Part shown: piece by piece, positions 1-64,000 of the stretch
How positions within the stretch are numbered: position 1 is the first letter of the stretch
Layout of the letters: every line of letters begins with the position of its first letter
Program-made: the position numbers and the translations under genes
The notes under the pieces: generated by a model
Databases searched by the model: none
The model's input: only the letters and a program-made list of their open reading frames with translations
Told to the model about the DNA's origin: nothing
Assembly: GCF_001659785.1 (NCBI RefSeq)
Contig: NZ_CP015961.1
Location: forward strand, 2,232,001 to 2,296,000
Reading direction: 5' to 3'
Origin: Dietzia timorensis
Lineage (GTDB): Bacteria > Actinomycetota > Actinomycetes > Mycobacteriales > Mycobacteriaceae
Length of the DNA stretch: 64,000 nucleotides

Positions 1-515
1 GCGGCGGCCTGTGCGTCGGGGTCCTCGAGGTCGGCCGCGAGGTCCAAGAGAAGGTCCTGCGCCTCGTCGACGACCTCGCCAATCCGCGCGTCCGGGCGGT
101 CGGTCTTGTTCACCACGATGATCACGGGAAGCGAAGCGGCCAGGGCCTTGCGCAGGACGAATCGCGTCTGCGGAAGCGGCCCCTCGGAGGAGTCGATGAG
201 CAGCACGACGCCGTCGACCATGGAAAGGCCACGCTCGACCTCGCCGCCGAAGTCGGCGTGCCCGGGGGTGTCGATGATATTGAGAACGAGATCGCCCCCG
301 TCTGCACCCCCTCCCTTACGGAGCACCGCGGTGTTCTTCGCGAGAATGGTGATGCCCTTCTCACGCTCGAGATCTCCTGAGTCCATGACTCGGTCGACAA
401 GCTCGGAATGTTCGGCGAAAGCGCCCGACTGCCGGAGCATGGCGTCGACCAACGTTGTCTTGCCATGGTCGACGTGGGCGACGATGGCGACGTTACGGAA
501 CTCGGTACTGGTCAC
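1..515 (-). CDS. typA: Ribosome-associated GTPase TypA/BipA, N-terminal part (runs off the window)
   Basis: Translation GTPase of the TypA/BipA family, which binds the 70S ribosome and acts in stress and cold adaptation. The first 171 codons are present. The G domain is clear: G1 [10 protein letters not shown] near residues 11-20, a G2-like region after EREKGITI, G3 DTPGHADF followed by GGEVER, and G4 NKTDRP. The start is GTG with a good Shine-Dalgarno (TAGGAG, 9 bases upstream). The C-terminal domains lie beyond base 1. EF-G and LepA share the G domain, but the [17 protein letters not shown] stretch is typical of TypA. Confidence 0.93.
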
Positions 516-949
516 GAAAGTGTTCTCCTATAAGGCGCAGCACAAAAATGCCCACACCCGGTGTTGTCGTATTGAGCGAATACATGCTCACGCATGCCAC
601 CAAGGAAGCTCGCAGCCTCTAGGGCGAACCCACATCGGGAGGGGCGACACGCTCTCGCGTCGCCTGAAACGACTCTCTCGGCCTTACGAGATTACCGCAC
701 TACCCACCCGGGGCCATTAGTCACGAGCCGCTGAAACGATATGATCTGCCGAGAGATAGAACACGTAGGGCCTCGACCCTGCGGAGGGAATTCGATCAAA
801 TTCGCTACTCGAATTCACTACAACCACAGAATGCAACACTCTTCACTTCGGTAAGATTTACATCACACATAACATTTGACACAATCGTCACAGTTGTTTG
901 TGTTCCGAGCTGCGGCGTCCGCCGCAGATGATTCAAAAGGATGGACACC
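516..949. other. Intergenic region between divergent typA and the secreted-protein gene
   Basis: About 430 bases carrying the promoters of two divergent genes. A consensus-like TTGACA lies at 876-881 but its -10 partner (TGTGTT near 899) is poor. A 9-base inverted repeat (TCTCTCGGC at 674-682, GCCGAGAGA at 748-756) is widely spaced and may be chance. No coding frame here looks real. Confidence 0.4.
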
Positions 950-1627
950 GTGAACCGACGCCCATTGTCTGGCCTCGCCCGTCGCTCCGTGGTCGCGCTC
1001 GGGGGCCTTGCCCTCGTCGCCACGCTGACGCCGGCCACCGCCGGCGCCCAGGTCCTCGACGAGCTCGGCCGCCCGAACGAACAGATCCTCGGCTCGGTCG
1101 AAGGCTCCATCGAGAATCCGGCGGTTCCGGAGAACATCCGCTCGTCCGCAGAGCGTCTCATCGCCTTCTTCCGCGGCGAGGGCGAGCCGGGTGTCGGAAT
1201 TCCGGAGAACGGGCCGGCGATCGCCCAGTTCCTCTACCCAACCGTCATGGAGAATTGCATCGACGGCAACTCCTCTGCGGTCGGCACGATCACGGCCGTC
1301 CCGGGACCGGCAGACCTGCCGCTCCCGGGCGTCCCCGAGCACCAGACGGCCTTCGTGTTCACCGCGCTCGGTACCGGCCCGGTCGCCGAGAACCAGGTCG
1401 AGCCACTCGTTGTCGATTGGTTCAACCCGGCCAACGGTCGTCGAGGCTCCACGGAGCTGGGCTTCAATGGCATGAACCCCGAAGGCCCGGCGACCGTGAG
1501 CGGTGTTGCGGACACCGGCGGCGGACAGGTGCTCGCCGTTCTGCGCGGAGGCCTCACCACCGCCTTCGACGGTGGCGAAGCGAACTGCCGCGTGGCTCCG
1601 ACCGTCGGAATCATCCCGGTCACCTAG
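950..1627 (+). CDS. Secreted protein of unknown function (Corynebacteriales type)
   Basis: A 225-residue exported protein. It has a classical Sec signal peptide: basic RRPLSGLARR, a hydrophobic core VVALGGLALVATL, then an ATAGA-Q cleavage site near residue 34. The mature part has two cysteines (ENCIDG and EANCRV) that could form a disulfide, and no membrane anchor. I chose GTG at 950 because AAAAGG lies at proper spacing before it; an in-frame ATG at 941 sits inside that Shine-Dalgarno. I recall similar secreted hypothetical proteins in Rhodococcus and Corynebacterium but cannot assign a function. It stands alone and ends at a strong hairpin. Confidence 0.75.
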   Translation: MNRRPLSGLARRSVVALGGLALVATLTPATAGAQVLDELGRPNEQILGSVEGSIENPAVPENIRSSAERLIAFFRGEGEPGVGIPENGPAIAQFLYPTVMENCIDGNSSAVGTITAVPGPADLPLPGVPEHQTAFVFTALGTGPVAENQVEPLVVDWFNPANGRRGSTELGFNGMNPEGPATVSGVADTGGGQVLAVLRGGLTTAFDGGEANCRVAPTVGIIPVT

Positions 1628-1682
1628 GCCTCTCGCGGCCGCTGCCCGGATGGGGAGACGATCCGCGCGCACAATAGAACAA

Positions 1683-1728
1683 GAAAAGGGTCGTTGCGGG
1701 AACCAAAGTTCTCGTAGCGACCCTTTTC
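1683..1728. terminator. Bidirectional terminator hairpin
   Basis: Perfect 11-bp stem (GAAAAGGGTCG at 1683-1693, CGACCCTTTTC at 1718-1728) with A- and T-rich outer arms, between two convergent genes. It can serve both strands. Confidence 0.85.
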
Positions 1729-1741
1729 CTTTGCCTATCGG

Positions 1742-2731
1742 CTACGACAGCGCGGGGATAACCTTTTTCTCGAATAGGTCGAAGCTGTCCCTGCTTTCCC
1801 CGAGGTCCGGGAAGTAGCACACGGCGTAGTCCATGCCCAACACCTTCATCGCGTCGAGCTTTTCTGCGACCTGCTCTGGCGTGCCATGCCCCGGCATCCC
1901 CCGGAATGACCGCAACTGCTGTTCCGCAGATTCCTCGCCGACTAGCCGCACCATTCGGTCTCGCAGCCAGGCTTCCCGTTCGGCGACGTCCGCCTCGGTC
2001 TCTCCGATGAGAATGTTGTAGTTGGCGCTACGGGTAATCTGCGAGAAATCGCGGCCGATGTTGTCGCAGTGCGCAGCGAGAACCTCCGACTTGTGCTTGA
2101 ACCCCTCCGGCGTGCCGTCGAAATTGGTGTAGTCCGCGTACTGTGCCGCAATGCGGAGCGTCTTCTTCTCGCCGCCACCTGCGATCCACAGCGGAATCCC
2201 TCCATCTTGCGGCGGTAACGGAAAGCACTTGGCGTCGTCCACCGTGTAATGGGATCCGGAGAGGTTCACCGAGCCGGTGGTCCATGCCTGCCGAAGGATG
2301 TCGACCCCCTCGGCGAGCATCCCCAGTCGCTCGCCGGCAGGCGGGAAACCGTATCCATAAGCGCTCCACTCGTGTTCGTACCAGCCTGCTCCGATACCCA
2401 TCTCGACACGGCCGCCGGAGATCACATCCGCCGTCGCGGCGAGCTTCGCCAGGTACATCGGATTCCGGTAACCCATACACGTACACATCTGCCCGAGCCG
2501 CACGCGCGACGTACTCGCGGCGAGCGCCGAAATCAGAGACCATGCCTCGTGCACAGCGGCGTCCTCGACAAATGGCGAGGAGTGGAAATGGTCGTAGACC
2601 CACGCTGAATCCCACACTCCGCCGTCATCGATTGAGGTGACAAGGTCCCGCATTCGCGGCCAGTGCTCGACGGGGTCGATGCCATCGAGATCGAGTCGCC
2701 AGCCCTGCGGGATAAATGTTCCGAAACGCAT
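1742..2731 (-). CDS. LLM-class flavin/F420-dependent oxidoreductase
   Basis: A 329-residue luciferase-like monooxygenase-family protein (TIM barrel using FMN or F420). Family features visible are MRFGTFIPQGW at the start, SRVRLGQMCTC in the third strand, the cofactor-loop region GGRVEMGIGAGWYEHE, and PLWIAGGGEKKTL. The start is ATG at 2731; the frame stays open upstream, but that extension would cross the divergent promoter. The substrate is unknown. It is divergent from a GntR-MFS operon across an 82-base gap that contains a perfect palindrome at 2797-2816, so the same GntR protein may regulate it. Confidence 0.85.
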   Translation of the reverse strand: MRFGTFIPQGWRLDLDGIDPVEHWPRMRDLVTSIDDGGVWDSAWVYDHFHSSPFVEDAAVHEAWSLISALAASTSRVRLGQMCTCMGYRNPMYLAKLAATADVISGGRVEMGIGAGWYEHEWSAYGYGFPPAGERLGMLAEGVDILRQAWTTGSVNLSGSHYTVDDAKCFPLPPQDGGIPLWIAGGGEKKTLRIAAQYADYTNFDGTPEGFKHKSEVLAAHCDNIGRDFSQITRSANYNILIGETEADVAEREAWLRDRMVRLVGEESAEQQLRSFRGMPGHGTPEQVAEKLDAMKVLGMDYAVCYFPDLGESRDSFDLFEKKVIPALS

Positions 2732-2796
2732 GCGCCCGAGAATACAGGTGTCCCCCATCACACGAGGCGACGTCAGCTTGAATCCACACTTACGCA

Positions 2797-2816
2797 CATG
2801 CTTGTATACAAGCATG
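2797..2816. promoter_or_regulatory. Probable GntR operator overlapping the gntR start codon
   Basis: A perfect 20-bp palindrome, CATGCTTGTATACAAGCATG. Its core TTGTATACAA fits the T-N-G-T-N(0-3)-A-C-N-A pattern established for FadR-type GntR regulators. The ATG of the regulator is the last three bases of the palindrome, so bound protein would block initiation of its own gene. Confidence 0.75.
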
Positions 2817-3470
2817 TCTGCAACCCAACCCGCAGCGATCCTCGCCTACGAGGCGGTGAAGAAACTGATTCTCGACGGCACGATCGTCGGCGGTGACCTC
2901 ATCAGCGAGAACGCCCTCGCCGGAGAGCTCGGAATGAGCCGCACACCGATGCGTTCGGCCTTCCAACGTCTCGAGTCCGAGGGCTGGCTCACGCTGTATC
3001 CGAAGCGCGGCGCGGTCGTCACGCCAGTGACCGCCACCGAGAAGAGAGAGGTCCTCGAAGCCCGCGTCGCGATCGAGGCCCACGCCGTCGCTTCGATGCC
3101 CGGCGCCGAGAGAAAGACGCTGCACGCCGAGCTCATAGCAATCGCAGAATCCCAGTCCGAAGCCGTCGCCGCGCGCAGTCTCACCGACTTCTCCGAACTC
3201 GATGTGCGCTTTCACCGCGCGATTGTCGCGGCGGCAGGCAACTCGGTGATCCTCGGTTTCTACGATTCGCTGCGCGAGCGCCAGCGACGCATGGTCGAGA
3301 GCTCCGTCCACGCCTCCGCACACTCGACCGAGGCGATCGGCCATGAGCACCTCGAGCTCGCGGAGGCCGTGGCGCGCGGCGAAGCCGACCGGTTCACCAC
3401 CATGTTGCGTTCGCACCTCGAGCGCGTCCACGAAATCCGCCTCTCCAACGACGATGAAGGAGTGAGTTGA
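2814..3470 (+). CDS. GntR-family (FadR/FCD type) transcriptional regulator
   Basis: A 218-residue regulator. The N-terminal winged helix-turn-helix spans about residues 8-75 (ENALAGELGMSRTPMRSAFQRLE, then GWLTLYPKRGAVV). It is followed by an alpha-helical FCD effector domain with the metal/ligand histidines of the family (FHRAIVAAAGN and EHLELAEAVARGE). ATG 2814 is the only sensible start and lies inside its own operator; there is no Shine-Dalgarno, so initiation is probably leaderless or weak. It overlaps the following MFS gene by one base (TGATG), so the two form an operon and the regulator probably senses the transported substrate. Confidence 0.88.
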   Translation: MSATQPAAILAYEAVKKLILDGTIVGGDLISENALAGELGMSRTPMRSAFQRLESEGWLTLYPKRGAVVTPVTATEKREVLEARVAIEAHAVASMPGAERKTLHAELIAIAESQSEAVAARSLTDFSELDVRFHRAIVAAAGNSVILGFYDSLRERQRRMVESSVHASAHSTEAIGHEHLELAEAVARGEADRFTTMLRSHLERVHEIRLSNDDEGVS

Positions 3471-4762
3471 TGACCACGACGATGGCTCCCGCCACGAAGC
3501 GCCGCGAGTCCCCGCGACTGCTGGACAAGGCCCCGCCGTGGGCTCTCCTCGCCGCGACGATGTTCCTCATCGCGTGGGGCGGCAACCAGTTCACCCCGTT
3601 GCTGGTGTTCTACTCGGGCGAAGGAATCGACCAAGTCGTGGTCAACAGCCTCCTTTTCGCCTATGTCGTCGGCATCGTCCCTGGCCTCGCGATCTCGGCT
3701 CCGCTGTCCGACAGGTTCGGCCGGCGCCCCGTCGCCCTTCCTGCACCCTGGATCGGCATCGCGGGCTCGGTATTCCTCGCCATCGGCGGTGACGCCCCAC
3801 TCATGCTCGGCATCGGCCGCGTGCTCTGCGGCCTCGCACTCGGCATCGCCATGGCTGTGGGCGGCAGCTGGCTCAAGGAGGTCTCCTCGCCGCCTTACGA
3901 TCTCGCCGCCGACGGGCTCGCCGGCGCGCGGCGCCAGGGTCTCTCGCTCACAGCGGGTTTCGCGGTCGGCGCCGCCATCGCAGGCGTTCTCGCGCAGTGG
4001 GCTCCCGCGCCGCACGTTCTCCCCTACCTCGTGCACATTGTGTTGTCCGTCCCGTTCGCGCTCGCCCTAAGCGTCGTGCCCGAAACGCTCGATCGCCGCC
4101 CGGCGTCAACCCGCGAAGATGACGGCGGGACTCCGGCAGCCCGCCGGGCCGACACGCCCCCGCCGATCGCGACCCATTTCGCCGCTCCGCGTTTCCTGCT
4201 CGTGGTCGCACTCACCGCCCCGTGGGTATTCGGCGCAGCCGGGGTCGCATACGCGATCATTCCCGGGCAACTAGCGGAAAACGTCCAGAGCGCGCCGGTC
4301 GCGTTCTCGGCGCTGCTGTGCGTCCTCACCCTCGGTTCGGGCTTCGTCGTCCAGCAGCTCGCACGCCGGATCTACGTGCCCGGTTCGATCATTCTCGCGA
4401 AGCTCACCTACTCGCTGATCCTCGCCGGAATGCTCCTGGCCGTAGTAACCATGCTCCTGCTCGAATCGACGCCGTGGTCGGTGGCCGTCGGAATCCTCGC
4501 GGCGATCACCCTGGGCTGCGCGTACGGCATGGCACTTCAGTGCGGGCTATTGGAGGTTCAGCGGTACGCGCACAATTCCAATCTCGCCGCATTTACCGCA
4601 GTGTTCTATACGCTCGCCTACCTCGGCTTCGGCTTCCCAATGGTCCTTTCCGCTCTTTCGGGCGTTGCGTCGTACCCGGTCATGCTCGGCGCCGGCGCGG
4701 TCATTGCCGCCGCTTCGGGGATATTGATGTTCGTTGCGGCAAAGGTCCACAACCGGCGCTGA
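3470..4762 (+). CDS. Major facilitator superfamily transporter
   Basis: A 430-residue integral membrane protein with about 12 hydrophobic segments. The conserved loop 2-3 motif appears as PLSDRFGRRPVA near residue 80. A polar loop rich in Arg and Asp (residues about 200-225) separates the two halves. The start ATG is preceded by GGAG at 7-base spacing and overlaps the gntR stop. Co-transcription with the FCD regulator suggests uptake or export of a small metabolite controlled by that regulator. The substrate cannot be read from the sequence. Confidence 0.85.
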   Translation: MTTTMAPATKRRESPRLLDKAPPWALLAATMFLIAWGGNQFTPLLVFYSGEGIDQVVVNSLLFAYVVGIVPGLAISAPLSDRFGRRPVALPAPWIGIAGSVFLAIGGDAPLMLGIGRVLCGLALGIAMAVGGSWLKEVSSPPYDLAADGLAGARRQGLSLTAGFAVGAAIAGVLAQWAPAPHVLPYLVHIVLSVPFALALSVVPETLDRRPASTREDDGGTPAARRADTPPPIATHFAAPRFLLVVALTAPWVFGAAGVAYAIIPGQLAENVQSAPVAFSALLCVLTLGSGFVVQQLARRIYVPGSIILAKLTYSLILAGMLLAVVTMLLLESTPWSVAVGILAAITLGCAYGMALQCGLLEVQRYAHNSNLAAFTAVFYTLAYLGFGFPMVLSALSGVASYPVMLGAGAVIAAASGILMFVAAKVHNRR

Positions 4763-5081
4763 ATTGGAGCGCACGTTAAGCGGCTTAACATGCAAAGATA
4801 AGCAACACCTCTGCCCAGATAAGCGCAGATTAGCCGACCCAAAACTGAGTAGCGCATTGGAATCGATTGTATTTCGCCTTGGTAAACATATGGGTGAAAG
4901 GTGGCAAATGCTCATGAGCGCCGGTAGAGACTATACGAGAGGTACTTGAGCGGACGCGGACGTACTCGATTCACGAGACCGTCGATCTGCATCGCGAACA
5001 CGTTGTCCAATTACTTAGCGAATCAATGCGTGTTCGCGAGCGAAAGTTTCTCAAAGCTAAACAGCAGAGAGGATTACAGAT
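4763..5081 (+). other. Intergenic region with a 15-bp palindrome
   Basis: 319 bases before the LGFP lipoprotein gene, clearly richer in A and T than its surroundings. GTTAAGC-G-GCTTAAC at 4775-4789 is a perfect inverted repeat just after the MFS stop codon. It has no T-tract, so it looks more like a protein-binding site than a terminator. The end of the region holds the Shine-Dalgarno AGAGAGGA of the next gene. No gene was seen. Confidence 0.45.
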
Positions 5082-5663
5082 ATGAACGTGAAGAAGACAC
5101 TCGCGTACCCCGCCATCGTCGGCATGCTCGCACTTTCCGTCGCCGCCTGCAGCGACGACAACGACGTCGCAAGCAAGGCAGGCGACGCTGCGAACCAGGC
5201 GACCTCCGCCGCGGGCGAGGCCGGCGCCAGCGCCACCGAGGCAGCCGGCGATGCCGCGGCTTCCGCCACCGGGTCGGACTCCGAGGGTGCCGAGGGCGAA
5301 GGCGCCGACGGCGAGATGAAGGAAATCGAAGGCCCGAACGGCCCCGTAGAGGTTCCGGCGTCGGTCGCCGACAAGTACGAGGAGCTCGGCGGCGAGTCCG
5401 GCTACCTCGGGGCGCCGACCGGCGAGACGCAGACCGTCGGAGAGGGCCAGCGCCAGGACTTCGATGGCGGCACGATCTTCGTCGATCCGGAAGGCAACGC
5501 CTACGTGGTTCAGGGCAAGATCCTCGAGCGCTACGAGGAGCAGGGCGGCCCCGAGTCCGAGCTCGGCTGGCCGACCGAGGACGAGAAGCCGCAGGAGGGT
5601 GGCTGGATCTCCACCTTCCAGAACGGCAACATCACCTTCGTCAACGGCGAGTACGGCGAGTAA
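5082..5663 (+). CDS. LGFP-repeat lipoprotein
   Basis: A 193-residue exported lipoprotein. The signal sequence ends in the lipobox LSVAAC (Cys about residue 22). A low-complexity Ala/Glu/Gly-rich spacer (residues about 25-85) is followed by two LGFP repeats, recognisable as YEELGGESGYLGAPTGE and YEEQGGPESELGWPTEDE. LGFP repeats are found in corynebacterial envelope proteins, including mycolyltransferases, and are thought to bind the mycolyl-arabinogalactan wall. Shine-Dalgarno AGAGAGGA lies 8 bases before the ATG. The gene stands alone and ends at a strong terminator. Confidence 0.85.
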   Translation: MNVKKTLAYPAIVGMLALSVAACSDDNDVASKAGDAANQATSAAGEAGASATEAAGDAAASATGSDSEGAEGEGADGEMKEIEGPNGPVEVPASVADKYEELGGESGYLGAPTGETQTVGEGQRQDFDGGTIFVDPEGNAYVVQGKILERYEEQGGPESELGWPTEDEKPQEGGWISTFQNGNITFVNGEYGE

Positions 5664-5692
5664 GTTCTTCGCCCGACAAGTCGGACGGCGTG

Positions 5693-5738
5693 CGGCCCGT
5701 CGCATCCTCAGCGGATGCGACGGGCCGCTCTCATTTTT
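5693..5738 (+). terminator. Rho-independent terminator of the LGFP lipoprotein gene
   Basis: Perfect 15-bp GC-rich stem (5693-5707 with 5713-5727, 5-base loop), followed by CTCTCATTTTT. Confidence 0.93.
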
Positions 5739-5801
5739 CGGCACGCACTCTAGAGTAGGGTGGCGTACCTGGGACGATCTTCGGAACGAAAGGCGGAAGA
5801 G

Positions 5802-7074
5802 GTGAGGGGCTCTACTTCTGCAGATTCCTCCTCACCCTCGCCCGATGCCTCAAGAGCTCCGATCGCCACCCACATCATCTTCGTTCTGGCCATGCTCGGC
5901 GGCTTCGGACCATTCGCGATCGACACCTACCTGCCGGGCATGCCGGGAATCGCGGACGAGTTCGGCGCCTCGGCCACTCTCACCCAGTTCACCCTCACCG
6001 GATTCATGCTCGCGCTCGGGCTGTGCCAACTCGTGATCGGCCCGCAGTCCGATCAGCTCGGCAGGCGCCGCCTGCTCCTCATAGGAGTCGGCGGTTCGGC
6101 GCTCGCCTCGGTTCTTTGCGCTCTCGCGCCGAGTATCTGGATCCTCGTCCTCGGCCGCGTCCTCCAAGGTGCGCTCGGGGCGGCGGGCGTGGTCCTGTCA
6201 CGGGCGATCATCGTCGACCTCGGCAAAGGTGTGGGTGTCGCAAAGGCATTCGCCACGCTGATGGCCGTGCAGACGTTGGCGCCGGTCCTCGCGCCCATCG
6301 CCGGCGGTCTCATCGTTCCCACATTCGGCTGGCGGGCATCGTTCTGGTTTCTCGCCGCCTTGTCTTCGGTCTTGTTCGTCGCGACGGTCCTTCTGATCAA
6401 GGAATCGCTGCCGCCTGCCGAACGCACGACGGGCGGTGTGCCCCCATGCAATGCGGTCAATGGCGGGACTCCTACGCTCTCCCGTTTACGTGGCCACGCT
6501 CGCGGGGTTCGTGAGCACGTTCGGGGTGCTCTTCGCCTATATCTCCGCGAGCCCCTTTGTACTTCAACGCATCGGCGGGCTCAGCGAGGGCCAGTATTCC
6601 ATCGTTTTCACGGTCAATTCCCTGGCTCTTCTCGCCGGCTCGGTGGCCAGCGGCAGAATCGTGGGCCGCTTCGGCCCACTACGTATCGCTCTCGTAGCCG
6701 CGATCCCGTTCACCGGCGCTGTCCTCTTCACGTCGTTGGCAGTGTTTGCGTGGGGCGCTCCCGCATGGGCGATGATCGCCGGGTTTTTCGTCATCGCCGG
6801 CGCCAACGGCATGCTCATGCCGAACCTCGCTTCGATAGTCATGACGTCGGCGGGCACATCCTCCGGCGCCGGCTCGGCACTGATGGGAGCAGCGCAGTTC
6901 TCCCTAGCCGCGGCCATCGCCCCGCTCACGGGCCTGGCCGGCGAATCGTCCGCGGTACCGATGGCGATGCTCATGCTCCTGATGCTCGCAATCCAACTCG
7001 GATGCCTGTTCGTTGTTCGGCGCGTACATGTGGACGAGAAGAAGGCGCCGTCCGCCGTCATAGGTGATGATTGA
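5802..7074 (+). pseudogene. Bcr/CflA-type multidrug efflux MFS gene, frameshifted
   Basis: The first half (5802 to about 6440) encodes the hallmark Bcr/CflA start GPFAIDTYLPGMPGI and the loop motif GPQSDQLGRRRLLL. The second half (from about 6446 to 7074) continues the same protein in another frame with transmembrane segments 7-12. The two join if one C is removed from the CCCCC run at 6441-6445, which restores ERTTGGVPHAMRSMAGLL and a 423-residue protein of normal family length. The GTG at 5802 has AAAGG upstream; an in-frame GTG at 5760 is less likely. It is either a real inactivating insertion or a sequencing error in a homopolymer. Confidence 0.82.
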
Positions 7075-7162
7075 CGTCGGCCGGCAGCCCCGTATTTAGT
7101 TGATCTGTCCCCAATGTATGGTTGTGGGGAATCCCGCAGGTAAGCGAGGAGTTGGAACAGAC

Positions 7163-8224
7163 ATGAAATCATTCGGATTCTTGAGTTTCGGCCACTACGG
7201 CCCGCAGATGGGACGGCCCGGGTTCGACGGTGGGGTGTCGCTTCGCGAGGCCGTCGAGATCGGCGTCGGCGCCGACGAGATCGGGGTGAACGGCGCCTTT
7301 TTCCGCGTCCACCACTTCGCCAAACAGGCCGCATCCCCGATGCCGCTTCTCGCCGCCATCGCGGCGCGGACCTCACACATCGAGGTCGGGACCGGGGTGA
7401 TCGACATGCGATACGAGAATCCCCTCTACCTTGCGGAGGAGGCCGCGGCGCTGGACCTGCTCTCTTCCGGGCGCGTGGCGCTCGGGGTGAGCCGGGGGTC
7501 GCCAGAGCCCGCGCTGCGCGGCTGGGAGGCGTTCGGCTACACCGGATCCGAGGATCCGCGCGGCGCCGATATCGCCCGCGACAAGTTCGACCTGTTCATG
7601 AAGGCGATCCGCGGCGAGAAGGTCGCAGACGCCGATCCCGCGCAGTTCGGCGCGGGCGCTCGGTTGGCCATCGAGCCGCAATCGCCGGGCCTCGATAGCC
7701 GGATCTGGTGGGGTGCGGGTTCGCGGGACACCGCGGAATGGGCTGCAGAGCAGGGTGTGAACCTCATGAGTTCGACGCTGGTCACCGAGGCGACGGGGCA
7801 ACCGTTGGCGGAACTTCAGAGCGAGCAGATGGACCTGTACCGCAAGCGCTGGGTCGAGAAGTGGGGCACGTCCGGGCGCGCGCCACGGGTCTCCGTATCC
7901 CGTTCGATTTTTCCGATCGTGACGGCGCAGGACGCGCAGATCTTCGGCCGGCAGGGCGAGAGCTCGGACGGAATCGGACAGATCGACGGTTTCACCTCGA
8001 CCTTCGGCAAAACATACGCGGCCGAGCCGGACGTTCTCATCGAACAGCTCAAAGCCGACTCCGCCGTGCAGGATGCGGATAACGTGCTACTCACGATCCC
8101 TTCGCAGGCGGGAGTCGACCTCAATCTGCACATTCTGCGGTCCTTCGCCGAGCATGTCGCCCCGGCACTGGGATGGCAGCCGAACACTGCGGGGATCCAA
8201 CACGGCTACCCGCTTACTCGGTAG
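7163..8224 (+). CDS. LLM-class flavin-dependent oxidoreductase
   Basis: A 353-residue luciferase-like monooxygenase protein. Family marks are SFGHYGP at the N-terminus, FFRVHHFAKQAASPMPLLAA in the second strand-loop, SHIEVGTGVIDMRYENPLYL, and GRVALGVSRGSPEP in the phosphate-binding region. The length suits the alkanal monooxygenase-like subgroup. ATG 7163 follows GAGGAG (12 bases away) and GGAAC; an open extension upstream has no good start. It is unrelated in detail to the LLM protein at 1742-2731. The substrate is unknown. Confidence 0.85.
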   Translation: MKSFGFLSFGHYGPQMGRPGFDGGVSLREAVEIGVGADEIGVNGAFFRVHHFAKQAASPMPLLAAIAARTSHIEVGTGVIDMRYENPLYLAEEAAALDLLSSGRVALGVSRGSPEPALRGWEAFGYTGSEDPRGADIARDKFDLFMKAIRGEKVADADPAQFGAGARLAIEPQSPGLDSRIWWGAGSRDTAEWAAEQGVNLMSSTLVTEATGQPLAELQSEQMDLYRKRWVEKWGTSGRAPRVSVSRSIFPIVTAQDAQIFGRQGESSDGIGQIDGFTSTFGKTYAAEPDVLIEQLKADSAVQDADNVLLTIPSQAGVDLNLHILRSFAEHVAPALGWQPNTAGIQHGYPLTR

Positions 8225-8242
8225 CGCGTCCCGGGCGCCGAT

Positions 8243-8629
8243 CTAGTCGGTGCACAGGCAGAACGGGTGTCCGACCGGGTCGAGGAATACCACGAACTGC
8301 CCTGTCTCGCTCGGCTGCACTTCGTGCTTTGTGGCACCGGCCGCTATCGCCTCGCGCTCGCCTTCTACGAGGTCGTCGACGTAGAAGTCGAGATGCCCCT
8401 GCTGCGGCACGGGACCATCGGGCCATGTCGGTGGTCGGAAGTCGGGAATCTGCTGGCAGCCGATTCGGAAGTGCTCCCCGTGGTCGCCGGGCGGGACGAC
8501 GTTCGCCCATCCTGGAACGTCGGGGAAGCTGCTCACGCTCCACCCGAGCAAGCGGGCGTAGAAGGCGGCCAGTTCTTCGCAGTCGGGGCAGTCGAGGACG
8601 AAATAGTTGAGGTACGAACTGAGTGCCAT
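8243..8629 (-). CDS. VOC-family (glyoxalase/bleomycin-resistance fold) protein
   Basis: A 128-residue single-module vicinal-oxygen-chelate protein. It has two beta-alpha-beta-beta-beta motifs, with NYFVLDCPDCEELAAFYARL at the start and GQFVVFLDPVGHPFCLC at the end. Candidate metal ligands are His in QGHLDFYVDD and His in VGHPF. The start ATG 8629 lacks a strong Shine-Dalgarno. Its function is not predictable; the family includes isomerases, dioxygenases and binding proteins. Confidence 0.8.
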   Translation of the reverse strand: MALSSYLNYFVLDCPDCEELAAFYARLLGWSVSSFPDVPGWANVVPPGDHGEHFRIGCQQIPDFRPPTWPDGPVPQQGHLDFYVDDLVEGEREAIAAGATKHEVQPSETGQFVVFLDPVGHPFCLCTD

Positions 8630-8758
8630 GAGGCAAGTGCAGCACACAGAAAACACTCCCGCCACTGTTTGCCGATTCTCGTCCCCGCACAGAGTCTCCA
8701 AACGGGCGTATCGTGGAAATGCACATTAAGTAATCTGCGGCACGAAGGAAGTGACACT

Positions 8759-8956
8759 ATGGGTTTCGACGAAAAGGCTCAGAACAAGGCCCAGGAATTC
8801 CAGGGCAAGGCGAAGGAGTTCGTCGGCGACAAGACCGGTGACGAGAACCTTCAGGCCGATGGCGCCGCCGATCAGGCGGAGTCGGGCGCGAAGAAGGCAG
8901 CCGAGAACGTCAAGGATGCCGCCAAGAACCTCAAGGACGGGCTCACGGGCAACTAG
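8759..8956 (+). CDS. CsbD-family stress protein
   Basis: A 65-residue, highly charged, helical protein with the CsbD pattern: FDEKAQNKAQEFQGKAKE, then GDKTGDENLQADG, then a repetitive Lys/Ala tail. CsbD proteins are abundant under general stress in Bacillus and elsewhere; their molecular role is unknown. AAGGAAG precedes the ATG at 8759. It is monocistronic, ending at a strong hairpin. Confidence 0.85.
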   Translation: MGFDEKAQNKAQEFQGKAKEFVGDKTGDENLQADGAADQAESGAKKAAENVKDAAKNLKDGLTGN

Positions 8957-8971
8957 TCCCCCGCCTACTCT

Positions 8972-9014
8972 GCGGACGCCGTCCGCCGCAACCATCGCGG
9001 CGGACGGCGTCCGC
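8972..9014. terminator. Bidirectional terminator hairpin
   Basis: Perfect 18-bp stem (8972-8989 with 8997-9014, 7-base loop) between the convergent csbD-like and SDR genes. There is no long T-tract. Confidence 0.8.
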
Positions 9015-9022
9015 GTTTCGGG

Positions 9023-9946
9023 CTAGAACGGTAGGTCGGTTCCTGTTTCCCGCACGCCCAGCTCCCACACGCGGTCGGTGGCCTTCTCCGAAAGCGACAG
9101 CGCCGAGGCCTCATGAACGCCGGGGGCTCCCCACATGTCGAGCCACCCATCGGGCCCCAGGTATGTCAGCGCCGGGTAGTACCCTGCGGACGCTTCGAGC
9201 AGCGGCATCGCGCCTTCCCGGGAGGTTCCCGCGAATTGTGCGGAGACGAAGTCGAGGGCGGTGTCGACAGGCGGCACCCCGCTAGCGTTCTGGATATTGG
9301 TGTGCGCCCATCCCGGATGCGCGGTCAGCACCGAAACACCGCGTCCGGCGTCATCCAACCGTTTCTGCAATGCGGTCGCCCACATCTGGTCGGCGAGCTT
9401 GGACTGGCTGTATGCAACGGGAAACGACCACTTGCGATGCTCGAAGTGAGGGTCACCGATATCGACATGGCCCTTTTTGTGCGAGTGAGACCCTGTGATA
9501 ACGATACGCCCGGTGACCAGGTCGGCGAGCAGGTTGGTGAACGCGAAGGGCGCGAGAAAGTTGGTCGCGAGAATTCGCTCGAAACCGTCGTCGGTGAGGA
9601 CCCTGCGACCGGTGACCGCGCCGGCGTTGTTGACCATGACATCGATGTCCGTGCCGAGAGCGCGCACCGCAGCCGCGGCCTCGTGTACAGAGGACAGGTG
9701 GGCGAGATTGAGTTTGACGATATCGACCTCGGCGCCCGATTCGCGCAGCTCCGAGGCGAGTTCCTCGGCGCGTTCGAGGCTGCGCGCGGGGAGGATCATC
9801 CTGCGCCCAGGGGCCGCGACCATCCGCGCGAGCTCGCGACCGATACCGTTGGTTGCCCCGGTGATCAGCCACGTGCGTCCCGTCTTCTCCGGATCGAGAT
9901 CCATCGGTGGTGACGGCGCGGGGCGGAATTTCGAAAGTAGAGACAT
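9023..9946 (-). CDS. Short-chain dehydrogenase/reductase (retinol-dehydrogenase-like SDR)
   Basis: A 307-residue NAD(P)-dependent SDR. It has the nucleotide-binding TGATNGIG, the structural NNAG (VMVNNAGAVTG), a catalytic Ser in ITGSHSH, and YxxxK in AYSQSKLADQ. The ATG at 9946 has a textbook GGAGGACC in front of it. It starts 59 bases after the end of lutC on the same strand and could be the distal gene of the lut operon. The substrate is unknown; its length fits the light-dependent protochlorophyllide reductase-like/retinol dehydrogenase subgroup. Confidence 0.85.
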   Translation of the reverse strand: MSLLSKFRPAPSPPMDLDPEKTGRTWLITGATNGIGRELARMVAAPGRRMILPARSLERAEELASELRESGAEVDIVKLNLAHLSSVHEAAAAVRALGTDIDVMVNNAGAVTGRRVLTDDGFERILATNFLAPFAFTNLLADLVTGRIVITGSHSHKKGHVDIGDPHFEHRKWSFPVAYSQSKLADQMWATALQKRLDDAGRGVSVLTAHPGWAHTNIQNASGVPPVDTALDFVSAQFAGTSREGAMPLLEASAGYYPALTYLGPDGWLDMWGAPGVHEASALSLSEKATDRVWELGVRETGTDLPF

Positions 9947-10005
9947 GGTCCTCCTCGGTGACGATTCGAGGCTATCGGTTCCCCGGCGAACGGGCGGGAG
10001 TCGTT

Positions 10006-10665
10006 CTATTCCGCGATGATCACGTCGAGTCGCCGCGGCCCGTGCACGCCGTGGACGCGAATGAATTCGATATCGACGGTCGCGCTCGGTCCGGACACCA
10101 TCGTGATGGGTGCGGTGTCGTGCCCGGCGTCCACGATGCGGCGGAACCCCTCCGGCACGATGTCGACGATGTCTGCGGCGCGCACGACGATGACGTGGTG
10201 ATCGGGTACGAGCGTGATGGCGCGACGCCCACACTCATTTCCGACGAGCACGATTGTTCCCGTGTCCGCAATGGCGACGAACGACCCTGTGACCACCGCG
10301 TCGACGGTATCGACCGTTTCAATATCGAGGGGATTCGAGGCGCTATCCCTCAGAATCGTCGGGTGCTCGGCGCCTCCGCCGTCAGAGGTGATGGTGTCCA
10401 GCCACGGCACCGGGAACTCGTCGGGCACGACGACGGACTGGGCGCCGTCGAGAAAATCGGCGACCGCCTGGCCAACATCGGCTGTAGGCACTCGCTGCAC
10501 CGTCGCATCGTAATCGTCGAGACGGTCGATGAGCAGCTCGATCCGCGCTTCCGAACTGCGCGAGCCGGCGACCCGGTAGTTGCGGTCGATTCTCGCCGGT
10601 TTCGGCTGTCCGCCTCCAAGGGAAGAACGGATGCGTTCGAGAATCTCGATGCGTGCCTCATTCAT
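10006..10665 (-). CDS. lutC: Lactate utilization protein C (LUD domain)
   Basis: A 219-residue LUD-domain protein, third subunit of the LutABC L-lactate dehydrogenase complex that oxidises lactate to pyruvate at the membrane. The LUD signature is seen in DAVVTGSFVAIADTGTIVL near the middle and in the final GVHGPRRLDVIIAE. It overlaps the end of lutB by 8 bases, so translation is coupled. In Corynebacterium and Bacillus the same three-gene order is used. Confidence 0.92.
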   Translation of the reverse strand: MNEARIEILERIRSSLGGGQPKPARIDRNYRVAGSRSSEARIELLIDRLDDYDATVQRVPTADVGQAVADFLDGAQSVVVPDEFPVPWLDTITSDGGGAEHPTILRDSASNPLDIETVDTVDAVVTGSFVAIADTGTIVLVGNECGRRAITLVPDHHVIVVRAADIVDIVPEGFRRIVDAGHDTAPITMVSGPSATVDIEFIRVHGVHGPRRLDVIIAE

Positions 10666-12190
10666 CTCTATTGTCCTTCCACCAGCTGCGGAACGAGGAT
10701 TTCGGGGGCTGCGGTATATCGCGCGTCCCAGTCCACTTTCCGCCGATTCCGGGCAAATCCGTCATCCCTTCGGAGGGCGTCGTGATATGCGCGATCGGCA
10801 GCGCTTTCCCTATCAAGTTCATTCGTCGCCCGTCGGACATCATCCACTTGGCGCCCTTGAGCGCTGCGTCGAGCTGGGTGCGCGGGATTTTCTCACCGTG
10901 GTTCACCTCGTCGTCCTGAGCGCGAAGCCGGGTGAGCATCGTCGGGATATCGATCTTGACCGGGCACGCGTCGAAACACGCCCCGCACAGTGAGGAGGCA
11001 TAGGGCAGTGTGCCGTTCTCGGCCTCATCGACGCCGGTGAGCAGCGGGGTGAGGATCGCCCCGATCGGTCCTGGGTAGACGGAGCCGTACGCGTGTCCGC
11101 CCGAGCGTTGGTACACCGGGCACACGTTCATGCATGCCGAGCAGCGGATGCAATGCAAAGCCTCGCGTCCATGCTCGTCGGCGAGGGCGCGGGTCCGGCC
11201 GTTATCGAGGAGCACGACGTGCACGTTCTCCGGCCCGTCGGAGTCGGCGACTCCGGTCCAGAACGAGCTATAGGGGTTCATCCGCTCCCCTGTCGACGAC
11301 CTGGGAAGTAGCTGCATGAACACCTCGAGATCACCGAAGCTCGGCAACAGCTTCTCGATGCCCATGAGCGTGATGAGGGTCTTGGGCAGCGTGACGCACA
11401 TCCTGCCGTTTCCTTCGGATTCGACCACGGAGAGCGTCCCGGTGTCGGCGATGCCGAAGTTCGCCCCCGATACGGCGACGTCTGCGGAGAGGAACCTTCT
11501 GCGCAGGTGCTTTCGGCTCGCCTCGGCGAGATGCGCCGGCTGGGAATCGAGATCCGGGTCGACGTCGTCCATACCCCGCAGGAAAATGCGCCGGATCTCC
11601 TCTCGGTTCCGGTGGATCGCGGGGACGAGGATATGTGAGGGCAGGTCGTTTCCCAGCTGGACGATCAGTTCGGCAAGGTCGGTTTCGAGGGCGTCGATTC
11701 CGCGGTCGGCGAGCGCCTCGTTCAGGCCGGTCTCTTGTGTGGCCATGGACTTGACCTTGATGACGTCGCGCCGACCTTGCTCGTTGACGCGGGCGTTGTC
11801 CTCGACGAGGCCGGCGATGATGTCGTTGGCCTCGTCGGCGTCCCGTGCCCAGTGGACGTGGCCCCCTCGTGCGGTAAAGGCCGCCTCGAATTGTTCGAGT
11901 AGCTCCGGAAGGCGCGCGATGACGTCGGACTTGATTGCCTCTCCCGCGTCCCGCAGCTGCTCCCAGTCCGGCATTTCCGCGACCCGTTGGTCGCGTTTGT
12001 CCTGGATGCTGTGAGTGGCGTTGCGCAGATTCGTCCGCAGTTGCACGTTCTGGCTCTCGTGCGCAGAGGCTTCCTGGAACGGTGCCACCTCCCGGAGATT
12101 CCCGCGCCCTGGCACGGTGGGCATCCCGAGCATCGTGCGATCATTGTGAGTCTCGCGCGGAAGCGTGACGTCGATATCCCGTGTGGTCAT
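10658..12190 (-). CDS. lutB: Lactate utilization iron-sulfur protein B
   Basis: A 510-residue fusion of a LUD domain (residues about 70-300, with SGANFGIADTGTLSVVESEG) and a ferredoxin-like domain. The ferredoxin part carries two [4Fe-4S] motifs: CIRCSACMNVCP near residue 375 and CGACFDACPVKIDIP near residue 430. Its role is electron transfer in the LutABC lactate oxidation complex. It starts with the ATGA overlap with the lutA stop codon; longer upstream reading is ruled out by lutA itself. Confidence 0.93.
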   Translation of the reverse strand: MTTRDIDVTLPRETHNDRTMLGMPTVPGRGNLREVAPFQEASAHESQNVQLRTNLRNATHSIQDKRDQRVAEMPDWEQLRDAGEAIKSDVIARLPELLEQFEAAFTARGGHVHWARDADEANDIIAGLVEDNARVNEQGRRDVIKVKSMATQETGLNEALADRGIDALETDLAELIVQLGNDLPSHILVPAIHRNREEIRRIFLRGMDDVDPDLDSQPAHLAEASRKHLRRRFLSADVAVSGANFGIADTGTLSVVESEGNGRMCVTLPKTLITLMGIEKLLPSFGDLEVFMQLLPRSSTGERMNPYSSFWTGVADSDGPENVHVVLLDNGRTRALADEHGREALHCIRCSACMNVCPVYQRSGGHAYGSVYPGPIGAILTPLLTGVDEAENGTLPYASSLCGACFDACPVKIDIPTMLTRLRAQDDEVNHGEKIPRTQLDAALKGAKWMMSDGRRMNLIGKALPIAHITTPSEGMTDLPGIGGKWTGTRDIPQPPKSSFRSWWKDNRDE

Positions 12191-13011
12191 CGCAGCGCAC
12201 CTCCTGTGACGGTCGCACCTTCTGCGGGCACCATCAGCGGCTCCTCTTTTGTAGAGGCAAGGATGCGCGCGAGGTGCACCGTGGCGGGCGCGTTGGATTC
12301 TGCCGGGATGAGTCGCCGGGTCCGGGAAAGCCCGCCGCCGATGTGCATCAGACAGCTCACATCGCCCCCGGAACACACCTCGGCGTTCGTCGACACGATG
12401 GCCTCGGTCTTATCGCCGAGCATGGCTCCCGAGATCGCCGGATTCTTCACCGCGAAGGTGCCGCCGAAGCCGCAGCATTCCGACTCGTTCTGGATCTCTG
12501 CCAATTCGAGCCCCTCTACGGAAGCCAACAGGTCACGCTGTCGGTCGCCTAGGCGCAGGATCCGCATCCCATGGCACGACGGGTGGTAGGCCACCGTGTG
12601 CGGGAAGTAGCTGCCGAGCGCCTCCGCGGCATCGGAAATCCCGCAGATGTCGGTGAGGAAATGGCACAGCTCATAGGTCCTGTCCGCGATGTCGGCGGCA
12701 CGACCGGCCAGAGACTCGTCGTCGTTGTACCTCGCGATCATCGGGTGCTGGTGCCCGAGCGAGGCCACGCACGAACCGCTGGGCGCCACCGCGTAGTCCC
12801 AGGCGGCGTTCTCGAAGGCGAGGACATGGTTTCGCACCACCGGGTAGGCGTCGTGAAATTTGCCGGAATTGATATGCATCTGGCCGCAGCAGGCCTGGCG
12901 TTCGGGGAACGACACGGTATGGCCGAGCCGTTCGAGTATCCGCGTGGTGGCGATGGCCACCTCCGGATACATCGCATCCACGATGCACGTGGCGAAGAGC
13001 GCAATTTTCAT
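12187..13011 (-). CDS. lutA: Lactate utilization protein A (CCG-domain Fe-S oxidoreductase)
   Basis: A 274-residue protein with two cysteine-rich CCG domains (RQACCGQMH near residue 42 and SECCGFGGTF near 190), the arrangement of LutA/GlpC-type heterodisulfide-reductase-like subunits. It is the first gene of lutABC. The Shine-Dalgarno GAGGAC lies just before the ATG at 13011. An AraC regulator diverges from it, with a 16-bp palindrome between them. Confidence 0.92.
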   Translation of the reverse strand: MKIALFATCIVDAMYPEVAIATTRILERLGHTVSFPERQACCGQMHINSGKFHDAYPVVRNHVLAFENAAWDYAVAPSGSCVASLGHQHPMIARYNDDESLAGRAADIADRTYELCHFLTDICGISDAAEALGSYFPHTVAYHPSCHGMRILRLGDRQRDLLASVEGLELAEIQNESECCGFGGTFAVKNPAISGAMLGDKTEAIVSTNAEVCSGGDVSCLMHIGGGLSRTRRLIPAESNAPATVHLARILASTKEEPLMVPAEGATVTGGALR

Positions 13012-13127
13012 TTTCGAGTCCTCGGGCAGGAGGGTCTGATCTTTCCCTTCCACGCTATGCCTCCGGCCACCGGGCGGGAGCAGATATGGCGCGGACGCCC
13101 CCATCGGGCCGTGATGAGAATACGCTT

Positions 13128-13143
13128 ACAATCGCCCGATTGT
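13128..13143. promoter_or_regulatory. Palindrome between lutA and the divergent araC gene
   Basis: ACAATCG-CC-CGATTGT, arms of 7 bp with a 2-base spacer, in the 158-base divergent intergenic region. It is a plausible operator for control of lutABC. AraC proteins usually bind direct repeats, so a different regulator (for example GntR-type LutR) may be the binder. Confidence 0.5.
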
Positions 13144-13169
13144 CGGCGGCCGCCACTAGTATTTGGCCC

Positions 13170-13934
13170 ATGCCTGCCGGCCGTATCGCCGCCCTGCCAG
13201 CACCCGCCCTCGCGGCGGCGCTCGAGCTTGTCCACATGCGCTCCGACGAACCCATCCAGGTCGCCGATCTCGCAGACGCCGCCGGGTATAGCCAACATCA
13301 CTTCAGCCGTATGTTCGCCGCATCCATGGGCGTAGCCCCGGCGCAGTACGTGTGCGCACACCGAATAGACGCCGCCAAACGCATGCTCCTCGAGTCCGAC
13401 TTCCCGGTGATCGACGTAGCCACCTCGGTCGGTTTCGATTCGCTGTCGAGCTTCACCCGGCGCTTCCGCGACAGTGTTGGCGTACCCCCCGCTCACCTCC
13501 GCCGGCTCGCGGGAGAAGTTGCTTCCACAACCCTCACCCCGTTTTCGCTGGGTGACGGCGACGCTCCTACGATTTCCGTGCGCATGCACTTCCCGCCCGA
13601 CGACGAGCTCTCTCGTGGCCCCGGCGTGCCCCGCGCTACGTGGGTCGGCTGGTTTCCCCGCCCCTCCCCCATCGGGCTACCGGCCGAGGGAATGCTCACC
13701 TGGACCGACGAGCTTGCGCTTCCCCTGTGTCCGGGCAATCCCTGGCTGCTGGGGTTCACGGTCTCGACGAATGTGGAAGCGCACGAGGTTCTCGCACCGG
13801 AGCATCCGTTGGTGGCGATCCACATGCAGCCGGTTTTCGCGCCCTCCGACGTCACACTTCGATTCGACTGGGCCGATCCGTTCGCCGTGCCCATGCTGCC
13901 GGCGCTACCGAGCCTGCGAACTCGGCAGACATAG
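13170..13934 (+). CDS. AraC-family transcriptional regulator
   Basis: A 254-residue regulator with an N-terminal double helix-turn-helix (residues about 15-110: IQVADLADAAGYSQHHFSRMF, then FPVIDVATSVGFDSLSSFTRRF) and a C-terminal domain of unclear ligand. The ATG at 13170 has no Shine-Dalgarno, but TAGTAT at 13157-13162 would place transcription start at the ATG, so the mRNA is probably leaderless. Being divergent from lutA it may regulate lactate use; that is inference. Confidence 0.82.
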   Translation: MPAGRIAALPAPALAAALELVHMRSDEPIQVADLADAAGYSQHHFSRMFAASMGVAPAQYVCAHRIDAAKRMLLESDFPVIDVATSVGFDSLSSFTRRFRDSVGVPPAHLRRLAGEVASTTLTPFSLGDGDAPTISVRMHFPPDDELSRGPGVPRATWVGWFPRPSPIGLPAEGMLTWTDELALPLCPGNPWLLGFTVSTNVEAHEVLAPEHPLVAIHMQPVFAPSDVTLRFDWADPFAVPMLPALPSLRTRQT

Positions 13935-14049
13935 CGCACTTTCGGACAAGTCAGCGGCGGATCACGCCGATAACGTAAGAGATGTCCAGGTAAGAGCTTT
14001 ACCCCACGCGGCGGCCGTGTCGCCGGTGGCGCATCCGAGGAGAATCATC

Positions 14050-14835
14050 ATGTCCAATAAGGTCGGGACCCCCGTGTGGGTCGATTACGGCTCCAACAAT
14101 TTCCAGGCGTGCACCGATTTTTACCAACAGCTATTCGGTTGGCGGTTTGAGGATCTCGGAGCCGAATTCAACAGCTACAACCTTGTCCACTGCGGCGACG
14201 CGCTCGTCGGCGGGCTCATGGATGTCTCCGGGATGGAATGCCCCACGGGCGGTCCGGTGCCCTCGGAGTGGGGCGTGTTCCTCCACGTCGAGGATCTGGC
14301 GGCGCGAACTGCCAAGGCCAAGGCGGCCGGCGGCGAGGTCGCGATGGAGGACATGGCGGTCGGCGATTCGGGGACGTGGTCGCTCGTCGTCGACCCGACA
14401 GGGGCACCCATCTCCCTGTGGCAGCCCAAAGAACTCGAATCCTACGACGTCGTGGGGGCACCTGGGACCCCGGTGTGGTTCGAGCTGATGACCAAGGATT
14501 TCGATGCCGCCGTCGCGTTCTATCGCGAGGTCTTTGATTTCGACATCCATATGATGTCGGACACCGACGAGTTCCGCTACGCCTCCAACGGTGACATGGA
14601 GAACGCGACCGCGGGAATCTGTTACGCCCCGTGGTTGGGCGAGAACGACAATTCGTACTGGCGCGTCTACTTCGGCGTCGACGGGGCCGATGCGGCGGCA
14701 GAAAAAGTGGCCTCGCTCGGGGGCAAGGTCACAGACGGCCCGGAGGATTCTCCATTCGGGCGCATCGTGACCGTGCTGGATCGCGAAGGTGCGACATTCC
14801 AGCTCTGCTCCATGAGCGAGGCCACTGGCGAGTAA
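14050..14835 (+). CDS. Two-domain VOC protein (CFP32/Rv0577-like)
   Basis: A 261-residue protein made of two tandem glyoxalase-fold modules. The first starts TPVWVDYGSNNFQACTDFYQ and ends VVDPTGAPISLWQPKE. The second starts TPVWFELMTKDFDAAVAFY and ends REGATFQLCSM. This matches the mycobacterial culture-filtrate protein CFP32/Rv0577 layout as I recall it. It has a strong Shine-Dalgarno GAGGAGA. It is convergent with the MHS transporter gene, with only 14 bases between stops. The enzymatic role is unknown. Confidence 0.85.
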   Translation: MSNKVGTPVWVDYGSNNFQACTDFYQQLFGWRFEDLGAEFNSYNLVHCGDALVGGLMDVSGMECPTGGPVPSEWGVFLHVEDLAARTAKAKAAGGEVAMEDMAVGDSGTWSLVVDPTGAPISLWQPKELESYDVVGAPGTPVWFELMTKDFDAAVAFYREVFDFDIHMMSDTDEFRYASNGDMENATAGICYAPWLGENDNSYWRVYFGVDGADAAAEKVASLGGKVTDGPEDSPFGRIVTVLDREGATFQLCSMSEATGE

Positions 14836-14849
14836 CGCCGGGCCCTTAC

Positions 14850-16265
14850 CTAGGTGCGGGCGTACTCGGGGTCGTCGTCACCGGAATCGCCGAGTAGCGA
14901 AACGGGAGACTGGTTATCGTCCGCCTCGCCTGGTACCTCATCGCCACGCAGCGAGACGCCGGCCGTTTCGGTGAGGAACCACACGGCGACCATGCCGATC
15001 ACGCATGCACCCATCATGAAGAATGCGGGGAACAGCGTGAACCCGGTCTCGCCGATGACTGCGTCGTTGACCAGCGGAGCCGTACCACCGAACGCGGCGG
15101 TGGCGACGTTGTACGAGATGGCGAACCCCGCGTAACGCACGGTTGTCGGGAACATCGCCGGGAAAGTCGCCGAGATCGTCGACAGCTGCGGGATGAAAAG
15201 CAGGCCGAGGATGACGAACGCGAGAATCGCCCAGCCGAACCCGACGCGCATGAGCATGTACATCGGCACGGCCATGATGAACAGACCGATAAGCGAAGTC
15301 CACCACATCGGCTTGCGCCCGACCTTGTCGGACAGGGTGCCGAAGAACGGGATGAGCGCCATCATCACGACCTGGCCGACGAACATGACAGCGGTCGCGT
15401 GGGACCCCTCGATGCCGACAGTGTCCGCCAGGTAGGTCGGCTGGTACGTGAGCAGGGTGTAGTGGGCGACGTTGAGCGCGGTCACCATGCCGAACATGAT
15501 GGCGACCTGTTTGAAGTGGGTGCTGAACAGGTCCTTGTAGTTCTCCCACATCGTCTTGGTCTCTTGGTCGTCGTCGTCGAGGATCTCCTGGAAGACCGGC
15601 GACTCGTCGAGCTGCGAACGCAGGTAAAGGCCGATGAGGCCGAGCGGGAGCGCGATGAAGAACGGGATACGCCAGCCCCATTCATGCATGGACGCCTCGC
15701 TGGTGAGCGTCTGCAGGATGAGCACGACACCCGAACCGGCGACGAAGCCGCCGAGCGTACCGAACTCGAGGAACGAGCCGTAATGTCCGCGCTTATCGTC
15801 CGGGGAGTACTCGGCCATGAAGGTCGCGGCGCCGCCGTACTCTCCGCCGGTGGTGAAGCCCTGGCAGACACGGAGAAGAATGAGGAGGACCGGCGCCCAT
15901 ACGCCGATCTGGTCCTGGGTCGGGAGCACGCCGATCAGTGCGGTCGCCAGAGACATCAAGATGATGGTGAGCGCGAGAACACTCTTCCGGCCGAGTCGGT
16001 CGCCGATCGGCCCCCAGATGAACCCGCCGAGCGGACGGAGCACGAACGACACGGCCAGGCCCAGCATCGTTCCGATCGACTCGAGCCCATCGGCGAAGAA
16101 GTTCGCGGTGATGTAGGTCGCCACCGCGGCGTACACGCCGTAGTCGAACCACTCCGTGGCATTACCCATGGCAGAGGCCGCAATGGCGCGGTGAAGGACC
16201 GATTTGTCGACAGCATCCGGCTGCCCCGCCACGCCTTGCGCGGCGTCTATTTTGTTATCTGGCAC
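14850..16265 (-). CDS. MHS-family (ProP/KgtP-like) proton symporter
   Basis: A 471-residue MFS transporter of the metabolite:H+ symporter family, about 12 membrane segments. Hallmarks are NATEWFDYGVYAA near residue 35, the loop motif GPIGDRLGRKSVL near 90, and GFTTGGEYGGAATFMAEYSP near 140. ProP-type members take up proline, betaine or ectoine; others move citrate, alpha-ketoglutarate or shikimate. Its acidic C-terminal tail (residues about 440-471) is short for an osmosensing coiled coil. It starts at GTG with GGAGG at ideal spacing. Confidence 0.85.
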   Translation of the reverse strand: MPDNKIDAAQGVAGQPDAVDKSVLHRAIAASAMGNATEWFDYGVYAAVATYITANFFADGLESIGTMLGLAVSFVLRPLGGFIWGPIGDRLGRKSVLALTIILMSLATALIGVLPTQDQIGVWAPVLLILLRVCQGFTTGGEYGGAATFMAEYSPDDKRGHYGSFLEFGTLGGFVAGSGVVLILQTLTSEASMHEWGWRIPFFIALPLGLIGLYLRSQLDESPVFQEILDDDDQETKTMWENYKDLFSTHFKQVAIMFGMVTALNVAHYTLLTYQPTYLADTVGIEGSHATAVMFVGQVVMMALIPFFGTLSDKVGRKPMWWTSLIGLFIMAVPMYMLMRVGFGWAILAFVILGLLFIPQLSTISATFPAMFPTTVRYAGFAISYNVATAAFGGTAPLVNDAVIGETGFTLFPAFFMMGACVIGMVAVWFLTETAGVSLRGDEVPGEADDNQSPVSLLGDSGDDDPEYART

Positions 16266-16754
16266 GTTGTTACCTCCAGTGGCTCCGCTGCCCAGATCGG
16301 GCAGGGGACACTCTATTCGGAAACGGACTTGCTCACGCTAAACATCAGAAAACTCCTCGTAAAGTCGTCTCGATCGAGATCTGGTCTCGTTTTGGCGCCG
16401 TGCAACACCGCGCAAGTCGGATGACGCTGGTCACATCGATTCCACGTGGCTTCTCGACGTCCCACCTCGTTATCGAATCGAAATATCTTGAAGCCTCTCA
16501 CATTTCTCAAATCCTGAGATTTCGCCCGCAACGCAATTCCGATGCCGGATCGTGACGTTCACCTTGAACGTCCTTGTGACCAGCACGCATTTGCCGCTCG
16601 TCGAGTCAAATGCGTTTGATCAGTGCCGTTTTGCTCGTTTTTATCTAGGAGTTATCGGCATCAGCACGCTACGTTCAAGGTCTCTAATCCTTTCCACAGG
16701 CCTCATTTGCCAGCGAAGGGATTGGTTGTCCCTGTCCCCTATGAACGGACCCAG
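16266..16754. other. Divergent intergenic region, A/T-rich, with one inverted repeat
   Basis: About 490 bases between the MHS transporter and the PRC-barrel gene, with lower GC than the flanks. Apart from the inverted repeat at 16585-16615 and promoter sequence that I cannot place precisely, nothing was recognised. Small open frames here lack coding character. Confidence 0.4.
16585..16615. repeat. Inverted repeat ACGCATTTG / CAAATGCGT
   Basis: Perfect 9-bp arms (16585-16593 and 16607-16615) separated by 13 bases. It lies 140 bases before the PRC-barrel gene. The spacing suits an operator (about two helical turns centre to centre); GTTTTGCTCGTTTTTAT downstream is T-rich, so a small RNA terminator is an alternative. 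Confidence 0.5.
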
Positions 16755-17204
16755 ATGCCAGTACGGAACTACGTCAGCGAGCTCGCCGATTCGAACGTCA
16801 CCGACTTCGAAGGCAACAAGCTGGGAACGGTCGCGCAGGTGTATGTCACCGCTGCCGATCAGACTCCCTCGTGGGTTGCGGTCAAGAGCGGGCTCCTCGG
16901 AGTTCTCGGGTTCAAGGAATACTTCATCCCCCTCACCGAGGCGCGGTTCGAACCCGGCACGATCTTGGTGCCTTACTGCAAAGCTTTGGTCAAGGGCGCT
17001 CCCGCCGTCGACGAGGGCACGGTCATCTCTCCCGAGCAGGAAGATGAGTTGTACCGCTACTACGGGATCAAGGACAACGTCGAGCCTGTCGGCCCCGCTA
17101 CGCCCAAGCCGCATCTGCACAACATTCTCGGCACCCGCGCCGGCGGGCTTGCGCGTGGCGAAAAGGCATCCCACTCCGATGAGGATCTCGCACCCACCGC
17201 CTAA
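16755..17204 (+). CDS. PRC-barrel domain protein
   Basis: A 149-residue cytoplasmic protein. The N-terminal PRC-barrel (residues about 8-80) is seen in LADSNVTDFEGNKLGTVAQV and KEYFIPLTEARFEPG. The C-terminal half is polar, with an acidic EQEDELYRYYGI helix, as in other actinobacterial PRC-barrel stress proteins. ATG 16755 is the most likely start, although the frame is open upstream and no strong Shine-Dalgarno is visible. Its function is unknown. Confidence 0.75.
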   Translation: MPVRNYVSELADSNVTDFEGNKLGTVAQVYVTAADQTPSWVAVKSGLLGVLGFKEYFIPLTEARFEPGTILVPYCKALVKGAPAVDEGTVISPEQEDELYRYYGIKDNVEPVGPATPKPHLHNILGTRAGGLARGEKASHSDEDLAPTA

Positions 17205-17220
17205 GCCGTCCTCTCGTCAC

Positions 17221-17589
17221 CTAATCGGATTCCGCTGCCGGCCCTGCTTTTCTTTCGTGATAGCCGCCGGCTTCCAGACCCGCCTCGATCTCGAATCGGT
17301 TGGTCAGCGGATCTCGTCCGGCGAGAAAGTACATCGGGATAAACGCCAGTCCGTAGCGCAGCCACTGTTGTCTGTGGACGTCCTCGTGAGCGAGCGTCTT
17401 CGCGCCTGGTTCCGTACGGCACAGGACCGTGTTGCCCACGCACGTCGCCCCTCGCCCGAACGCCCAGTTCGCCATTCCCGATATCACCACGAGCTCGCCC
17501 TTTCGGGTGCGCCGTCCCCGGCACACCAGGCCCCATGCCTGCGCGGCCACCGAGGCCAATGCATACCCTTTGCGGTTGATCACCCACAT
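17221..17589 (-). CDS. Small protein with an HExxH motif, unknown function
   Basis: A 122-residue protein. Its central sequence LAHEDVHRQQWLRYGL holds a zinc-metallopeptidase-like HExxH, followed by DPLTNRFEIEAGLEAGGYH with Glu and His residues that could complete a metal site. No signal peptide or clear membrane helix is seen. I chose ATG 17589 because AGGTGG lies 6 bases upstream; an ATG at 17613 in frame has none. I recall similar small actinobacterial proteins in databases with unhelpful names. Peptidase activity is not proven by the motif alone. Confidence 0.65.
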   Translation of the reverse strand: MWVINRKGYALASVAAQAWGLVCRGRRTRKGELVVISGMANWAFGRGATCVGNTVLCRTEPGAKTLAHEDVHRQQWLRYGLAFIPMYFLAGRDPLTNRFEIEAGLEAGGYHERKAGPAAESD

Positions 17590-17713
17590 ACCTTCCCACC
17601 TGTTCTCACCCATGACGCCGCACGTCCGATCACGTCGCGGGCGCGGCCTTCTTGATCGTGTCCACGCTTCTGTCCAGTATCGACCGATTTCGGCGACGAT
17701 AGGATTACTCACC

Positions 17714-18157
17714 GTGCGCGATGACCAACGATTCCCAGGCGACCGCTCCGGCCCGAGGACGAAAGACGTCCTCTACACGGTGTTGTCCGCGCTCTTCGTC
17801 GTGGCGGGCATCATCATCGCGATCGCAGGAGGCGTGTGGCCCGGCGTGCTCTGTGCGGCGTTCTTCGGCGGCTGCACACTGGTCGGGATCCACGAGATTC
17901 TCGGCCCCGACGCCCCGGTCGCGAAGATCGCCGTCATCCTCGGCGGTTTTGTCATGGGCGTCGCGTGCTTCGCGTTCGGCTACGCGATTTCACGCCCCTT
18001 CTCCGAGACCCAGGTCAGCGGCGGTTGGAGAGGCGACACCTCGATGATTTTCGTCTGCATGTTCGGCGGCCTCTTCTTCACGCTCGGCTCGATCGCCGCC
18101 GCGGTGAAGGCGATCATCGATCGCCGCCGCATCAAGCGCCAGCAACGGTGGTATTAG
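17714..18157 (+). CDS. Small membrane protein, unknown function
   Basis: A 147-residue protein with four predicted membrane helices: DVLYTVLSALFVVAGIIIAI, WPGVLCAAFFGGCTLVGI, AKIAVILGGFVMGVACFAF and SMIFVCMFGGLFFTLGSIA. It has a basic C-terminus (RRRIKRQQRWY). The GTG start at 17714 has no Shine-Dalgarno but lies 8 bases after TAGGAT, so it is probably leaderless. Its stop overlaps the end of the convergent methyltransferase gene by 4 bases. No family was recognised. Confidence 0.65.
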   Translation: MRDDQRFPGDRSGPRTKDVLYTVLSALFVVAGIIIAIAGGVWPGVLCAAFFGGCTLVGIHEILGPDAPVAKIAVILGGFVMGVACFAFGYAISRPFSETQVSGGWRGDTSMIFVCMFGGLFFTLGSIAAAVKAIIDRRRIKRQQRWY

Positions 18158-18726
18158 CCTTCGATCAGCGGAACGAATGCGAAGCGCCCGTGGGCGGTCG
18201 TGGTGATTTCGCCGCCGGCCCTGCGGACGCGGAGCATTTCGCCGGCCACGGGTAGCACCAGCACTCCGCCGTCATCGAGCTGGTCCACGAGCACCTGCGG
18301 GAGCGTGCGGGCCTCGGCGGAGACGAGGATCCGGTGGAACGGTCCGGCCTCCGGCGCCCCCAACGTTCCCTCGAGTGCGGGAATGACGTCGGCGTTTCGA
18401 TACCCCAGGAAAGCCACGCGTTCGGCGGCGGTTCGGGCGAGCGGTGCGACCCGTTCCGTCCCGAGCACGGTCCCACCTGGACCCACGAGTTCGGCGAGAA
18501 TCGCCGTGGTCCATCCGGAGCCGGCGCCGACATCGAGCACGGAATCGCCGGGTCGCACATCGAGAAGCTCGAGCATTGTGCGCACGGTAAATGGCTGCGA
18601 ATTGGTCACCCCATGGCCGATGGGCAACGGCCGATCCTCCGCAGCGTGGGCGCGGACATTGTCGGGCAGGAACGTCTCGCGCGGAACCCGCGCCATCGCT
18701 TCGCGCACCCTGTCATCGACTGCCAT
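18154..18726 (-). CDS. Protein-L-isoaspartate O-methyltransferase-like protein
   Basis: A 190-residue SAM-dependent methyltransferase of the PCMT family, which repairs isoaspartyl residues in aged proteins. Motifs are VPRETFLPDN near the start, the substrate/active loop NSQPFTVRTMLELL, motif I VLDVGAGSGWTTAILAEL, then FHRILVSAEA and DDGGVLVLPV. It is shorter than E. coli Pcm (about 208). ATG 18726 is the chosen start; the frame is open upstream but would run across the divergent gene. Confidence 0.8.
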   Translation of the reverse strand: MAVDDRVREAMARVPRETFLPDNVRAHAAEDRPLPIGHGVTNSQPFTVRTMLELLDVRPGDSVLDVGAGSGWTTAILAELVGPGGTVLGTERVAPLARTAAERVAFLGYRNADVIPALEGTLGAPEAGPFHRILVSAEARTLPQVLVDQLDDGGVLVLPVAGEMLRVRRAGGEITTTAHGRFAFVPLIEG

Positions 18727-18769
18727 GCCACCATGGAAACGCACGAGCAGTCGCGAGACAAGGGTTCCC

Positions 18770-20272
18770 ATGGACGTGAGCGGCGTAATGGCCGTCGTCG
18801 ACGCGGGCGACTTCACCATCGCCCGCGAGATCATCATGCGCGGGGTCGCCGCGCTGTTCTTCCTCGCCTTTCTTTCCGGTTTTCGCCAGTTCCCAGCTCT
18901 GCTCGGCAAGAACGGGCTCTCCCCCGCGACTGAATTCATCCGTCGGACGTCATGGCGCCAGGGCCCCAGCGTGTTCCGGTGGCGGCGCACACCGTATTCG
19001 GACGGGCTCATGCGCATCGTGTGCGCGGTGGGCATGGCGCTCGCGGCGTCCGCCGTCATCGGAATCCCCCAGCTCGGGCCGGCCTGGGCGCCGATCCCGA
19101 TATTTCTCGCGATGTTGGGGCTATACCTGTCCATCGTGTCGATCGGGCAACGGTTCTACGGATTCGGTTGGGAGATGATGCTGCTCGAGGCCGGGTTCTT
19201 GGCCGGATTCCTCGGCTCGCACGCCGTCGACCCGCCCGCGCCGATCCTGCTATTCCTGTGCTGGATGGTATTCCGCGTCGAATTCGGTGCGGGGATGATC
19301 AAGTGGCGCGGCGACCCGCAATGGCGCAACCTCACCGCGATGGACTTCCACCACGAAACCCAGCCGATGCCGGGGCCGCTGTCGCGATGGGCGCATCTGC
19401 GTGCGCCGTGGTGGCACAAGGTCGAAACGGTCGGGAATTTCGTCGTACAACTCGGCGCGCCGTTCCTGTTGTTCCTGCCCCAGCCGATCGCCACGTTTGG
19501 CGCGCTCGCGATCATCGCCAGCCAGCTCGCGCTGGTGGTCACGGGGAACTACGCGTGGCTCAACTGGCTCACCATCATCCTCGCGACCGCCGCAATCAGC
19601 GATTCGACGCTTGCATGGTTCGGCGGCGGCCCGTGGCCGGGGTTGAGCTGGTTCGGAATCGAACCGCACACCACCGCGGAAACGCACGCGTCACCGCTGT
19701 GGTGGTCGGCCGGCATAATGGTCGTGTTCTTGTGGCTGCTGGTACTCAGCCGACGACCGCTGCTCAACCTGCTGTCGCCCAATCAACGAATGAACGCCGC
19801 GTTCAACGTATTCAAGCTGGTCAACGCCTACGGCGCATTCGGGTCGATGACGCGCGTGCGCCGCGAACTCATTATCGAGGGCACGCGTGCATGCGACCCG
19901 TCCGAGTCCGATTGGCTCCCCTATGAATTCAGGGGCAAACCGGGAGATGTGTATCGCACCCCGCGCCAGTTCGCGCCGTACCACCTGCGCCTGGACTGGC
20001 TCATGTGGTTCGCCGCGCTGGGCGCCTATCGCGAGCCGTGGTTCCGCGCGTTGCTCGTCCGGCTCGCCCAGGGCGATCGCGGCATTCGCACACTCTTACG
20101 GACCGATCCGTATGACGGCGGAGCTCCCGCTCTCCTCCGCGTCCGCGTCTTCGAGTACCGGTACGCTACATCCGTAGAGCGGCGTGAGACCGGGAGGTAC
20201 TGGACTCGCGAACTCCAGGGGACGCTCGTCCGCCCGTGCTCGCTCACCGACCTGAGCCCGCGCGACGAGTGA
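18770..20272 (+). CDS. Lipase maturation factor family membrane protein
   Basis: A 500-residue polytopic membrane protein of the LMF1 family. It has about 8-9 hydrophobic segments and the family's conserved core, FEFGAGM-like here as VEFGAGMIKWRGDPQW near residue 175, followed by FHHETQPMPGPLS and NYAWLNWLTIILA. The cytosolic C-terminal part holds GKPGDVYRTPRQFAPYHLRL and RLDWLMWFAA, also typical. In animals LMF1 matures dimeric lipases in the ER; the bacterial role is unknown. AAGGG precedes the ATG. It diverges from the methyltransferase gene with only a 43-base gap. Confidence 0.85.
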   Translation: MDVSGVMAVVDAGDFTIAREIIMRGVAALFFLAFLSGFRQFPALLGKNGLSPATEFIRRTSWRQGPSVFRWRRTPYSDGLMRIVCAVGMALAASAVIGIPQLGPAWAPIPIFLAMLGLYLSIVSIGQRFYGFGWEMMLLEAGFLAGFLGSHAVDPPAPILLFLCWMVFRVEFGAGMIKWRGDPQWRNLTAMDFHHETQPMPGPLSRWAHLRAPWWHKVETVGNFVVQLGAPFLLFLPQPIATFGALAIIASQLALVVTGNYAWLNWLTIILATAAISDSTLAWFGGGPWPGLSWFGIEPHTTAETHASPLWWSAGIMVVFLWLLVLSRRPLLNLLSPNQRMNAAFNVFKLVNAYGAFGSMTRVRRELIIEGTRACDPSESDWLPYEFRGKPGDVYRTPRQFAPYHLRLDWLMWFAALGAYREPWFRALLVRLAQGDRGIRTLLRTDPYDGGAPALLRVRVFEYRYATSVERRETGRYWTRELQGTLVRPCSLTDLSPRDE

Positions 20273-20299
20273 TTCCGCGCGGGTCAACAGCGCAACGAG

Positions 20300-21016
20300 T
20301 TACCACACGTCGTATGTTTCACGGCTGACGCTGAATCCATGTTCGCCGGCCACGCACGTCATGCCTGTCTCCCGGCTACCGCAACGCACGTTCGGCGTCG
20401 CTCCATCGATATCGGTGACAACGTCGAGATACGTCCCGTATGGCAGCTCGACGCCGGTTCCGCGAGAGGGCCACGAGCCTTGCTGTTTCCAGCGCTGCGG
20501 GGCGCCATCGCCGATGGAGCCCGGGTACCAGCCGATTACGTCGGGTGTCGTTTCCGGAATACCGTCGTTGTACCTGTTCGCCTCAGGCCACGGCTGATGC
20601 TCCCCGACGACACAGCCTGCGCCCTCTCCTGTGATGTGGCACTGGATATTCCCGGTGGGCGAGGTAAAGCGCGTGCCCGCGAGGCGACTGTTCCCGTTGC
20701 CCGTATAGGACAGTGCATCTCGTTCGGTGAGGTCCGAGAAGTCGGCGTTCTTCTTCGCGCCGGAGGACCGCTCGGCCGCCGTCGACGAGGAGGTCGCCGT
20801 CGTGGTGCCGCCGGATTCCGAGGTCGATTCGGTAGTCGATTCGGAGGTGGCCGACGATTCCGAAGCACTCTCCGTCGTTGAGGGGAACGTGGCTTCCACC
20901 GTCGTCATCGCCTCCCCCTCCGAACCATCGGATGACGAATTCACGGCATCTCCCAGACCGCACCCCGCTAGCATCGTCGCAAGTCCTACCACCGCGGCCG
21001 CCTGTCGTGCCCTCAT
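20300..21016 (-). CDS. Lipoprotein with Ser/Thr-rich linker, unknown function
   Basis: A 238-residue lipoprotein: signal peptide with lipobox MLAGC (Cys about residue 19), then a long low-complexity linker of Ser, Thr and Glu (residues about 35-85). A globular C-terminal domain has four cysteines in CHITGEGAGCVV and VRCGSRETGMTCVAG. The phrase FTSPTGNIQCHI resembles the 'TPSGNIGC' motif of small secreted actinobacterial domains (DUF6636-like, from memory). The linker probably spans the cell wall. Confidence 0.75.
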   Translation of the reverse strand: MRARQAAAVVGLATMLAGCGLGDAVNSSSDGSEGEAMTTVEATFPSTTESASESSATSESTTESTSESGGTTTATSSSTAAERSSGAKKNADFSDLTERDALSYTGNGNSRLAGTRFTSPTGNIQCHITGEGAGCVVGEHQPWPEANRYNDGIPETTPDVIGWYPGSIGDGAPQRWKQQGSWPSRGTGVELPYGTYLDVVTDIDGATPNVRCGSRETGMTCVAGEHGFSVSRETYDVW

Positions 21017-21225
21017 CCTCGACTCCCTCAGCTCGGCTATTCATTTGATCCGAACTATTTCGAATCCCACGACGTGTTTACGTTATCCGCATCCGCAGAA
21101 TTTCGTTTCGGAATTGCTCTATGGAATTCACCACATCGCCGAGTGTGGATCGCCCTCAGGCTAGGGTTGATACGGGTTCCCGAACCCGCATCTTCATATT
21201 TCGGCCGTTGTTCGCCGTGGCGCGC

Positions 21226-21249
21226 TTAGGGAACCCGATCATTCCCTAA
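21226..21249. promoter_or_regulatory. Operator-like inverted repeat in the bet operon leader
   Basis: TTAGGGAA-8 bases-TTCCCTAA, perfect 8-bp arms, immediately upstream of the GAAAGGAAGG ribosome-binding site of the choline transporter gene. It could be a repressor site or an RNA hairpin controlling access to the ribosome-binding site. Confidence 0.6.
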
Positions 21250-21263
21250 TCGAAAGGAAGGAC

Positions 21264-23441
21264 ATGGCTGATTCCGCCGAATTCGCGGCACCGGAATCGA
21301 ATGACACCACCGACGGAAGACCCGACACCGCCACGACACAGGCCACCCACTCGGCGGTGAACTGGCCGGTGTTCGCCGGCACCTCGGTGATCATCGTGGC
21401 GTTCGTGCTGTGGGCTGCGATCTGGCCCGACGCGGCATCGACCGCAATTTTCGGTGCGATGGACTGGGTGGCCACGAACTTCGGCTGGTATTACATCCTT
21501 ACCGCCACCATCGTCGTCGTATTCGTCATCGTCGTCGCATTCTCTCGCGTCGGGCGAACAAAGATGGGGCCCGACCATTCACGACCGAAGTTCAACCTCT
21601 TCACCTGGGCCGCGATGCTCTTTGCCGCCGGCATCGGCGTCGACCTGATGTTCTTCGGCATTTCCGGCCCGGCGACGAACTATCTGACCCCGCCCGACGT
21701 CGGCGCGATGAGCGACGAGGCCGCGCGCATGGCGCCGATCTGGACAATCTTTCACTACGGCATCCCTGGGTGGGCGATGTACGCGCTCATGGGCATGGCT
21801 TTCGGATTGTTCGCGTACCGCTACCACCTTCCCCTGAGCATTCGCTCGGCTCTCGCGCCGATTTTCGGCAAGCGCATCCACGGCGCCGCAGGACACACCG
21901 TCGAGATCGCCGCGACGATCGGCACCATCTTCGGCATCTCCGTATCCCTCGGTATCGGCGTCGTCTTCCTCAACTACGGCCTGTCAGAACTCTTCGGCGT
22001 TCCGAATTCGTTGTCCGTGCAGATAGCGCTGATGGCGCTGGCCGTTTTCATCACCATCGCCTCGACCGTGTCCGGCGTCGACAAGGGAATCCGCCGGCTC
22101 TCCGAGCTGAATGTGATCCTCGCGATCGTGCTCGCCCTGTGGGTTCTGTTCTCCGGACAGACCGCGCACATGCTCGACGCACTCGTCCAGAACATCGGCG
22201 ACTTCTTCTCCCGCTTCCCGTCGATGATGATGAACACCTTCGCCTACAGCACCGGCACCGCGGACTATCCCGCCGAACAGTGGAAGGCAGACTGGACGCT
22301 GTTCTTCTGGGCCTGGTGGATAGCGTGGGCGCCGTTCGTCTCGCTGTTCCTCGCCCGCATTTCCCGCGGTCGCACGCTGCGCCAGTTCGTCATCGGCGTC
22401 CTGCTCATCCCGTTTTCCTTCATCCTCATGTGGGTGTCGATCTTCGGGAACGCGGCGCTGAGCTTCTTCGATGACCAAGAGTTCCTCAATCAAGCCGTCG
22501 AGTTGCCCGAATCGGGCTTCTTCACCCTTCTCGAACAGTACCCGGGTTCGACGTTCACCATCTCGATTGCCGTGCTCACGGGAATGTTCTTCTACGTCAC
22601 CTCCGCCGACTCCGGCTCTCTCGTCATGGCGAACATGACCTCGAAACCGACAATGAACGATTCGGACGGACCACCGTGGCTGCGCATCGTCTGGGCGGTC
22701 ATCACCGGCGCCCTGACCCTTGTCATGTTGTTCATCGACGGCGTGTACACGCTGCAGGCGGCCACCGTCATGGTCGGTCTGCCATTGTCGATTCTCATCT
22801 ATCTCGTCATGTTCAGCCTGTGGAAGGTCCTCAAAACAGAGCAACTCGGTATCGACTCCCGCCAGGCGACGTTGCCCACCCTCCTCACCAGCCGCGTCCG
22901 TGACCAAGGGGAACGTGGAAATTGGCGTCAGCGCCTCAAGCACCGCATGTCGTATGCGAGCGAGACCGAAGCCGCGGACTTCGTGAGCAACGTCGCATCC
23001 CCGGCGATCGAAGAAGTCGCCGCAGAGATCAAGTCCATGGGCTTCGAGGTTTCCTGCCACCGAGGATCACACCCCGACAGCAACATCCCGTACATCGACC
23101 TCGTCGTCTCGTTCCCGAACTCGGAAGACTTCAAGTACCAGGCGTATCCAGTGGCCTACTCGGTGCCGAGCTTCGCAACCAACCTCGCTGCGGTTCGCGA
23201 TACCTACTACCGCGTGGAGATCTTCTCCATCCACGGTTCACGAGGTCGAGACATCATGGGCTACACCCAGGATCAGGTCATCACCGATGTCCTCGACGCG
23301 TACGACGCGCACATCGCGTACCTCAACCTCAGCGGAGACGGTAGCCTCGCGACCGGCGACGTCGCCGCGAACGTTCCGGAAGAATGGATCGACTCCGACC
23401 GTATCGATCCCTCCACGACCTCGGAAGAGGAGCACTCATGA
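21264..23441 (+). CDS. betT: BCCT-family choline transporter (BetT-like)
   Basis: A 725-residue betaine/carnitine/choline transporter with 12 membrane segments (residues about 35-530). The conserved stretch in TM8 is FWAWWIAWAPFVSLFLARI (about 348-366). The glycine-rich AAGIGVDLMFFG near 121-132 matches, as I recall, the proton-coupled choline carrier BetT rather than sodium-coupled BetP. A long cytosolic C-terminal domain (about 550-725) is also BetT-like. It is first in an operon with betB and betA (ATGA overlap with betB), so it supplies choline for betaine synthesis. Confidence 0.9.
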   Translation: MADSAEFAAPESNDTTDGRPDTATTQATHSAVNWPVFAGTSVIIVAFVLWAAIWPDAASTAIFGAMDWVATNFGWYYILTATIVVVFVIVVAFSRVGRTKMGPDHSRPKFNLFTWAAMLFAAGIGVDLMFFGISGPATNYLTPPDVGAMSDEAARMAPIWTIFHYGIPGWAMYALMGMAFGLFAYRYHLPLSIRSALAPIFGKRIHGAAGHTVEIAATIGTIFGISVSLGIGVVFLNYGLSELFGVPNSLSVQIALMALAVFITIASTVSGVDKGIRRLSELNVILAIVLALWVLFSGQTAHMLDALVQNIGDFFSRFPSMMMNTFAYSTGTADYPAEQWKADWTLFFWAWWIAWAPFVSLFLARISRGRTLRQFVIGVLLIPFSFILMWVSIFGNAALSFFDDQEFLNQAVELPESGFFTLLEQYPGSTFTISIAVLTGMFFYVTSADSGSLVMANMTSKPTMNDSDGPPWLRIVWAVITGALTLVMLFIDGVYTLQAATVMVGLPLSILIYLVMFSLWKVLKTEQLGIDSRQATLPTLLTSRVRDQGERGNWRQRLKHRMSYASETEAADFVSNVASPAIEEVAAEIKSMGFEVSCHRGSHPDSNIPYIDLVVSFPNSEDFKYQAYPVAYSVPSFATNLAAVRDTYYRVEIFSIHGSRGRDIMGYTQDQVITDVLDAYDAHIAYLNLSGDGSLATGDVAANVPEEWIDSDRIDPSTTSEEEHS

Positions 23442-24922
23442 CTGACTCCGTAGCAACCCTCTACATCGATGGAGCCTGGGTCCCGTCGTCCACCGGCGAC
23501 ACCCGCTCCATCATCTGCCCGGCCGACGGAACCGACGTCGGCGTGGTCTCCGAGGCGAGCACCGCCGACACCGAATCTGCGATCGCCGCGGCGCGCCGCG
23601 CTTTCGACTCTCGGGTGTGGGCGGACCGCCCGGCAGGCGAACGCGGCGATTTTCTTCTTGACGTCGCAGAGCAGCTCCGCCGGCGGAAGGACGAATTCGC
23701 CCGCGCAGAAGCTCTCGATACCGGCAAGCGCCTGGTCGAGGCCGAAGGCGATATGGACGACATCATCGCCTGCTTCCGCTTCTTCGGAAAGATCGCCGAC
23801 CACGATCCGGGACGGCTCGTCGACGCCGGGGACAACTCGGTCATCTCCCGCGTCGTGTACGAGCCGATCGGCGTGTGCGGAATGATCACGCCCTGGAACT
23901 TCCCGCTGCTCCAGGCCTCGTGGAAGATCGCGCCCGCACTAGCGGCCGGGAACTCCTTCGTTATCAAGCCCGCCGAGCTCACGCCCCACACGACGATCCT
24001 CATCCTCGACGTCATCGACAAACTAGGCCTTCCTGCGGGAGTCGCGAACCTCGTTCTTGGCGACGGCGGGACGGTCGGCGCTCCCCTGTCCAGCCATCCG
24101 GACATCGATCTCGTCTCGTTCACCGGCGGCCTGGTCACCGGTCGCAAGATCGCCGAAGCAGCAGCTCCGGGCATCAAGAAGGTCGCGCTCGAGCTCGGCG
24201 GGAAGAACCCGAACGTCGTCTTCGCCGATGCGGACTTCGATGCGGCGGTAGACAATGCCCTCAACGCCGGGTTCGTGGATTCCGGCCTCGTCTGTTCAGC
24301 GGGCACCCGGCTCATCGTCCAGGACACCATCGCGGAGAAGTTTGTCGACGCTCTCGTTCGACGTGCCGAGGGCATTGTCATGGGCGGCCCGCTCGACGAG
24401 AACGCGGAAACCGGTCCGCTGATCTCCGAGGCACACCGCGACAAGGTCACCGACTACGTCAAGCGCGGTGTCGACGCAGGTGCACGGCTGCGTACAGGCG
24501 GCCACTGGGGAGGCCCGGAGCACGAGAAGGGATACTTCTACGCGCCGACGATTCTCGACCAGTGCACCAAGGACAACCCCGCCGTCATCGAAGAGGGTTT
24601 CGGCCCTGTCATCACGGTCGAGACCTTCTCTACGGAAGAAGAGGCCGTCGAGATCGCCAACCACACCGAGTACGGTCTCGCGGGTGCCGTGTGGTCCTCT
24701 GACGCCGGCACCGCCAACCGCGTCTCGCGCCGACTGCGTCACGGCACCATCTGGATCAACGACTACCACCCGTATGTGCCGCAGGCCGAGTGGGGCGGGT
24801 TCAAGATGTCCGGTGTCGGCCGCGAGCTCGGCCTTTCCGGCCTCGACGAATACCGCGAGGCCAAGCACATCTATCAGAACACCGAGCCCGCCGTGTCCGG
24901 TTGGTTCCCGGTCAAGGACTAA
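23438..24922 (+). CDS. betB: Betaine-aldehyde dehydrogenase
   Basis: A 494-residue NAD(P)-dependent aldehyde dehydrogenase that oxidises betaine aldehyde to glycine betaine. Catalytic residues are visible: Asn in TPWNFPLLQ (about 154), Glu in LELGGKNPN (about 252) and Cys in DSGLVCSAGTR (about 286). The coenzyme-binding FTGGLVTGRKIAEAA varies from the usual FTGS (second Gly for Ser). Its start overlaps the transporter stop by ATGA. Its place between a BetT-like transporter and a GMC choline dehydrogenase fixes the role well. Confidence 0.92.
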   Translation: MTDSVATLYIDGAWVPSSTGDTRSIICPADGTDVGVVSEASTADTESAIAAARRAFDSRVWADRPAGERGDFLLDVAEQLRRRKDEFARAEALDTGKRLVEAEGDMDDIIACFRFFGKIADHDPGRLVDAGDNSVISRVVYEPIGVCGMITPWNFPLLQASWKIAPALAAGNSFVIKPAELTPHTTILILDVIDKLGLPAGVANLVLGDGGTVGAPLSSHPDIDLVSFTGGLVTGRKIAEAAAPGIKKVALELGGKNPNVVFADADFDAAVDNALNAGFVDSGLVCSAGTRLIVQDTIAEKFVDALVRRAEGIVMGGPLDENAETGPLISEAHRDKVTDYVKRGVDAGARLRTGGHWGGPEHEKGYFYAPTILDQCTKDNPAVIEEGFGPVITVETFSTEEEAVEIANHTEYGLAGAVWSSDAGTANRVSRRLRHGTIWINDYHPYVPQAEWGGFKMSGVGRELGLSGLDEYREAKHIYQNTEPAVSGWFPVKD

Positions 24923-24962
24923 TCAATAACGTCGAGTGTGAGAAAGGTTTAGGCGACCGAAT

Positions 24963-26546
24963 ATGCCCGAAAACAACAAGCCGTCCGAGAATCCCATCAC
25001 CGAGTACGACTACGTCATCGTCGGCGGCGGCTCCGCCGGCGCGGCGCTGGCTGCGAGGCTCTCCGAGGATCCCGGCGTCGAGGTGGCCTTGCTCGAGGCC
25101 GGCGACTCCGACCTCGACCACCAGGAGGTGCTCGAGCTCAAGCGATGGATGGAGTTGCTCGAATCCGGACTCGACTGGGACTACCCGATCGAGCCGCAGG
25201 AAAACGGCAACTCGTTCATGCGCCACGCACGCGCGAAGGTGCTCGGCGGCTGCTCATCGCACAATTCCTGCATCGCGTTCCATCCGCCGGCCGAGGATAT
25301 GGACCTGTGGGAATCCCTCGGCGCCGAGGGATGGAACGCCGAGACGATACTTCCGCTCATCAAGCGCCTCGAGACCAATGCCCGAGGCGGCGAGCAACAC
25401 GGCACCGATGGTCCGGTTCACATCATGGACGCGCCCCCGGAGGACCCGTTGGGCGTCGCCATCCTCGACGCGTGCGAGCAGGCGGGCATCCCCCGCGCCC
25501 AGTTCAACGAGTTCTCCACCGTCGTCACCGGTGCGAACTGGTTCCAAGTCAATCGAAAAGCCGACGGCACCCGCTCGTCGTCCTCGGTGTCGTACCTGCA
25601 CCCGAACATGGGCCGAGAGAACCTGCACGTGCTCACCGGCCACAGGGTCATGCAAGTTCTCTTCGACGAGAACAATCGCGCCGTCGGCGTCGAATACGTC
25701 AACAACGCCTTTGGCCGCTCCTCGCTGATGTACGCCCGAAAGGAAGTCATCCTGTCTGCGGGCGCAATCGATACCCCGAAGCTGCTCATGCTCTCGGGCA
25801 TCGGCCCTTCCGAGCATTTGTCCGAGCTCGGCATCGACGTACGCGTCGATTCCCCGGGCGTGGGCTCGAACCTGCAGGATCACCCGGAAGCCGTCATCTC
25901 GTGGGAATCCACACAGAAAATGACCCGTGATTCCACCCAGTGGTGGGAGATCGGCATCTTCGCCGCCACCGAGGACGGACTCGATCTACCGGATCTGATG
26001 ATGCATTACGGCTCGGTTCCGTTCGACATGCACACCCGCCGACAGGGCTACCCCACCTCGCCGGAGTCTTTCGCGCTGACACCGAACGTCACCCACGCCA
26101 AGTCGCGGGGAACGGTTCGGCTGCGTTCGATCGACTTCCGCGATAAGCCCAAGGTCGATCCGCGCTACTTCACCGACCCCGAGGGCCACGATATGGCGGT
26201 CGCGGTCGCGGGCATCAAGAAGGCTCGCGAGATCGTCGCCCAGTCCTCGATGGATTCCTTCCGTGGGCGCGAGCTCTTCCCGGGCGAGAACGTGCAGTCG
26301 GACGAGGAGATCGCCGATTACGTGGCGAAGACGCACAACACCGTGTACCACCCGGCCGGATCGTGCCGGATGGGCGCGGTGGACGACGACATGTCTCCGC
26401 TCGATCCGCAGCTGCGTGTCAAGGGCATCACCGGTCTGCGCGTCGTCGATGGTTCGGTCATGCCGCAGCTGACGGCGGTCAATCCGAACATCACGACGAT
26501 GCTCATCGGCGAACGCGCCTCGGACCTGATCAAGGCCGATCAGTAG
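24963..26546 (+). CDS. betA: Choline dehydrogenase (GMC oxidoreductase)
   Basis: A 527-residue FAD-dependent GMC oxidoreductase that converts choline to betaine aldehyde. It has the N-terminal dinucleotide fold DYVIVGGGSAGAALAARL near residue 14, GMC signature 1 around VLGGCSSHNSCIAFH, signature 2 GAIDTPKLLMLSGIGP, the active-site His in NTVYHPAGSCRMG, and the C-terminal NPNITTMLIGERASDLI. It is last in the bet operon, 40 bases after betB, and followed by a GC-rich hairpin. Confidence 0.92.
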   Translation: MPENNKPSENPITEYDYVIVGGGSAGAALAARLSEDPGVEVALLEAGDSDLDHQEVLELKRWMELLESGLDWDYPIEPQENGNSFMRHARAKVLGGCSSHNSCIAFHPPAEDMDLWESLGAEGWNAETILPLIKRLETNARGGEQHGTDGPVHIMDAPPEDPLGVAILDACEQAGIPRAQFNEFSTVVTGANWFQVNRKADGTRSSSSVSYLHPNMGRENLHVLTGHRVMQVLFDENNRAVGVEYVNNAFGRSSLMYARKEVILSAGAIDTPKLLMLSGIGPSEHLSELGIDVRVDSPGVGSNLQDHPEAVISWESTQKMTRDSTQWWEIGIFAATEDGLDLPDLMMHYGSVPFDMHTRRQGYPTSPESFALTPNVTHAKSRGTVRLRSIDFRDKPKVDPRYFTDPEGHDMAVAVAGIKKAREIVAQSSMDSFRGRELFPGENVQSDEEIADYVAKTHNTVYHPAGSCRMGAVDDDMSPLDPQLRVKGITGLRVVDGSVMPQLTAVNPNITTMLIGERASDLIKADQ

Positions 26547-26572
26547 CCGACACCACGACGACGAGCTCCACT

Positions 26573-26605
26573 CGGGGCGTCTCACCTCACCGGTGGGGCG
26601 CCCCG
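26573..26605 (+). terminator. Probable terminator of the bet operon
   Basis: CGGGGCG (26573-26579) pairs with CGCCCCG (26599-26605), followed by TTTGCCGTTT. It lies between betA and the convergent DUF2316 gene. Confidence 0.6.
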
Positions 26606-26613
26606 TTTGCCGT

Positions 26614-26922
26614 TTAGCCGAAGTCATGACGCGGAGCAGCGCGCAGATCGAACCATTGCGTCGCCCGCTGCTTGTTCGCATCGGTGAGCACCGAGTACGG
26701 TTCGACGTGGACTCCGCGATCTCGCACCGCCGCCACCAGGTAGTCGCGGAGTTCCCACGCGTCGACCGGGTCGGTCGAGTCGTTCCCGCCGAGTGTCGCT
26801 GCCAGACGCCGAGAATCCCACTCGAGATCTGCGAGCACGTCAGCGTACGTCAACCCCGTTGCGTCGAGATGCGCCCGGTGCTCTTCGGCTGTGGCTTCCA
26901 TTTGGTTTCGCGTCAATGACAC
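26614..26922 (-). CDS. DUF2316 family protein
   Basis: A 102-residue cytoplasmic protein of the DUF2316 family: MSLTRNQMEATAEEH start, predicted helix-turn-helix-like LTYADVLADLEWDSRRLAATL, then the family's WELRDYLVAAVRDRG and final YSVLTDANKQRATQWF. It starts at GTG with GAGGGGAG upstream. Its function is unknown. It is convergent with betA. Confidence 0.8.
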   Translation of the reverse strand: MSLTRNQMEATAEEHRAHLDATGLTYADVLADLEWDSRRLAATLGGNDSTDPVDAWELRDYLVAAVRDRGVHVEPYSVLTDANKQRATQWFDLRAAPRHDFG

Positions 26923-26991
26923 GTGGCACTCCCCTCGCCTTATACTTCGATTTCACGGCGGTACCGTACGTCCCGGCGTCGTAAAAGGTCC

Positions 26992-27528
26992 TCACCCCGC
27001 CTGCTTGAGGAACGCGCCGACGTCCCGGCGCGTGCGGAGGCGATGGAACGCCAATCCATCAAGTGCAGGGTCGCTCATCGCCGAAAGATAGCGCTCTCGG
27101 TTCCGCGCAAAGGTGACCCACGACCACCATAGAACGGACTCCTCGCCTTTCCAGATCTTGAATACCGCAAGGCTCTCGCGGTTGCCGTTCCACAACGTTT
27201 GACGCCCAAAAACCCGACCGGCCGTCCGCCGCGTCAAACGCCACATCGTCAGCCAGCGGGGCGGATCGAGCCAGACCACCGTGTCGGCGTGTTCCCACAC
27301 CATGCGTCCGAGTTTGGATTGATAGTTCCCATCTATCACCCACTCAGGACCATCCAGCCGTGCCCGCACGACAGCGCGAAATTCGGGCGCCGGAGCCGCG
27401 GTCCAGTCCGGTCCCCAATGAAGTTCGTCGAGCTCTATGTGCGGGACATCGAGACGCTCGGCCAATGCTCGCGCGAAGGTGGATTTGCCGACCCCTGAGG
27501 TACCGACAACCGACACTCTTCGATACAT
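26992..27528 (-). CDS. P-loop NTPase, adenylate-kinase-like (topology-modulation/FlaR type)
   Basis: A 178-residue small nucleotide kinase-like ATPase. Walker A GTSGVGKSTFARAL is at residues 9-22. ELDELHWGP and WVIDGNYQSKLG follow in the order of the 'adenylate kinase and related kinases' group, and WLDPPRWLTMWRLTRRT is a lid-like basic helix. Its substrate is unknown. AAGGGC precedes the ATG. It is in the same direction as the PEP-mutase-like gene upstream. Confidence 0.78.
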   Translation of the reverse strand: MYRRVSVVGTSGVGKSTFARALAERLDVPHIELDELHWGPDWTAAPAPEFRAVVRARLDGPEWVIDGNYQSKLGRMVWEHADTVVWLDPPRWLTMWRLTRRTAGRVFGRQTLWNGNRESLAVFKIWKGEESVLWWSWVTFARNRERYLSAMSDPALDGLAFHRLRTRRDVGAFLKQAG

Positions 27529-27596
27529 CTACGCCCTTCGCATCGTTCGCCGAGTGCGGCGAGACCCGCTCGTGGATCTCGGCATCGCGGACGCGA

Positions 27597-28364
27597 TTAG
27601 TTCCTCCACGAGCCGAGCAGATCTTCAGTCCGTGCGGCGAGTGCCGCCTGCAGCAGCGGACCGAACGACACACGTTTGACGCCGAGCTCCGCGAGCTCGG
27701 GCAGACCGATGCCGCCGGGGATCGCCCCATTAACCGGGTGCGCGGTCACGTTGACCGGGAGCGACAACTCGGCGAGGATCAGCTCGAGCGCATTCCGGGA
27801 CGGTACCTTCACCGGGTACAGCGAATCGGCACCGGCGTCCTCGAGGAGGCGCAGTCGCTCGAGCACGTCGGCGAGCCGCTCGTCCTCGGATCCATCGCCG
27901 ATAAAGCCGTCGGTGCGCCCGTTGATCACCAGGTGCACGCCGGCTTCGTCCGCTGCCGAGCGGATCGCGCCGATGTAGTCCGCATGCTCTTGCGGGCTGC
28001 GGCGCGTGCCGGACGAATGCACGGTGTCCTCGACGTTGATGCCGACGGCGCCGGCCTCAAGCACGCGGCGCACGAGCTCACCTGGCTCGATGTCGTAGCC
28101 CGATTCGACGTCGACGGAGACGGGAATCTCCACGCCCGCGGCAATTCGGGCCGTCGCCTCGAGCAGCATGTCGAACGGCAAGCCTTCGCCGTCCTGGTAG
28201 CCGAGTGAGTCGGAGACGGGATGGGAACCGATTGTGAGTGCCTCGAATCCCGCCGCTTCGACGAGTTTCGCGGACCAGACGTCCCAGGCGGTGGGCAGCA
28301 CGAGCGGAAGCCCGCGATGGTGGAGGTCGAGAAATTCTTGGGCTTTCTGCGCATTAGTGGCCAT
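27597..28364 (-). CDS. Isocitrate lyase/PEP-mutase superfamily enzyme
   Basis: A 255-residue alpha/beta-barrel enzyme of the PEP mutase/isocitrate lyase superfamily, C-C or P-C bond chemistry on 2-oxo acids. Family features are LVLPTAWDVWSAKLVEAAG, the Mg-binding SVDVESGYD and NVEDTVHSSG, and INGRTDGFI. The strict catalytic KKCGH/CGR cysteine of true lyases is not present. ATG 28364 was chosen; the frame extends upstream without a plausible start. The exact reaction (carboxyphosphonoenolpyruvate mutase-like or oxaloacetase-like) is unknown. Confidence 0.83.
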   Translation of the reverse strand: MATNAQKAQEFLDLHHRGLPLVLPTAWDVWSAKLVEAAGFEALTIGSHPVSDSLGYQDGEGLPFDMLLEATARIAAGVEIPVSVDVESGYDIEPGELVRRVLEAGAVGINVEDTVHSSGTRRSPQEHADYIGAIRSAADEAGVHLVINGRTDGFIGDGSEDERLADVLERLRLLEDAGADSLYPVKVPSRNALELILAELSLPVNVTAHPVNGAIPGGIGLPELAELGVKRVSFGPLLQAALAARTEDLLGSWRN

Positions 28365-28559
28365 GCCCCACCATACGACCGGCGGCCGTCCGACGTCATC
28401 GAGCGACAAAGCCGCAGCCCCCGCGGCCCAGGCTGTACGCTCGGCTACTACCAACCGTGCATAGACTAATCCGGTGGCGCGGCGCCCGCCGATCACAGGG
28501 CCGCCGTCGGCCACCGGCAACACCTTTCATTTCCCGCCGAGGAAGATCGAGGCACTCAC

Positions 28560-29912
28560 ATGACGAACAGCCCGCAGACTTCCGAGACGCCGCAGTCGAA
28601 GCGGACCCGTTCGATGCTCATCGCCGCGTTCGGCACGATCGTCGAATGGTACGACTTCTCCATATACTTCTACGTCGCGACGATTCTCACCCGCGAGTTC
28701 TTCGGCGACCGCCCGGATTCACTGCTGCTCACGCTCGGGGTCGGCGCGGCCGGTTTCCTGTTTCGTCCTCTCGGGGCGATGGTGTTCGGCCACCTCGGCG
28801 ATCGCGTGGGTCGGCGCGCGGCGCTCGTCATTTCCGCTGGACTGATCTCGGTTTCGATGTTCGGCACAGCGATGCTCCCGGGGATCGAGACGGCCGGGAT
28901 CTGGGGCGGTATCGGGATGGTCGTACTCCGATGTGTCGCCGGATTCTCGGTTGGCGCCGAATACACCGGAACCATGGTGTACCTCATGGAGTCGGCCACG
29001 CCCGGGCGGCGCGGCCTCGCCACCTCGTGGGCCGCAGCGAACAGCGAAATCGGCTCGCTACTCGCCGTCGGTCTCGGCGCGTTGTTCGCGAGCATGCTCA
29101 CCCCCGACGCGATGCAGGAGTGGGGTTGGCGGATCCTGTTCGTCATCGGCGGCATCCTCGCGGCGATCATGATTCCCCTGCGCAGCATGCTCGAGGAAAC
29201 CGAGACGACCAAGCGCATCCAGACCGCGCAGCCGCGGGAGCGTGACGCCTCGCTGAAGTCGTGGCGATCCTCTCCCCTCGTGCTCGTACTGCGCCACCAG
29301 CCGCGCGCGGTGCTCGTCGCTTTCCTCATCTCCTCGATCGGCGCGACGAGCTACTTCCTCGGCATCACCTACGTTCCCACCTACCTCACCAACGAGGTCC
29401 ACCTCGCGGAGGCGGGTTCGCTCGGGCTCGGCACCATCGCGGCAGTCGTCGCGATCATCGTCACTCCCCTGTTCGGGCTACTCGCCGACCAGGTTGGGCG
29501 CAGGCGTTCGCTCATCGGGCTCGTCGTCGGGCTCGTGCTCACCACAGTCCCCGTGTATGCCCTGCTCCACGTCGGTTCGGACGGCGTCGGGATCATCGCG
29601 GCGTCCTTCCTCGCTGTTCCGGCAGCCGGCTGGAGCGCGATCGCCGCGTCCACGATCCCCGAACAATTCACCGCCGTAGGCCGCTTCTCCGGGATGGCCA
29701 TCGGCTACAACATCGCCACGGTCCTCTTCGGCGGGCTCTCCCCGCTCATCGCGACGGGCCTCATCGCCGCGACCGGAGTGTCCCTCGCGCCGGCGATCTA
29801 CGCCACGGTCATCTTCCTCGCCGCCGGCATTCCCGGCCTGATGCTGATGCGCAATATGAGCGGCGCCCAGCTCGACGAGGTAGACCGAGACGACATGCTC
29901 GTCGGCGTCTAA
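28560..29912 (+). CDS. MHS-family MFS transporter
   Basis: A 450-residue metabolite:H+ symporter. Motifs are FGTIVEWYDFSIYFYVA near residue 25, HLGDRVGRRAALV near 80, RCVAGFSVGAEYTG near 125, and TFPAM-like IPEQFTAVGRFSGMAIGYN near 370. About 12 membrane helices. It is distinct from the MHS transporter at 14850-16265, with a shorter tail. It is divergent from the PEP-mutase-like gene, so it may carry that enzyme's substrate, but nothing proves it. Confidence 0.85.
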   Translation: MTNSPQTSETPQSKRTRSMLIAAFGTIVEWYDFSIYFYVATILTREFFGDRPDSLLLTLGVGAAGFLFRPLGAMVFGHLGDRVGRRAALVISAGLISVSMFGTAMLPGIETAGIWGGIGMVVLRCVAGFSVGAEYTGTMVYLMESATPGRRGLATSWAAANSEIGSLLAVGLGALFASMLTPDAMQEWGWRILFVIGGILAAIMIPLRSMLEETETTKRIQTAQPRERDASLKSWRSSPLVLVLRHQPRAVLVAFLISSIGATSYFLGITYVPTYLTNEVHLAEAGSLGLGTIAAVVAIIVTPLFGLLADQVGRRRSLIGLVVGLVLTTVPVYALLHVGSDGVGIIAASFLAVPAAGWSAIAASTIPEQFTAVGRFSGMAIGYNIATVLFGGLSPLIATGLIAATGVSLAPAIYATVIFLAAGIPGLMLMRNMSGAQLDEVDRDDMLVGV

Positions 29913-29937
29913 CCTCCGTCCCTCGAACTTTGACGTC

Positions 29938-29953
29938 GGAGCCCCTGGGCTCC
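29938..29953 (+). terminator. Short GC hairpin after the MHS transporter gene
   Basis: GGAGCCC (29938-29944) pairs with GGGCTCC (29947-29953). There is no T-tract, so termination is uncertain. Confidence 0.35.
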
Positions 29954-30082
29954 CGGGTCCACGCATTATTTCGGCGCCGATAAAGATTTCCTAGCGTAGA
30001 ATGGTTCGTGATGATGCTGGTCTCGAACTCGGGGGCGCCGTCATCATCTCCCGTGGCCGAGCCCCCCAGCGAAGGGGTAGTC

Positions 30083-31054
30083 ATGAGCACCGACGCTTTC
30101 ACCACCGGTCGCCCACCTGTTTTCGATCCCGCCACCCGTCCTTTCGGCGTCCTCGTCGGCTTCGATGGTTCCGAAAACGCGAAGGCGGCACTGGACTACG
30201 CTGCCGAGGCCGCGCGGTTGCGAGAGACCCGGCTCACCGTCGTCACCGCGTACCGCCTTCCCAGGCACTTTTATCCGAACTACGCCTCGCTTCCCAAGGA
30301 CGATGAGGACGAACAGCGCAGCAAGCGCGCCGAGGAGATACTCGAGGGCGCGCGCACGCACCTCGGTGCATTTCCGGGTGATGTCCAGTTCCTCATCGCC
30401 ACGGGACATGCGACGGAGGTCTTCCGGGACATGTCCGCCGAGGCGCAACTCACTGTGGTCGGCTCTCGTGGGCGCGGCGGTTTCATGGGTCTGCTCGTCG
30501 GCTCGGTCGCCACAGCGCTGCCACCGCACGCGGCATCACCGGTGGTGGTCGTTCCCTCGAACGTGCAGGACGCCGCTGCCGATGACGGCGGAGCCGCGCT
30601 CACCGGCCCGGTCGTCGCCGGCGTCGACGGTTCTGCCGCCAGTAGAATCGTTGAACTCCAGGCCGCGCAGGCCGCGAAGGAGCGCGGCGCGGTCCTACAG
30701 ATCCTCATGGTCATGCCGCCGCCGGACTCCCTGGCCAGCTGGTACCCGGAACTCGTGCAGCAATCTGCCATCGACGCGCGCCGATCCGCGTACGAGGATT
30801 GGCTCGACGCCGAGCGCCGCTGGTTGCAAGGGCACTTCCCCGACCTCAAAATCACGCGTCACCTCGCCTACGGCGACCCCGTCACTACTCTTGTTGACAG
30901 CTCGAATTCTGCGCAGCTGATCGTCGTGGGCACCCGTGGTCGAGGCGCCGTCGCAGGCACCGTCCTAGGGTCGGTATCCCGCGAGCTGCTCCAACAGAAG
31001 GTAGGCGCCGTGATGGTCGTCCCCGAACTACGCGACCCGCGCGCCGAGGACTAA
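30083..31054 (+). CDS. Tandem universal stress protein
   Basis: A 323-residue cytoplasmic protein with two Usp domains (about 15-150 and 165-315). Each carries the ATP-binding loop: GSRGRGGFMGLLVGSVA and GTRGRGAVAGTVLGSVS, followed by PVVVVP and AVMVVP strands. Such tandem ATP-binding Usp proteins are part of actinobacterial hypoxia and stress regulons. ATG 30083 has AAGGGG upstream; a longer frame from 30008 is less likely. The promoter region (about 29990) contains TAGAAT. Confidence 0.9.
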   Translation: MSTDAFTTGRPPVFDPATRPFGVLVGFDGSENAKAALDYAAEAARLRETRLTVVTAYRLPRHFYPNYASLPKDDEDEQRSKRAEEILEGARTHLGAFPGDVQFLIATGHATEVFRDMSAEAQLTVVGSRGRGGFMGLLVGSVATALPPHAASPVVVVPSNVQDAAADDGGAALTGPVVAGVDGSAASRIVELQAAQAAKERGAVLQILMVMPPPDSLASWYPELVQQSAIDARRSAYEDWLDAERRWLQGHFPDLKITRHLAYGDPVTTLVDSSNSAQLIVVGTRGRGAVAGTVLGSVSRELLQQKVGAVMVVPELRDPRAED

Positions 31055-31075
31055 AACCGCGCGCCGCGTTAAGCG

Positions 31076-31097
31076 GCCGCGGCTCCGTGGCCGCGGC
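31076..31097. terminator. GC-rich hairpin between convergent genes
   Basis: GCCGCGGC (31076-31083) repeats at 31090-31097; since the octamer is self-complementary, the two copies form an 8-bp stem with a 6-base loop. It sits directly between two stop codons. Confidence 0.5.
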
Positions 31098-31895
31098 TCA
31101 GCGGCCGTGGAACTCATCCATCGTGTTGTTCACGCCGAGGAAGTTCATCAGCTTGTCGAAGGCCGGAGCAGGTAGCAGACGGGCCGCCGGGAGATAACGG
31201 ACGAACGGCGGCATGATGAGCTGCTTCTTGCCCGCCTCGATCGCCGCTACCATCTTCTCGGCGACGTCATCCTCGTGGAGGATCGGCAGGAGCAGCGGGA
31301 ACTTGGTCTGCACGCCGTCGAACATGCCCGTATCGATGTAGAACGGGCACACGACGAGCGAATCCACGCCGCTTCGCGACTTCTGCAGTTCGGCGCGCAG
31401 CGATTCGGCGAAACCGAAGGCGGCAAACTTACTCGCGGAGTAATCGGTCTGCTTCGCAACACCGACCATGCCCGCCGCGCTCGCGACGGTCACGACCATG
31501 CCCTTGCGGCGCTCGACCATCCCGCCGAGGAACGCACGGGTGGTCCAGTACAGGGACTTGGTGTTGACGTCGAAGGTCCGGTCGATCTCCGACTCGCTGG
31601 CCTCGAGAAGCGGTTTGCCCGTGACGACGCCGGCGTTGTTCACGAGGATGTCGATATCGCCAACCTTTTCCGCGGTGAGGGCCACATCTTCGCGGTTCGT
31701 GACGTCGACAGTGTAGGCGTCGCAGGTGCCGCCCTTCGCGCGGATCTCTTCGGCGACCTTCTCCCCCGACTCGGCCGATAGGTCCCACACGATCACGTGC
31801 GCACCACGCGCCGCGGACTTGAGCGCGAGCAGGCGCCCGATGCCGTTGCCGCCGCCGGTGATGAGAATTCGAGCATTGCGCAGGTCGTGACGCAC
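31098..31895 (-). CDS. Short-chain dehydrogenase/reductase (17-beta-HSD/RDH10-like)
   Basis: A 265-residue SDR with TGGGNGIGRLLAL cofactor loop, NNAGVVTG, a catalytic Ser in VASAAGMVG and YSASKFA. The C-terminal part (PPFVRYLPAARLLPAPAFDK) resembles the membrane-associated retinol/17-beta-hydroxysteroid dehydrogenase group. The GTG start has GGAAGGAC at 8 bases. The substrate is a guess: a hydrophobic alcohol or ketone. Confidence 0.85.
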   Translation of the reverse strand: MRHDLRNARILITGGGNGIGRLLALKSAARGAHVIVWDLSAESGEKVAEEIRAKGGTCDAYTVDVTNREDVALTAEKVGDIDILVNNAGVVTGKPLLEASESEIDRTFDVNTKSLYWTTRAFLGGMVERRKGMVVTVASAAGMVGVAKQTDYSASKFAAFGFAESLRAELQKSRSGVDSLVVCPFYIDTGMFDGVQTKFPLLLPILHEDDVAEKMVAAIEAGKKQLIMPPFVRYLPAARLLPAPAFDKLMNFLGVNNTMDEFHGR

Positions 31896-32011
31896 GTAGA
31901 AGTCCTTCCCTCAAACGAGTGCCGGCCTCCGGTGAATGTGGCCGACCTCATCGATATTACCCGCAAGTAAGTTGTGTCTCGACGTCGCGCCCTCCACGAG
32001 GACTCCCGCGC

Positions 32012-32608
32012 CTAGCCGCGTCGAAACCACTTACGGGATTTCTTCTTTCTTGTCGAACCGCTTTTCGCTACGGTCGCCTCCGCTTCACCAGGACAAGAAA
32101 TCGGCGCAAATGCGTCCCCATTGGCGTCGAGCAACGACGCCTCGTTGTCGACGCCGGCGATGGTCAGCACCCGGTCGATGAGGATGTCTCCATCAATCTC
32201 GGCCTCAAGTTCCTCGTCCCGTCCCTCGAATACGAAGAGGCTCTCCTCCGCCAACGGCTCGCCCCAGTTCGAGTCGCTCTCTTCGTCTCCAGTACACAAG
32301 TGCCTGCGCAGCCGGCCATCGACGAACACACGAAAATCCGCGAACCCCACCGAGGACACACTCGATGCTGCAATCACCGTCCCAGGAAGTCCGATTCGTT
32401 CGGTCTCGATCGCCTCGGCCAACGCGTCCGCGTAACCCGCGACGGCGGTGTAGCACTCCCCTCGTACGACGCATACGTGCTCGGGTTGCGAGCGCAAAAG
32501 CGCTTCCTCGGCCGCCATCGCGCTTCCGACCGGCGCAATTCCCAACACCGCGAGGTGCTCGTCAGCGAGCACCGTGTCAGCAACAATCGCCATCGTGTTG
32601 AGCCCCAT
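32012..32608 (-). CDS. Hypothetical protein with basic C-terminal tail
   Basis: A 198-residue protein I do not recognise. The N-terminal part is alpha/beta (ADTVLADEHLAVLGIAPVG, then EHVCVVRGECYTAVAGYADAL), the middle is acidic (EGRDEELEAEIDGDILID), and the end is strongly basic (STRKKKSRKWFRRG), which could contact nucleic acid or membrane. It has a good Shine-Dalgarno (GGAGG, 5 bases before ATG 32608). No signal peptide or membrane helix. Confidence 0.6.
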   Translation of the reverse strand: MGLNTMAIVADTVLADEHLAVLGIAPVGSAMAAEEALLRSQPEHVCVVRGECYTAVAGYADALAEAIETERIGLPGTVIAASSVSSVGFADFRVFVDGRLRRHLCTGDEESDSNWGEPLAEESLFVFEGRDEELEAEIDGDILIDRVLTIAGVDNEASLLDANGDAFAPISCPGEAEATVAKSGSTRKKKSRKWFRRG

Positions 32609-32784
32609 GGATCCTCCTCTTTCCCACTCTTGCCATGTACTCCACCGATGTGATGTGTCGACGGCTGGAAACGTTCCGTCCCTGCAAAGATGGCGTCATG
32701 TCCACCGGCCATCGGTTGGAAGCATCGCGCGGTTCTCCCGGCGAATGAGCGATAATGCGTCTAGATCAACGCGAGGAGAACACA

Positions 32785-33027
32785 GTGAAAACCATGACCT
32801 GCCGCCAGCTCGGCGGCCCGTGCGACCAGGAATTCAAAGGCGAGACGGCCGACGACATCATCAATGCCCAGGATCGACACTTGCGCGATGCTGCTCGGGG
32901 CGGGGACGAATCGCATGTTCCGGCGCACGAGGACATGAAGAAGCGGTGGCTCAACCCCATCAAGGGCATGGGCTGGTACCGCGGGATCAAGAAGGATTTC
33001 GCGGCGCTTCCCGAAATCGAGACCTAG
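32785..33027 (+). CDS. DUF1059 family protein
   Basis: An 80-residue protein with the DUF1059 pattern: MTCRQLGGPCDQEFKGETADDI, with two cysteines and HLRDAARGGDESHVPAHEDMK in the role of the family's His-rich segment. It may bind metal; the function is unknown. The GTG at 32785 is favoured by GAGGAG 8 bases upstream over the ATG at 32794. Confidence 0.8.
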   Translation: MKTMTCRQLGGPCDQEFKGETADDIINAQDRHLRDAARGGDESHVPAHEDMKKRWLNPIKGMGWYRGIKKDFAALPEIET

Positions 33028-33137
33028 CGTCTGTGCACGTCATCGCATTGGCAGCGACCTCATGAATTCTGCTACGGTGGTCGCGGCCTTCGGGCCACTA
33101 GCGCATCGATGACACGACACGCGGGGTCTATTCCAGC

Positions 33138-33187
33138 TCTCCTGACACGGCACGGTCGATCGCATTACACCGCCGACTGTCAGGAGA
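33138..33187 (+). promoter_or_regulatory. Hairpin that encloses the ribosome-binding site of the DHA2 efflux gene
   Basis: Perfect 10-bp arms TCTCCTGACA (33138-33147) and TGTCAGGAGA (33178-33187). Inner pairings CGG/CCG and CGGT/ACCG extend the stem to about 17 pairs around a 12-base loop. The 3' arm contains the Shine-Dalgarno AGGAG of the gene starting at 33192, so the folded mRNA would hide it. It could work as a translational switch, or as an operator. Confidence 0.65.
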
Positions 33188-33191
33188 TTCG

Positions 33192-34628
33192 ATGTCCCTT
33201 GCCCAATCCGTCCGACCCCGCTCCACGGAGCGTGTAGGCGGGATTATCGCCGTTGCCGCCGCAGCAGCATTTCTCGCCACCTTCAACGAAACCTTTCTCA
33301 ACGTCGCGTTCTCGCCGATCATGAGCGATTTCGGCGTAGACGTGAGCACCGTACAGTGGCTCACGACCGGGTACCTACTCGTCGCCGCGATGTTCGTTCC
33401 TGTCGCCACGGTCGTCTACCACCGCTACCCCACCCGGGCGCTGTTCGTCTCGGTGGTCGCGCTCATGGCCGCCGGTTCGGTCGTCGGCGCGCTCGCTCCG
33501 ACATTCGAGGTGCTCCTCGCCGGACGCCTCCTGCAGGCCATCGGCACGGGCTTGCTCACCCCGATTGGCATGAACATCGTGCTCGCGGTCTCGCCGCGCG
33601 AAAGGCTCGGCCTCAACATGGGCATCATGGCCGCGATGACCACCCTCGGTCCTTCGCTGGCGATCGTGCTCTCGGGCGCGCTGCTCTCCATCGGTCCATG
33701 GACGATGCTCATGTGGGTGTTCTTCGCCCTTACCGTCGTCGTCATGCTCGCCGCCACGCTCCTACTTCGCAATGTCGCCGACCTCCGCCGACCCACGTTG
33801 GACGTTCTTTCTTTCCTGCTGGTCGCCGTCGGCCTGGTCGGTGTGCTCTACGGCGTGAGCGAAGTGTTCGCTGGGTCCGCGCTGCTTGCCGCCACAGCTT
33901 TCGTCGTCGGACTCATCGCTCTGGCGCTGTTCGCCGTCCGCCAGCGCCGCATCGCCAATCCGCTCATCGATCTACGTCCGCTCGCCGAGAAGAAGTTCGT
34001 CCTCGGCCTGTTCATGACCATGCTCGGATTGCTCTTCGTTTTCGCGATGAACGTCGTGATCCCGCTCTTCCTCCAAGCCGCTCGCGGTGCATCGCCCATG
34101 ACCGCCTCGCTCGCGTTGGCCCCGGGAATTCTGCTCACCGTCGTCATGGGCCCGATTGCCGGCCGCCGCTTCGACATTCGAGGCGGCAAGGTCTCCATTC
34201 CGCTCGGGTTCTGCGTGATGGCCGTATTCGTCGCGCTCGTGGGCCTCGCTGCCGGGTCGGCCCCGATCACGGTATTCGCGCTGTTCTACATCCCTGCCGT
34301 GTTGGCAACCGCGTTCGTCATCGGTCCGGCGCAGACCTTCGCGCTCACAAGCCTCGATCGAGACAGCAGCACGCACGGCGTCACCGTCGTGGCCACGGGC
34401 TTCCAGATCGCGGGCTGCCTCGGCACGTCACTGGCCGCCGGGATCTATGGCGCGCTCGCCGGTTCCGAGCGAAACAGTGGCGCGACCGAGGTCGACTCGC
34501 TTCTCACCGGATTCCACGGGGCGGTCGCCTTGGTTGTCATGACGTCGCTCATCGGAATCGCCCTGGCCGTGCTCGCCTTCCGCTCATCTTCCAAGCGGAT
34601 CGGGCACGAGCTGCAGCCTGTCGCCTGA
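33192..34628 (+). CDS. DHA2-family (EmrB/QacA type) efflux MFS transporter
   Basis: A 478-residue drug:H+ antiporter-2-type protein with 12-14 membrane segments. Features include FLATFNETFLNVAFSPI in TM1, VQWLTTGYLLVAAMFVP in TM2, and the motif C-like region GTGLLTPIGMNIVLAVSP in TM4-5. The start ATG is 5 bases after AGGAG. It has no linked regulator; control may lie in the RNA hairpin covering its ribosome-binding site. Likely multidrug or lipid export. Confidence 0.85.
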   Translation: MSLAQSVRPRSTERVGGIIAVAAAAAFLATFNETFLNVAFSPIMSDFGVDVSTVQWLTTGYLLVAAMFVPVATVVYHRYPTRALFVSVVALMAAGSVVGALAPTFEVLLAGRLLQAIGTGLLTPIGMNIVLAVSPRERLGLNMGIMAAMTTLGPSLAIVLSGALLSIGPWTMLMWVFFALTVVVMLAATLLLRNVADLRRPTLDVLSFLLVAVGLVGVLYGVSEVFAGSALLAATAFVVGLIALALFAVRQRRIANPLIDLRPLAEKKFVLGLFMTMLGLLFVFAMNVVIPLFLQAARGASPMTASLALAPGILLTVVMGPIAGRRFDIRGGKVSIPLGFCVMAVFVALVGLAAGSAPITVFALFYIPAVLATAFVIGPAQTFALTSLDRDSSTHGVTVVATGFQIAGCLGTSLAAGIYGALAGSERNSGATEVDSLLTGFHGAVALVVMTSLIGIALAVLAFRSSSKRIGHELQPVA

Positions 34629-34678
34629 CTGCGCGGCCCCGCCTGGCGAGACTCAGCCTGGACCGCGAGCGCGGCCGT

Positions 34679-35029
34679 TCAGAGGATGTCACCGTCGACG
34701 TAAAACCAGCGCCCGTGCTCGCGGAGGAAGCGTGAGCGTTCGTGGAGAATCCCAAGACCGCCGCCATCCTCTATAAAAGTAGCGCGAAACTCCACGATCC
34801 CCTGGGAATCGTCGGGTCCGCCGTCATGGGTGTCGACAATCTGTAGTCCGCGCCACCGCGGGTTGTCCCCCAGATCCAATGACGTCGGGCGCGTGGACGG
34901 ATGCCACGTGCGCAGCAGCCACCGTGTGTCTGCGGAGCGGAATGCGTCGAACCGCGAGCGCATGAGTGCCTCGGCGGTGGCGGGCTCGGATGTGGCGGGC
35001 TCGGCGGGCTGGCGTTGTTCGTCGCTCAT
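34679..35029 (-). CDS. YchJ-like (UPF0225) NTF2-fold protein
   Basis: A 116-residue protein matching the central domain of YchJ/UPF0225: MRSRFDAFRSADTRWLLRTW, WHPSTRPTSLDL, GIVEFRATF, then LHERSRFLREHGRWFYVDGD. The SEC-C zinc motifs seen at the N-terminus of E. coli YchJ are missing, as is usual in actinobacterial members. ATG 35029. It is divergent from the acyltransferase gene with a 45-base gap. The function is unknown. Confidence 0.8.
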   Translation of the reverse strand: MSDEQRQPAEPATSEPATAEALMRSRFDAFRSADTRWLLRTWHPSTRPTSLDLGDNPRWRGLQIVDTHDGGPDDSQGIVEFRATFIEDGGGLGILHERSRFLREHGRWFYVDGDIL

Positions 35030-35074
35030 CGATTTTCGATCCTATCGGCATCGTGACGGCGCTAGGGTTGAGGA

Positions 35075-35638
35075 ATGATTCGACGGCTCATCGCTCGCGC
35101 GTTCTGGACCTTCAGCAAGTGGCGCCTGGTATCGGAACCGGCGCCTTCGAGGCCGTCGGTGATGGTCGGGGCGCCGCACACGTCGAATTGGGATTTCATC
35201 CTCATGCTCGCCGTGGCGTGGAGCGTCGGGGTGCACATGAGATGGATGGGTAAGCATAGTCTATTTTCCGGCTGGCGCGGACCGCTCATGCGTGCTCTCG
35301 GTGGAATCCCCATCGACCGTGAGAATGCCCAGACCGCGGTCGAGGACATCGTCTCCCGCTTACACTCCGGTGAATCATTTTGCCTGGTCATCACACCTGA
35401 CGGCACGCGTAAGGGGCACTCGCACTGGAAGTCCGGCTTCTACCGGATCGCGCGCGAGACCGGCATGCCCATCGTGCTGTGCTACATCGATAGAAACACG
35501 ATGACCTCCGGGCTTGGACCGACGCTGGAGCTCACCGGGAACGTCGGCGCCGACATGGACAGAATCCGCGAGTTCTATGCCGACAAGTCGGGTTTCGCCC
35601 CGGAGAACCGCATCGAGCCGCGCCTGCGGGAGGAATGA
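35075..35638 (+). CDS. PlsC-like acyltransferase (1-acylglycerol-3-phosphate acyltransferase family)
   Basis: A 187-residue membrane-associated acyltransferase. The catalytic HX4D is seen in APHTSNWDF (residues about 33-41), the glycerophosphate-binding ALGGIPIDREN near 72, and ITPDGTRKGHSHWKSGF near 107 corresponds to motif III (FPEGTRS-like). It is shorter than true PlsC (about 240), a form often found in Actinobacteria for acylation of phospho- or glycolipids. Confidence 0.82.
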   Translation: MIRRLIARAFWTFSKWRLVSEPAPSRPSVMVGAPHTSNWDFILMLAVAWSVGVHMRWMGKHSLFSGWRGPLMRALGGIPIDRENAQTAVEDIVSRLHSGESFCLVITPDGTRKGHSHWKSGFYRIARETGMPIVLCYIDRNTMTSGLGPTLELTGNVGADMDRIREFYADKSGFAPENRIEPRLREE

Positions 35639-35687
35639 GCTGCGCGCGACGGCAGCTTCGCGACAGTCAGGGTGACTCACGCGGCGG

Positions 35688-35693
35688 TATTCT
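35688..35693 (+). promoter_or_regulatory. Candidate -10 box of a leaderless arr transcript
   Basis: TATTCT lies 6 bases before the ATG of arr, with no Shine-Dalgarno between them. Transcription would start at or next to the ATG. No good -35 is seen. Confidence 0.4.
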
Positions 35694-35699
35694 TGGCTG

Positions 35700-36104
35700 A
35701 TGGCTGAGCTACTCGATGAAGGTCCGTTCTTTCACGGGACGATGGCGAAGTTGAATGTGGGCGATCTGCTCACCGCTGGGCACCGGTCGAATTACCGCCC
35801 CGAGATCGTGATGAACCATATCTACTTCACCGCGCTCGTCGACGGCGCCGGCCTCGCCGCCGAGCTCGCCGCCGTGGATGGAGAGCCCCACGTGTATCTC
35901 ATCGAACCGACCGGGGATTTCGACAACGATCCTAATGTCACCGACAAGAAATTCCCCGGCAATCCGACGCGCTCGTATCGGAGCACTGAGCCACTTCGCA
36001 TCGTCGCGGAGGTACATGATTGGCCACGGCTTTCACCGGACGCGCTACGCCAGTGGAGGGAACGCCTGGCGGCCATCGACGATAAGAGCGAGATCATTAA
36101 CTAG
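35700..36104 (+). CDS. arr: NAD(+)-rifampin ADP-ribosyltransferase
   Basis: A 134-residue enzyme that transfers ADP-ribose from NAD to the C23 hydroxyl of rifampin and inactivates it. The Arr fold is unmistakable: FFHGTMAKLNVGDLLTAGH, the catalytic region NHIYFTALVDGAGLAAELA, YLIEPTGDFDNDPNVTDKK, and FPGNPTRSYRSTEPLRIV. Its length is typical (about 135-140). It is chromosomal, as in Mycobacterium smegmatis, and not in a mobile context here. Confidence 0.93.
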   Translation: MAELLDEGPFFHGTMAKLNVGDLLTAGHRSNYRPEIVMNHIYFTALVDGAGLAAELAAVDGEPHVYLIEPTGDFDNDPNVTDKKFPGNPTRSYRSTEPLRIVAEVHDWPRLSPDALRQWRERLAAIDDKSEIIN

Positions 36105-36197
36105 CGCCCAGCTAGTGGTCCAGATCCCGCTGGAGCATCGATGACCGCCACAACCTTTCCGCCAGTGGGCAGGTTCGGACGCGCCAGTCTGCGAACC

Positions 36198-36551
36198 TCA
36201 GGAAATAACCGAACCGACTATCTCGGCGATTCGCCTCTCGGTGGGCTCGTCGATGGCATCCAGTTACAAGGCTGCGGGCATCAACTTCCCGTCATGGCCG
36301 CCGGCGGGCGCGAGCTCAACTTTTTCGGTGAGAGCGAGATTGACTCGCTCGTCGTTTCGAAGAGTCACCAGAGCCGGCGTGCTCGCGGACAGTGCATAAG
36401 CGGGCATGCCGTACCAGATCCGTGGCTTCAGAGCGGGAGCAGCGGCGACGATTATCTCGTGAACTCGCTGTACGAGCGAGCGTTGCGGTTCGTCCATCTT
36501 TGCGATCTTGTCGATCACCTTCGAGAGGTTCTTCTCGTCCTTCGATGCCAT
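36198..36551 (-). pseudogene. DUF1801 (YdhG/YdeI-like) gene with premature stop
   Basis: The open part (36264-36551, 95 residues) shows the DUF1801 pattern: [32 protein letters not shown], and [13 protein letters not shown]. The family's C-terminal helix follows in the same frame after a TAA at 36264-36266: LDAIDEPTERRIAEIVGSV, ending at 36198. One base change (TAA to TAC or TAT) would restore a 117-residue protein of normal length. It may be a recent nonsense mutation; the truncated protein could still fold. Confidence 0.75.
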
Positions 36552-36730
36552 GTCATGTCCTCACGTCAGCCGATTTATCGCATCGGCGGTTGAAGTCGGC
36601 GCAAGATGCGCCACACCCCATCCGGACATGTCCCGAACAGTCGGGCCTCTCCGCAATGATTCGGGCGTTCTGAGCCCGGGAAGTGCAGTGGCAGCTTTAG
36701 CTGCCACCGCCAGCGTACGCCACCCCCGCC

Positions 36731-37315
36731 TCAATTACACGGTGAGCAGATCCCATCGAGCGCGAACGCGGTACGGCGATCATAATCTGCGCGAGGCGGC
36801 CGGCCTCCGTGCTTGAGCGCCAACGCATTGTCTCTGGCGAGAGCATGAAAGTCTGAGGGCGTGAAATCGGGATCCAGGATCCCAGCAGCGTGCCCTTGAG
36901 CCACAAGGGCGTTGTGGAAGGCTGTCCCGGCATGACATAGATCGAGCAGCGGCCCGGAATCGCGATACTCCTGCAGGAGCACATCATTGACCGCTGGAAG
37001 TCGATACTGCAGGTCTCGCAGGGCAGCGATATACCAGCGGATCCGTTCTCGGATCTCGCCAATGGACTTCGCGTCCTCAATGACGGTCCGCAACTCCCCC
37101 GCGACTACTTCGTCGATGACGGCGTCGATCAGCCCGACTCTTCCGCCGAGCCGATTGAAGATCGTCGCCTTGCTCACCTCGGCGGCCGCTGCGACTTCCT
37201 CGAGCGGAGCGGAAAACCCCTGCTCCCGGAACACTTGAACAGCAGCGCGTCGGATCCGATCGACGTTTCGGCGGGCATCCGAGCGGAGAGTCGGCTCACG
37301 ACGGGAGTCGGACAC
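36731..37315 (-). CDS. TetR-family transcriptional repressor
   Basis: A 194-residue regulator. The N-terminal helix-turn-helix (residues about 15-62) contains RIRRAAVQVFREQGFSA, LEEVAAAAEVSKATIF and NRLGG. The C-terminal domain is helical. The GTG start at 37315 has AAAGGGG upstream. It is divergent from the NmrA-like gene across a 160-base region that holds a 9-9-9 inverted repeat. It probably represses itself and that gene. Confidence 0.88.
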   Translation of the reverse strand: MSDSRREPTLRSDARRNVDRIRRAAVQVFREQGFSAPLEEVAAAAEVSKATIFNRLGGRVGLIDAVIDEVVAGELRTVIEDAKSIGEIRERIRWYIAALRDLQYRLPAVNDVLLQEYRDSGPLLDLCHAGTAFHNALVAQGHAAGILDPDFTPSDFHALARDNALALKHGGRPPRADYDRRTAFALDGICSPCN

Positions 37316-37335
37316 GAGGCCCCTTTCGTCGACGG

Positions 37336-37362
37336 CTAACTTGATTCAACTAGTCAAGTTAG
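37336..37362. promoter_or_regulatory. TetR operator between tetR and the NmrA-like gene
   Basis: CTAACTTGA-9 bases-TCAAGTTAG, a perfect 27-bp inverted repeat located 20 bases upstream of the tetR start codon. Size and position are those of a classic TetR-family operator. Confidence 0.75.
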
Positions 37363-37475
37363 TGCAAGATGGCTTCACCAAGAAATTGACCACATGGGTC
37401 AATTTACTGCTCGCGGAATGCCCGGCGGGACTCGAAGCGCCACGTCGGCTCACTCTCCTATGAAGTGGAAGTCAG

Positions 37476-38330
37476 ATGATCATCGTCACCGGCGCGACCG
37501 GCACTCTCAACGGGGCCACAGTCGACCACCTGCTCAAGCGGGTATCTCCACACCGCATCGGCGTCAGCGTCCGCGACCCCGCGCGTGCGGCGCACCTTGT
37601 CGATCGAGGAGTCCGCGTGCGGGAGGGAAGCTACGACGACCCTGCGAACCTGCGCCATTCGTTTGCCGACGCCGAGCAAGTGCTCTTGGTGTCCTCCAGC
37701 GACCTCTCTGCAGACGTCGCAGCTCAGCACCGCAGGGCGATTGACGCTGCCGTCGACGCGGGGGCCAAGCGGATCCTGTACACGAGCGCCCATGGGACGG
37801 CCTTCGACACGCCCTACCCGCCGCTCGCGATCCACGCTGCCACGGAACAATATCTCGCTGATTCCGGAGTTGCCTGGACAGCGTTGCGCAACGGCTTCTA
37901 CGGGGACCTTGCCCAATTGCTCGGTCCGTGGCAGAAATCAGGAGTGATCGCGATGCCTGCCGATGGCCCCTTTTCCTGGGTCGATCGCCGCGATGTAGCA
38001 GAGGCCGCTGCCGTGATCCTCTCGGCTGACGATCCGTTCGACGGCCCGGTCGATTTGACGCTGCCCGAGCCGGTCACCCTTGCCGACTTCGCAGCTTCCG
38101 CGTCCGAGATCACCGGTCGCCGGATCGATCGAGTCGTCGTCGACGACGAAACCTGGTTAGCCGAAGCGACATCCAGCGGCGTGCCCGAGGCCGCCGCCCG
38201 CTTCACCCTGTCGATGTTCCAGGCCACCAGGGGCGGGCATTTCTCGGGCTCGCGCCCCACGCTCACGCACCTCCTGGGGCGAGAACCCCGCAGCATCACC
38301 GATCAGTTGAAGGATCTGGACTTTCGGTGA
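37476..38330 (+). CDS. NmrA-like NAD(P)H-binding oxidoreductase
   Basis: A 284-residue atypical SDR. It begins IIVTGATGTLNGATVDHLL (GxxGxxG dinucleotide site), then SVRDPARAAHLVDRGVRVR and EGSYDDPANL, as in NmrA and quinone-reductase QorB-like proteins. WVDRRDVAEAAAVIL is a further family mark. It is divergent from a TetR gene, so it is probably induced by an electrophile or quinone-like compound. Typical length. Confidence 0.85.
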   Translation: MIIVTGATGTLNGATVDHLLKRVSPHRIGVSVRDPARAAHLVDRGVRVREGSYDDPANLRHSFADAEQVLLVSSSDLSADVAAQHRRAIDAAVDAGAKRILYTSAHGTAFDTPYPPLAIHAATEQYLADSGVAWTALRNGFYGDLAQLLGPWQKSGVIAMPADGPFSWVDRRDVAEAAAVILSADDPFDGPVDLTLPEPVTLADFAASASEITGRRIDRVVVDDETWLAEATSSGVPEAAARFTLSMFQATRGGHFSGSRPTLTHLLGREPRSITDQLKDLDFR

Positions 38331-38703
38331 CGACATGACCGTCCGCTAGACGTTGCGACGAAGCTCCACAGCGAGCCCTCGCCCAGGACCGTCTGTAGTC
38401 ACCGGCACACACGCTCGTCAGGGAATATCGAAGCCACTTTGCGACCACGAATCGTGCTGTCTGTCGTCCAGCTAAGGATCGGCTGGTCAGGCTCATCTGT
38501 GACAGGTTCGCCGGAACATCCTTCGCATGTGCCCTCATCGGTCCGCGACATGTCGTGGAGGTCACCCGAAGCCCAGGCCTACGGTCGTTTCAGATCCCAT
38601 TTGCAGGAACCATCGAAATAGTCGTCGCTGAAGAAGTGCCGGAGCCCATCCGAATCGGATGACGTGAGACCTTGCCGAGCGACGACGTCGATCGCGCGAG
38701 GCG
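38331..38703. other. Intergenic region without recognisable gene
   Basis: About 370 bases between the NmrA-like gene and the vapC stop codon. Open frames are short and have no family resemblance or coding pattern. No repeat or RNA gene was seen. It may be the decayed remnant of an insertion. Confidence 0.4.
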
Positions 38704-39129
38704 TCACTCGTTAATCTTCCATGGGTCGACTAGGTCGACTCCGGTGTGCACGAAGTCCTTAACGTTCCGCGTCGCACAGGTTGCACCTAGGGACAGGCAG
38801 ATCGCGGCGATCTGCGCGACGCCAGTGCTGATCGGTACTCCCGCGTTTTCTCGGGACACGAGCACGTCTGCATAGCGGTCGGCCGCGAGATCGTCGAAGG
38901 GCAGCACGGCGCGACCGCCGCGATACGGCTCAAGCGCTGCGTCAATGCGCGTGTTCAGCTCATCCCTGCGTCGGCCATCCGCTAGTCGCCGGACACCCGC
39001 GAGCAGCTCGGCGAGCGTGACGGACGTAATAGCGACATCACCCGTCAGCGAAGCGAGCCAGTCCACTACGCGTGGCTCCGGCGCGGGCCGGAAGATCTCT
39101 GAGATGACGTTCGTGTCGAGAACAATCAC
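38704..39129 (-). CDS. vapC: PIN-domain ribonuclease toxin (VapC/FitB type)
   Basis: A 141-residue PIN-domain RNase, toxin of a type II module. Acidic active-site residues are in VLDTNVISEIF (Asp about 4), TSVTLAELLAGVRR (Glu about 41), and the C-terminal half FDDLAADRYADVL (Asp). The third acidic position is usually DxxI/D in STGVAQIAAIC; here Thr replaces the common Asp, followed by ATRNVKDF, the usual end motif. It starts at GTG overlapping the antitoxin stop (GTGA). Confidence 0.85.
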   Translation of the reverse strand: MIVLDTNVISEIFRPAPEPRVVDWLASLTGDVAITSVTLAELLAGVRRLADGRRRDELNTRIDAALEPYRGGRAVLPFDDLAADRYADVLVSRENAGVPISTGVAQIAAICLSLGATCATRNVKDFVHTGVDLVDPWKINE

Positions 39130-39359
39130 TCGAAGTCAACCGCCCGCGCGACGTCCTCTCGCACCGGAACCGGCAGATCTTCGATACCGCCCAAGTCTTG
39201 CGCCGCAGCCAGCAGAGCGATTCCGATATGAGGCCTCTGTGCGGCCTTCGTCAGGATGGCGCGAACCTCCGCTTCCATAGAACGGCCGTGCTCTCTCGCC
39301 TGCGCGGCAAGCTGCTGCTTCACGGCATCATCGAGCCCGCGAACGACAATGGATGACAT
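39126..39359 (-). CDS. vapB: Antitoxin of the VapBC/FitAB module
   Basis: A 77-residue antitoxin. The N-terminal ribbon-helix-helix is seen in SSIVVRGLDDAVKQQLAAQA and REHGRSMEAEVRAILTKA, typical of FitA/VapB. The C-terminal tail that would wrap the toxin is acidic. ATG 39359 has GGGGGTGG upstream. It probably represses its own operon with the toxin as corepressor. Confidence 0.85.
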   Translation of the reverse strand: MSSIVVRGLDDAVKQQLAAQAREHGRSMEAEVRAILTKAAQRPHIGIALLAAAQDLGGIEDLPVPVREDVARAVDFE

Positions 39360-39439
39360 CGACAACCACCCCCTCTGCTATCAGTCACGATAGCAACGTG
39401 CATGCGGCTGTGCCGGAGCAAAGGGCCACAGGACGACGT

Positions 39440-39476
39440 CGCCCCCGGCCGCCTCAACACGAGGCAACCGGGGGCG
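39440..39476 (-). terminator. Hairpin after ychF
   Basis: CGCCCCCGG (39440-39448) pairs with CCGGGGGCG (39468-39476); an inner GCCTC/GAGGC adds 5 pairs around a 5-base loop. It is placed 30 bases after the ychF stop. No T-tract. Confidence 0.7.
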
Positions 39477-39505
39477 ATACTCGAATCCAGAATTTGAAGC
39501 GCTGG

Positions 39506-40585
39506 TTACACGTTGAAGCGGAACTCCACGACATCGCCGTCGGCCATGACGTAGTCCTTGCCCTCCATGCGTACCTTGCCGGCGGACTTCGCCGCGGCCA
39601 TCGTGCCGGCCTCGTCGAGGTCGGCGAAGGACACGATCTCGGCCTTGATGAAGCCCTTTTCGAAGTCCGTGTGGATGACGCCGGCGGCCTTTGGGGCGGT
39701 GTCGCCCTTGTTGATCGTCCAGGCGCGCGCTTCCTTCGGGCCTGCGGTCAAGTAGGTCTGCAGACCGAGGGTGTTGAAGCCGGCGCGTGCGAGCGCCTTG
39801 AGGCCCGGCTCCTCCTGGCCGATGGACTCGAGAAGTTCCATGGCCTCGTCTTCTTCGAGTTCGAGGAGTTCTGCCTCGACGTTGGCATCGAGGAACACGC
39901 AGTCGGCAGGCGCCACCGCGGCGCGCAGCTCGTCCTGCTTTTCTTGTGATCCGAGCACCGCTTCATCGGAATTGAACACGTAAAGAAAGGGCTTTGCCGT
40001 CATGAGGTGGAGTTCGCGCAGGAGCGTGCGGTCGATCTCGTCCTGGGCCTTGAACAGCGTGCGACCGTCTTCGAGGACGGCGAGGGCCTTCTTGGCCTCC
40101 TCAAGCTGAGCGACGAGCTCCTTGTTCTTGCGGGAGTCCTTCTCCAACCGCGGGATGGCCTTTTCGACCGTCTCCATGTCCGCGAGGATGAGCTCTGTGG
40201 CGATGACGTCGATGTCGCTCATCGGATCGACCCGGCCGTCGACGTGGATCACGTCATCGTCCTCGAAGACGCGGACCACCTGACAGATGGCGTCCGACTC
40301 GCGGATGTTGGTGAGGAACTTGTTGCCCATGCCCTCGCCCTTGGACGCGCCCTTGACGATGCCGGCGATGTCGACGAACGACACGGTCGCGGGGAGGATC
40401 CGCTCGGAGGAGAAGATCTCCGCGAGCCGCGAAAGACGCGGATCAGGCAGGTCGACCACACCGACGTTCGGCTCGATCGTCGCGAACGGATAGTTCGCCG
40501 CGAGCACGTCGTTGTGGGTAAGGGCATTGAACAGAGTGGATTTGCCGACGTTGGGCAGACCGACGATTCCAAGGGTAAGACTCAC
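39506..40585 (-). CDS. ychF: Redox-regulated ATPase/GTPase YchF (Obg family)
   Basis: A 359-residue universal P-loop NTPase that binds ribosomes and prefers ATP. G1 is GIVGLPNVGKSTLFNALT at residues 5-22, followed by NYPFATIEPNVGVV and G3 VDIAGIVKGASKGEGMGN. The C-terminal TGS domain ends DVVEFRFNV. The start is GTG at 40585, giving MSLTLGIVGLPN, the usual family N-terminus. It is divergent from the AI-2E-type gene. It is the mycobacterial Rv1112 equivalent. Confidence 0.95.
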   Translation of the reverse strand: MSLTLGIVGLPNVGKSTLFNALTHNDVLAANYPFATIEPNVGVVDLPDPRLSRLAEIFSSERILPATVSFVDIAGIVKGASKGEGMGNKFLTNIRESDAICQVVRVFEDDDVIHVDGRVDPMSDIDVIATELILADMETVEKAIPRLEKDSRKNKELVAQLEEAKKALAVLEDGRTLFKAQDEIDRTLLRELHLMTAKPFLYVFNSDEAVLGSQEKQDELRAAVAPADCVFLDANVEAELLELEEDEAMELLESIGQEEPGLKALARAGFNTLGLQTYLTAGPKEARAWTINKGDTAPKAAGVIHTDFEKGFIKAEIVSFADLDEAGTMAAAKSAGKVRMEGKDYVMADGDVVEFRFNV

Positions 40586-40654
40586 GGTCGTCAAGTGTAC
40601 GGGTAACCATGCATGCTTCTGCGCTCACCACGACGAACATGAGAGTATGAACGC

Positions 40655-42295
40655 ATGACCGATGCCAACGATGGTGACGACCGCGCTTCCGAGCCGGACG
40701 CCGAAAACCGTTCCGCCGCTTCCGACGCGACTCTCACGGGAGCCACTCGCGGTGCTGATGAGACCGATGGCACCTCCGGTGAGAAGAAGACTTCGGACAC
40801 CAAGTCCGGGAAGTCCCCGAAGAATGAGAAAGACCAGAAGGACAGCTACCCTTCCGATTTCGATCCCGAACATCCCGAACGATTCGAGGAGGGGCAGCCC
40901 ACCGACCGCGGCGTCCTCATCGGCATGGGCGGGCGATGGCTGTCCGATTGGGCACTGCGCCTGGCTATCGGGCTGGTCGCACTGTGGCTGCTCGGGCAGA
41001 TTCTCGGTTTCGTGTGGGTCGGGATCTTGCCGGTCCTGCTCGCGCTGATCCTGTCGACGGTGGTGTGGCCGCCGGTCAAGTACATGAAGAAGGTCGGCAT
41101 ACCCGCCGCACTCGCGTCGTTGTTATCGATCATTCTCGGGCTCGGCCTGATCGCGGGCATTATCGCGCTGATCACCCCGTCGATCGTGAAACAGGCGCCC
41201 CAGCTCGTGGATTCAGCGTCGATCGGCATCCGCCGACTGCAGGATTGGATCCAGGGTCCGCCGCTCAACATCAACGACGACCAGATCAACGACGGCATCA
41301 ACCAGGCGGTCGGGTTCCTCCAGGAACGCGGCGAGGATATCGCCGGCGGTGTATTCGCGGGCGTGAGCACGCTCGGCTCCGTCGTCGTCACACTGCTGTT
41401 GGTCTTCGTGCTCACGTTCTTCTTCGTCAAGGACGGCCCGCGCTTCCTGCCGTGGCTGCGCGGAGTCACCGGTCGCCGCGCCGGACGCCACCTCACCGAG
41501 GTACTCACCCGCGCCTGGGTCACCCTCGGCGGATTCATCCGCACGCAGGCCATCGTCTCGTTCGTGGACGCATTCTTTATCGGCATCGGCCTGGTGATCC
41601 TCGGCGTTCCACTCGCGTGGGCGCTCGCCGTGCTCACGTTCCTCGGCGGATTCATCCCGATCGTCGGTGCGTTCACCGCCGGTGCGCTCGCCGTGCTCGT
41701 CGCATTCGTCTCCAACGGTCTCACCACGGCGATCATCGTGCTCGTGCTCGTCATCGCGGTGCAGCAACTCGAGGGCAACGTCCTGCAGCCGGTGCTGCAG
41801 TCGCGCTCGATGAACCTGCACCCGGTGGTGATCCTTCTCGCGGTCGCCGGCGGCGGCACGCTGTTCGGCATCCTCGGCGCTTTCCTCGCGGTTCCCGTCG
41901 CCGCCGTGGTGGCGGTGATCATCCGCTATGTCAGCGAGCAGATAGACCTGATGGCCGGGGATGTTTCGGCCTCCGACGTCAAACCTGCCACGGAGGAGGG
42001 CCGGCTGACCGCGTGGCTCGCAGAGGTGAGCGCGGTCCGCTTCCGCGATCTCCCCGGAGTGTCGAGCCTGGTCGCTTCGAAAGAAGACGCTCCGGAGGTA
42101 TCGGCGAGCAAGACGCAGGATCTGAAGAAGGCCGCGCAGGACACCGACCTGCCTCAGCCCGCGGATCAGGGCGGGCACCTGGGCGTCTCCGAGGGCGAAA
42201 AGTCCGGCTCCTCCGATTCCGGCAAGGGCTCGACGGAGAAGCCGGGCGGGCGCGCAATGGGCGCCGTGCGCCGGTTGATACGAAGAAATGAGTGA
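40655..42295 (+). CDS. AI-2E/PerM-family membrane transporter
   Basis: A 546-residue integral membrane protein. The N-terminal 85 residues are charged and disordered. Then come 8 membrane helices with the family signatures FVLTFFFVKDGPRFLPWLRG and FIRTQAIVSFVDAFFIGIG, and LEGNVLQPVLQSRSMNLHPV near residue 370. A 100-residue charged C-terminal tail follows. Members include the AI-2 exporter TqsA, but most have unknown substrates. It corresponds to Rv1101c in the same conserved block. Confidence 0.88.
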   Translation: MTDANDGDDRASEPDAENRSAASDATLTGATRGADETDGTSGEKKTSDTKSGKSPKNEKDQKDSYPSDFDPEHPERFEEGQPTDRGVLIGMGGRWLSDWALRLAIGLVALWLLGQILGFVWVGILPVLLALILSTVVWPPVKYMKKVGIPAALASLLSIILGLGLIAGIIALITPSIVKQAPQLVDSASIGIRRLQDWIQGPPLNINDDQINDGINQAVGFLQERGEDIAGGVFAGVSTLGSVVVTLLLVFVLTFFFVKDGPRFLPWLRGVTGRRAGRHLTEVLTRAWVTLGGFIRTQAIVSFVDAFFIGIGLVILGVPLAWALAVLTFLGGFIPIVGAFTAGALAVLVAFVSNGLTTAIIVLVLVIAVQQLEGNVLQPVLQSRSMNLHPVVILLAVAGGGTLFGILGAFLAVPVAAVVAVIIRYVSEQIDLMAGDVSASDVKPATEEGRLTAWLAEVSAVRFRDLPGVSSLVASKEDAPEVSASKTQDLKKAAQDTDLPQPADQGGHLGVSEGEKSGSSDSGKGSTEKPGGRAMGAVRRLIRRNE

Positions 42296-42317
42296 GGGGC
42301 CGTTAGGGTAGGTTGCT

Positions 42318-43097
42318 GTGAAACTTGCGGCTGGAACCTCGCGGCGCATCGCGCTTGAGGATCGATCGGTATTGCCAGGCCTCCCCGGGATTCCCGGGTG
42401 GGCCGCGGTGGTGCTGCTCTTGGTATTTGTCGGATTGTCGTGGGCGTTGAGCTGGGGCGAGGAGATACTCGGCCGCCCGTTCACGATCCTGTTCTTCCTC
42501 GGCGCCGTGTTCGCCGTGTTGCTGGTGCGCAGGAAGAACGTCTTTACGACGGTGGTGCAGCCGCCACTCGTCGCGCTCGTGACGATCCCGCTGTTCCAGT
42601 ACCTCAACACCGGCGGATTCGGTTCGGAGATCGGCCGGACGGAGATCCTCACGATCCTCGTTCCGCTGGCAAAGCGTTTCCCACTTCTGCTGGCGACGTG
42701 CCTTGTGGTGCTCGCGATCGCGCTGGTGCGCACGCTCATCCTGGAGCCGCGCACGCACCGTGCGCGCGGCGGGGCACGCGGTGGACGCCGCTCGGCGAGG
42801 GCTCGGCACGGCGCCGCGCGGCCGACTGGTTCCGGACGTCGTGCCGCGCCGAAGAAGGTATCCGGTAAGGACGCCGGCAAGGGCAAGAGTTCTTCTCGAT
42901 CCGGAAGCACTGCCGATGACGGCGGAGATGCCGAGCCATCCGGGCGCCGCATCAGCGCCGCCGAGGCCGCGCGAAAGAGCGGTTCCGAACGCCCGCCGAT
43001 CCGCCGCGTTTCCCGTTCGGCGGAGGACGAGACGACCGCCGGTTGGCCGGAGCGCGAGTCCGGTTCGCGCGGTGGGCGCCACGCCGCGGAGGACTAA
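42318..43097 (+). CDS. DUF6542-type membrane protein
   Basis: A 259-residue protein. There are four membrane helices in the first 140 residues (WAAVVLLLVFVGLSWALS, FTILFFLGAVFAVLLV, VVQPPLVALVTIPLFQYL, LLLATCLVVLAIALVRTLI) followed by a long basic, low-complexity tail rich in Arg, Ala and Gly. It is like Rv1111c of M. tuberculosis by position and layout. The GTG start at 42318 is 22 bases after the upstream gene's stop, so probably one operon. The function is unknown. Confidence 0.75.
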   Translation: MKLAAGTSRRIALEDRSVLPGLPGIPGWAAVVLLLVFVGLSWALSWGEEILGRPFTILFFLGAVFAVLLVRRKNVFTTVVQPPLVALVTIPLFQYLNTGGFGSEIGRTEILTILVPLAKRFPLLLATCLVVLAIALVRTLILEPRTHRARGGARGGRRSARARHGAARPTGSGRRAAPKKVSGKDAGKGKSSSRSGSTADDGGDAEPSGRRISAAEAARKSGSERPPIRRVSRSAEDETTAGWPERESGSRGGRHAAED

Positions 43098-43223
43098 AGG
43101 TTCGCGGTCGCCATTCGCCGCGCTACCTCTCGCGGCTTGCCACGAGGTAGCGCGACCCACGGTCCGCGGTCGGCACCTACAATCGAAGTCGACCCCGGGC
43201 CCCTTGAAGAGGTGGAAGGTGTT

Positions 43224-43586
43224 ATGTCGGATCCGCGACCATCGAATCGGTACGTTCTCGCGCGCGCCGGGATCGGACTCGCCGCCGTCACCGTGACCAC
43301 GGCGATCGAGCTTCCCGGCAAGGCGCTCGGCGCCACTGTCCGCCTGCCGGCGAATGTGCTCGGTGCCGGCGCGCGCGGATATCTGCAGCTGACCCATGCC
43401 GTAAACGAGCTCGCTCGCCAGGGCGACGCGGTCCTCGGCGCGGTATTCCCGCCGCACGACGAACAGCCCGAGTGGGCCACGTTCGACGAGGACCTCACCG
43501 AAAAGCCCGTCGCCGGGCGCAAGCGCGCCAAGCCCGCTGCAAAGGGCGGCGCTCGCGCGGACCGCGGAAACGGAGCAGATGAGTAA
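43224..43586 (+). CDS. Lipid droplet-associated protein (Rv1109c-like)
   Basis: A 120-residue protein with a hydrophobic/amphipathic N-terminal half (YVLARAGIGLAAVTVTTAIE, LPGKALGATVRLPANVLGAG) and a basic tail. Mycobacterial homologues are annotated as lipid droplet-associated proteins. Shine-Dalgarno GGAAGG precedes ATG 43224. It overlaps xseA by 8 bases, so the two are translationally coupled. Confidence 0.75.
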   Translation: MSDPRPSNRYVLARAGIGLAAVTVTTAIELPGKALGATVRLPANVLGAGARGYLQLTHAVNELARQGDAVLGAVFPPHDEQPEWATFDEDLTEKPVAGRKRAKPAAKGGARADRGNGADE

Positions 43587-44895
43587 TAAGAGCACCGCAG
43601 AGGATCCGTTCCCGGTACGGGTCATCTCCCAACACATCTCCAATTACATCGCCAGACTCGGCGAGGTGTGGGTCGAAGGGCAGATCGCGCAGCTCAACGT
43701 GCGCCCCGGCGCGAAGATGGCTTACATCGTGCTGCGCGACGCCTCGGTGGAAAATTCCCTGCAGGTGACGTGCTTCGCGACGCTTCTGAAGAAGAGCGAG
43801 GTGCCGGTCGAGGTCGGCGCGAGGGTGATCGTCCACGGAAAATTCGACTACTGGCAGGGGCGCGGCTCCCTGAGCCTGCGCATCGATCAGATCAAAGCGG
43901 TCGGCATTGGTGAGCTCCTTGCGCGCCTCGAACGGCTGAAGAAGGCGCTCGGCGCCGAGGGTCTTTTCGCTCCCGAACGCAAGCGCCCGCTCCCCTTTCT
44001 GCCGGGGTGTATCGGTCTGGTCACCGGGCGCGCCTCGGCCGCCGAGCGCGATGTCGTCGAGGTCTCGAGGGACCGCTGGCCGGACGTACAGTTCGAGATC
44101 CGCAACACCGCGGTGCAGGGCGTTGCCGCCGTGCCGCAGGTGATCGCCGCGCTCGAGGAGCTCGACCGCGACCGGAAGGTCGACGTCATCATCCTCGCCC
44201 GCGGCGGAGGCTCGGTGGAGGATCTGCTCCCCTTCTCCGACGAGACACTCGTGCGCGCGATCTCGGCGTGCCGGACCCCGGTCGTCAGCGCGATCGGGCA
44301 CGAGCCCGACAATCCGCTCACCGATTACGTGGCCGACCTGCGCGCGGCAACACCGACGGACGCGGCCAAGCGGGTCGTGCCCGATGTGCTCGCCGAACGG
44401 GCCCGCATCGCGGAGATGCGCGAGCGCTCGGCCGCCGCGCTGCGGAACTGGGTGGAACGTGAGCGACACCAGCTCACCTCGATCACCTCGCGCCCCGTGC
44501 TCGCCCAGCCCCACAGGATCTGGCAGGACTATGCGGACGCGATTGCCGAGGGGCGGCGGCGGATGCGACGCGAGGTCACCGACTACGTGGGCGCGCAGTT
44601 CAGTGCACTCGAGCACCTCTCGGCGCGGCTGCAGACACTCGGCCCCTCGGCCACGCTTGCGCGCGGCTATGCCGTCGTCCAGCGAGTCGCGGGTCCCGGG
44701 GACGCCGATGTCGTCTCATCGATCGGCGATACCCCGCCCGGTTCCCAATTGCGGATCCGCGTGTCCGACGGTTCGATCAACGCCGCGGTGCTCGGCGTCC
44801 AGAAGGCGGCGTCATCTCCGACGTCATCGGAAGAAGAGACAGAACCCACGGGCGCGGAGGGCGCCGGCGAAACGACAGGAACGGAGAAGCAATGA
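43579..44895 (+). CDS. xseA: Exodeoxyribonuclease VII large subunit
   Basis: A 438-residue catalytic subunit of the single-strand-specific exonuclease VII. It has an N-terminal OB fold (residues about 10-105, PVRVISQHISNYIARLGEVW to LSLRIDQIKAVGIGELL) and a catalytic domain with GLVTGRASAAERDV, ILARGGGSVEDLLPFSDE and the conserved SAIGHEPDNPLTDYVADLRA. A coiled-coil region follows that binds XseB. It overlaps xseB (ATGA). Confidence 0.95.
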   Translation: MSNKSTAEDPFPVRVISQHISNYIARLGEVWVEGQIAQLNVRPGAKMAYIVLRDASVENSLQVTCFATLLKKSEVPVEVGARVIVHGKFDYWQGRGSLSLRIDQIKAVGIGELLARLERLKKALGAEGLFAPERKRPLPFLPGCIGLVTGRASAAERDVVEVSRDRWPDVQFEIRNTAVQGVAAVPQVIAALEELDRDRKVDVIILARGGGSVEDLLPFSDETLVRAISACRTPVVSAIGHEPDNPLTDYVADLRAATPTDAAKRVVPDVLAERARIAEMRERSAAALRNWVERERHQLTSITSRPVLAQPHRIWQDYADAIAEGRRRMRREVTDYVGAQFSALEHLSARLQTLGPSATLARGYAVVQRVAGPGDADVVSSIGDTPPGSQLRIRVSDGSINAAVLGVQKAASSPTSSEEETEPTGAEGAGETTGTEKQ

Positions 44896-45149
44896 GCGAG
44901 GACACCAACGAGGCCACTCCGGTCGCCGAACTCGGGTTCGAGGCCGCGCGTGACGAGCTGATCCATGTCGTGCGGACACTCGAGGCCGGCGGACAGGACC
45001 TGGATTCCTCGCTGAAGTTGTGGGAACGCGGCGAGGAGCTGGCATCGCGATGCGAGGAACATCTCGCCGGGGCGCGCAAGCGGATCGACGACGTGCTCGC
45101 GGCGAAGGACGAAGGTACCGAGCGCGGGGATGGCGCCGAAGCCGAGTAG
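44892..45149 (+). CDS. xseB: Exodeoxyribonuclease VII small subunit
   Basis: An 85-residue helical-hairpin protein with the family pattern LGFEAARDELIHVVRTLEAGG, DLDSSLKLWERGEELASRCE, then LAGARKRIDDVL. It binds along the XseA coiled coil. Translationally coupled with xseA. Last gene of the run that starts at 40655. Confidence 0.94.
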   Translation: MSEDTNEATPVAELGFEAARDELIHVVRTLEAGGQDLDSSLKLWERGEELASRCEEHLAGARKRIDDVLAAKDEGTERGDGAEAE

Positions 45150-45169
45150 TTGCGGCGTAGAGGCTGACT

Positions 45170-45188
45170 GCCGGCGGAGACAGCCGGC
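45170..45188. terminator. Weak hairpin between xseB and the convergent DUF4245 gene
   Basis: GCCGGC at 45170-45175 pairs with GCCGGC at 45183-45188 around a 7-base loop. Short stem, no T-tract. Confidence 0.3.
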
Positions 45189-45205
45189 GGCAGGCGGTCC
45201 TCGCG

Positions 45206-45757
45206 CTAGTTCGCGGGCAGTGGCTTGACGTTCGCCGCGGCCTCGGCCATGGTCTCGAAGTCGCTCTGCCCGGCCTGGCCGCTGACGGCGATACGCACAT
45301 CGCCCTCGTCGAGCACCCAGATGTCGCGAGCATCATCGCCCGAGTAGACCGTCCATTCCTCACCGCCGAGAGGCATGGGGCGCTGGTCCGGCCGGGGATG
45401 CTCACCGCGCTGCCGGAGCGTCTGCGCGTCGGCGGAGGTCTGGATGAGTTCGACATAGGTGTTGGACGGTGTCACCCACCCGACGACCGAGGCGTCGTGG
45501 TCGCCGAGGCGCTCGAGGCGACCGGAATTGGACTGCCAATCGTCCGGCAACTCCGGCTCTCGCACCGGGAAACCCAGCGTCTGCGCATCCTGGGAGAGCG
45601 CATGGTGCGAGTCGAACTCCGGAACGGGGCCCGGCTTGGGCTGGCCGAACGTGACATAGCCACCGATCGCGGCGAACACGAGACACACGAGCATGAGCAC
45701 CATAATCGACCAGAACATGTCGCGGTTGCCCTGCAGGAGCCTCGGTTTATCAGCCAC
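45206..45757 (-). CDS. DUF4245 membrane-anchored protein
   Basis: A 183-residue protein with one N-terminal membrane anchor (MFWSIMVLMLVCLVFAAIGG, residues about 14-33) and an extracytoplasmic domain of the DUF4245 family, seen in FPVREPELPDDWQSNSGR, SVVGWVTPSNTYVELIQTS and WTVYSGDDARDIWVLDEGD. The start GTG 45757 encodes MADKPRLLQGNRD as a cytosolic tail. It is divergent from glpX, as Rv1100 is from glpX in M. tuberculosis. The function is unknown. Confidence 0.85.
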   Translation of the reverse strand: MADKPRLLQGNRDMFWSIMVLMLVCLVFAAIGGYVTFGQPKPGPVPEFDSHHALSQDAQTLGFPVREPELPDDWQSNSGRLERLGDHDASVVGWVTPSNTYVELIQTSADAQTLRQRGEHPRPDQRPMPLGGEEWTVYSGDDARDIWVLDEGDVRIAVSGQAGQSDFETMAEAAANVKPLPAN

Positions 45758-45915
45758 GCGACTACGGTATCGCAGCCCCTGGCACCGGGCGAAAACGCCG
45801 CCTCCGCCGGTGACGCTCGCGAGAGGTGGCGGCCGGGGTGCAACAATAGGGACAGCGTGCCCATACACACGCGGCCGCCCGTGCGGCCGATTCTGGCCAG
45901 AAGCTTTGAGGAGAG

Positions 45916-46914
45916 ATGCGCGAAATGCCTTCACAGAACCCGCTACCACCGGACCGTAACCTCGCGATGGAGCTCGTTCGAGTCACGGAGGCCGCGGCGC
46001 TCGCGGCCGGACGCTGGGTCGGACGCGGCGACAAGAACGGTGGCGACGGGGCGGCTGTGGACGCGATGCGCCGGCTGATCTCGACCGTGGAGATGAACGG
46101 CGTCGTCGTGATCGGCGAGGGCGAGAAGGACGAAGCGCCGATGCTGTTCAACGGCGAAGAGGTCGGCACGGGGAACGGCCCCGCCGTCGACGTCGCCGTC
46201 GACCCCATCGATGGCACGCGGCTGATGGCCGAGGGCCGCCCGAACTCCATCGCCGTGATCGCAGTGTCCGAGCGGGGAACGATGTTCGACCCCTCCGCGG
46301 TCTTCTACATGAAGAAGATGGCCGTCGGCCCCGAGGGAGTCGGCGTCGTCGACCTGTCCGAATCGGTGGAATGGAACATCAAGGCGCTGGCGAAGGCGAA
46401 GAAGCTCGACGTCGGCGACCTCACCGTCTGCGTGCTCGACCGGCCGCGCCACGCCGATCTGATCGGCGAGGTTCGCGAGGCCGGCGCCAAGGTGCGGCTC
46501 ATCATGGATGGTGACGTCGCAGGTTCCGTGGCCGCGGCAGGGCCGAGTTCCTCGGTGGACATGCTGCTCGGCACCGGCGGCACCCCAGAGGGCATCATCT
46601 CCGCCTGCGCGATGAAGAGCCTCGGCGGCGAGATCCAGGGCCAGCTTGCCCCGACCGACGACACCGAGGCGGCCAAAGCCAAGGAGGCCGGGCTCGACGT
46701 CTCGCGCATCCTCACGACGAACGACCTCGTCGCCAGCGACAACTGCTTCTTCGCCGCCACCGGTATCACCAGCGGCGACATGCTGCGGGGAATCAGCTAC
46801 CGTCCGGGCGGCGCGACGTCCCGTTCGATCGTGATGCGCTCGCGCTCGGGCACCGTTCGCAATGTCGAGTCCATCCACCGCATGGACAAGGTCGAGGAAT
46901 ACTCCCTCGGTTAG
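45916..46914 (+). CDS. glpX: Fructose-1,6-bisphosphatase class II
   Basis: A 332-residue GlpX, the main gluconeogenic fructose-1,6-bisphosphatase of Actinobacteria. Motifs are [17 protein letters not shown] (metal site), [18 protein letters not shown] (metal and substrate), [11 protein letters not shown] and [24 protein letters not shown] lies only 2 bases before ATG 45916 and 11 bases before ATG 45925, so either start is possible. It is needed for growth on lactate, alkanes and other non-sugar carbon. Confidence 0.94.
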
Positions 46915-46960
46915 ACGCGCGCCGGGCCTCCGGCGTCATACAGACAATCTTTGACTCCCT

Positions 46961-46999
46961 CGGGCAAAGGGCGTGCCGTGTTAGTGCGCCCTTTGCCCG
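46961..46999 (+). terminator. Long hairpin between glpX and fumC
   Basis: Perfect 13-bp stem (CGGGCAAAGGGCG at 46961-46973, CGCCCTTTGCCCG at 46987-46999) with a 13-base loop. No T-tract, and only 20 bases before the fumC start. It may be a terminator of glpX or an attenuator-like element of fumC. Confidence 0.65.
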
Positions 47000-47019
47000 G
47001 CCTAGCTACGGTGGTAACC

Positions 47020-48435
47020 ATGACAACCGATAACCTTCCCGAAGGCGAATACCGCATCGAACACGACACCATGGGCGAGGTCCGCGTCCCGGTGAACGCG
47101 CTGTACCGCGCACAGACCCAGCGTGCCGTGGAGAACTTCCCCATTTCGTTCCGCCCGCTCGAGCGTGCGCAGATCCGCGCGCTCGGTCTCCTCAAGAGCG
47201 CGTGCGCTTCCGTGAACAACGACCTCGGCCTGCTCGACGACGAGAAGGCGCGTGCGATCGAGGCCGCGGCGCAGAAGATCGCCGACGGCGAGGTCGACGC
47301 CGACTTCCCGATCGACGTGTTCCAGACCGGGTCGGGCACGTCTTCGAATATGAACACCAACGAGGTCATCGCCTCCCTTGCCGGCCAGGCCGGCACCGAG
47401 GTGCACCCCAACGACCACGTGAACATGTCGCAGTCCTCTAACGACACGTTCCCGACCGCGACGCACGTCGCCGCCGCCGAGTCGATCGCCAAGGACCTTA
47501 TCCCCGCGCTGCAGCACCTGCACTCCGCGCTCGCCGGCAAGGCCGAGGAGTGGAAGTCCGTAGTCAAGTCCGGCCGCACCCACCTGATGGACGCGGTTCC
47601 GGTCACGCTCGGCCAGGAGTTCTCCGGGTACGCCCGCCAGGTCGAGGCCGGTATCGAGCGCCTCGAGGCCGCGCTCCCCCGCGTGGCCGAGCTGCCGATC
47701 GGCGGCACGGCCGTGGGCACCGGACTCAATGCGCCCGAGGGCTATGGTTCGGCCGTGGTCGAGAAGCTTCGTGAGCTGACCGGCGTCGAGTCGATCTCGC
47801 TGGCGAAGGACCCGTTCGAGGCCCAGGCAGCCCGCGATGGACTCGTCGAGGGCTCCGGCGCGCTGCGCACGATCGCGATCTCGCTGACCAAGATCGCCAA
47901 CGACGTGCGCTGGATGGGTTCGGGACCGCTTACCGGGCTCGGCGAGATCCAGCTGCCTGACCTGCAGCCCGGTTCATCGATCATGCCCGGCAAGGTCAAC
48001 CCGGTGCTTCCCGAGGCCGTCACTCAGGTCGGCGCGCAGGTCATCGGCAATGACGCCGCGATCGCCTGGGGCGGCGGCAACGGCGCCTTCGAGCTCAACG
48101 TGTACATCCCGATGATGGCGCGCAACTTCCTCGAATCCGTGAAGCTGCTCGCCAACGTGTCGACGCTCTTCGCCGACCGCTGCATCTCGGGACTCGTGGC
48201 CAACGAGGATCGCCTGAAGACGCTCGCCGAGTCCTCGCCGTCGATCGTGACGCCGCTGAACTCCGCCATCGGCTACGAAGAGGCGGCGAAGGTCGCCAAG
48301 CAGGCGCTCGCCGAGGGCAAGACGATTCGCCAGACCGTGCTCGACCGCGGCCTGGTTCCGGACAAGCTGTCCGAAGAGGAGCTGGATAAGCGCCTCGACA
48401 CGCTCGCGATGGCGAACGTGAACCGCAAGCGCTAG
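47020..48435 (+). CDS. fumC: Fumarase class II
   Basis: A 471-residue fumarate hydratase of the citric acid cycle. The family signature [12 protein letters not shown] is present at about 315-326, with [14 protein letters not shown] near 105, the catalytic His region [17 protein letters not shown], and [19 protein letters not shown] 47020 fits the family N-terminus ([14 protein letters not shown]); TACGGT 5-10 bases upstream would make a leaderless or very short leader. Conserved neighbour of glpX in Corynebacteriales. Confidence 0.96.
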
Positions 48436-48450
48436 TCGGCGGTTGTGAGG

Positions 48451-48482
48451 CGGGCCCGCGCAGATCATTCTGCGCGGGCCCG
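48451..48482. terminator. Bidirectional terminator after fumC
   Basis: Perfect 14-bp stem (48451-48464 with 48469-48482) and a TCAT loop, followed by TTGTGTGT. It lies between convergent fumC and the phosphotransferase gene. Confidence 0.88.
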
Positions 48483-48511
48483 TTGTGTGTGGAGGGGCCT
48501 TCGCCGCCTCG

Positions 48512-49579
48512 CTAGCGCAGCTTGTCGAGGCCCGTCGCGACGAGTTCGCGGAGCAGTTCGCGCCCGCCGCCGTCATCGAAGGATTGGCCGGCCATGTCGC
48601 CGGCGGCGGCACGGGTGAACACGCCCTGCGCGATCGCAGTGAACTTGAATACCGAGAACGCGATGTACCAGTCGAGTAGCGCGGGGTCGGCGCCGGTCGC
48701 CGAACAATAACGGTCGATGAGATGCGCGGGACGCGGCCAGCCCGGTCGGTTCGTGATCGACGGCACCAGCGGCACCGGCGGCGCCGCAGAATCGCCCCAG
48801 TACAGCAGCGAAAGACCGAGGTCGGCGAGCGGATCGCCGAGCGTCGACAGCTCCCAATCCAGCACGGCGCGCACCGCACCCGGATCGGAGGCGTCGAGGA
48901 TGCAATTGTCGAGGCGGAAATCGCCGTGCACGATTCGGGTCGTCGGAGTCTCCGGACGCGTGGCCTCGAGCTTTCGCGCGAGCTCGCCGAACTCGTCGAG
49001 CTGGACGTGCTCCGCGGCCTTCGCGGATTGCTTCTGCCACCGCTCGAGCTGGCGTTCGAGGTAGCCGGTCGGCTTGCCGAGATCGCCGAGCCCCACCTCC
49101 TCCGGATCGATGCGGTGCAGCGCGACGAGCGCATCTATCAGAGCATCGGCGATCTGGGCCTTCTCCGCGTCGGAGTCGGCGTAGCCGGCGGGCAGCTCGT
49201 CGCGGATCACACGCCCCTCGACCTTTGCCATCACGTAATACGGCACACCGAGCCCGTCGCCATCGGCGTCGACGTGCAGAACCTTCGGCACGGGCACATC
49301 AGAACCGGCGAGACCTTTGAGGATCCGCGCCTCGCGTGCCATGTCGTGGGCGCTGGGCAAAAGTTTTCCTGACGGCGGACGGCGCAGAATTACTTCGCCC
49401 GCATCCGAGCGCAGCGTGAACGTGAGATTAGACTTCCCGCCCGCGATGAGCTCCGCACTTGGGTTAGTCCATGCCTGCTCGCCGGTCGCCTCGGCGATGG
49501 CCGGTCCCACCACATCGGGGCGCACGAGGTCCCAGTACTTCTCGGTGTCGGATGCTGCGTTCGGATTCTCTTCGACCAC
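48512..49579 (-). CDS. Phosphotransferase family protein (ACAD10/11-like kinase domain)
   Basis: A 355-residue aminoglycoside-phosphotransferase-fold protein. It has an N-terminal nucleotide lobe with GGKSNLTFTLRSDAGEVILR, the catalytic loop IVHGDFRLDNCIL (HGDxxxxN) and the metal-binding VLDWELSTLGDPLADLG. It is most like the group linked to acyl-CoA dehydrogenases (ACAD10/11), thought to phosphorylate 4-hydroxyacyl-CoA. The GTG start has GGGAGGGAAG upstream. The substrate is inferred only. Confidence 0.82.
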   Translation of the reverse strand: MVEENPNAASDTEKYWDLVRPDVVGPAIAEATGEQAWTNPSAELIAGGKSNLTFTLRSDAGEVILRRPPSGKLLPSAHDMAREARILKGLAGSDVPVPKVLHVDADGDGLGVPYYVMAKVEGRVIRDELPAGYADSDAEKAQIADALIDALVALHRIDPEEVGLGDLGKPTGYLERQLERWQKQSAKAAEHVQLDEFGELARKLEATRPETPTTRIVHGDFRLDNCILDASDPGAVRAVLDWELSTLGDPLADLGLSLLYWGDSAAPPVPLVPSITNRPGWPRPAHLIDRYCSATGADPALLDWYIAFSVFKFTAIAQGVFTRAAAGDMAGQSFDDGGGRELLRELVATGLDKLR

Positions 49580-49700
49580 GTGTCACTTCCCTCCCCTGCC
49601 GGCGCTGTCCCCGGCTCGACAACTGTGTCAAGCCTAGTGCTCCCGGGGCCGACGAGAAGCCTGTTCGGCGAAGAAGTTTCGCCGGGCAATTCGCGGCCTA

Positions 49701-50846
49701 GTGTCGCGCGTGTGAAGTAGTTTTACGGTTGGGTTTGTGAAATCATGGGGCATGGCGAATCGACCTGCCCCGGCATTGATGTTGCGTCCCGGCGATCGCG
49801 AGGAGCTCGAGACGATGACCCGTTCGCAGTCGATGTCGGCGGGGATGGTGCAGCGGGCGCGGATCGTGTTGCTGGCCACGGAGGGTCGGCGCAATGCTGA
49901 GATCGCGGAGCTGGCTGGAGCGTCGCGTCCGAAGGTGAATCTGTGGCGATCCAGGTATGAGGACAAGGGCATCGCGGGCCTGGTCGATGAGAAACGTTCT
50001 GGCCGGCCGCGCACGATTGATCACGCGGCGATCGTGACGGCGACGTTGATGCCGCCGCCGAAGAGTTTGGGCGTGACCCACTGGTCGTCGCGGTTGCTGG
50101 CGGCGCGGTTGAAGGTCTCGGCCTCGACGGTGGTCACGGCGTGGCGAGCCTATGGGATCAAGCCGTGGCGGGCCGAGTCGTTCCGGTTCTCTACCGATCC
50201 CGAGCTGGTCGGCAAGGTCACCGACATCTGCGGTCTGTACCTGGCGCCCCCGGAGAACGCGATCGTGCTGTGCGTGGACGAGAAATCTCAGATCCAGGCG
50301 CTGGATCGGACGCAGCCGATCTTGCCCATGCAGCCGGGACTGATCGAGCGGCGCAGCCACGACTACGTCCGGCACGGCACCACCACCTTGTTCGCGGCGC
50401 TGGATATCGCTACCGGGCAGGTCACCGCCGCCCTCAAGCCACGGCACCGAAACCAGGAGTTCCTGGCGTTCCTCAAGCAGATTGAGCGGGCCTACCGCGA
50501 CGCCGTTGACGCCGAGGGAAAGCCGGTCGAGTTGCACCTGGTGATGGACAATTACGCCGCCCACAAGCACGCGAACGTCAAGGCCTGGCTGGCTGACAAT
50601 CCCCGCTTCAAGGTGCACTTCACCCCGACTCACGCCTCGTGGATGAACCTGGTGGAGGTCTGGTTCGGGATCGTCGAACGCCAGGCCATTCGCCGAGGGG
50701 TCTTCACATCCGTCAAGGACCTCAACGCCAAGATTCGGGCCTTCATCGACGGCTGGAACAACCGCTCACACCCGTTCGTCTGGACGAAAACCGCCGAGGA
50801 AGTCCTCGCGAAAGCCAACCGTAACAACACTTCAAATGCGGACCAC
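49701..50846 (+). mobile_element. IS630-family insertion sequence, copy 1
   Basis: 1,146 bp. Imperfect 32-bp terminal inverted repeats (49701-49732 and 50815-50846; 24 of 32 match, best in the inner part ending TTACGGTTGG). Flanked by TA on both sides in a CTAG context, the established IS630 target. It carries one transposase gene. Only two base differences from copy 2 were found by comparing translations on both strands. Confidence 0.93.
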
Positions 50847-50849
50847 TAG
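49752..50849 (+). CDS. IS630-family DDE transposase, copy 1
   Basis: A 365-residue transposase. The N-terminal helix-turn-helix part has RNAEIAELAGASRPKVNLWR and a second winged section with LGVTHWSSRLLAARLKVSAS. The DDE catalytic domain has CVDEKSQIQALDR (Asp), LVMDNYAAHKHANVK (Asp) and THASWMNLVEVWF (Glu). Its stop codon TAG is completed by the target-site TA plus the following G, so the gene depends on the CTAG target for termination. A GTG at 49737 is an alternative start. Confidence 0.92.
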   Translation: MANRPAPALMLRPGDREELETMTRSQSMSAGMVQRARIVLLATEGRRNAEIAELAGASRPKVNLWRSRYEDKGIAGLVDEKRSGRPRTIDHAAIVTATLMPPPKSLGVTHWSSRLLAARLKVSASTVVTAWRAYGIKPWRAESFRFSTDPELVGKVTDICGLYLAPPENAIVLCVDEKSQIQALDRTQPILPMQPGLIERRSHDYVRHGTTTLFAALDIATGQVTAALKPRHRNQEFLAFLKQIERAYRDAVDAEGKPVELHLVMDNYAAHKHANVKAWLADNPRFKVHFTPTHASWMNLVEVWFGIVERQAIRRGVFTSVKDLNAKIRAFIDGWNNRSHPFVWTKTAEEVLAKANRNNTSNADH

Positions 50850-51194
50850 CAACGCGCGGCGCAGGTAGTTCACCACCTCGGGACGCCTGACCAGCATGTC
50901 GACAACCGCGTCGTTGCGGATCCGGGCGATGTCGGCGCCTGGGATGTCCACGGGCACCGAGGCAAGTGCGGTAGCGAAATGCTCTACGACCAGTCGCTCG
51001 ACCGCCTCGCGAAGGCCGTCCTTTGTGCCGTAGTGATGGACCACGAGACCCACCGTCACTCCGGCCGCGGTTGCCACGGTTCGCAACGAAGTGCCGTCCT
51101 CGCCGTTGGCGGCGTAGAGATCCAGTGCGGCGTTGCGGATGCGCGCCTTGGCAGTGAGATCCCGGCCCGCGGCGCCTGGTGCGGAACGATTCAC
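50832..51194 (-). pseudogene. TetR-family regulator truncated by the IS
   Basis: The first 115 or so residues are a normal TetR N-terminal part: ARIRNAALDLYAANGEDG, TSLRTVATAAGVTVGLVVHH, YGTKDGLREAVERLVVEHF. The frame then enters the IS630 end and picks up about 5 residues (VVRI and stop) from the terminal repeat. About 70-80 C-terminal residues are missing. The helix-turn-helix is intact, but the dimer-forming helices are lost, so it is probably inactive. The GTG start at 51194 has AAGGGGAA upstream. Confidence 0.82.
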
Positions 51195-51258
51195 GCGGTT
51201 CCCCTTCAGTTGCGGTCGAGCCTACGGACCCCAAACTAGACTATACGTCGGTACCGCT

Positions 51259-51278
51259 TACTGTATGTTCGTACAGTA
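51259..51278. promoter_or_regulatory. TetR-type operator next to the truncated tetR
   Basis: TACTGTA-TGTTCG-TACAGTA, perfect 7-bp arms, between the truncated tetR and the thioesterase gene. It resembles actinobacterial TetR operators. With its own repressor broken it may be free. Confidence 0.7.
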
Positions 51279-51490
51279 CAAGGTGTCCCGGCTCAGTCGG
51301 CCTTGTCGACCTGACTATCGTGCCGTCGACAGCCAGTTGCTCAGGCCACCCGCATCGGGCCTCAGGGCCCCTTGGACGTCCCGGTCAAAGGTTGGCTCAC
51401 GGGTCGGACGTGCGGGTGTCGGCGATATCTCCGTCGCCACAAGCCGAGGTATCGCACCCAGTACAACTTCATCGACAGGAAGGTCTGGAC

Positions 51491-52015
51491 ATGGACACAT
51501 TTCGCGACAAGGCCGGCGAGCCGATAGGTACCGATATCGACAACTGGGTGGCCTCGTTCACGCGCATGGAATCCGGTTCCTCCGAGCTTCCTCCCCACCA
51601 CCCCAACTGCCTTGGCTGTGGACCAGAGAACCCGAATGGTCACTTCCTCTCGGTACGGCGTGACGGAGACGGCGTCGTCGCACACCACCAGTTCGACCAG
51701 CGCCACGTCGGGGCACCGGGCATTGCACACGGCGGCGCGGTAGCGACCGTGATTGACGACCTCTTCGGCTTCTTGCTGTATTCGGTCGGCGAGCTCGCCG
51801 TGACGCGCCGTCTCGAGCTCGAGTATCTTGCGCCAGCACTACTCGACACCCCGTACATCCTGCGCGCTGCAGTTCGGTCTCGCGATGGCCGGAAATTGGA
51901 CCTCAAGTCCACGATGGAGGATGCAGAGGGCCGCACTGTTATTACTGCCACTGCCCTGTTCATCGTGGTCGAGGTTGAACACTTTTTGCAGTCACAGAGA
52001 AACTCGAGGGCTTAG
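51491..52015 (+). CDS. PaaI-family hotdog thioesterase
   Basis: A 174-residue hotdog-fold acyl-CoA thioesterase-like protein. Marks are HHPNCLGCGPENPNGHFLSV at the start, GHVGAPGIAHGGAVATVIDD with the catalytic-type HGG, then TRRLELEYLAPAL and KLDLKSTMEDAEGRTVITA. GGAAGG precedes ATG 51491. In the alkane cluster it could release fatty acids from CoA or prevent CoA sequestration; this is inference. Confidence 0.85.
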   Translation: MDTFRDKAGEPIGTDIDNWVASFTRMESGSSELPPHHPNCLGCGPENPNGHFLSVRRDGDGVVAHHQFDQRHVGAPGIAHGGAVATVIDDLFGFLLYSVGELAVTRRLELEYLAPALLDTPYILRAAVRSRDGRKLDLKSTMEDAEGRTVITATALFIVVEVEHFLQSQRNSRA

Positions 52016-52164
52016 GCCAAACTCACCGCCGCGAGCACCAGGCCCGAATACGTCGAGGGTGTCGGCGGAGCCTGAAGCTATTGAACGCCACGCCCAAAGA
52101 AAGGGCGAAGCTGAAGGCACCGTGCATTGCCAGTTGCCCTGTACGAGTCAACCAAGTGGCAGCG

Positions 52165-53166
52165 CTACCTACGACGGAACCCCGTCGGCGGGTGGCCGGT
52201 CCAGTGCTTGAAAGCGTGTGAAAAGCTGGCGAGGTCGCTATATCCGAGGTCCGTGGCGATCTCGCTCGCGGACACAGATCCGTCCAGTAAACGAAGAATC
52301 GCGTACTCAAGAATGATCGACTGGCGCAGTCCGCGATAGGTCATCCCTTCCTCAGAGAGGCGCCGCTTAAGTGTGCTCGTAGAGATGGAGAGTTCGTCTG
52401 CAATCCACTGACTTCCACAATCTGCGGGACGCTTCTCTATCAGACGTCTCACCTTGTCCGAATACGAGGCGATTTTACTCCGCTCGTCGAGCCTTCGCTG
52501 CAAGTCACTGATAGCGAGTCGATACGCCACGGGGTCAGAGAACCGGCAGACGTGATTGACCGCGTCAACGGGAAAATGCAGAATGGACAGTGAAGCGTCA
52601 AATACCAGGCGACCAGCTAACCAATCCTGATCCACGGGCAGACCTTCCGGAGCGGGCCAACCCAGTGAGAGTGTGATGTCTGGTGCATCGCCAACGAGTA
52701 TATTCAGCAGCCTCAGCAGGACCGCACCACAGTAGGTGACCACTAGGGAGTCTAGGACTCGATCGCCCGTCTGCCCATTGAGCGCGACAGACACTCCGTG
52801 TCCACCTGCGTAGAACTGCGCACTCAGGGCTGGGGTTATTAGCGGCAGGTAGGCAAGCAATTCCAATATCTCGCCTGCGGAACCTGCGCTTACTAGTGGG
52901 ACGCTTAATGGTCCGAAGGACGTCAGATGAGCATGCTGGGCGAACGCCAAACCGAGGGTCGTTGCTTGGTCAACGTCGAGGTCGGGCAAGGCTTCCCTGA
53001 TCCACCGCAGGGGAACTTGGGCGTTGATGGCGAGAAGTGACTCGACGTCGCTTCGCTCACGATCCATGATCTCGCGAAACCGTGCAACGGCGTCTTGCTC
53101 CAGAACTGGGCTCTCAAGTAACTGCGCGAACACGAGCGGTGGCACGCCCTCGCGATCAAGATTCAT
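52165..53166 (-). CDS. AraC-family regulator of the CYP153 operon (CypR-like)
   Basis: A 333-residue AraC/XylS regulator. The N-terminal arabinose-binding-like domain (about 10-200, type PF12625) is followed by two helix-turn-helix motifs at the C-terminus: CGSQWIADELSISTSTLKRR and SASEIATDLGYSDLASFSHA, ending FKHWTGHPPTGFRRR. It is divergent from the ferredoxin-P450 operon. In Dietzia an AraC protein next to CYP153 (CypR) is described as an alkane-responsive activator; the same role is inferred here. The ATG at 53166 is preceded by AAGGCGGGGG. Base composition is less GC-rich than the chromosome. Confidence 0.87.
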   Translation of the reverse strand: MNLDREGVPPLVFAQLLESPVLEQDAVARFREIMDRERSDVESLLAINAQVPLRWIREALPDLDVDQATTLGLAFAQHAHLTSFGPLSVPLVSAGSAGEILELLAYLPLITPALSAQFYAGGHGVSVALNGQTGDRVLDSLVVTYCGAVLLRLLNILVGDAPDITLSLGWPAPEGLPVDQDWLAGRLVFDASLSILHFPVDAVNHVCRFSDPVAYRLAISDLQRRLDERSKIASYSDKVRRLIEKRPADCGSQWIADELSISTSTLKRRLSEEGMTYRGLRQSIILEYAILRLLDGSVSASEIATDLGYSDLASFSHAFKHWTGHPPTGFRRR

Positions 53167-53284
53167 CGCCCCCGCCTTCTGAGCCAAATTAACAAGCTTC
53201 TGCCCTCAATCAACCTAGCCGCAGTCGTCGTTGTTAGCAATACTGTGAGCAGCTATTACCCGAACAACCATGCAGGAGCCAGCG

Positions 53285-53605
53285 ATGACAGTCGTAACCT
53301 TCGTCTCACATGACGGAGAGAAGCACGAGGTGCCCTTAGAGGAGGGGCAGTCACTCATGCGGATCGCCGTCAACAACGCGGTGCCCGGAATCGACGCCGA
53401 TTGCGGAGGCGAAGCCGCGTGCGGCACGTGTCATGTCATCGTTGATCCGCAATGGTCCGACGTGGTGGGCCTCTCGGGAGCAAGTGAAGAAGAGATGCTC
53501 TCAATGAACCCCGAACGGCTGCCGACCTCCCGACTGTCGTGCCAGATGACCGCGTCCGCGGATTGGGACGGCCTTACCGTCCAGGTGCCAGAGTTCCAGA
53601 TGTAA
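53285..53605 (+). CDS. [2Fe-2S] ferredoxin of the alkane hydroxylase system
   Basis: A 106-residue adrenodoxin/putidaredoxin-type ferredoxin. Cluster ligands are Cys40, Cys46 and Cys49 (DADCGGEAACGTCH) and Cys86 (RLSCQMT), the vertebrate-type spacing C-X5-C-X2-C-X36-C. It carries electrons from the reductase to the P450. CAGGAG precedes ATG 53285. It is first in the operon; its stop codon lies in a 17-bp tandem duplication. Confidence 0.93.
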   Translation: MTVVTFVSHDGEKHEVPLEEGQSLMRIAVNNAVPGIDADCGGEAACGTCHVIVDPQWSDVVGLSGASEEEMLSMNPERLPTSRLSCQMTASADWDGLTVQVPEFQM

Positions 53606-53626
53606 CGACGTTCCAGATGTAACGAC
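53593..53626 (+). repeat. 17-bp perfect tandem duplication at the ferredoxin stop codon
   Basis: GTTCCAGATGTAACGAC at 53593-53609 is repeated at 53610-53626. It duplicates the last codons and stop of the ferredoxin gene and widens the gap to the P450 start to 40 bases. Confidence 0.95.
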
Positions 53627-53645
53627 GAAAGACAAGGTGAGACAC

Positions 53646-55034
53646 GTGAAGGTTTCCGATACGATCGGCGACAAGGTTCAGTCGGCCATCCCGATGGATC
53701 TGCAGATCCGGGGCGCCCATCTGTACGACAGGACTCGGCGCTGGGTGACAAGGACGAATGGGAAGAAGCTTTTCGTAGAGAAGCCCATCCCCCCCGTCGA
53801 GGACGTCGAACTCGCCGACATCGACCTCAGTAATCCCTTTCTCTATCGGCAAGGACGCTGGCAGTCCTACTATGAGCGCCTGCGAAACGAGGCTCCGGTC
53901 CACTTTCAGCCCAACAGTGCGTTCGGGCCGTTCTGGTCAGTGACCCGACATGAAGACATCATCGCGGTCGATAAGAACCATGAGGTCTTCTCCGCCGAGC
54001 CGATGATAGTGATCGGGGCCCCGCCTCGTTTTCTCGATATTGAGATGTTCATCGCGATGGACCCACCGCGCCACGACGTGCAGCGAGCAGCTGTGCAGGG
54101 GGTGGTGGCGCCTAAGAACCTGCGCGAGATGGAGACGCTCATTCGGTCTCGGGTTCGCGAGGTACTAGACGACTTGCCGGTGAATCAGCCGTTCGACTGG
54201 GTCCAGACTGTCTCGATCGAACTGACAGCTCGAATGCTCGCGACGCTCTTGGACTTCCCCTACGAGGAACGTCGCAAACTCGTGTACTGGTCAGATATTG
54301 CAACTTCGTTCGAGGAAGCGAACGGTGGTCCTGCGGACCTCGACGAGTCGTTCGACGGAATGCGCGAGATGGCGAGCGGTCTGAGTTCTCTGTGGTACGA
54401 CAAGAAGGCTCGGTTAGCAGAGGGGGAGGAACCCGGTTTCGACCTGGTCACCATGCTGCAGAGCAACGAGAACACCAAGGATCTGATCGACCGCCCGATG
54501 GAATTCATGGGCAACTTTGTGCTGTTGATCGTCGGAGGGAACGATACGACCCGGAACTCGATGAGTGGTGGCGTTCTGGCGCTGAACCGGTTCCCAGACC
54601 AGTTCGAAAAGCTCAAGTCCAACCCTGACCTGATCCCCAACATGGTCTCCGAGATAATCCGGTGGCAAACGCCGCTGGCCTACATGCGCCGAATCGCCAA
54701 GACTGACACTATCTTGAACGGTCAGTTCATCCGTAAGGGTGACAAGGTCGTGATGTGGTACGCCTCAGGCAACCGCGACGAGCGTGTGTTCGAGCGGCCC
54801 GATGACTTCATCATCGACCGGGCCAACGTCCGCAACCACATCTCCTTCGGGTTCGGCGTACACCGGTGCATGGGCAACCGACTGGCCGAAATGCAGCTGC
54901 GGATCCTCTGGGAAGAGCTGCTCCCCCGCTTCGAGAACATCGAGGTCGTCGGCGAACCCGAGTACGTGCAGTCCAACTTCGTTCGCGGCATCAGCAAGAT
55001 GATGGTGCGCCTCACCCCGAAATCCGGCACATGA
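53646..55034 (+). CDS. Cytochrome P450 CYP153, medium-chain alkane terminal hydroxylase
   Basis: A 462-residue soluble P450 of the CYP153 family. It has the I-helix oxygen-activation motif GGNDTTRNS (297-305), the K-helix ExxR (Glu336-Arg339, MVSEIIRWQTP), and the heme loop FGFGVHRCMGNRLAE with Cys408. Family-specific stretches are DIDLSNPFLYRQGRW, FGPFWSVTRHEDII and FIAMDPPRHDVQR. CYP153 enzymes oxidise C5-C12 alkanes and terpenes at the terminal carbon. The 50-residue N-terminal extension and several stretches resemble, from memory, the Marinobacter/Alcanivorax enzymes more than the 420-residue mycobacterial CYP153A6. The GTG at 53646 has AAGG upstream. ATGA overlap with the reductase gene. 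Confidence 0.93.
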   Translation: MKVSDTIGDKVQSAIPMDLQIRGAHLYDRTRRWVTRTNGKKLFVEKPIPPVEDVELADIDLSNPFLYRQGRWQSYYERLRNEAPVHFQPNSAFGPFWSVTRHEDIIAVDKNHEVFSAEPMIVIGAPPRFLDIEMFIAMDPPRHDVQRAAVQGVVAPKNLREMETLIRSRVREVLDDLPVNQPFDWVQTVSIELTARMLATLLDFPYEERRKLVYWSDIATSFEEANGGPADLDESFDGMREMASGLSSLWYDKKARLAEGEEPGFDLVTMLQSNENTKDLIDRPMEFMGNFVLLIVGGNDTTRNSMSGGVLALNRFPDQFEKLKSNPDLIPNMVSEIIRWQTPLAYMRRIAKTDTILNGQFIRKGDKVVMWYASGNRDERVFERPDDFIIDRANVRNHISFGFGVHRCMGNRLAEMQLRILWEELLPRFENIEVVGEPEYVQSNFVRGISKMMVRLTPKSGT

Positions 55035-56251
55035 CATCGCAGCGAGCCCTCATCATCGGTGCCAGCCATGCCGGAGCCCAACTCGCGGCGAGCCTACGGC
55101 AGGACGGGTGGAGCGGTGAGATCGTCCTCATCGGCGAGGAGCCCACGGTGCCCTACCAGCGCCCGCCACTGTCGAAGGCGTATCTCGCCGGGAAAACCAC
55201 CCTCGACGAGATCACCATCCGCAGTTCGGACTTCTACTCCAAGCAGCGAATCCAGCTTCTCAACGCGCACGTGGAGGCGATCGACCGCTCGGCTGGGCAC
55301 ATCGTTATGAGCACCGGCGACACACTGACATACGACAAGCTCGCGCTGTGCACGGGAGCCCGCCCTCGTCAGCTCCGCGTTCCTGGGGCCGATCTCCCCG
55401 GGGTCCATTACCTTCGTACCGCCGCAGACGTCGAGAAGATCCGCACGTCCGCCACCCCCGGGCGGCGAGTGGTGATCGTCGGGGGCGGCTACATCGGACT
55501 TGAGACGGCCGCCTCACTACGGGCACTGGACCTGGACGTCACCGTGCTCGAGGCGACCACTCGCGTCCTCGAGCGGGTCACTGCTCCCGACGTATCAACG
55601 TTCTTCGAGCGGATCCACCGAGAGGAGGGCATCGATATCCGAACGGGCGCCAAAGTCGCAGCATTAGTCGGAGACGACTGCGTCCGCGAGGTCACACTAT
55701 CTACTGGCGAGTCGATCCCGGCTGATCTGGTCATCGTGGGCATCGGTGTTGAACCGAGAACAGAACTCGCCGACGCTGCGGGTCTCGTGGTCGACAACGG
55801 CATCGTGATCGACGACCATGCCCGGACCGAGGACCCCGACATCGTGGCCGCCGGAGATTGCACAAGCCATGACATCGCCCGTTACGGCTGCCGTATACGC
55901 ATGGAGTCCGTGTCGAGTGCGGGGGAGCAGGCCAAGGTCGCCGCCTCGACCATCTGCGGAAAATCTAGGAAGATCGAGGCGCTTCCCTGGTTCTGGTCAG
56001 ATCAATACGATCTCAAGCTGCAGATCGCCGGTCTCAACACCGGTTACGACGAAGTCGTCCTCAGCGGTGACCCCACCCGGGACCGCGACTTCAGCTGCTT
56101 CTACCTCCGTGATGGCGAACTCCTTGCTGCAGACTGCATCAACCGCCCCCGCGATTTCATGCTCAGCAAGCGAGCCATCACCCAGCAGCGTCCTTTCGTC
56201 CGGACCGATTTCGCCCATACGGGTTCTCCCGATTCCTTTCGCAATGGGTAA
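55031..56251 (+). CDS. Ferredoxin reductase of the P450 system
   Basis: A 406-residue FAD-dependent NAD(P)H:ferredoxin reductase of the putidaredoxin-reductase type. It has an FAD site GASHAGAQLAASL near residue 10, VPYQRPPLSKAYL, a NAD site VVIVGGGYIGLETAASLR near 140, and the second FAD motif DPDIVAAGDCTSH near 272. It completes the NADH-to-P450 chain with the ferredoxin. It starts at the ATGA overlap with the P450 stop codon. Confidence 0.93.
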   Translation: MTSQRALIIGASHAGAQLAASLRQDGWSGEIVLIGEEPTVPYQRPPLSKAYLAGKTTLDEITIRSSDFYSKQRIQLLNAHVEAIDRSAGHIVMSTGDTLTYDKLALCTGARPRQLRVPGADLPGVHYLRTAADVEKIRTSATPGRRVVIVGGGYIGLETAASLRALDLDVTVLEATTRVLERVTAPDVSTFFERIHREEGIDIRTGAKVAALVGDDCVREVTLSTGESIPADLVIVGIGVEPRTELADAAGLVVDNGIVIDDHARTEDPDIVAAGDCTSHDIARYGCRIRMESVSSAGEQAKVAASTICGKSRKIEALPWFWSDQYDLKLQIAGLNTGYDEVVLSGDPTRDRDFSCFYLRDGELLAADCINRPRDFMLSKRAITQQRPFVRTDFAHTGSPDSFRNG

Positions 56252-56371
56252 GCCAGTCCCGAGCGAGACTCGCACGGTCAGCGGCGGAGCCTCGACGAAC
56301 GGCGCTGACATCCCACTGGCGCAGCAAGAGAGCCCGGTTCGTGCCCGCCTGCCGTTCAGAAAGGAACTCTG

Positions 56372-57433
56372 ATGACTCGCCAGACGCTCATCGAGAACTA
56401 TCCACATCGGGTCGGGGGGCACTGCGGCTCAGCCGCGATGCGAGACCTCCTGCACTGGCAAGGCCTCGGCTGGGAAGGACCGCCCGATGAAGGTCTCGTC
56501 TTCACCCTCGGGGGGTCACTTGGCCTGTCCTACTTGCGCTCGAGCGACCTCTTCCCGCCGCTTTATCTGGTAGGGAGAGACTCCGATTTCGAAGTAAATC
56601 TCCCCCATCTACTGGGCGCACAGGTCCAAGTGCTCACGACCGACGATCCCCGAGAAGGATGGTCGTGGATTAGCCAGGAGGTCGATGCCGGAAGGCCAGC
56701 CCTGATATGGGGCGACATCGCGGAGTTGCCCTACCTGCGGGTTCGGCTCCAAATGAGTCGCCACGATATCGTGGTAATTGGTTACGACGAGGCGGAGAGG
56801 ATCGCCTTCGTTGTTGACAACGACCGTGCCGAGGTCCAAAAGGTTCCGTTCGACGCTCTCGCTCGAGCACGGTCGTCGATGTCATTCCCACAACCGACAC
56901 GTCACACCACGTACCGCATCGCCTGGCCGCATGAGTTACCAGACCTTGCGCAGGTTGCCGCAGCGGCTTTCCGTCAATCGGCAGCGAACATGCGCCACCC
57001 AACTCCGCCAGGAGTCGTTGATCTCACGACCGCGGTGAGCGGTTCCGAAGGCTTAGCAGCGGTCGCCCAGCTCGCCGCTGATGTCCGGACTTGGTCCCAT
57101 CTACCGGCTGACGAACTCGAGATCCTCTTATTCAGCTTGAGCGCTTTCATCGAGAAGGCCGGCACCGGTGGCGGCCTGTTCCGAAAGCTGCTCGCTGACG
57201 GCTGCGCGGACGTGGCACGTTTGACCGGTGACCTCGCGACCGAAGATCTCGCCGTAGCCGCCAGACACTGTGCCCAGACATGGACGGAGGCCGGCCGAGC
57301 CGGGATCGAGCACGAGGTCGATGTGCGTACTCGGCTGGAACGTGTGGCTTCGGCGGTTAGCCTCCTGCCCACGCTCGAGCTTCAACTGGCTGAAGCTCTG
57401 GAGTCAGCTTCGCGATCGCTTGCAACAGCCTGA
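56372..57433 (+). CDS. BtrH-like (BtrH_N / DUF4872) protein
   Basis: A 353-residue protein with a papain-like acyltransferase fold at its N-terminus as in BtrH, which transfers an aminoacyl group from a carrier protein in butirosin synthesis. Candidate catalytic residues are Cys18 in GGHCGSAAMRDLL, His131 in RHDIVVIGYDE and Asp149 in FVVDNDRAE. The C-terminal helical part (about 175-353) fits DUF4872. A good AAAGGAA precedes the ATG. It lies 120 bases after the reductase gene, so it could be co-transcribed with the P450 operon. No carrier protein is nearby; the substrate is unknown. Confidence 0.78.
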   Translation: MTRQTLIENYPHRVGGHCGSAAMRDLLHWQGLGWEGPPDEGLVFTLGGSLGLSYLRSSDLFPPLYLVGRDSDFEVNLPHLLGAQVQVLTTDDPREGWSWISQEVDAGRPALIWGDIAELPYLRVRLQMSRHDIVVIGYDEAERIAFVVDNDRAEVQKVPFDALARARSSMSFPQPTRHTTYRIAWPHELPDLAQVAAAAFRQSAANMRHPTPPGVVDLTTAVSGSEGLAAVAQLAADVRTWSHLPADELEILLFSLSAFIEKAGTGGGLFRKLLADGCADVARLTGDLATEDLAVAARHCAQTWTEAGRAGIEHEVDVRTRLERVASAVSLLPTLELQLAEALESASRSLATA

Positions 57434-57604
57434 CTAATCGGGAAGTCAAAACTGGACGGTAGAAGTTCCGGCCGCACTCAGACTGCAGCGGATGGCTCGC
57501 CGCCGCTCGCACCGAAACGACCGGGCTCTAGGGTTGCCTCGCCACCTCCCCGGCGACCTCGGCGATCGAGCGGTCACACCCATCCGACAAGAAGAAGCCC
57601 CGAT

Positions 57605-58291
57605 TTAGCGAGATCCGCCGGCGCCAGGGCGGTTCAGGTCGTGGATGGACTCGGCCGGGATGGGTTCGCCTCCCTGCTTGCGGGCAGCAAGAAAATCATC
57701 AACGAGTTGCACGCATCCGTCGTGGTCGACGGTGCAGAGCCCAGTAAGGCGAGCGAACACGACGGGACCCAGGAGTTGAACGATCGCGAAGGTGGTGTCG
57801 ACGTTGCCGAGCTGTGCTCGAACGTCAGGCTGTGTGAGGATGCGGTCAAAGGGCTGCCGGTATACCTCGATGACTCGACTACGCAGTGAGGTGATCGCGG
57901 CCGAATCGGCAGGATCGCCGCCGACTGATCCGATTGACAGCCAAGCCAGAGTCGTAATGTTCAGCGGCGCCTGGTCAATCAGGTCGGCTTGGGCCGTGAG
58001 AAGCGCGATGAGTTGGTCTCGTACCGACCCACTGTCGGCAGAGACCTCGACGCGAGGCAACAGCCGCTCGAAGGTCGCCGCAAGCAACTGGGCGGTCCCG
58101 CCGAAATGCCGATAGAGCGTGGCCCGCGCAACCTTTGACATTCGAGTGACCGCCTCGACGGTAACCGCCTCTACACCGCCAGTGCTCAGGAGATGCGTGG
58201 CAGCGTCGAGCAATCGTTTTCGTGAGCGCAGCAGTCGCGGATCGAGCTGATCGTCGTCCGTAGCGGGCCGGTCAGCACTCCAGTCGTTCAC
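57605..58291 (-). CDS. TetR-family regulator of the adjacent efflux gene
   Basis: A 228-residue TetR protein: helix-turn-helix in SRKRLLDAATHLLSTGG, VEAVTVEAVTRMSKVARATL, YRHFGGTAQLLAATFERL, then a helical ligand domain with a TetR_C-like LRSRVIEVYRQPFDRIL. The GTG start at 58291 has a strong GGGGGAGA upstream; a longer frame to 58354 is less likely. It is divergent from the DHA2 transporter, so it probably represses it. Confidence 0.87.
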   Translation of the reverse strand: MNDWSADRPATDDDQLDPRLLRSRKRLLDAATHLLSTGGVEAVTVEAVTRMSKVARATLYRHFGGTAQLLAATFERLLPRVEVSADSGSVRDQLIALLTAQADLIDQAPLNITTLAWLSIGSVGGDPADSAAITSLRSRVIEVYRQPFDRILTQPDVRAQLGNVDTTFAIVQLLGPVVFARLTGLCTVDHDGCVQLVDDFLAARKQGGEPIPAESIHDLNRPGAGGSR

Positions 58292-58409
58292 GCTCTCCCC
58301 CTTCGGCCGACGGTCACTTCTCGTCCAAGCTAACCTGTCCAACCAACCGAACACTGTGATACTACTTGTCTCAGACCAAGACCGATCATCTCACAGCAAG
58401 GGGCCGGCG

Positions 58410-59987
58410 ATGCACTCACCGCAACAGACCATCACCGAGTCATCCCGGTGGACCCGAGCCGAATGGTGGATGCTCACGGTGTCGTGCCTAGCCGTGGCGT
58501 TGGTGGTCGCGGCCATGGCCGCGCTGTATTCGGCATTACCGGAGATTGCGGTAGAGACTGGAGCGACGCAAGCCCAGCTGACCTGGATCGTCGACGGCTA
58601 CACGCTGGTACTGGCGTGCCTGGTCCTGCCCGCTGGAGCGATCGGTGACCGCTATGGCAGACGCGCAGTTCTCGTAATAGGCCTGGCGATATTCACCATG
58701 GCGTCCGCACTTCCCCTGCTGCTGTCTGACCCGGCCTGGTTGATCGCTGCGCGAGCGATTGCCGGGGCGGGCGCTGCACTGGTAATGCCCTCGACGCTCT
58801 CGATTCTGACTGCTGGTTTCGCCGCCGTTCATCGCGGCCGAGCAGTAGGTGTGTGGGCTGGAGTCGCCGGGTCCGGAGCAGTGTTAGGCATCCTCGGCGC
58901 CGGGGTGTTGCTTGAGCGCTGGTCGTGGGTGTCGGTATTTGTCGGACTGACCGCAGCGGGAGCCCTACTGGCCGCGCTGGCATGCACGATCGCTGAGTCC
59001 AGCCAGCATGATCACCCTCCCGTGGACTGGGTGGGCGCGGCGGCAGCTGCAGTCGCGGTTGCGGGAATCGTATTCGCCACGATCGAGTTTCCCGCGCGGG
59101 GCTGGGCCGACCCGATCGTTCTCGCCAGCGCCGGGGCCGGCATGTTGGCGACAGCCTTTTTTATCCTGATTGAGCTGCGATCCTCGGCCCCCTTGTTGGA
59201 TGTTCGGTTGTTCGCCAAGCGCGGCTTCAGCGCCGGCTCGTTGTCGGTGGCCATCCAATTCTTGGTCACTTTCGGGGTATTCCTACTCCTGGTGCAGTAC
59301 CTGCAACTGATCCTGGGATACGGACCGCTGGCCTCGGCGTTGGGATTGGTGCCGATGACGGTCCCCCTGATCGTGATCTCGGTGATCGCCCCCCGACTGT
59401 CACAGCGATTTGGACTACGAGTGATGACCGTCGCCGGTCTGGTGACCATCGCAGTTGGCCTGATGCTGGTGAGCAGGCTGACCGTCGACGCACGTTACCT
59501 CGACCTGCTATGGCCGCTGTTGATCATGAGCGCAGGGCTCGGACTATGCACAGCCCCGGCGACCTACGCGATCATCGCCGAAACTCCGGAGAGCAAACAC
59601 GGGGTCGCCGCCGCAGTCAACGATGCGGCCCGCGAGATCGGCGCTGCGATGGGGATCGCAGTGGCCGGCAGTGTGCTGGCCGCCGGATACACCCGCCACA
59701 TCCAACCCGCCCTGCCTCAGTTACCCGAACCTGCCCGCGGTCCGGTCTCCGACTCCCTGGCCGCCGCCCTAGAGATCGCCGCACAAGCCGGACCAATGGC
59801 GCAACCATTGGTCGACTACGCCAAAGAGGCATTTGTCAACGGCAGCAGTCAGGCCACACTTACGTTGGCAATCCTCACCGCCGCAGCCGCAGTCTTGCTA
59901 GCGATCCTTGCCCCGGGCACTGCTCCGCGTGACCACAAGACCACGGCCAGTTCCACAGCACCGGCACACCGGGACAGCGTCGGATAG
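58410..59987 (+). CDS. DHA2-family 14-helix efflux MFS transporter
   Basis: A 525-residue drug:H+ antiporter-2 protein. Features are LYSALPEIAVETGATQAQLT and WIVDGYTLVLACLVLPAGAI near the start, the loop motif GDRYGRRAVLVIG, and motif C ALVMPSTLSILTAGF. It has about 14 membrane segments and a Thr/Ser-rich tail. AAGGGG precedes ATG 58410. Its place beside the hydroxylase operon suggests export of toxic alkane products or solvents, but simple drug efflux is equally likely. Confidence 0.88.
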   Translation: MHSPQQTITESSRWTRAEWWMLTVSCLAVALVVAAMAALYSALPEIAVETGATQAQLTWIVDGYTLVLACLVLPAGAIGDRYGRRAVLVIGLAIFTMASALPLLLSDPAWLIAARAIAGAGAALVMPSTLSILTAGFAAVHRGRAVGVWAGVAGSGAVLGILGAGVLLERWSWVSVFVGLTAAGALLAALACTIAESSQHDHPPVDWVGAAAAAVAVAGIVFATIEFPARGWADPIVLASAGAGMLATAFFILIELRSSAPLLDVRLFAKRGFSAGSLSVAIQFLVTFGVFLLLVQYLQLILGYGPLASALGLVPMTVPLIVISVIAPRLSQRFGLRVMTVAGLVTIAVGLMLVSRLTVDARYLDLLWPLLIMSAGLGLCTAPATYAIIAETPESKHGVAAAVNDAAREIGAAMGIAVAGSVLAAGYTRHIQPALPQLPEPARGPVSDSLAAALEIAAQAGPMAQPLVDYAKEAFVNGSSQATLTLAILTAAAAVLLAILAPGTAPRDHKTTASSTAPAHRDSVG

Positions 59988-60130
59988 GTGGCCCGTCCGG
60001 CTTCCGGCTGCACTGACTCGTGCCTGGAGAAACTGCGCAAGGTCAGCAAGAACCGCGGTCCCTCCCGAGTGCCGAATCTCGACGGTCGAGCTGCTGTGGC
60101 TAGCGATACCCACCATCTTCAGGGCGGGGG

Positions 60131-60712
60131 TCAGTGGCTGGTGCGTCCACGCCCGCCCGCTTCAACGCGCTGTAGTGCGCGGTAGAGCGTGGATCGGCTA
60201 ACTCCGAGATTGCGGGCGATCACTGACGGCCCCTCCCCTGCCTCGATGCGGGCCCGGGCTTTGTCGACCTGCTCGGCGGTCAGGACTCGCTTACGACCCT
60301 TGTACTTGCCCTTCGCCTTAGCGATGGCAATGCCCTCAGCCTGACGTTCACGAATGATGGCCCGCTCGAACTCGGCGAACGCCCCGAGCAGCGAAAGCAT
60401 CAGATCCGCTCGAGGATCCTGGGCGCCGGCGGCGTAGGTAGCCCGTTCATGGACAAACTCCACACTCGCGCCCTTGGCAGTGACCTCACCAACGATCTGC
60501 TTGAGATCAACCAGGGAACGAGCGAGTCTGTCCATTGACGCGACGACGAGCTCGTCACCGTCGCGCAGGTACCCGATGCACTCGGCGAGCTTCTCGCGAT
60601 CGGCGCGCGAGCGCGCAGACTGCTTTTCGACATAGACCCGATCACACTCCCCCACCGCCTCGAGCTGACGCGCCTCATTCTGATCCGCAGCCGACACCCG
60701 CACATAGGCCAC
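60131..60712 (-). CDS. Serine recombinase (Tn3-type resolvase/invertase), 5' end at a junction
   Basis: About 193 residues from a GTG at 60712. The catalytic domain has VAYVRVSAADQNEARQLEAV with Ser8 as nucleophile, ELVVASMDRLARSLVDL, and a FAEFERAIIRERQAEGI helix E. The C-terminal helix-turn-helix is GPSVIARNLGVSRSTLYRAL. Normal resolvases begin a few residues earlier (xGQRVAYVRVS). The frame is open upstream for 31 codons, but that sequence overlaps the LGFP fragment on the other strand, so the native start is probably lost or replaced. Remnant of a Tn3-like element; no res site was recognised. Confidence 0.8.
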   Translation of the reverse strand: MAYVRVSAADQNEARQLEAVGECDRVYVEKQSARSRADREKLAECIGYLRDGDELVVASMDRLARSLVDLKQIVGEVTAKGASVEFVHERATYAAGAQDPRADLMLSLLGAFAEFERAIIRERQAEGIAIAKAKGKYKGRKRVLTAEQVDKARARIEAGEGPSVIARNLGVSRSTLYRALQRVEAGGRGRTSH

Positions 60713-60721
60713 CCTCTGCCC

Positions 60722-61161
60722 GCGCGGACGCGAAGCCCGGCGAACCGGCCGCAAATGGCGGAGAAGCTCAAAACTTTGCCAACGGACGCAACTACTGGCA
60801 TCCACTTGTCGCCAACGGCTTCGCCAATGCCGTCTGGGGGAGAATCGGGGAGCGCTACTTGGAACTCGGAGCTGAGGCAGGGAGCCTGATGTACCCCACC
60901 AGCAACGAATTGCCGTGCCCCAACCGTGGATTTTGCTCCTTCAACCGATTCGAAACCGGAAACATATATTGGTCGCCGACCACCAACGCCCAAGCAGTGT
61001 GGGGAGCGATCTTTCAGGAATACGGAAGACAGGGCTACGAGAACGGCAGGTTCGGGCTGCCCACGACCAGCGAATTCGACACCCCGGACGGAAAACAGGT
61101 GAACTTTGAAGGAGGCTGGATTCGCTGGATCCGCAATACAGGGGCGTTGATCACTTCCTAA
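60722..61161 (+). pseudogene. 5'-truncated LGFP-repeat protein
   Basis: About 140 codons without a start or signal peptide. Two LGFP-like repeats are seen: IGERYLELGAEAGSLMYPTS and FQEYGRQGYENGRFGLPTTS, each followed by FNRFETGNIYWSP and VNFEGGWIRW. The upstream end meets the resolvase gene head-on at about 60,712-60,750, which marks a recombination joint. It is the C-terminus of an envelope protein like that at 5082-5663. Confidence 0.75.
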
Positions 61162-61206
61162 GGCGGACTCGGTAGCCGCGAGCGCTGCCCCTAGAAGGGT
61201 ATGCAA

Positions 61207-62304
61207 CTAGTGGTCCGCATTTGAAGTGTTGTTACGGTTGGCTTTCGCGAGGACTTCCTCGGCGGTTTTCGTCCAGACGAACGGGTGTGAGCGGTTGTTC
61301 CAGCCGTCGATGAAGGCCCGAATCTTGGCGTTGAGGTCCTTGACGGATGTGAAGACCCCTCGGCGAATGGCCTGGCGTTCGACGATCCCGAACCAGACCT
61401 CCACCAGGTTCATCCACGAGGCGTGAGTCGGGGTGAAGTGCACCTTGAAGCGGGGATTGTCAGCCAGCCAGGCCTTGACGTTCGCGTGCTTGTGGGCGGC
61501 GTAATTGTCCATCACCAGGTGCAACTCGACCGGCTTTCCCCCGGCGTCAACGGCGTCGCGGTAGGCCCGCTCAATCTGCTTGAGGAACGCCAGGAACTCC
61601 TGGTTTCGGTGCCGTGGCTTGAGGGCGGCGGTGACCTGCCCGGTAGCGATATCCAGCGCCGCGAACAAGGTGGTGGTGCCGTGCCGGACGTAGTCGTGGC
61701 TGCGCCGCTCGATCAGTCCCGGCTGCATGGGCAAGATCGGCTGCGTCCGATCCAGCGCCTGGATCTGAGATTTCTCGTCCACGCACAGCACGATCGCGTT
61801 CTCCGGGGGCGCCAGGTACAGACCGCAGATGTCGGTGACCTTGCCGACCAGCTCGGGATCGGTAGAGAACCGGAACGACTCGGCCCGCCACGGCTTGATC
61901 CCATAGGCTCGCCACGCCGTGACCACCGTCGAGGCCGAGACCTTCAACCGCGCCGCCAGCAACCGCGACGACCAGTGGGTCACGCCCAAACTCTTCGGCG
62001 GCGGCATCAACGTCGCCGTCACGATCGCCGCGTGATCAATCGTGCGCGGCCGGCCAGAACGTTTCTCATCGACCAGGCCCGCGATGCCCTTGTCCTCATA
62101 CCTGGATCGCCACAGATTCACCTTCGGACGCGACGCTCCAGCCAGCTCCGCGATCTCAGCATTGCGCCGACCCTCCGTGGCCAGCAACACGATCCGCGCC
62201 CGCTGCACCATCCCCGCCGACATCGACTGCGAACGGGTCATCCTCTCGAGCTCCTCGCGATCGCCGGGACGCAACATCAATGCCGGGGCAGGTCGATTCG
62301 CCAT
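61207..62304 (-). CDS. IS630-family DDE transposase, copy 2
   Basis: A 365-residue transposase identical to copy 1 except for two residues: Arg for Thr in REELERMTRS near the start and Gly for Glu in AVDAGGKPVEL. The catalytic DDE residues are intact, so both copies may be active. Its stop codon TAG is again completed by the target TA and G. Confidence 0.92.
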   Translation of the reverse strand: MANRPAPALMLRPGDREELERMTRSQSMSAGMVQRARIVLLATEGRRNAEIAELAGASRPKVNLWRSRYEDKGIAGLVDEKRSGRPRTIDHAAIVTATLMPPPKSLGVTHWSSRLLAARLKVSASTVVTAWRAYGIKPWRAESFRFSTDPELVGKVTDICGLYLAPPENAIVLCVDEKSQIQALDRTQPILPMQPGLIERRSHDYVRHGTTTLFAALDIATGQVTAALKPRHRNQEFLAFLKQIERAYRDAVDAGGKPVELHLVMDNYAAHKHANVKAWLADNPRFKVHFTPTHASWMNLVEVWFGIVERQAIRRGVFTSVKDLNAKIRAFIDGWNNRSHPFVWTKTAEEVLAKANRNNTSNADH

Positions 62305-62355
62305 GCCCCATGATTTCACAAACCCAACCGTAAAACTACTTCACACGCGCGACAC
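61210..62355 (-). mobile_element. IS630-family insertion sequence, copy 2 (inverted)
   Basis: 1,146 bp, the same length as copy 1. Terminal repeats at 61210-61241 and 62324-62355. TA at 61208-61209 and 62356-62357 in CTAG contexts. Confidence 0.93.
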
Positions 62356-62394
62356 TAGTCATGCGCGATCGCGCTCGGCACCTATGCACGCACG

Positions 62395-62438
62395 TCCGGC
62401 CGGATTCACCGCGTCCTGCTGTAGTGAATCCGGCCGGA
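62395..62438. terminator. Strong hairpin downstream of phoH2
   Basis: Perfect 15-bp stem (62395-62409 with 62424-62438, 14-base loop). It is 48 bases past the phoH2 stop, outside the transposon. CATGTACTTTT follows on the plus strand. Confidence 0.8.
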
Positions 62439-62485
62439 CATGTACTTTTCGCGCGAGGGCGCACTATCCGGGCCCTGTGCGTCCC

Positions 62486-63859
62486 CTAAGCCGAGCGTGC
62501 GACGCTGGCGGGCGCCTTGCCTCCGTCGGGCTGACCCGGCGTGAACTCGGCGAGCATCTCGGTGACGAGCTCCGCGATCGGCGAACGCTCCGAACGCGTG
62601 AGCGTGACGTGGGCAAAGAGCTTGTTGCCCTTGAGCTTTTCGATGACCGCGCCGATACCGTCGTGGCGGCCCACGCGAAGATTGTCGCGCTGGGCGACGT
62701 CATGGGTGAGTGCGACGCGAGATCCCGAGCCCAGCCGCGAGAGGACCGTGAGAAGCACGTTGCGTTCGAGGGACTGCGCCTCGTCGACGATGACGAAGGA
62801 GTCATGGAGGGATCGGCCACGGATATGGGTCAGCGGGAGCACTTCGAGGATGTCCCGGTCCATTACCTCGTCGATGACGTTTTCGGAGACCAGGCCTTCG
62901 AGGGTGTCGAATACGGCCTGCGACCACGGGCTCATCTTCTCGGCTTCCGAACCCGGTAGGTAGCCGAGCTCCTGGCCGCCGACCGCATACAGCGGACGGA
63001 ACACCACGATGCGGCGCTGTTCGCGGCGCTCGAGCACCGCCTCGAGACCGGCGCAGAGCGCCAGGGCGGACTTGCCGGTACCGGCGCGTCCGCCGAGCGA
63101 CACGATCCCGACTTCCGGGTCGGTGAGCAGGTCGAGGGCGAGGCGCTGCTCGAAGGAGCGCCCACGCATCCCGAAGATGTCCCGGTCCCCCTTGACGAGG
63201 CGAAGGGTGCCGCCCTGCGCGACGCGAGCCATCGCGCTCGACGAGCCGGCCTGGAGCTTGAGACCGCAATGGATGGGCAGATCGGCGACGTCATTGGCGT
63301 TGAAGAGCGCGCGGGTGGCGGCATGGTCCAGGGAACCGGTTCCGAACAGAGCGTCGATGTCCTCGGGCGAGGCTCCGAGCTCTGCGGTGCCGGTGTAACC
63401 GGTGAGCATGACGTCCTGGGCGCGGTATTCTTCGGCGTCCATGCCAACCGCGCCGGCCTTGACGCGAAGAGGGATGTCCTTGGAGACGAGGACGGTGTCC
63501 GCACCCTCGGCGCGGAGATTGAGCGCGCACGCGAGGATGCGCGAGTCGTTCCCTGTGTCGCGGAAGCCCGAGGGCAACACCGTCTGGTCCGTGTGGTTGA
63601 GTTCCACGCGCAGGGTGCCGCCCTCTGGGGTGACCTCGATGTCTCCGTCCAGACGGCCGTAGCGGGAGCGGAATTCCTCCAACAGTCGGAGGGCCTCTCG
63701 CGCGAAGTAGCCGAGTTCCGGATGGTGGCGTTTGCCCTCGAGCTCGCCGATGACGGCGATGGGCAAGACGACCTCGTGTTCGGCGAATCTGCTGATCGCC
63801 CACGGATCGGAGAGCAACACCGAAGTGTCGAGGACGTAAGTACGAATGGTCTGTGCCAC
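62486..63859 (-). CDS. phoH2: PhoH2: PIN domain fused to PhoH ATPase
   Basis: A 457-residue fusion. The N-terminal PIN-type RNase domain (about 1-150) has [16 protein letters not shown] and [12 protein letters not shown] acidic residues. The C-terminal PhoH ATPase domain has Walker [14 protein letters not shown] near 255 and Walker [12 protein letters not shown] near 355, followed by [18 protein letters not shown]. In mycobacteria PhoH2 is an ATP-dependent RNA helicase/RNase. The GTG start at 63859 has GAGGAGA upstream. It belongs to the conserved block with fumC, now separated from it by the transposon. Confidence 0.93.
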
Positions 63860-64000
63860 GGGAATCTCCTCGCCCCGGGGCGCCCCAGGGCGTCGTTGGT
63901 GTCGGATTACCTCTGGTGCGGTCCGAACGTTCTCGGGCCGATCCGCAAGTCGCCATTGGCGGCGTCTTACAAGGGCCACGCTACGGAGCGCGGGTGAGAA

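Follow-up and report, generated by a model that had tools for sequence, protein, structure and literature searches.

The DNA analysed here is a 64,000-nucleotide stretch of the Dietzia timorensis genome (contig NZ_CP015961.1, positions 2,232,001 to 2,296,000), hereafter called the window. It contains one pair of inverted repeats of 1,152 bp each (49698-50849 and 61207-62358), separated by 10,357 bp. Each repeat holds an insertion sequence (IS), which measures 1,146 bp once the TA targets are trimmed off. The genes and features of the locus, together with the two chromosomal genes that flank it, are listed in Table 1.

Table 1. Coordinates, strand and basis of assignment of the features at the locus (window positions).
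Feature	Position	Strand	Basis
APH-family gene, left flank, outside the unit	48512..49579	-	domain search
TA target, left outer end (flank C-TA)	49699..49700		
Left IS630-family copy, 1,146 bp	49701..50846	+	repeat comparison, terminal repeats
Left-copy transposase, 370 aa, intact, DDE_3 / IS630	49737..50849	+	ORF, Pfam, NCBIfam
TetR gene truncated by the left IS, ORF of 120 aa	50832..51194	-	domain search; relatives' translations
TA, left inner end; uninterrupted CTAG in 7/7 other records read	50847..50848		
4HBT thioesterase (plasmid relative annotated PaaI family)	51491..52015	+	domain search
AraC-family regulator	52165..53187	-	domain search
2Fe-2S ferredoxin	53270..53605	+	domain search
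CYP153-type cytochrome P450, probable alkane hydroxylase	53637..55034	+	domain search, solved relatives
FAD-dependent ferredoxin reductase, ORF as listed	54866..56251	+	domain search
BtrH_N/DUF4872 protein	56372..57433	+	domain search
TetR-family regulator (second, whole)	57605..58354	-	domain search
MFS transporter	58356..59987	+	domain search
Serine resolvase/invertase, Pfam Resolvase domain complete	60131..60805	-	domain search
LGFP-repeat fragment	60757..61161	+	domain search
Right-copy transposase, 370 aa, intact	61207..62319	-	ORF, Pfam
TA, right inner end	61208..61209		
Right IS630-family copy, 1,146 bp	61210..62355	-	repeat comparison, terminal repeats
TA target, right outer end (flank TA-G)	62356..62357		
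phoH2, right flank, outside the unit	62486..63979	-	domain search, NCBIfam

The two IS copies differ at 2 of 1,152 aligned positions, the CTAG edges included (C/G at 49813 and A/G at 50515, in left-copy coordinates), and between their transposases there are two residue differences (T/R and E/G). Both copies retain an unbroken 370-aa transposase frame, and both outer ends are kept. With the NCBIfam IS630 model NF033545 (cut-off 100) the left transposase reached 251 bits, and the left and right transposases scored 76.8 and 76.3 bits against the Pfam DDE_3 domain PF13358 (cut-off 28.6). The terminal inverted repeats of the IS match at 24 of 32 positions, and all four IS borders lie inside CTAG, a motif that occurs 54 times in the window compared with about 212 occurrences expected from base composition. 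The copies thus carry both marks by which the family was judged, a DDE transposase and a TA-in-CTAG target with terminal inverted repeats. A search of the one-contig genome of 3,607,892 bp at E 0.001 gave no third copy. These measurements bear out a preliminary description of the locus as two 1,146-bp IS630 copies with about two differences, lying in inverted orientation around some 10.4 kb of cargo.

Domain searches confirmed that the cargo is centred on an AraC-ferredoxin-CYP153-reductase set, and extended the earlier gene list by the cut TetR gene, the 4HBT thioesterase, the BtrH-like protein, the second TetR, the MFS transporter, the resolvase and the LGFP fragment. Among the solved structures related to the P450 are 8b2p (P450 alkane hydroxylase, E 8e-204), 3rwl (CYP153A7, E 1.3e-139) and 5h1z (CYP153D17, E 2.3e-109), while five structures that matched better than these three are named only Cytochrome P450; none of the NCBIfam P450 models reached its cut-off for the cargo P450. 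Judging from family membership, the cargo should enable alkane hydroxylation by its host. By analogy with the plasmid annotation, the true start of the ferredoxin reductase is probably near 55031. The AraC regulator was also compared with the NCBIfam CypR model and is not CypR by that model, as its score of 80.3 bits is far under the cut-off of 500.

Most of the cargo has close relatives on plasmids. Window positions 50846-60389 are 97.1% identical in DNA to plasmid pII of Dietzia sp. DQ12-45-1b, positions 50846-60059 are 96.0% identical to pRJH4 of Rhodococcus pyridinivorans, and positions 57538-60747 are 98.1% identical to a plasmid of Dietzia oral taxon 368. The gene order from TetR to MFS is the same in the CYP153 modules of pII and pRJH4 as in the cargo, but in these plasmids the TetR gene is whole and the module borders lack an annotated IS630; the nearby insertion sequences are an IS21 element in pII and an IS1380 element in pRJH4. 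No IS630 is annotated in the fetched stretches of pII, pRJH4 or the oral-taxon-368 plasmid. Most of the cargo, which had been proposed to be foreign to the locus, thus shares 96-97% of its sequence with plasmids from Dietzia and Rhodococcus. Base composition was considered as proof of a foreign origin but is weak and was not relied on, the seven cargo segments having 58-66% G+C compared with 64.4% in window positions 1-49697. A plasmid cointegrate formed through IS homology was rejected in view of the inverted orientation of the copies and the missing plasmid backbone.

The cargo is also present, at 96-100% DNA identity, in three other genomes (G011, G020 and G021), and the single-contig genome G020 carries most of it without this IS630. 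A CYP153 search of named genomes returned nothing above 89% identity among the best 80 of 576 matches; that set seems to be without records near the window genome, given the 96-100% seen in the three genomes above, and the IS borders were viewed at a single locus (L109). In terms of the IS itself, the same element occurs on the D. kunjamensis plasmid pDK313-98, where its borders are likewise CTAG. The plasmid element differs by 1 base from each window copy, each copy having its own change, so the IS pair looks young.

At the left border, matches that start precisely at the CTAG are present in pII and pRJH4 and, of the 400 other genomes of the family, in five (G011, G019, G020, G065 and G094), and in all seven of these records the border bases read as an uninterrupted CTAG. 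The TetR gene is whole in each of the six relatives translated (209 aa in pII, pRJH4, G020, G011 and G065, and 212 aa in G094), while the TetR of the window runs into the left IS and ends at 120 aa. The severed half was not found in the window genome, where the best match is 74%. Because the CTAG is intact and TetR is whole elsewhere, and the severed half was not found here, the left IS inserted into a CTAG within the TetR gene, and this most likely happened on another molecule. The border between the left IS and the cargo was seen in the window genome only, among 401 family genomes with two candidates scored per genome.

The right border is shared with one other genome on the same count (two candidates scored in each of 401 family genomes), namely G021, which belongs to a different Dietzia species and has a phoH2 78% identical to that of the window. 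A G021 contig of 10,170 bp corresponds to window positions 51446-61615 with 12 mismatches; it starts at cargo base 597, crosses the border between cargo and right IS and ends 409 bp into the IS. The remainder of the right IS and the first 596 bp of the cargo are absent from the G021 assembly, and the ends of this contig have no exact overlap with six other G021 contigs. The severed TetR half was not found in G021 either, which fits the presence of the left IS there without proving it, the first 596 bp of the cargo being unassembled. The assembly also has contigs resembling plasmid backbone, at 90% identity to pII. The final ~450 bp of the cargo are rarer than the rest: the plasmid matches are two partial ones at ~70%, and among the genomes this part is found in G021, and G010 has 85 bp of it at 98%. 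The LGFP fragment is 100% identical in G021, and other genomes of the genus hold relatives of at most 50%; the match in G010 is one 25-residue stretch at 92%. An origin of this fragment from the locus itself was rejected, as the LGFP sequences near phoH2 in some congeners are only ~31-43% identical whereas the G021 fragment is 100% identical. Searches of plasmids and family genomes found no intact donor site for the right IS.

The chromosomal site lies between fumC and phoH2. The distance between these genes, measured between alignment ends, is 0.05-0.9 kb in 20 of 22 congeners (0.77 kb in G006) and 14 kb in the window; the remaining two congeners are G018, with 2.3 kb, and G022, which has no full phoH2 match. 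As the best phoH2 identity in other genomes is 79%, this is a comparison at the level of genes. In G021 the gap is 0.17 kb (L005) and the unit is absent there. The outer genes had been described as a normal neighbour set; fumC and phoH2 lie close together in most congeners, and the APH gene is extra on the fumC side. In the two layouts viewed, a relative of the APH gene lies on the far side of phoH2, ~13 kb beyond it in G016 and also beyond it in G006; the locus has therefore changed more than once, through events besides the IS unit. The left outer flank is C-TA and the right one TA-G, which is what a single insertion in CTAG would give. None of the fetched stretches of pII, pRJH4 and the plasmid of oral taxon 368 matched DNA outside the IS pair (E 1e-10). 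The right outer flank had no match in plasmid records, and the sole non-IS match of the left outer flank to four fetched plasmid stretches was a few bases at the edge.

The locus has the arrangement expected of a composite transposon, with a near-identical IS pair around a cargo, at least one unbroken transposase frame and both outer ends preserved. Our data indicate that the 12.7-kb unit is very probably an IS630-family composite transposon that was made on a plasmid and moved into a chromosomal CTAG. This reading, put forward in the preliminary description, is supported by plasmid and genome copies that are free of the IS and have a whole CTAG at the left border, and by the failure to find the TetR half in the genome. 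It is further supported by the lack of related-plasmid DNA outside the pair in the fetched stretches, by the small distance between fumC and phoH2 in 21 of 22 congeners, and by a second species that has the cargo with the right IS border elsewhere and nothing inserted between its fumC and phoH2. In the genomes compared, where phoH2 is at most 79% identical, we saw neither the cargo at this locus without the two copies nor a separate empty site for each IS, either of which would have spoken against it.

Other histories would leave some of the same traces. A fragment of a plasmid may have entered the chromosome in some other way, the two IS copies inserting later and separately at its edges. The TA at each outer end would be equally expected from two separate insertions, and the presence of most of the cargo without this IS in G020 agrees with such a history. 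However, late insertions of this kind are at odds with the lack of DNA from the fetched related-plasmid stretches outside either IS, with the failure to find the severed TetR half in the genome, with a genome that has no further copy of this IS, and with a right border common to another species, and we consider them unlikely. A plasmid with one IS could also have recombined with a resident chromosomal IS and then lost its own DNA. Related MobF plasmids do occur in the genus and there are backbone-like stretches elsewhere in the window genome (G000), but simple recombination of this type predicts that the IS copies lie in direct orientation and enclose the whole plasmid. We saw neither, and this history is very improbable.

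A further possibility shares its origin with the composite transposon and differs in terms of present activity: the unit may have moved once as a composite and now be an inert fossil. The two residue differences between the transposases, the single change in each copy relative to the pDK313-98 element and the single site in the genome would agree with inertness. On the other hand, neither frame is broken, the two outer ends are preserved, and near-identity with G021 implies recent movement; loss of activity is thus possible but on the whole doubtful. We would be similarly hesitant about the stronger proposal that this is a live natural IS630 composite, using same-side ends, that is now moving a complete alkane module between the plasmids and chromosomes of distant Dietzia.

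If the unit is a composite transposon, its history can be pictured as follows. Two IS copies would have inserted on a Dietzia plasmid, flanking the alkane genes, and the transposase would then have acted on the two outer ends of the inverted pair. IS630 and Tc1/mariner elements move by cut-and-paste, and the 12.66-kb unit would have been carried in this way to a CTAG that lay between phoH2 and the APH gene, with duplication of the TA. With the copies in inverted orientation, both outer ends of the unit correspond to one and the same end of the IS. The transposase would have had to pair two identical ends and not the natural left-right pair, which counts against the preferred explanation. The left and right ends of the IS match at 24 of 32 positions, which makes the pairing of like ends by the transposase plausible as judged from sequence. 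Recombination between the inverted copies could also flip the cargo.

A composite transposon at this site would provide a concrete route for a catabolic P450 module from plasmid to chromosome in actinobacteria. It would also be a case from nature in which two IS630-family copies apparently mobilised a large cargo. With this unit one could ask directly if an IS630 transposase is able to pair identical ends that lie 12.7 kb apart.

In the literature surveyed by titles and the beginnings of abstracts, no IS630 composite carrying alkane genes is described, and passages of three further papers hold nothing on an IS630 composite observed at work. IS630 elements are grouped with Tc1/mariner in the abstract of PMC2170065, and that paper also cites an IS630-associated composite transposon inserting into TA within CTAG (Tenzen and Ohtsubo 1991, J Bacteriol 173:6207). 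A putative IS630 composite transposon is reported from Tardiphaga vice278, where an operon is flanked by two identical copies in inverted orientation (PMC7701988). Given the title of the 1991 paper and the putative Tardiphaga case, IS630 composites are not unprecedented. The Tardiphaga copies lie 45.7 kb apart around an XR (rhodopsin) operon, compared with 10,357 bp and an alkane cargo in the window. The 1991 element, as far as its title tells, is like the window unit in its IS630 family, its composite structure and its insertion into TA within CTAG, whereas the window unit looks natural, carries alkane genes, resides in an actinobacterium and has inverted IS copies. Judging from that title, the transposition of an IS630 composite into CTAG has been described before, and the alkane-carrying Dietzia unit would be a further example of it.

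The thioesterase gene and part of the AraC gene of the cargo were found again in two extra copies in the D. timorensis genome outside the unit, both 98% identical. One of these copies (L087) is flanked by an ISL3-type gene on one side, and on the other by a pair of DDE transposase genes (466 aa each) that share one orientation. The resolvase stretch of the cargo (window 60165-60749) was found in many Dietzia genomes at approximately 84-88%, and many of these matches end near 60749, where the match to the oral-taxon-368 plasmid likewise stops. The position at approximately 60749 is possibly a recombination crossover.

In another Dietzia genome (L033; G002 C18), fumC and glpX have an IS630 copy between them that is 90% identical; this copy is a few kb at most from the site equivalent to that of the unit. 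In three genomes, an IS630 end fragment of approximately 354 bp (90-91% identical) lies approximately 4 kb from a CYP153 cluster that is distinct from that of the unit (74-77% similar). The APH-family gene beside the unit has a second D. timorensis copy (64%, C1:2768129). In G016 and G006, the relatives of the gene beside the unit are located beyond phoH2, on the far side.

Locations of the related features (G, genome, G000 being D. timorensis; C, contig; L, locus)
Feature	Location	Remark
IS630 end fragment and CYP153 cluster	G012 C78	L109
IS630 end fragment and CYP153 cluster	G008 C530	
IS630 end fragment and CYP153 cluster	G019 C518	
APH-family gene	window 48512-49579	between fumC and unit
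Extra cargo copy L088	G000 C1:424109-425632	matches window 51229-52755
Extra cargo copy L087	G000 C1:566018-567541	matches window 51229-52755
pII-backbone-like set 1	G000 C1:351155-354763	
pII-backbone-like set 2	G000 C1:412833-416443	

The backbone of pII, the plasmid of Dietzia sp. DQ12-45-1b, has two sets of similar stretches in the D. timorensis genome, mostly at 72-73%, and this sequence similarity suggests that the two sets are duplicated remnants of an integrated plasmid.
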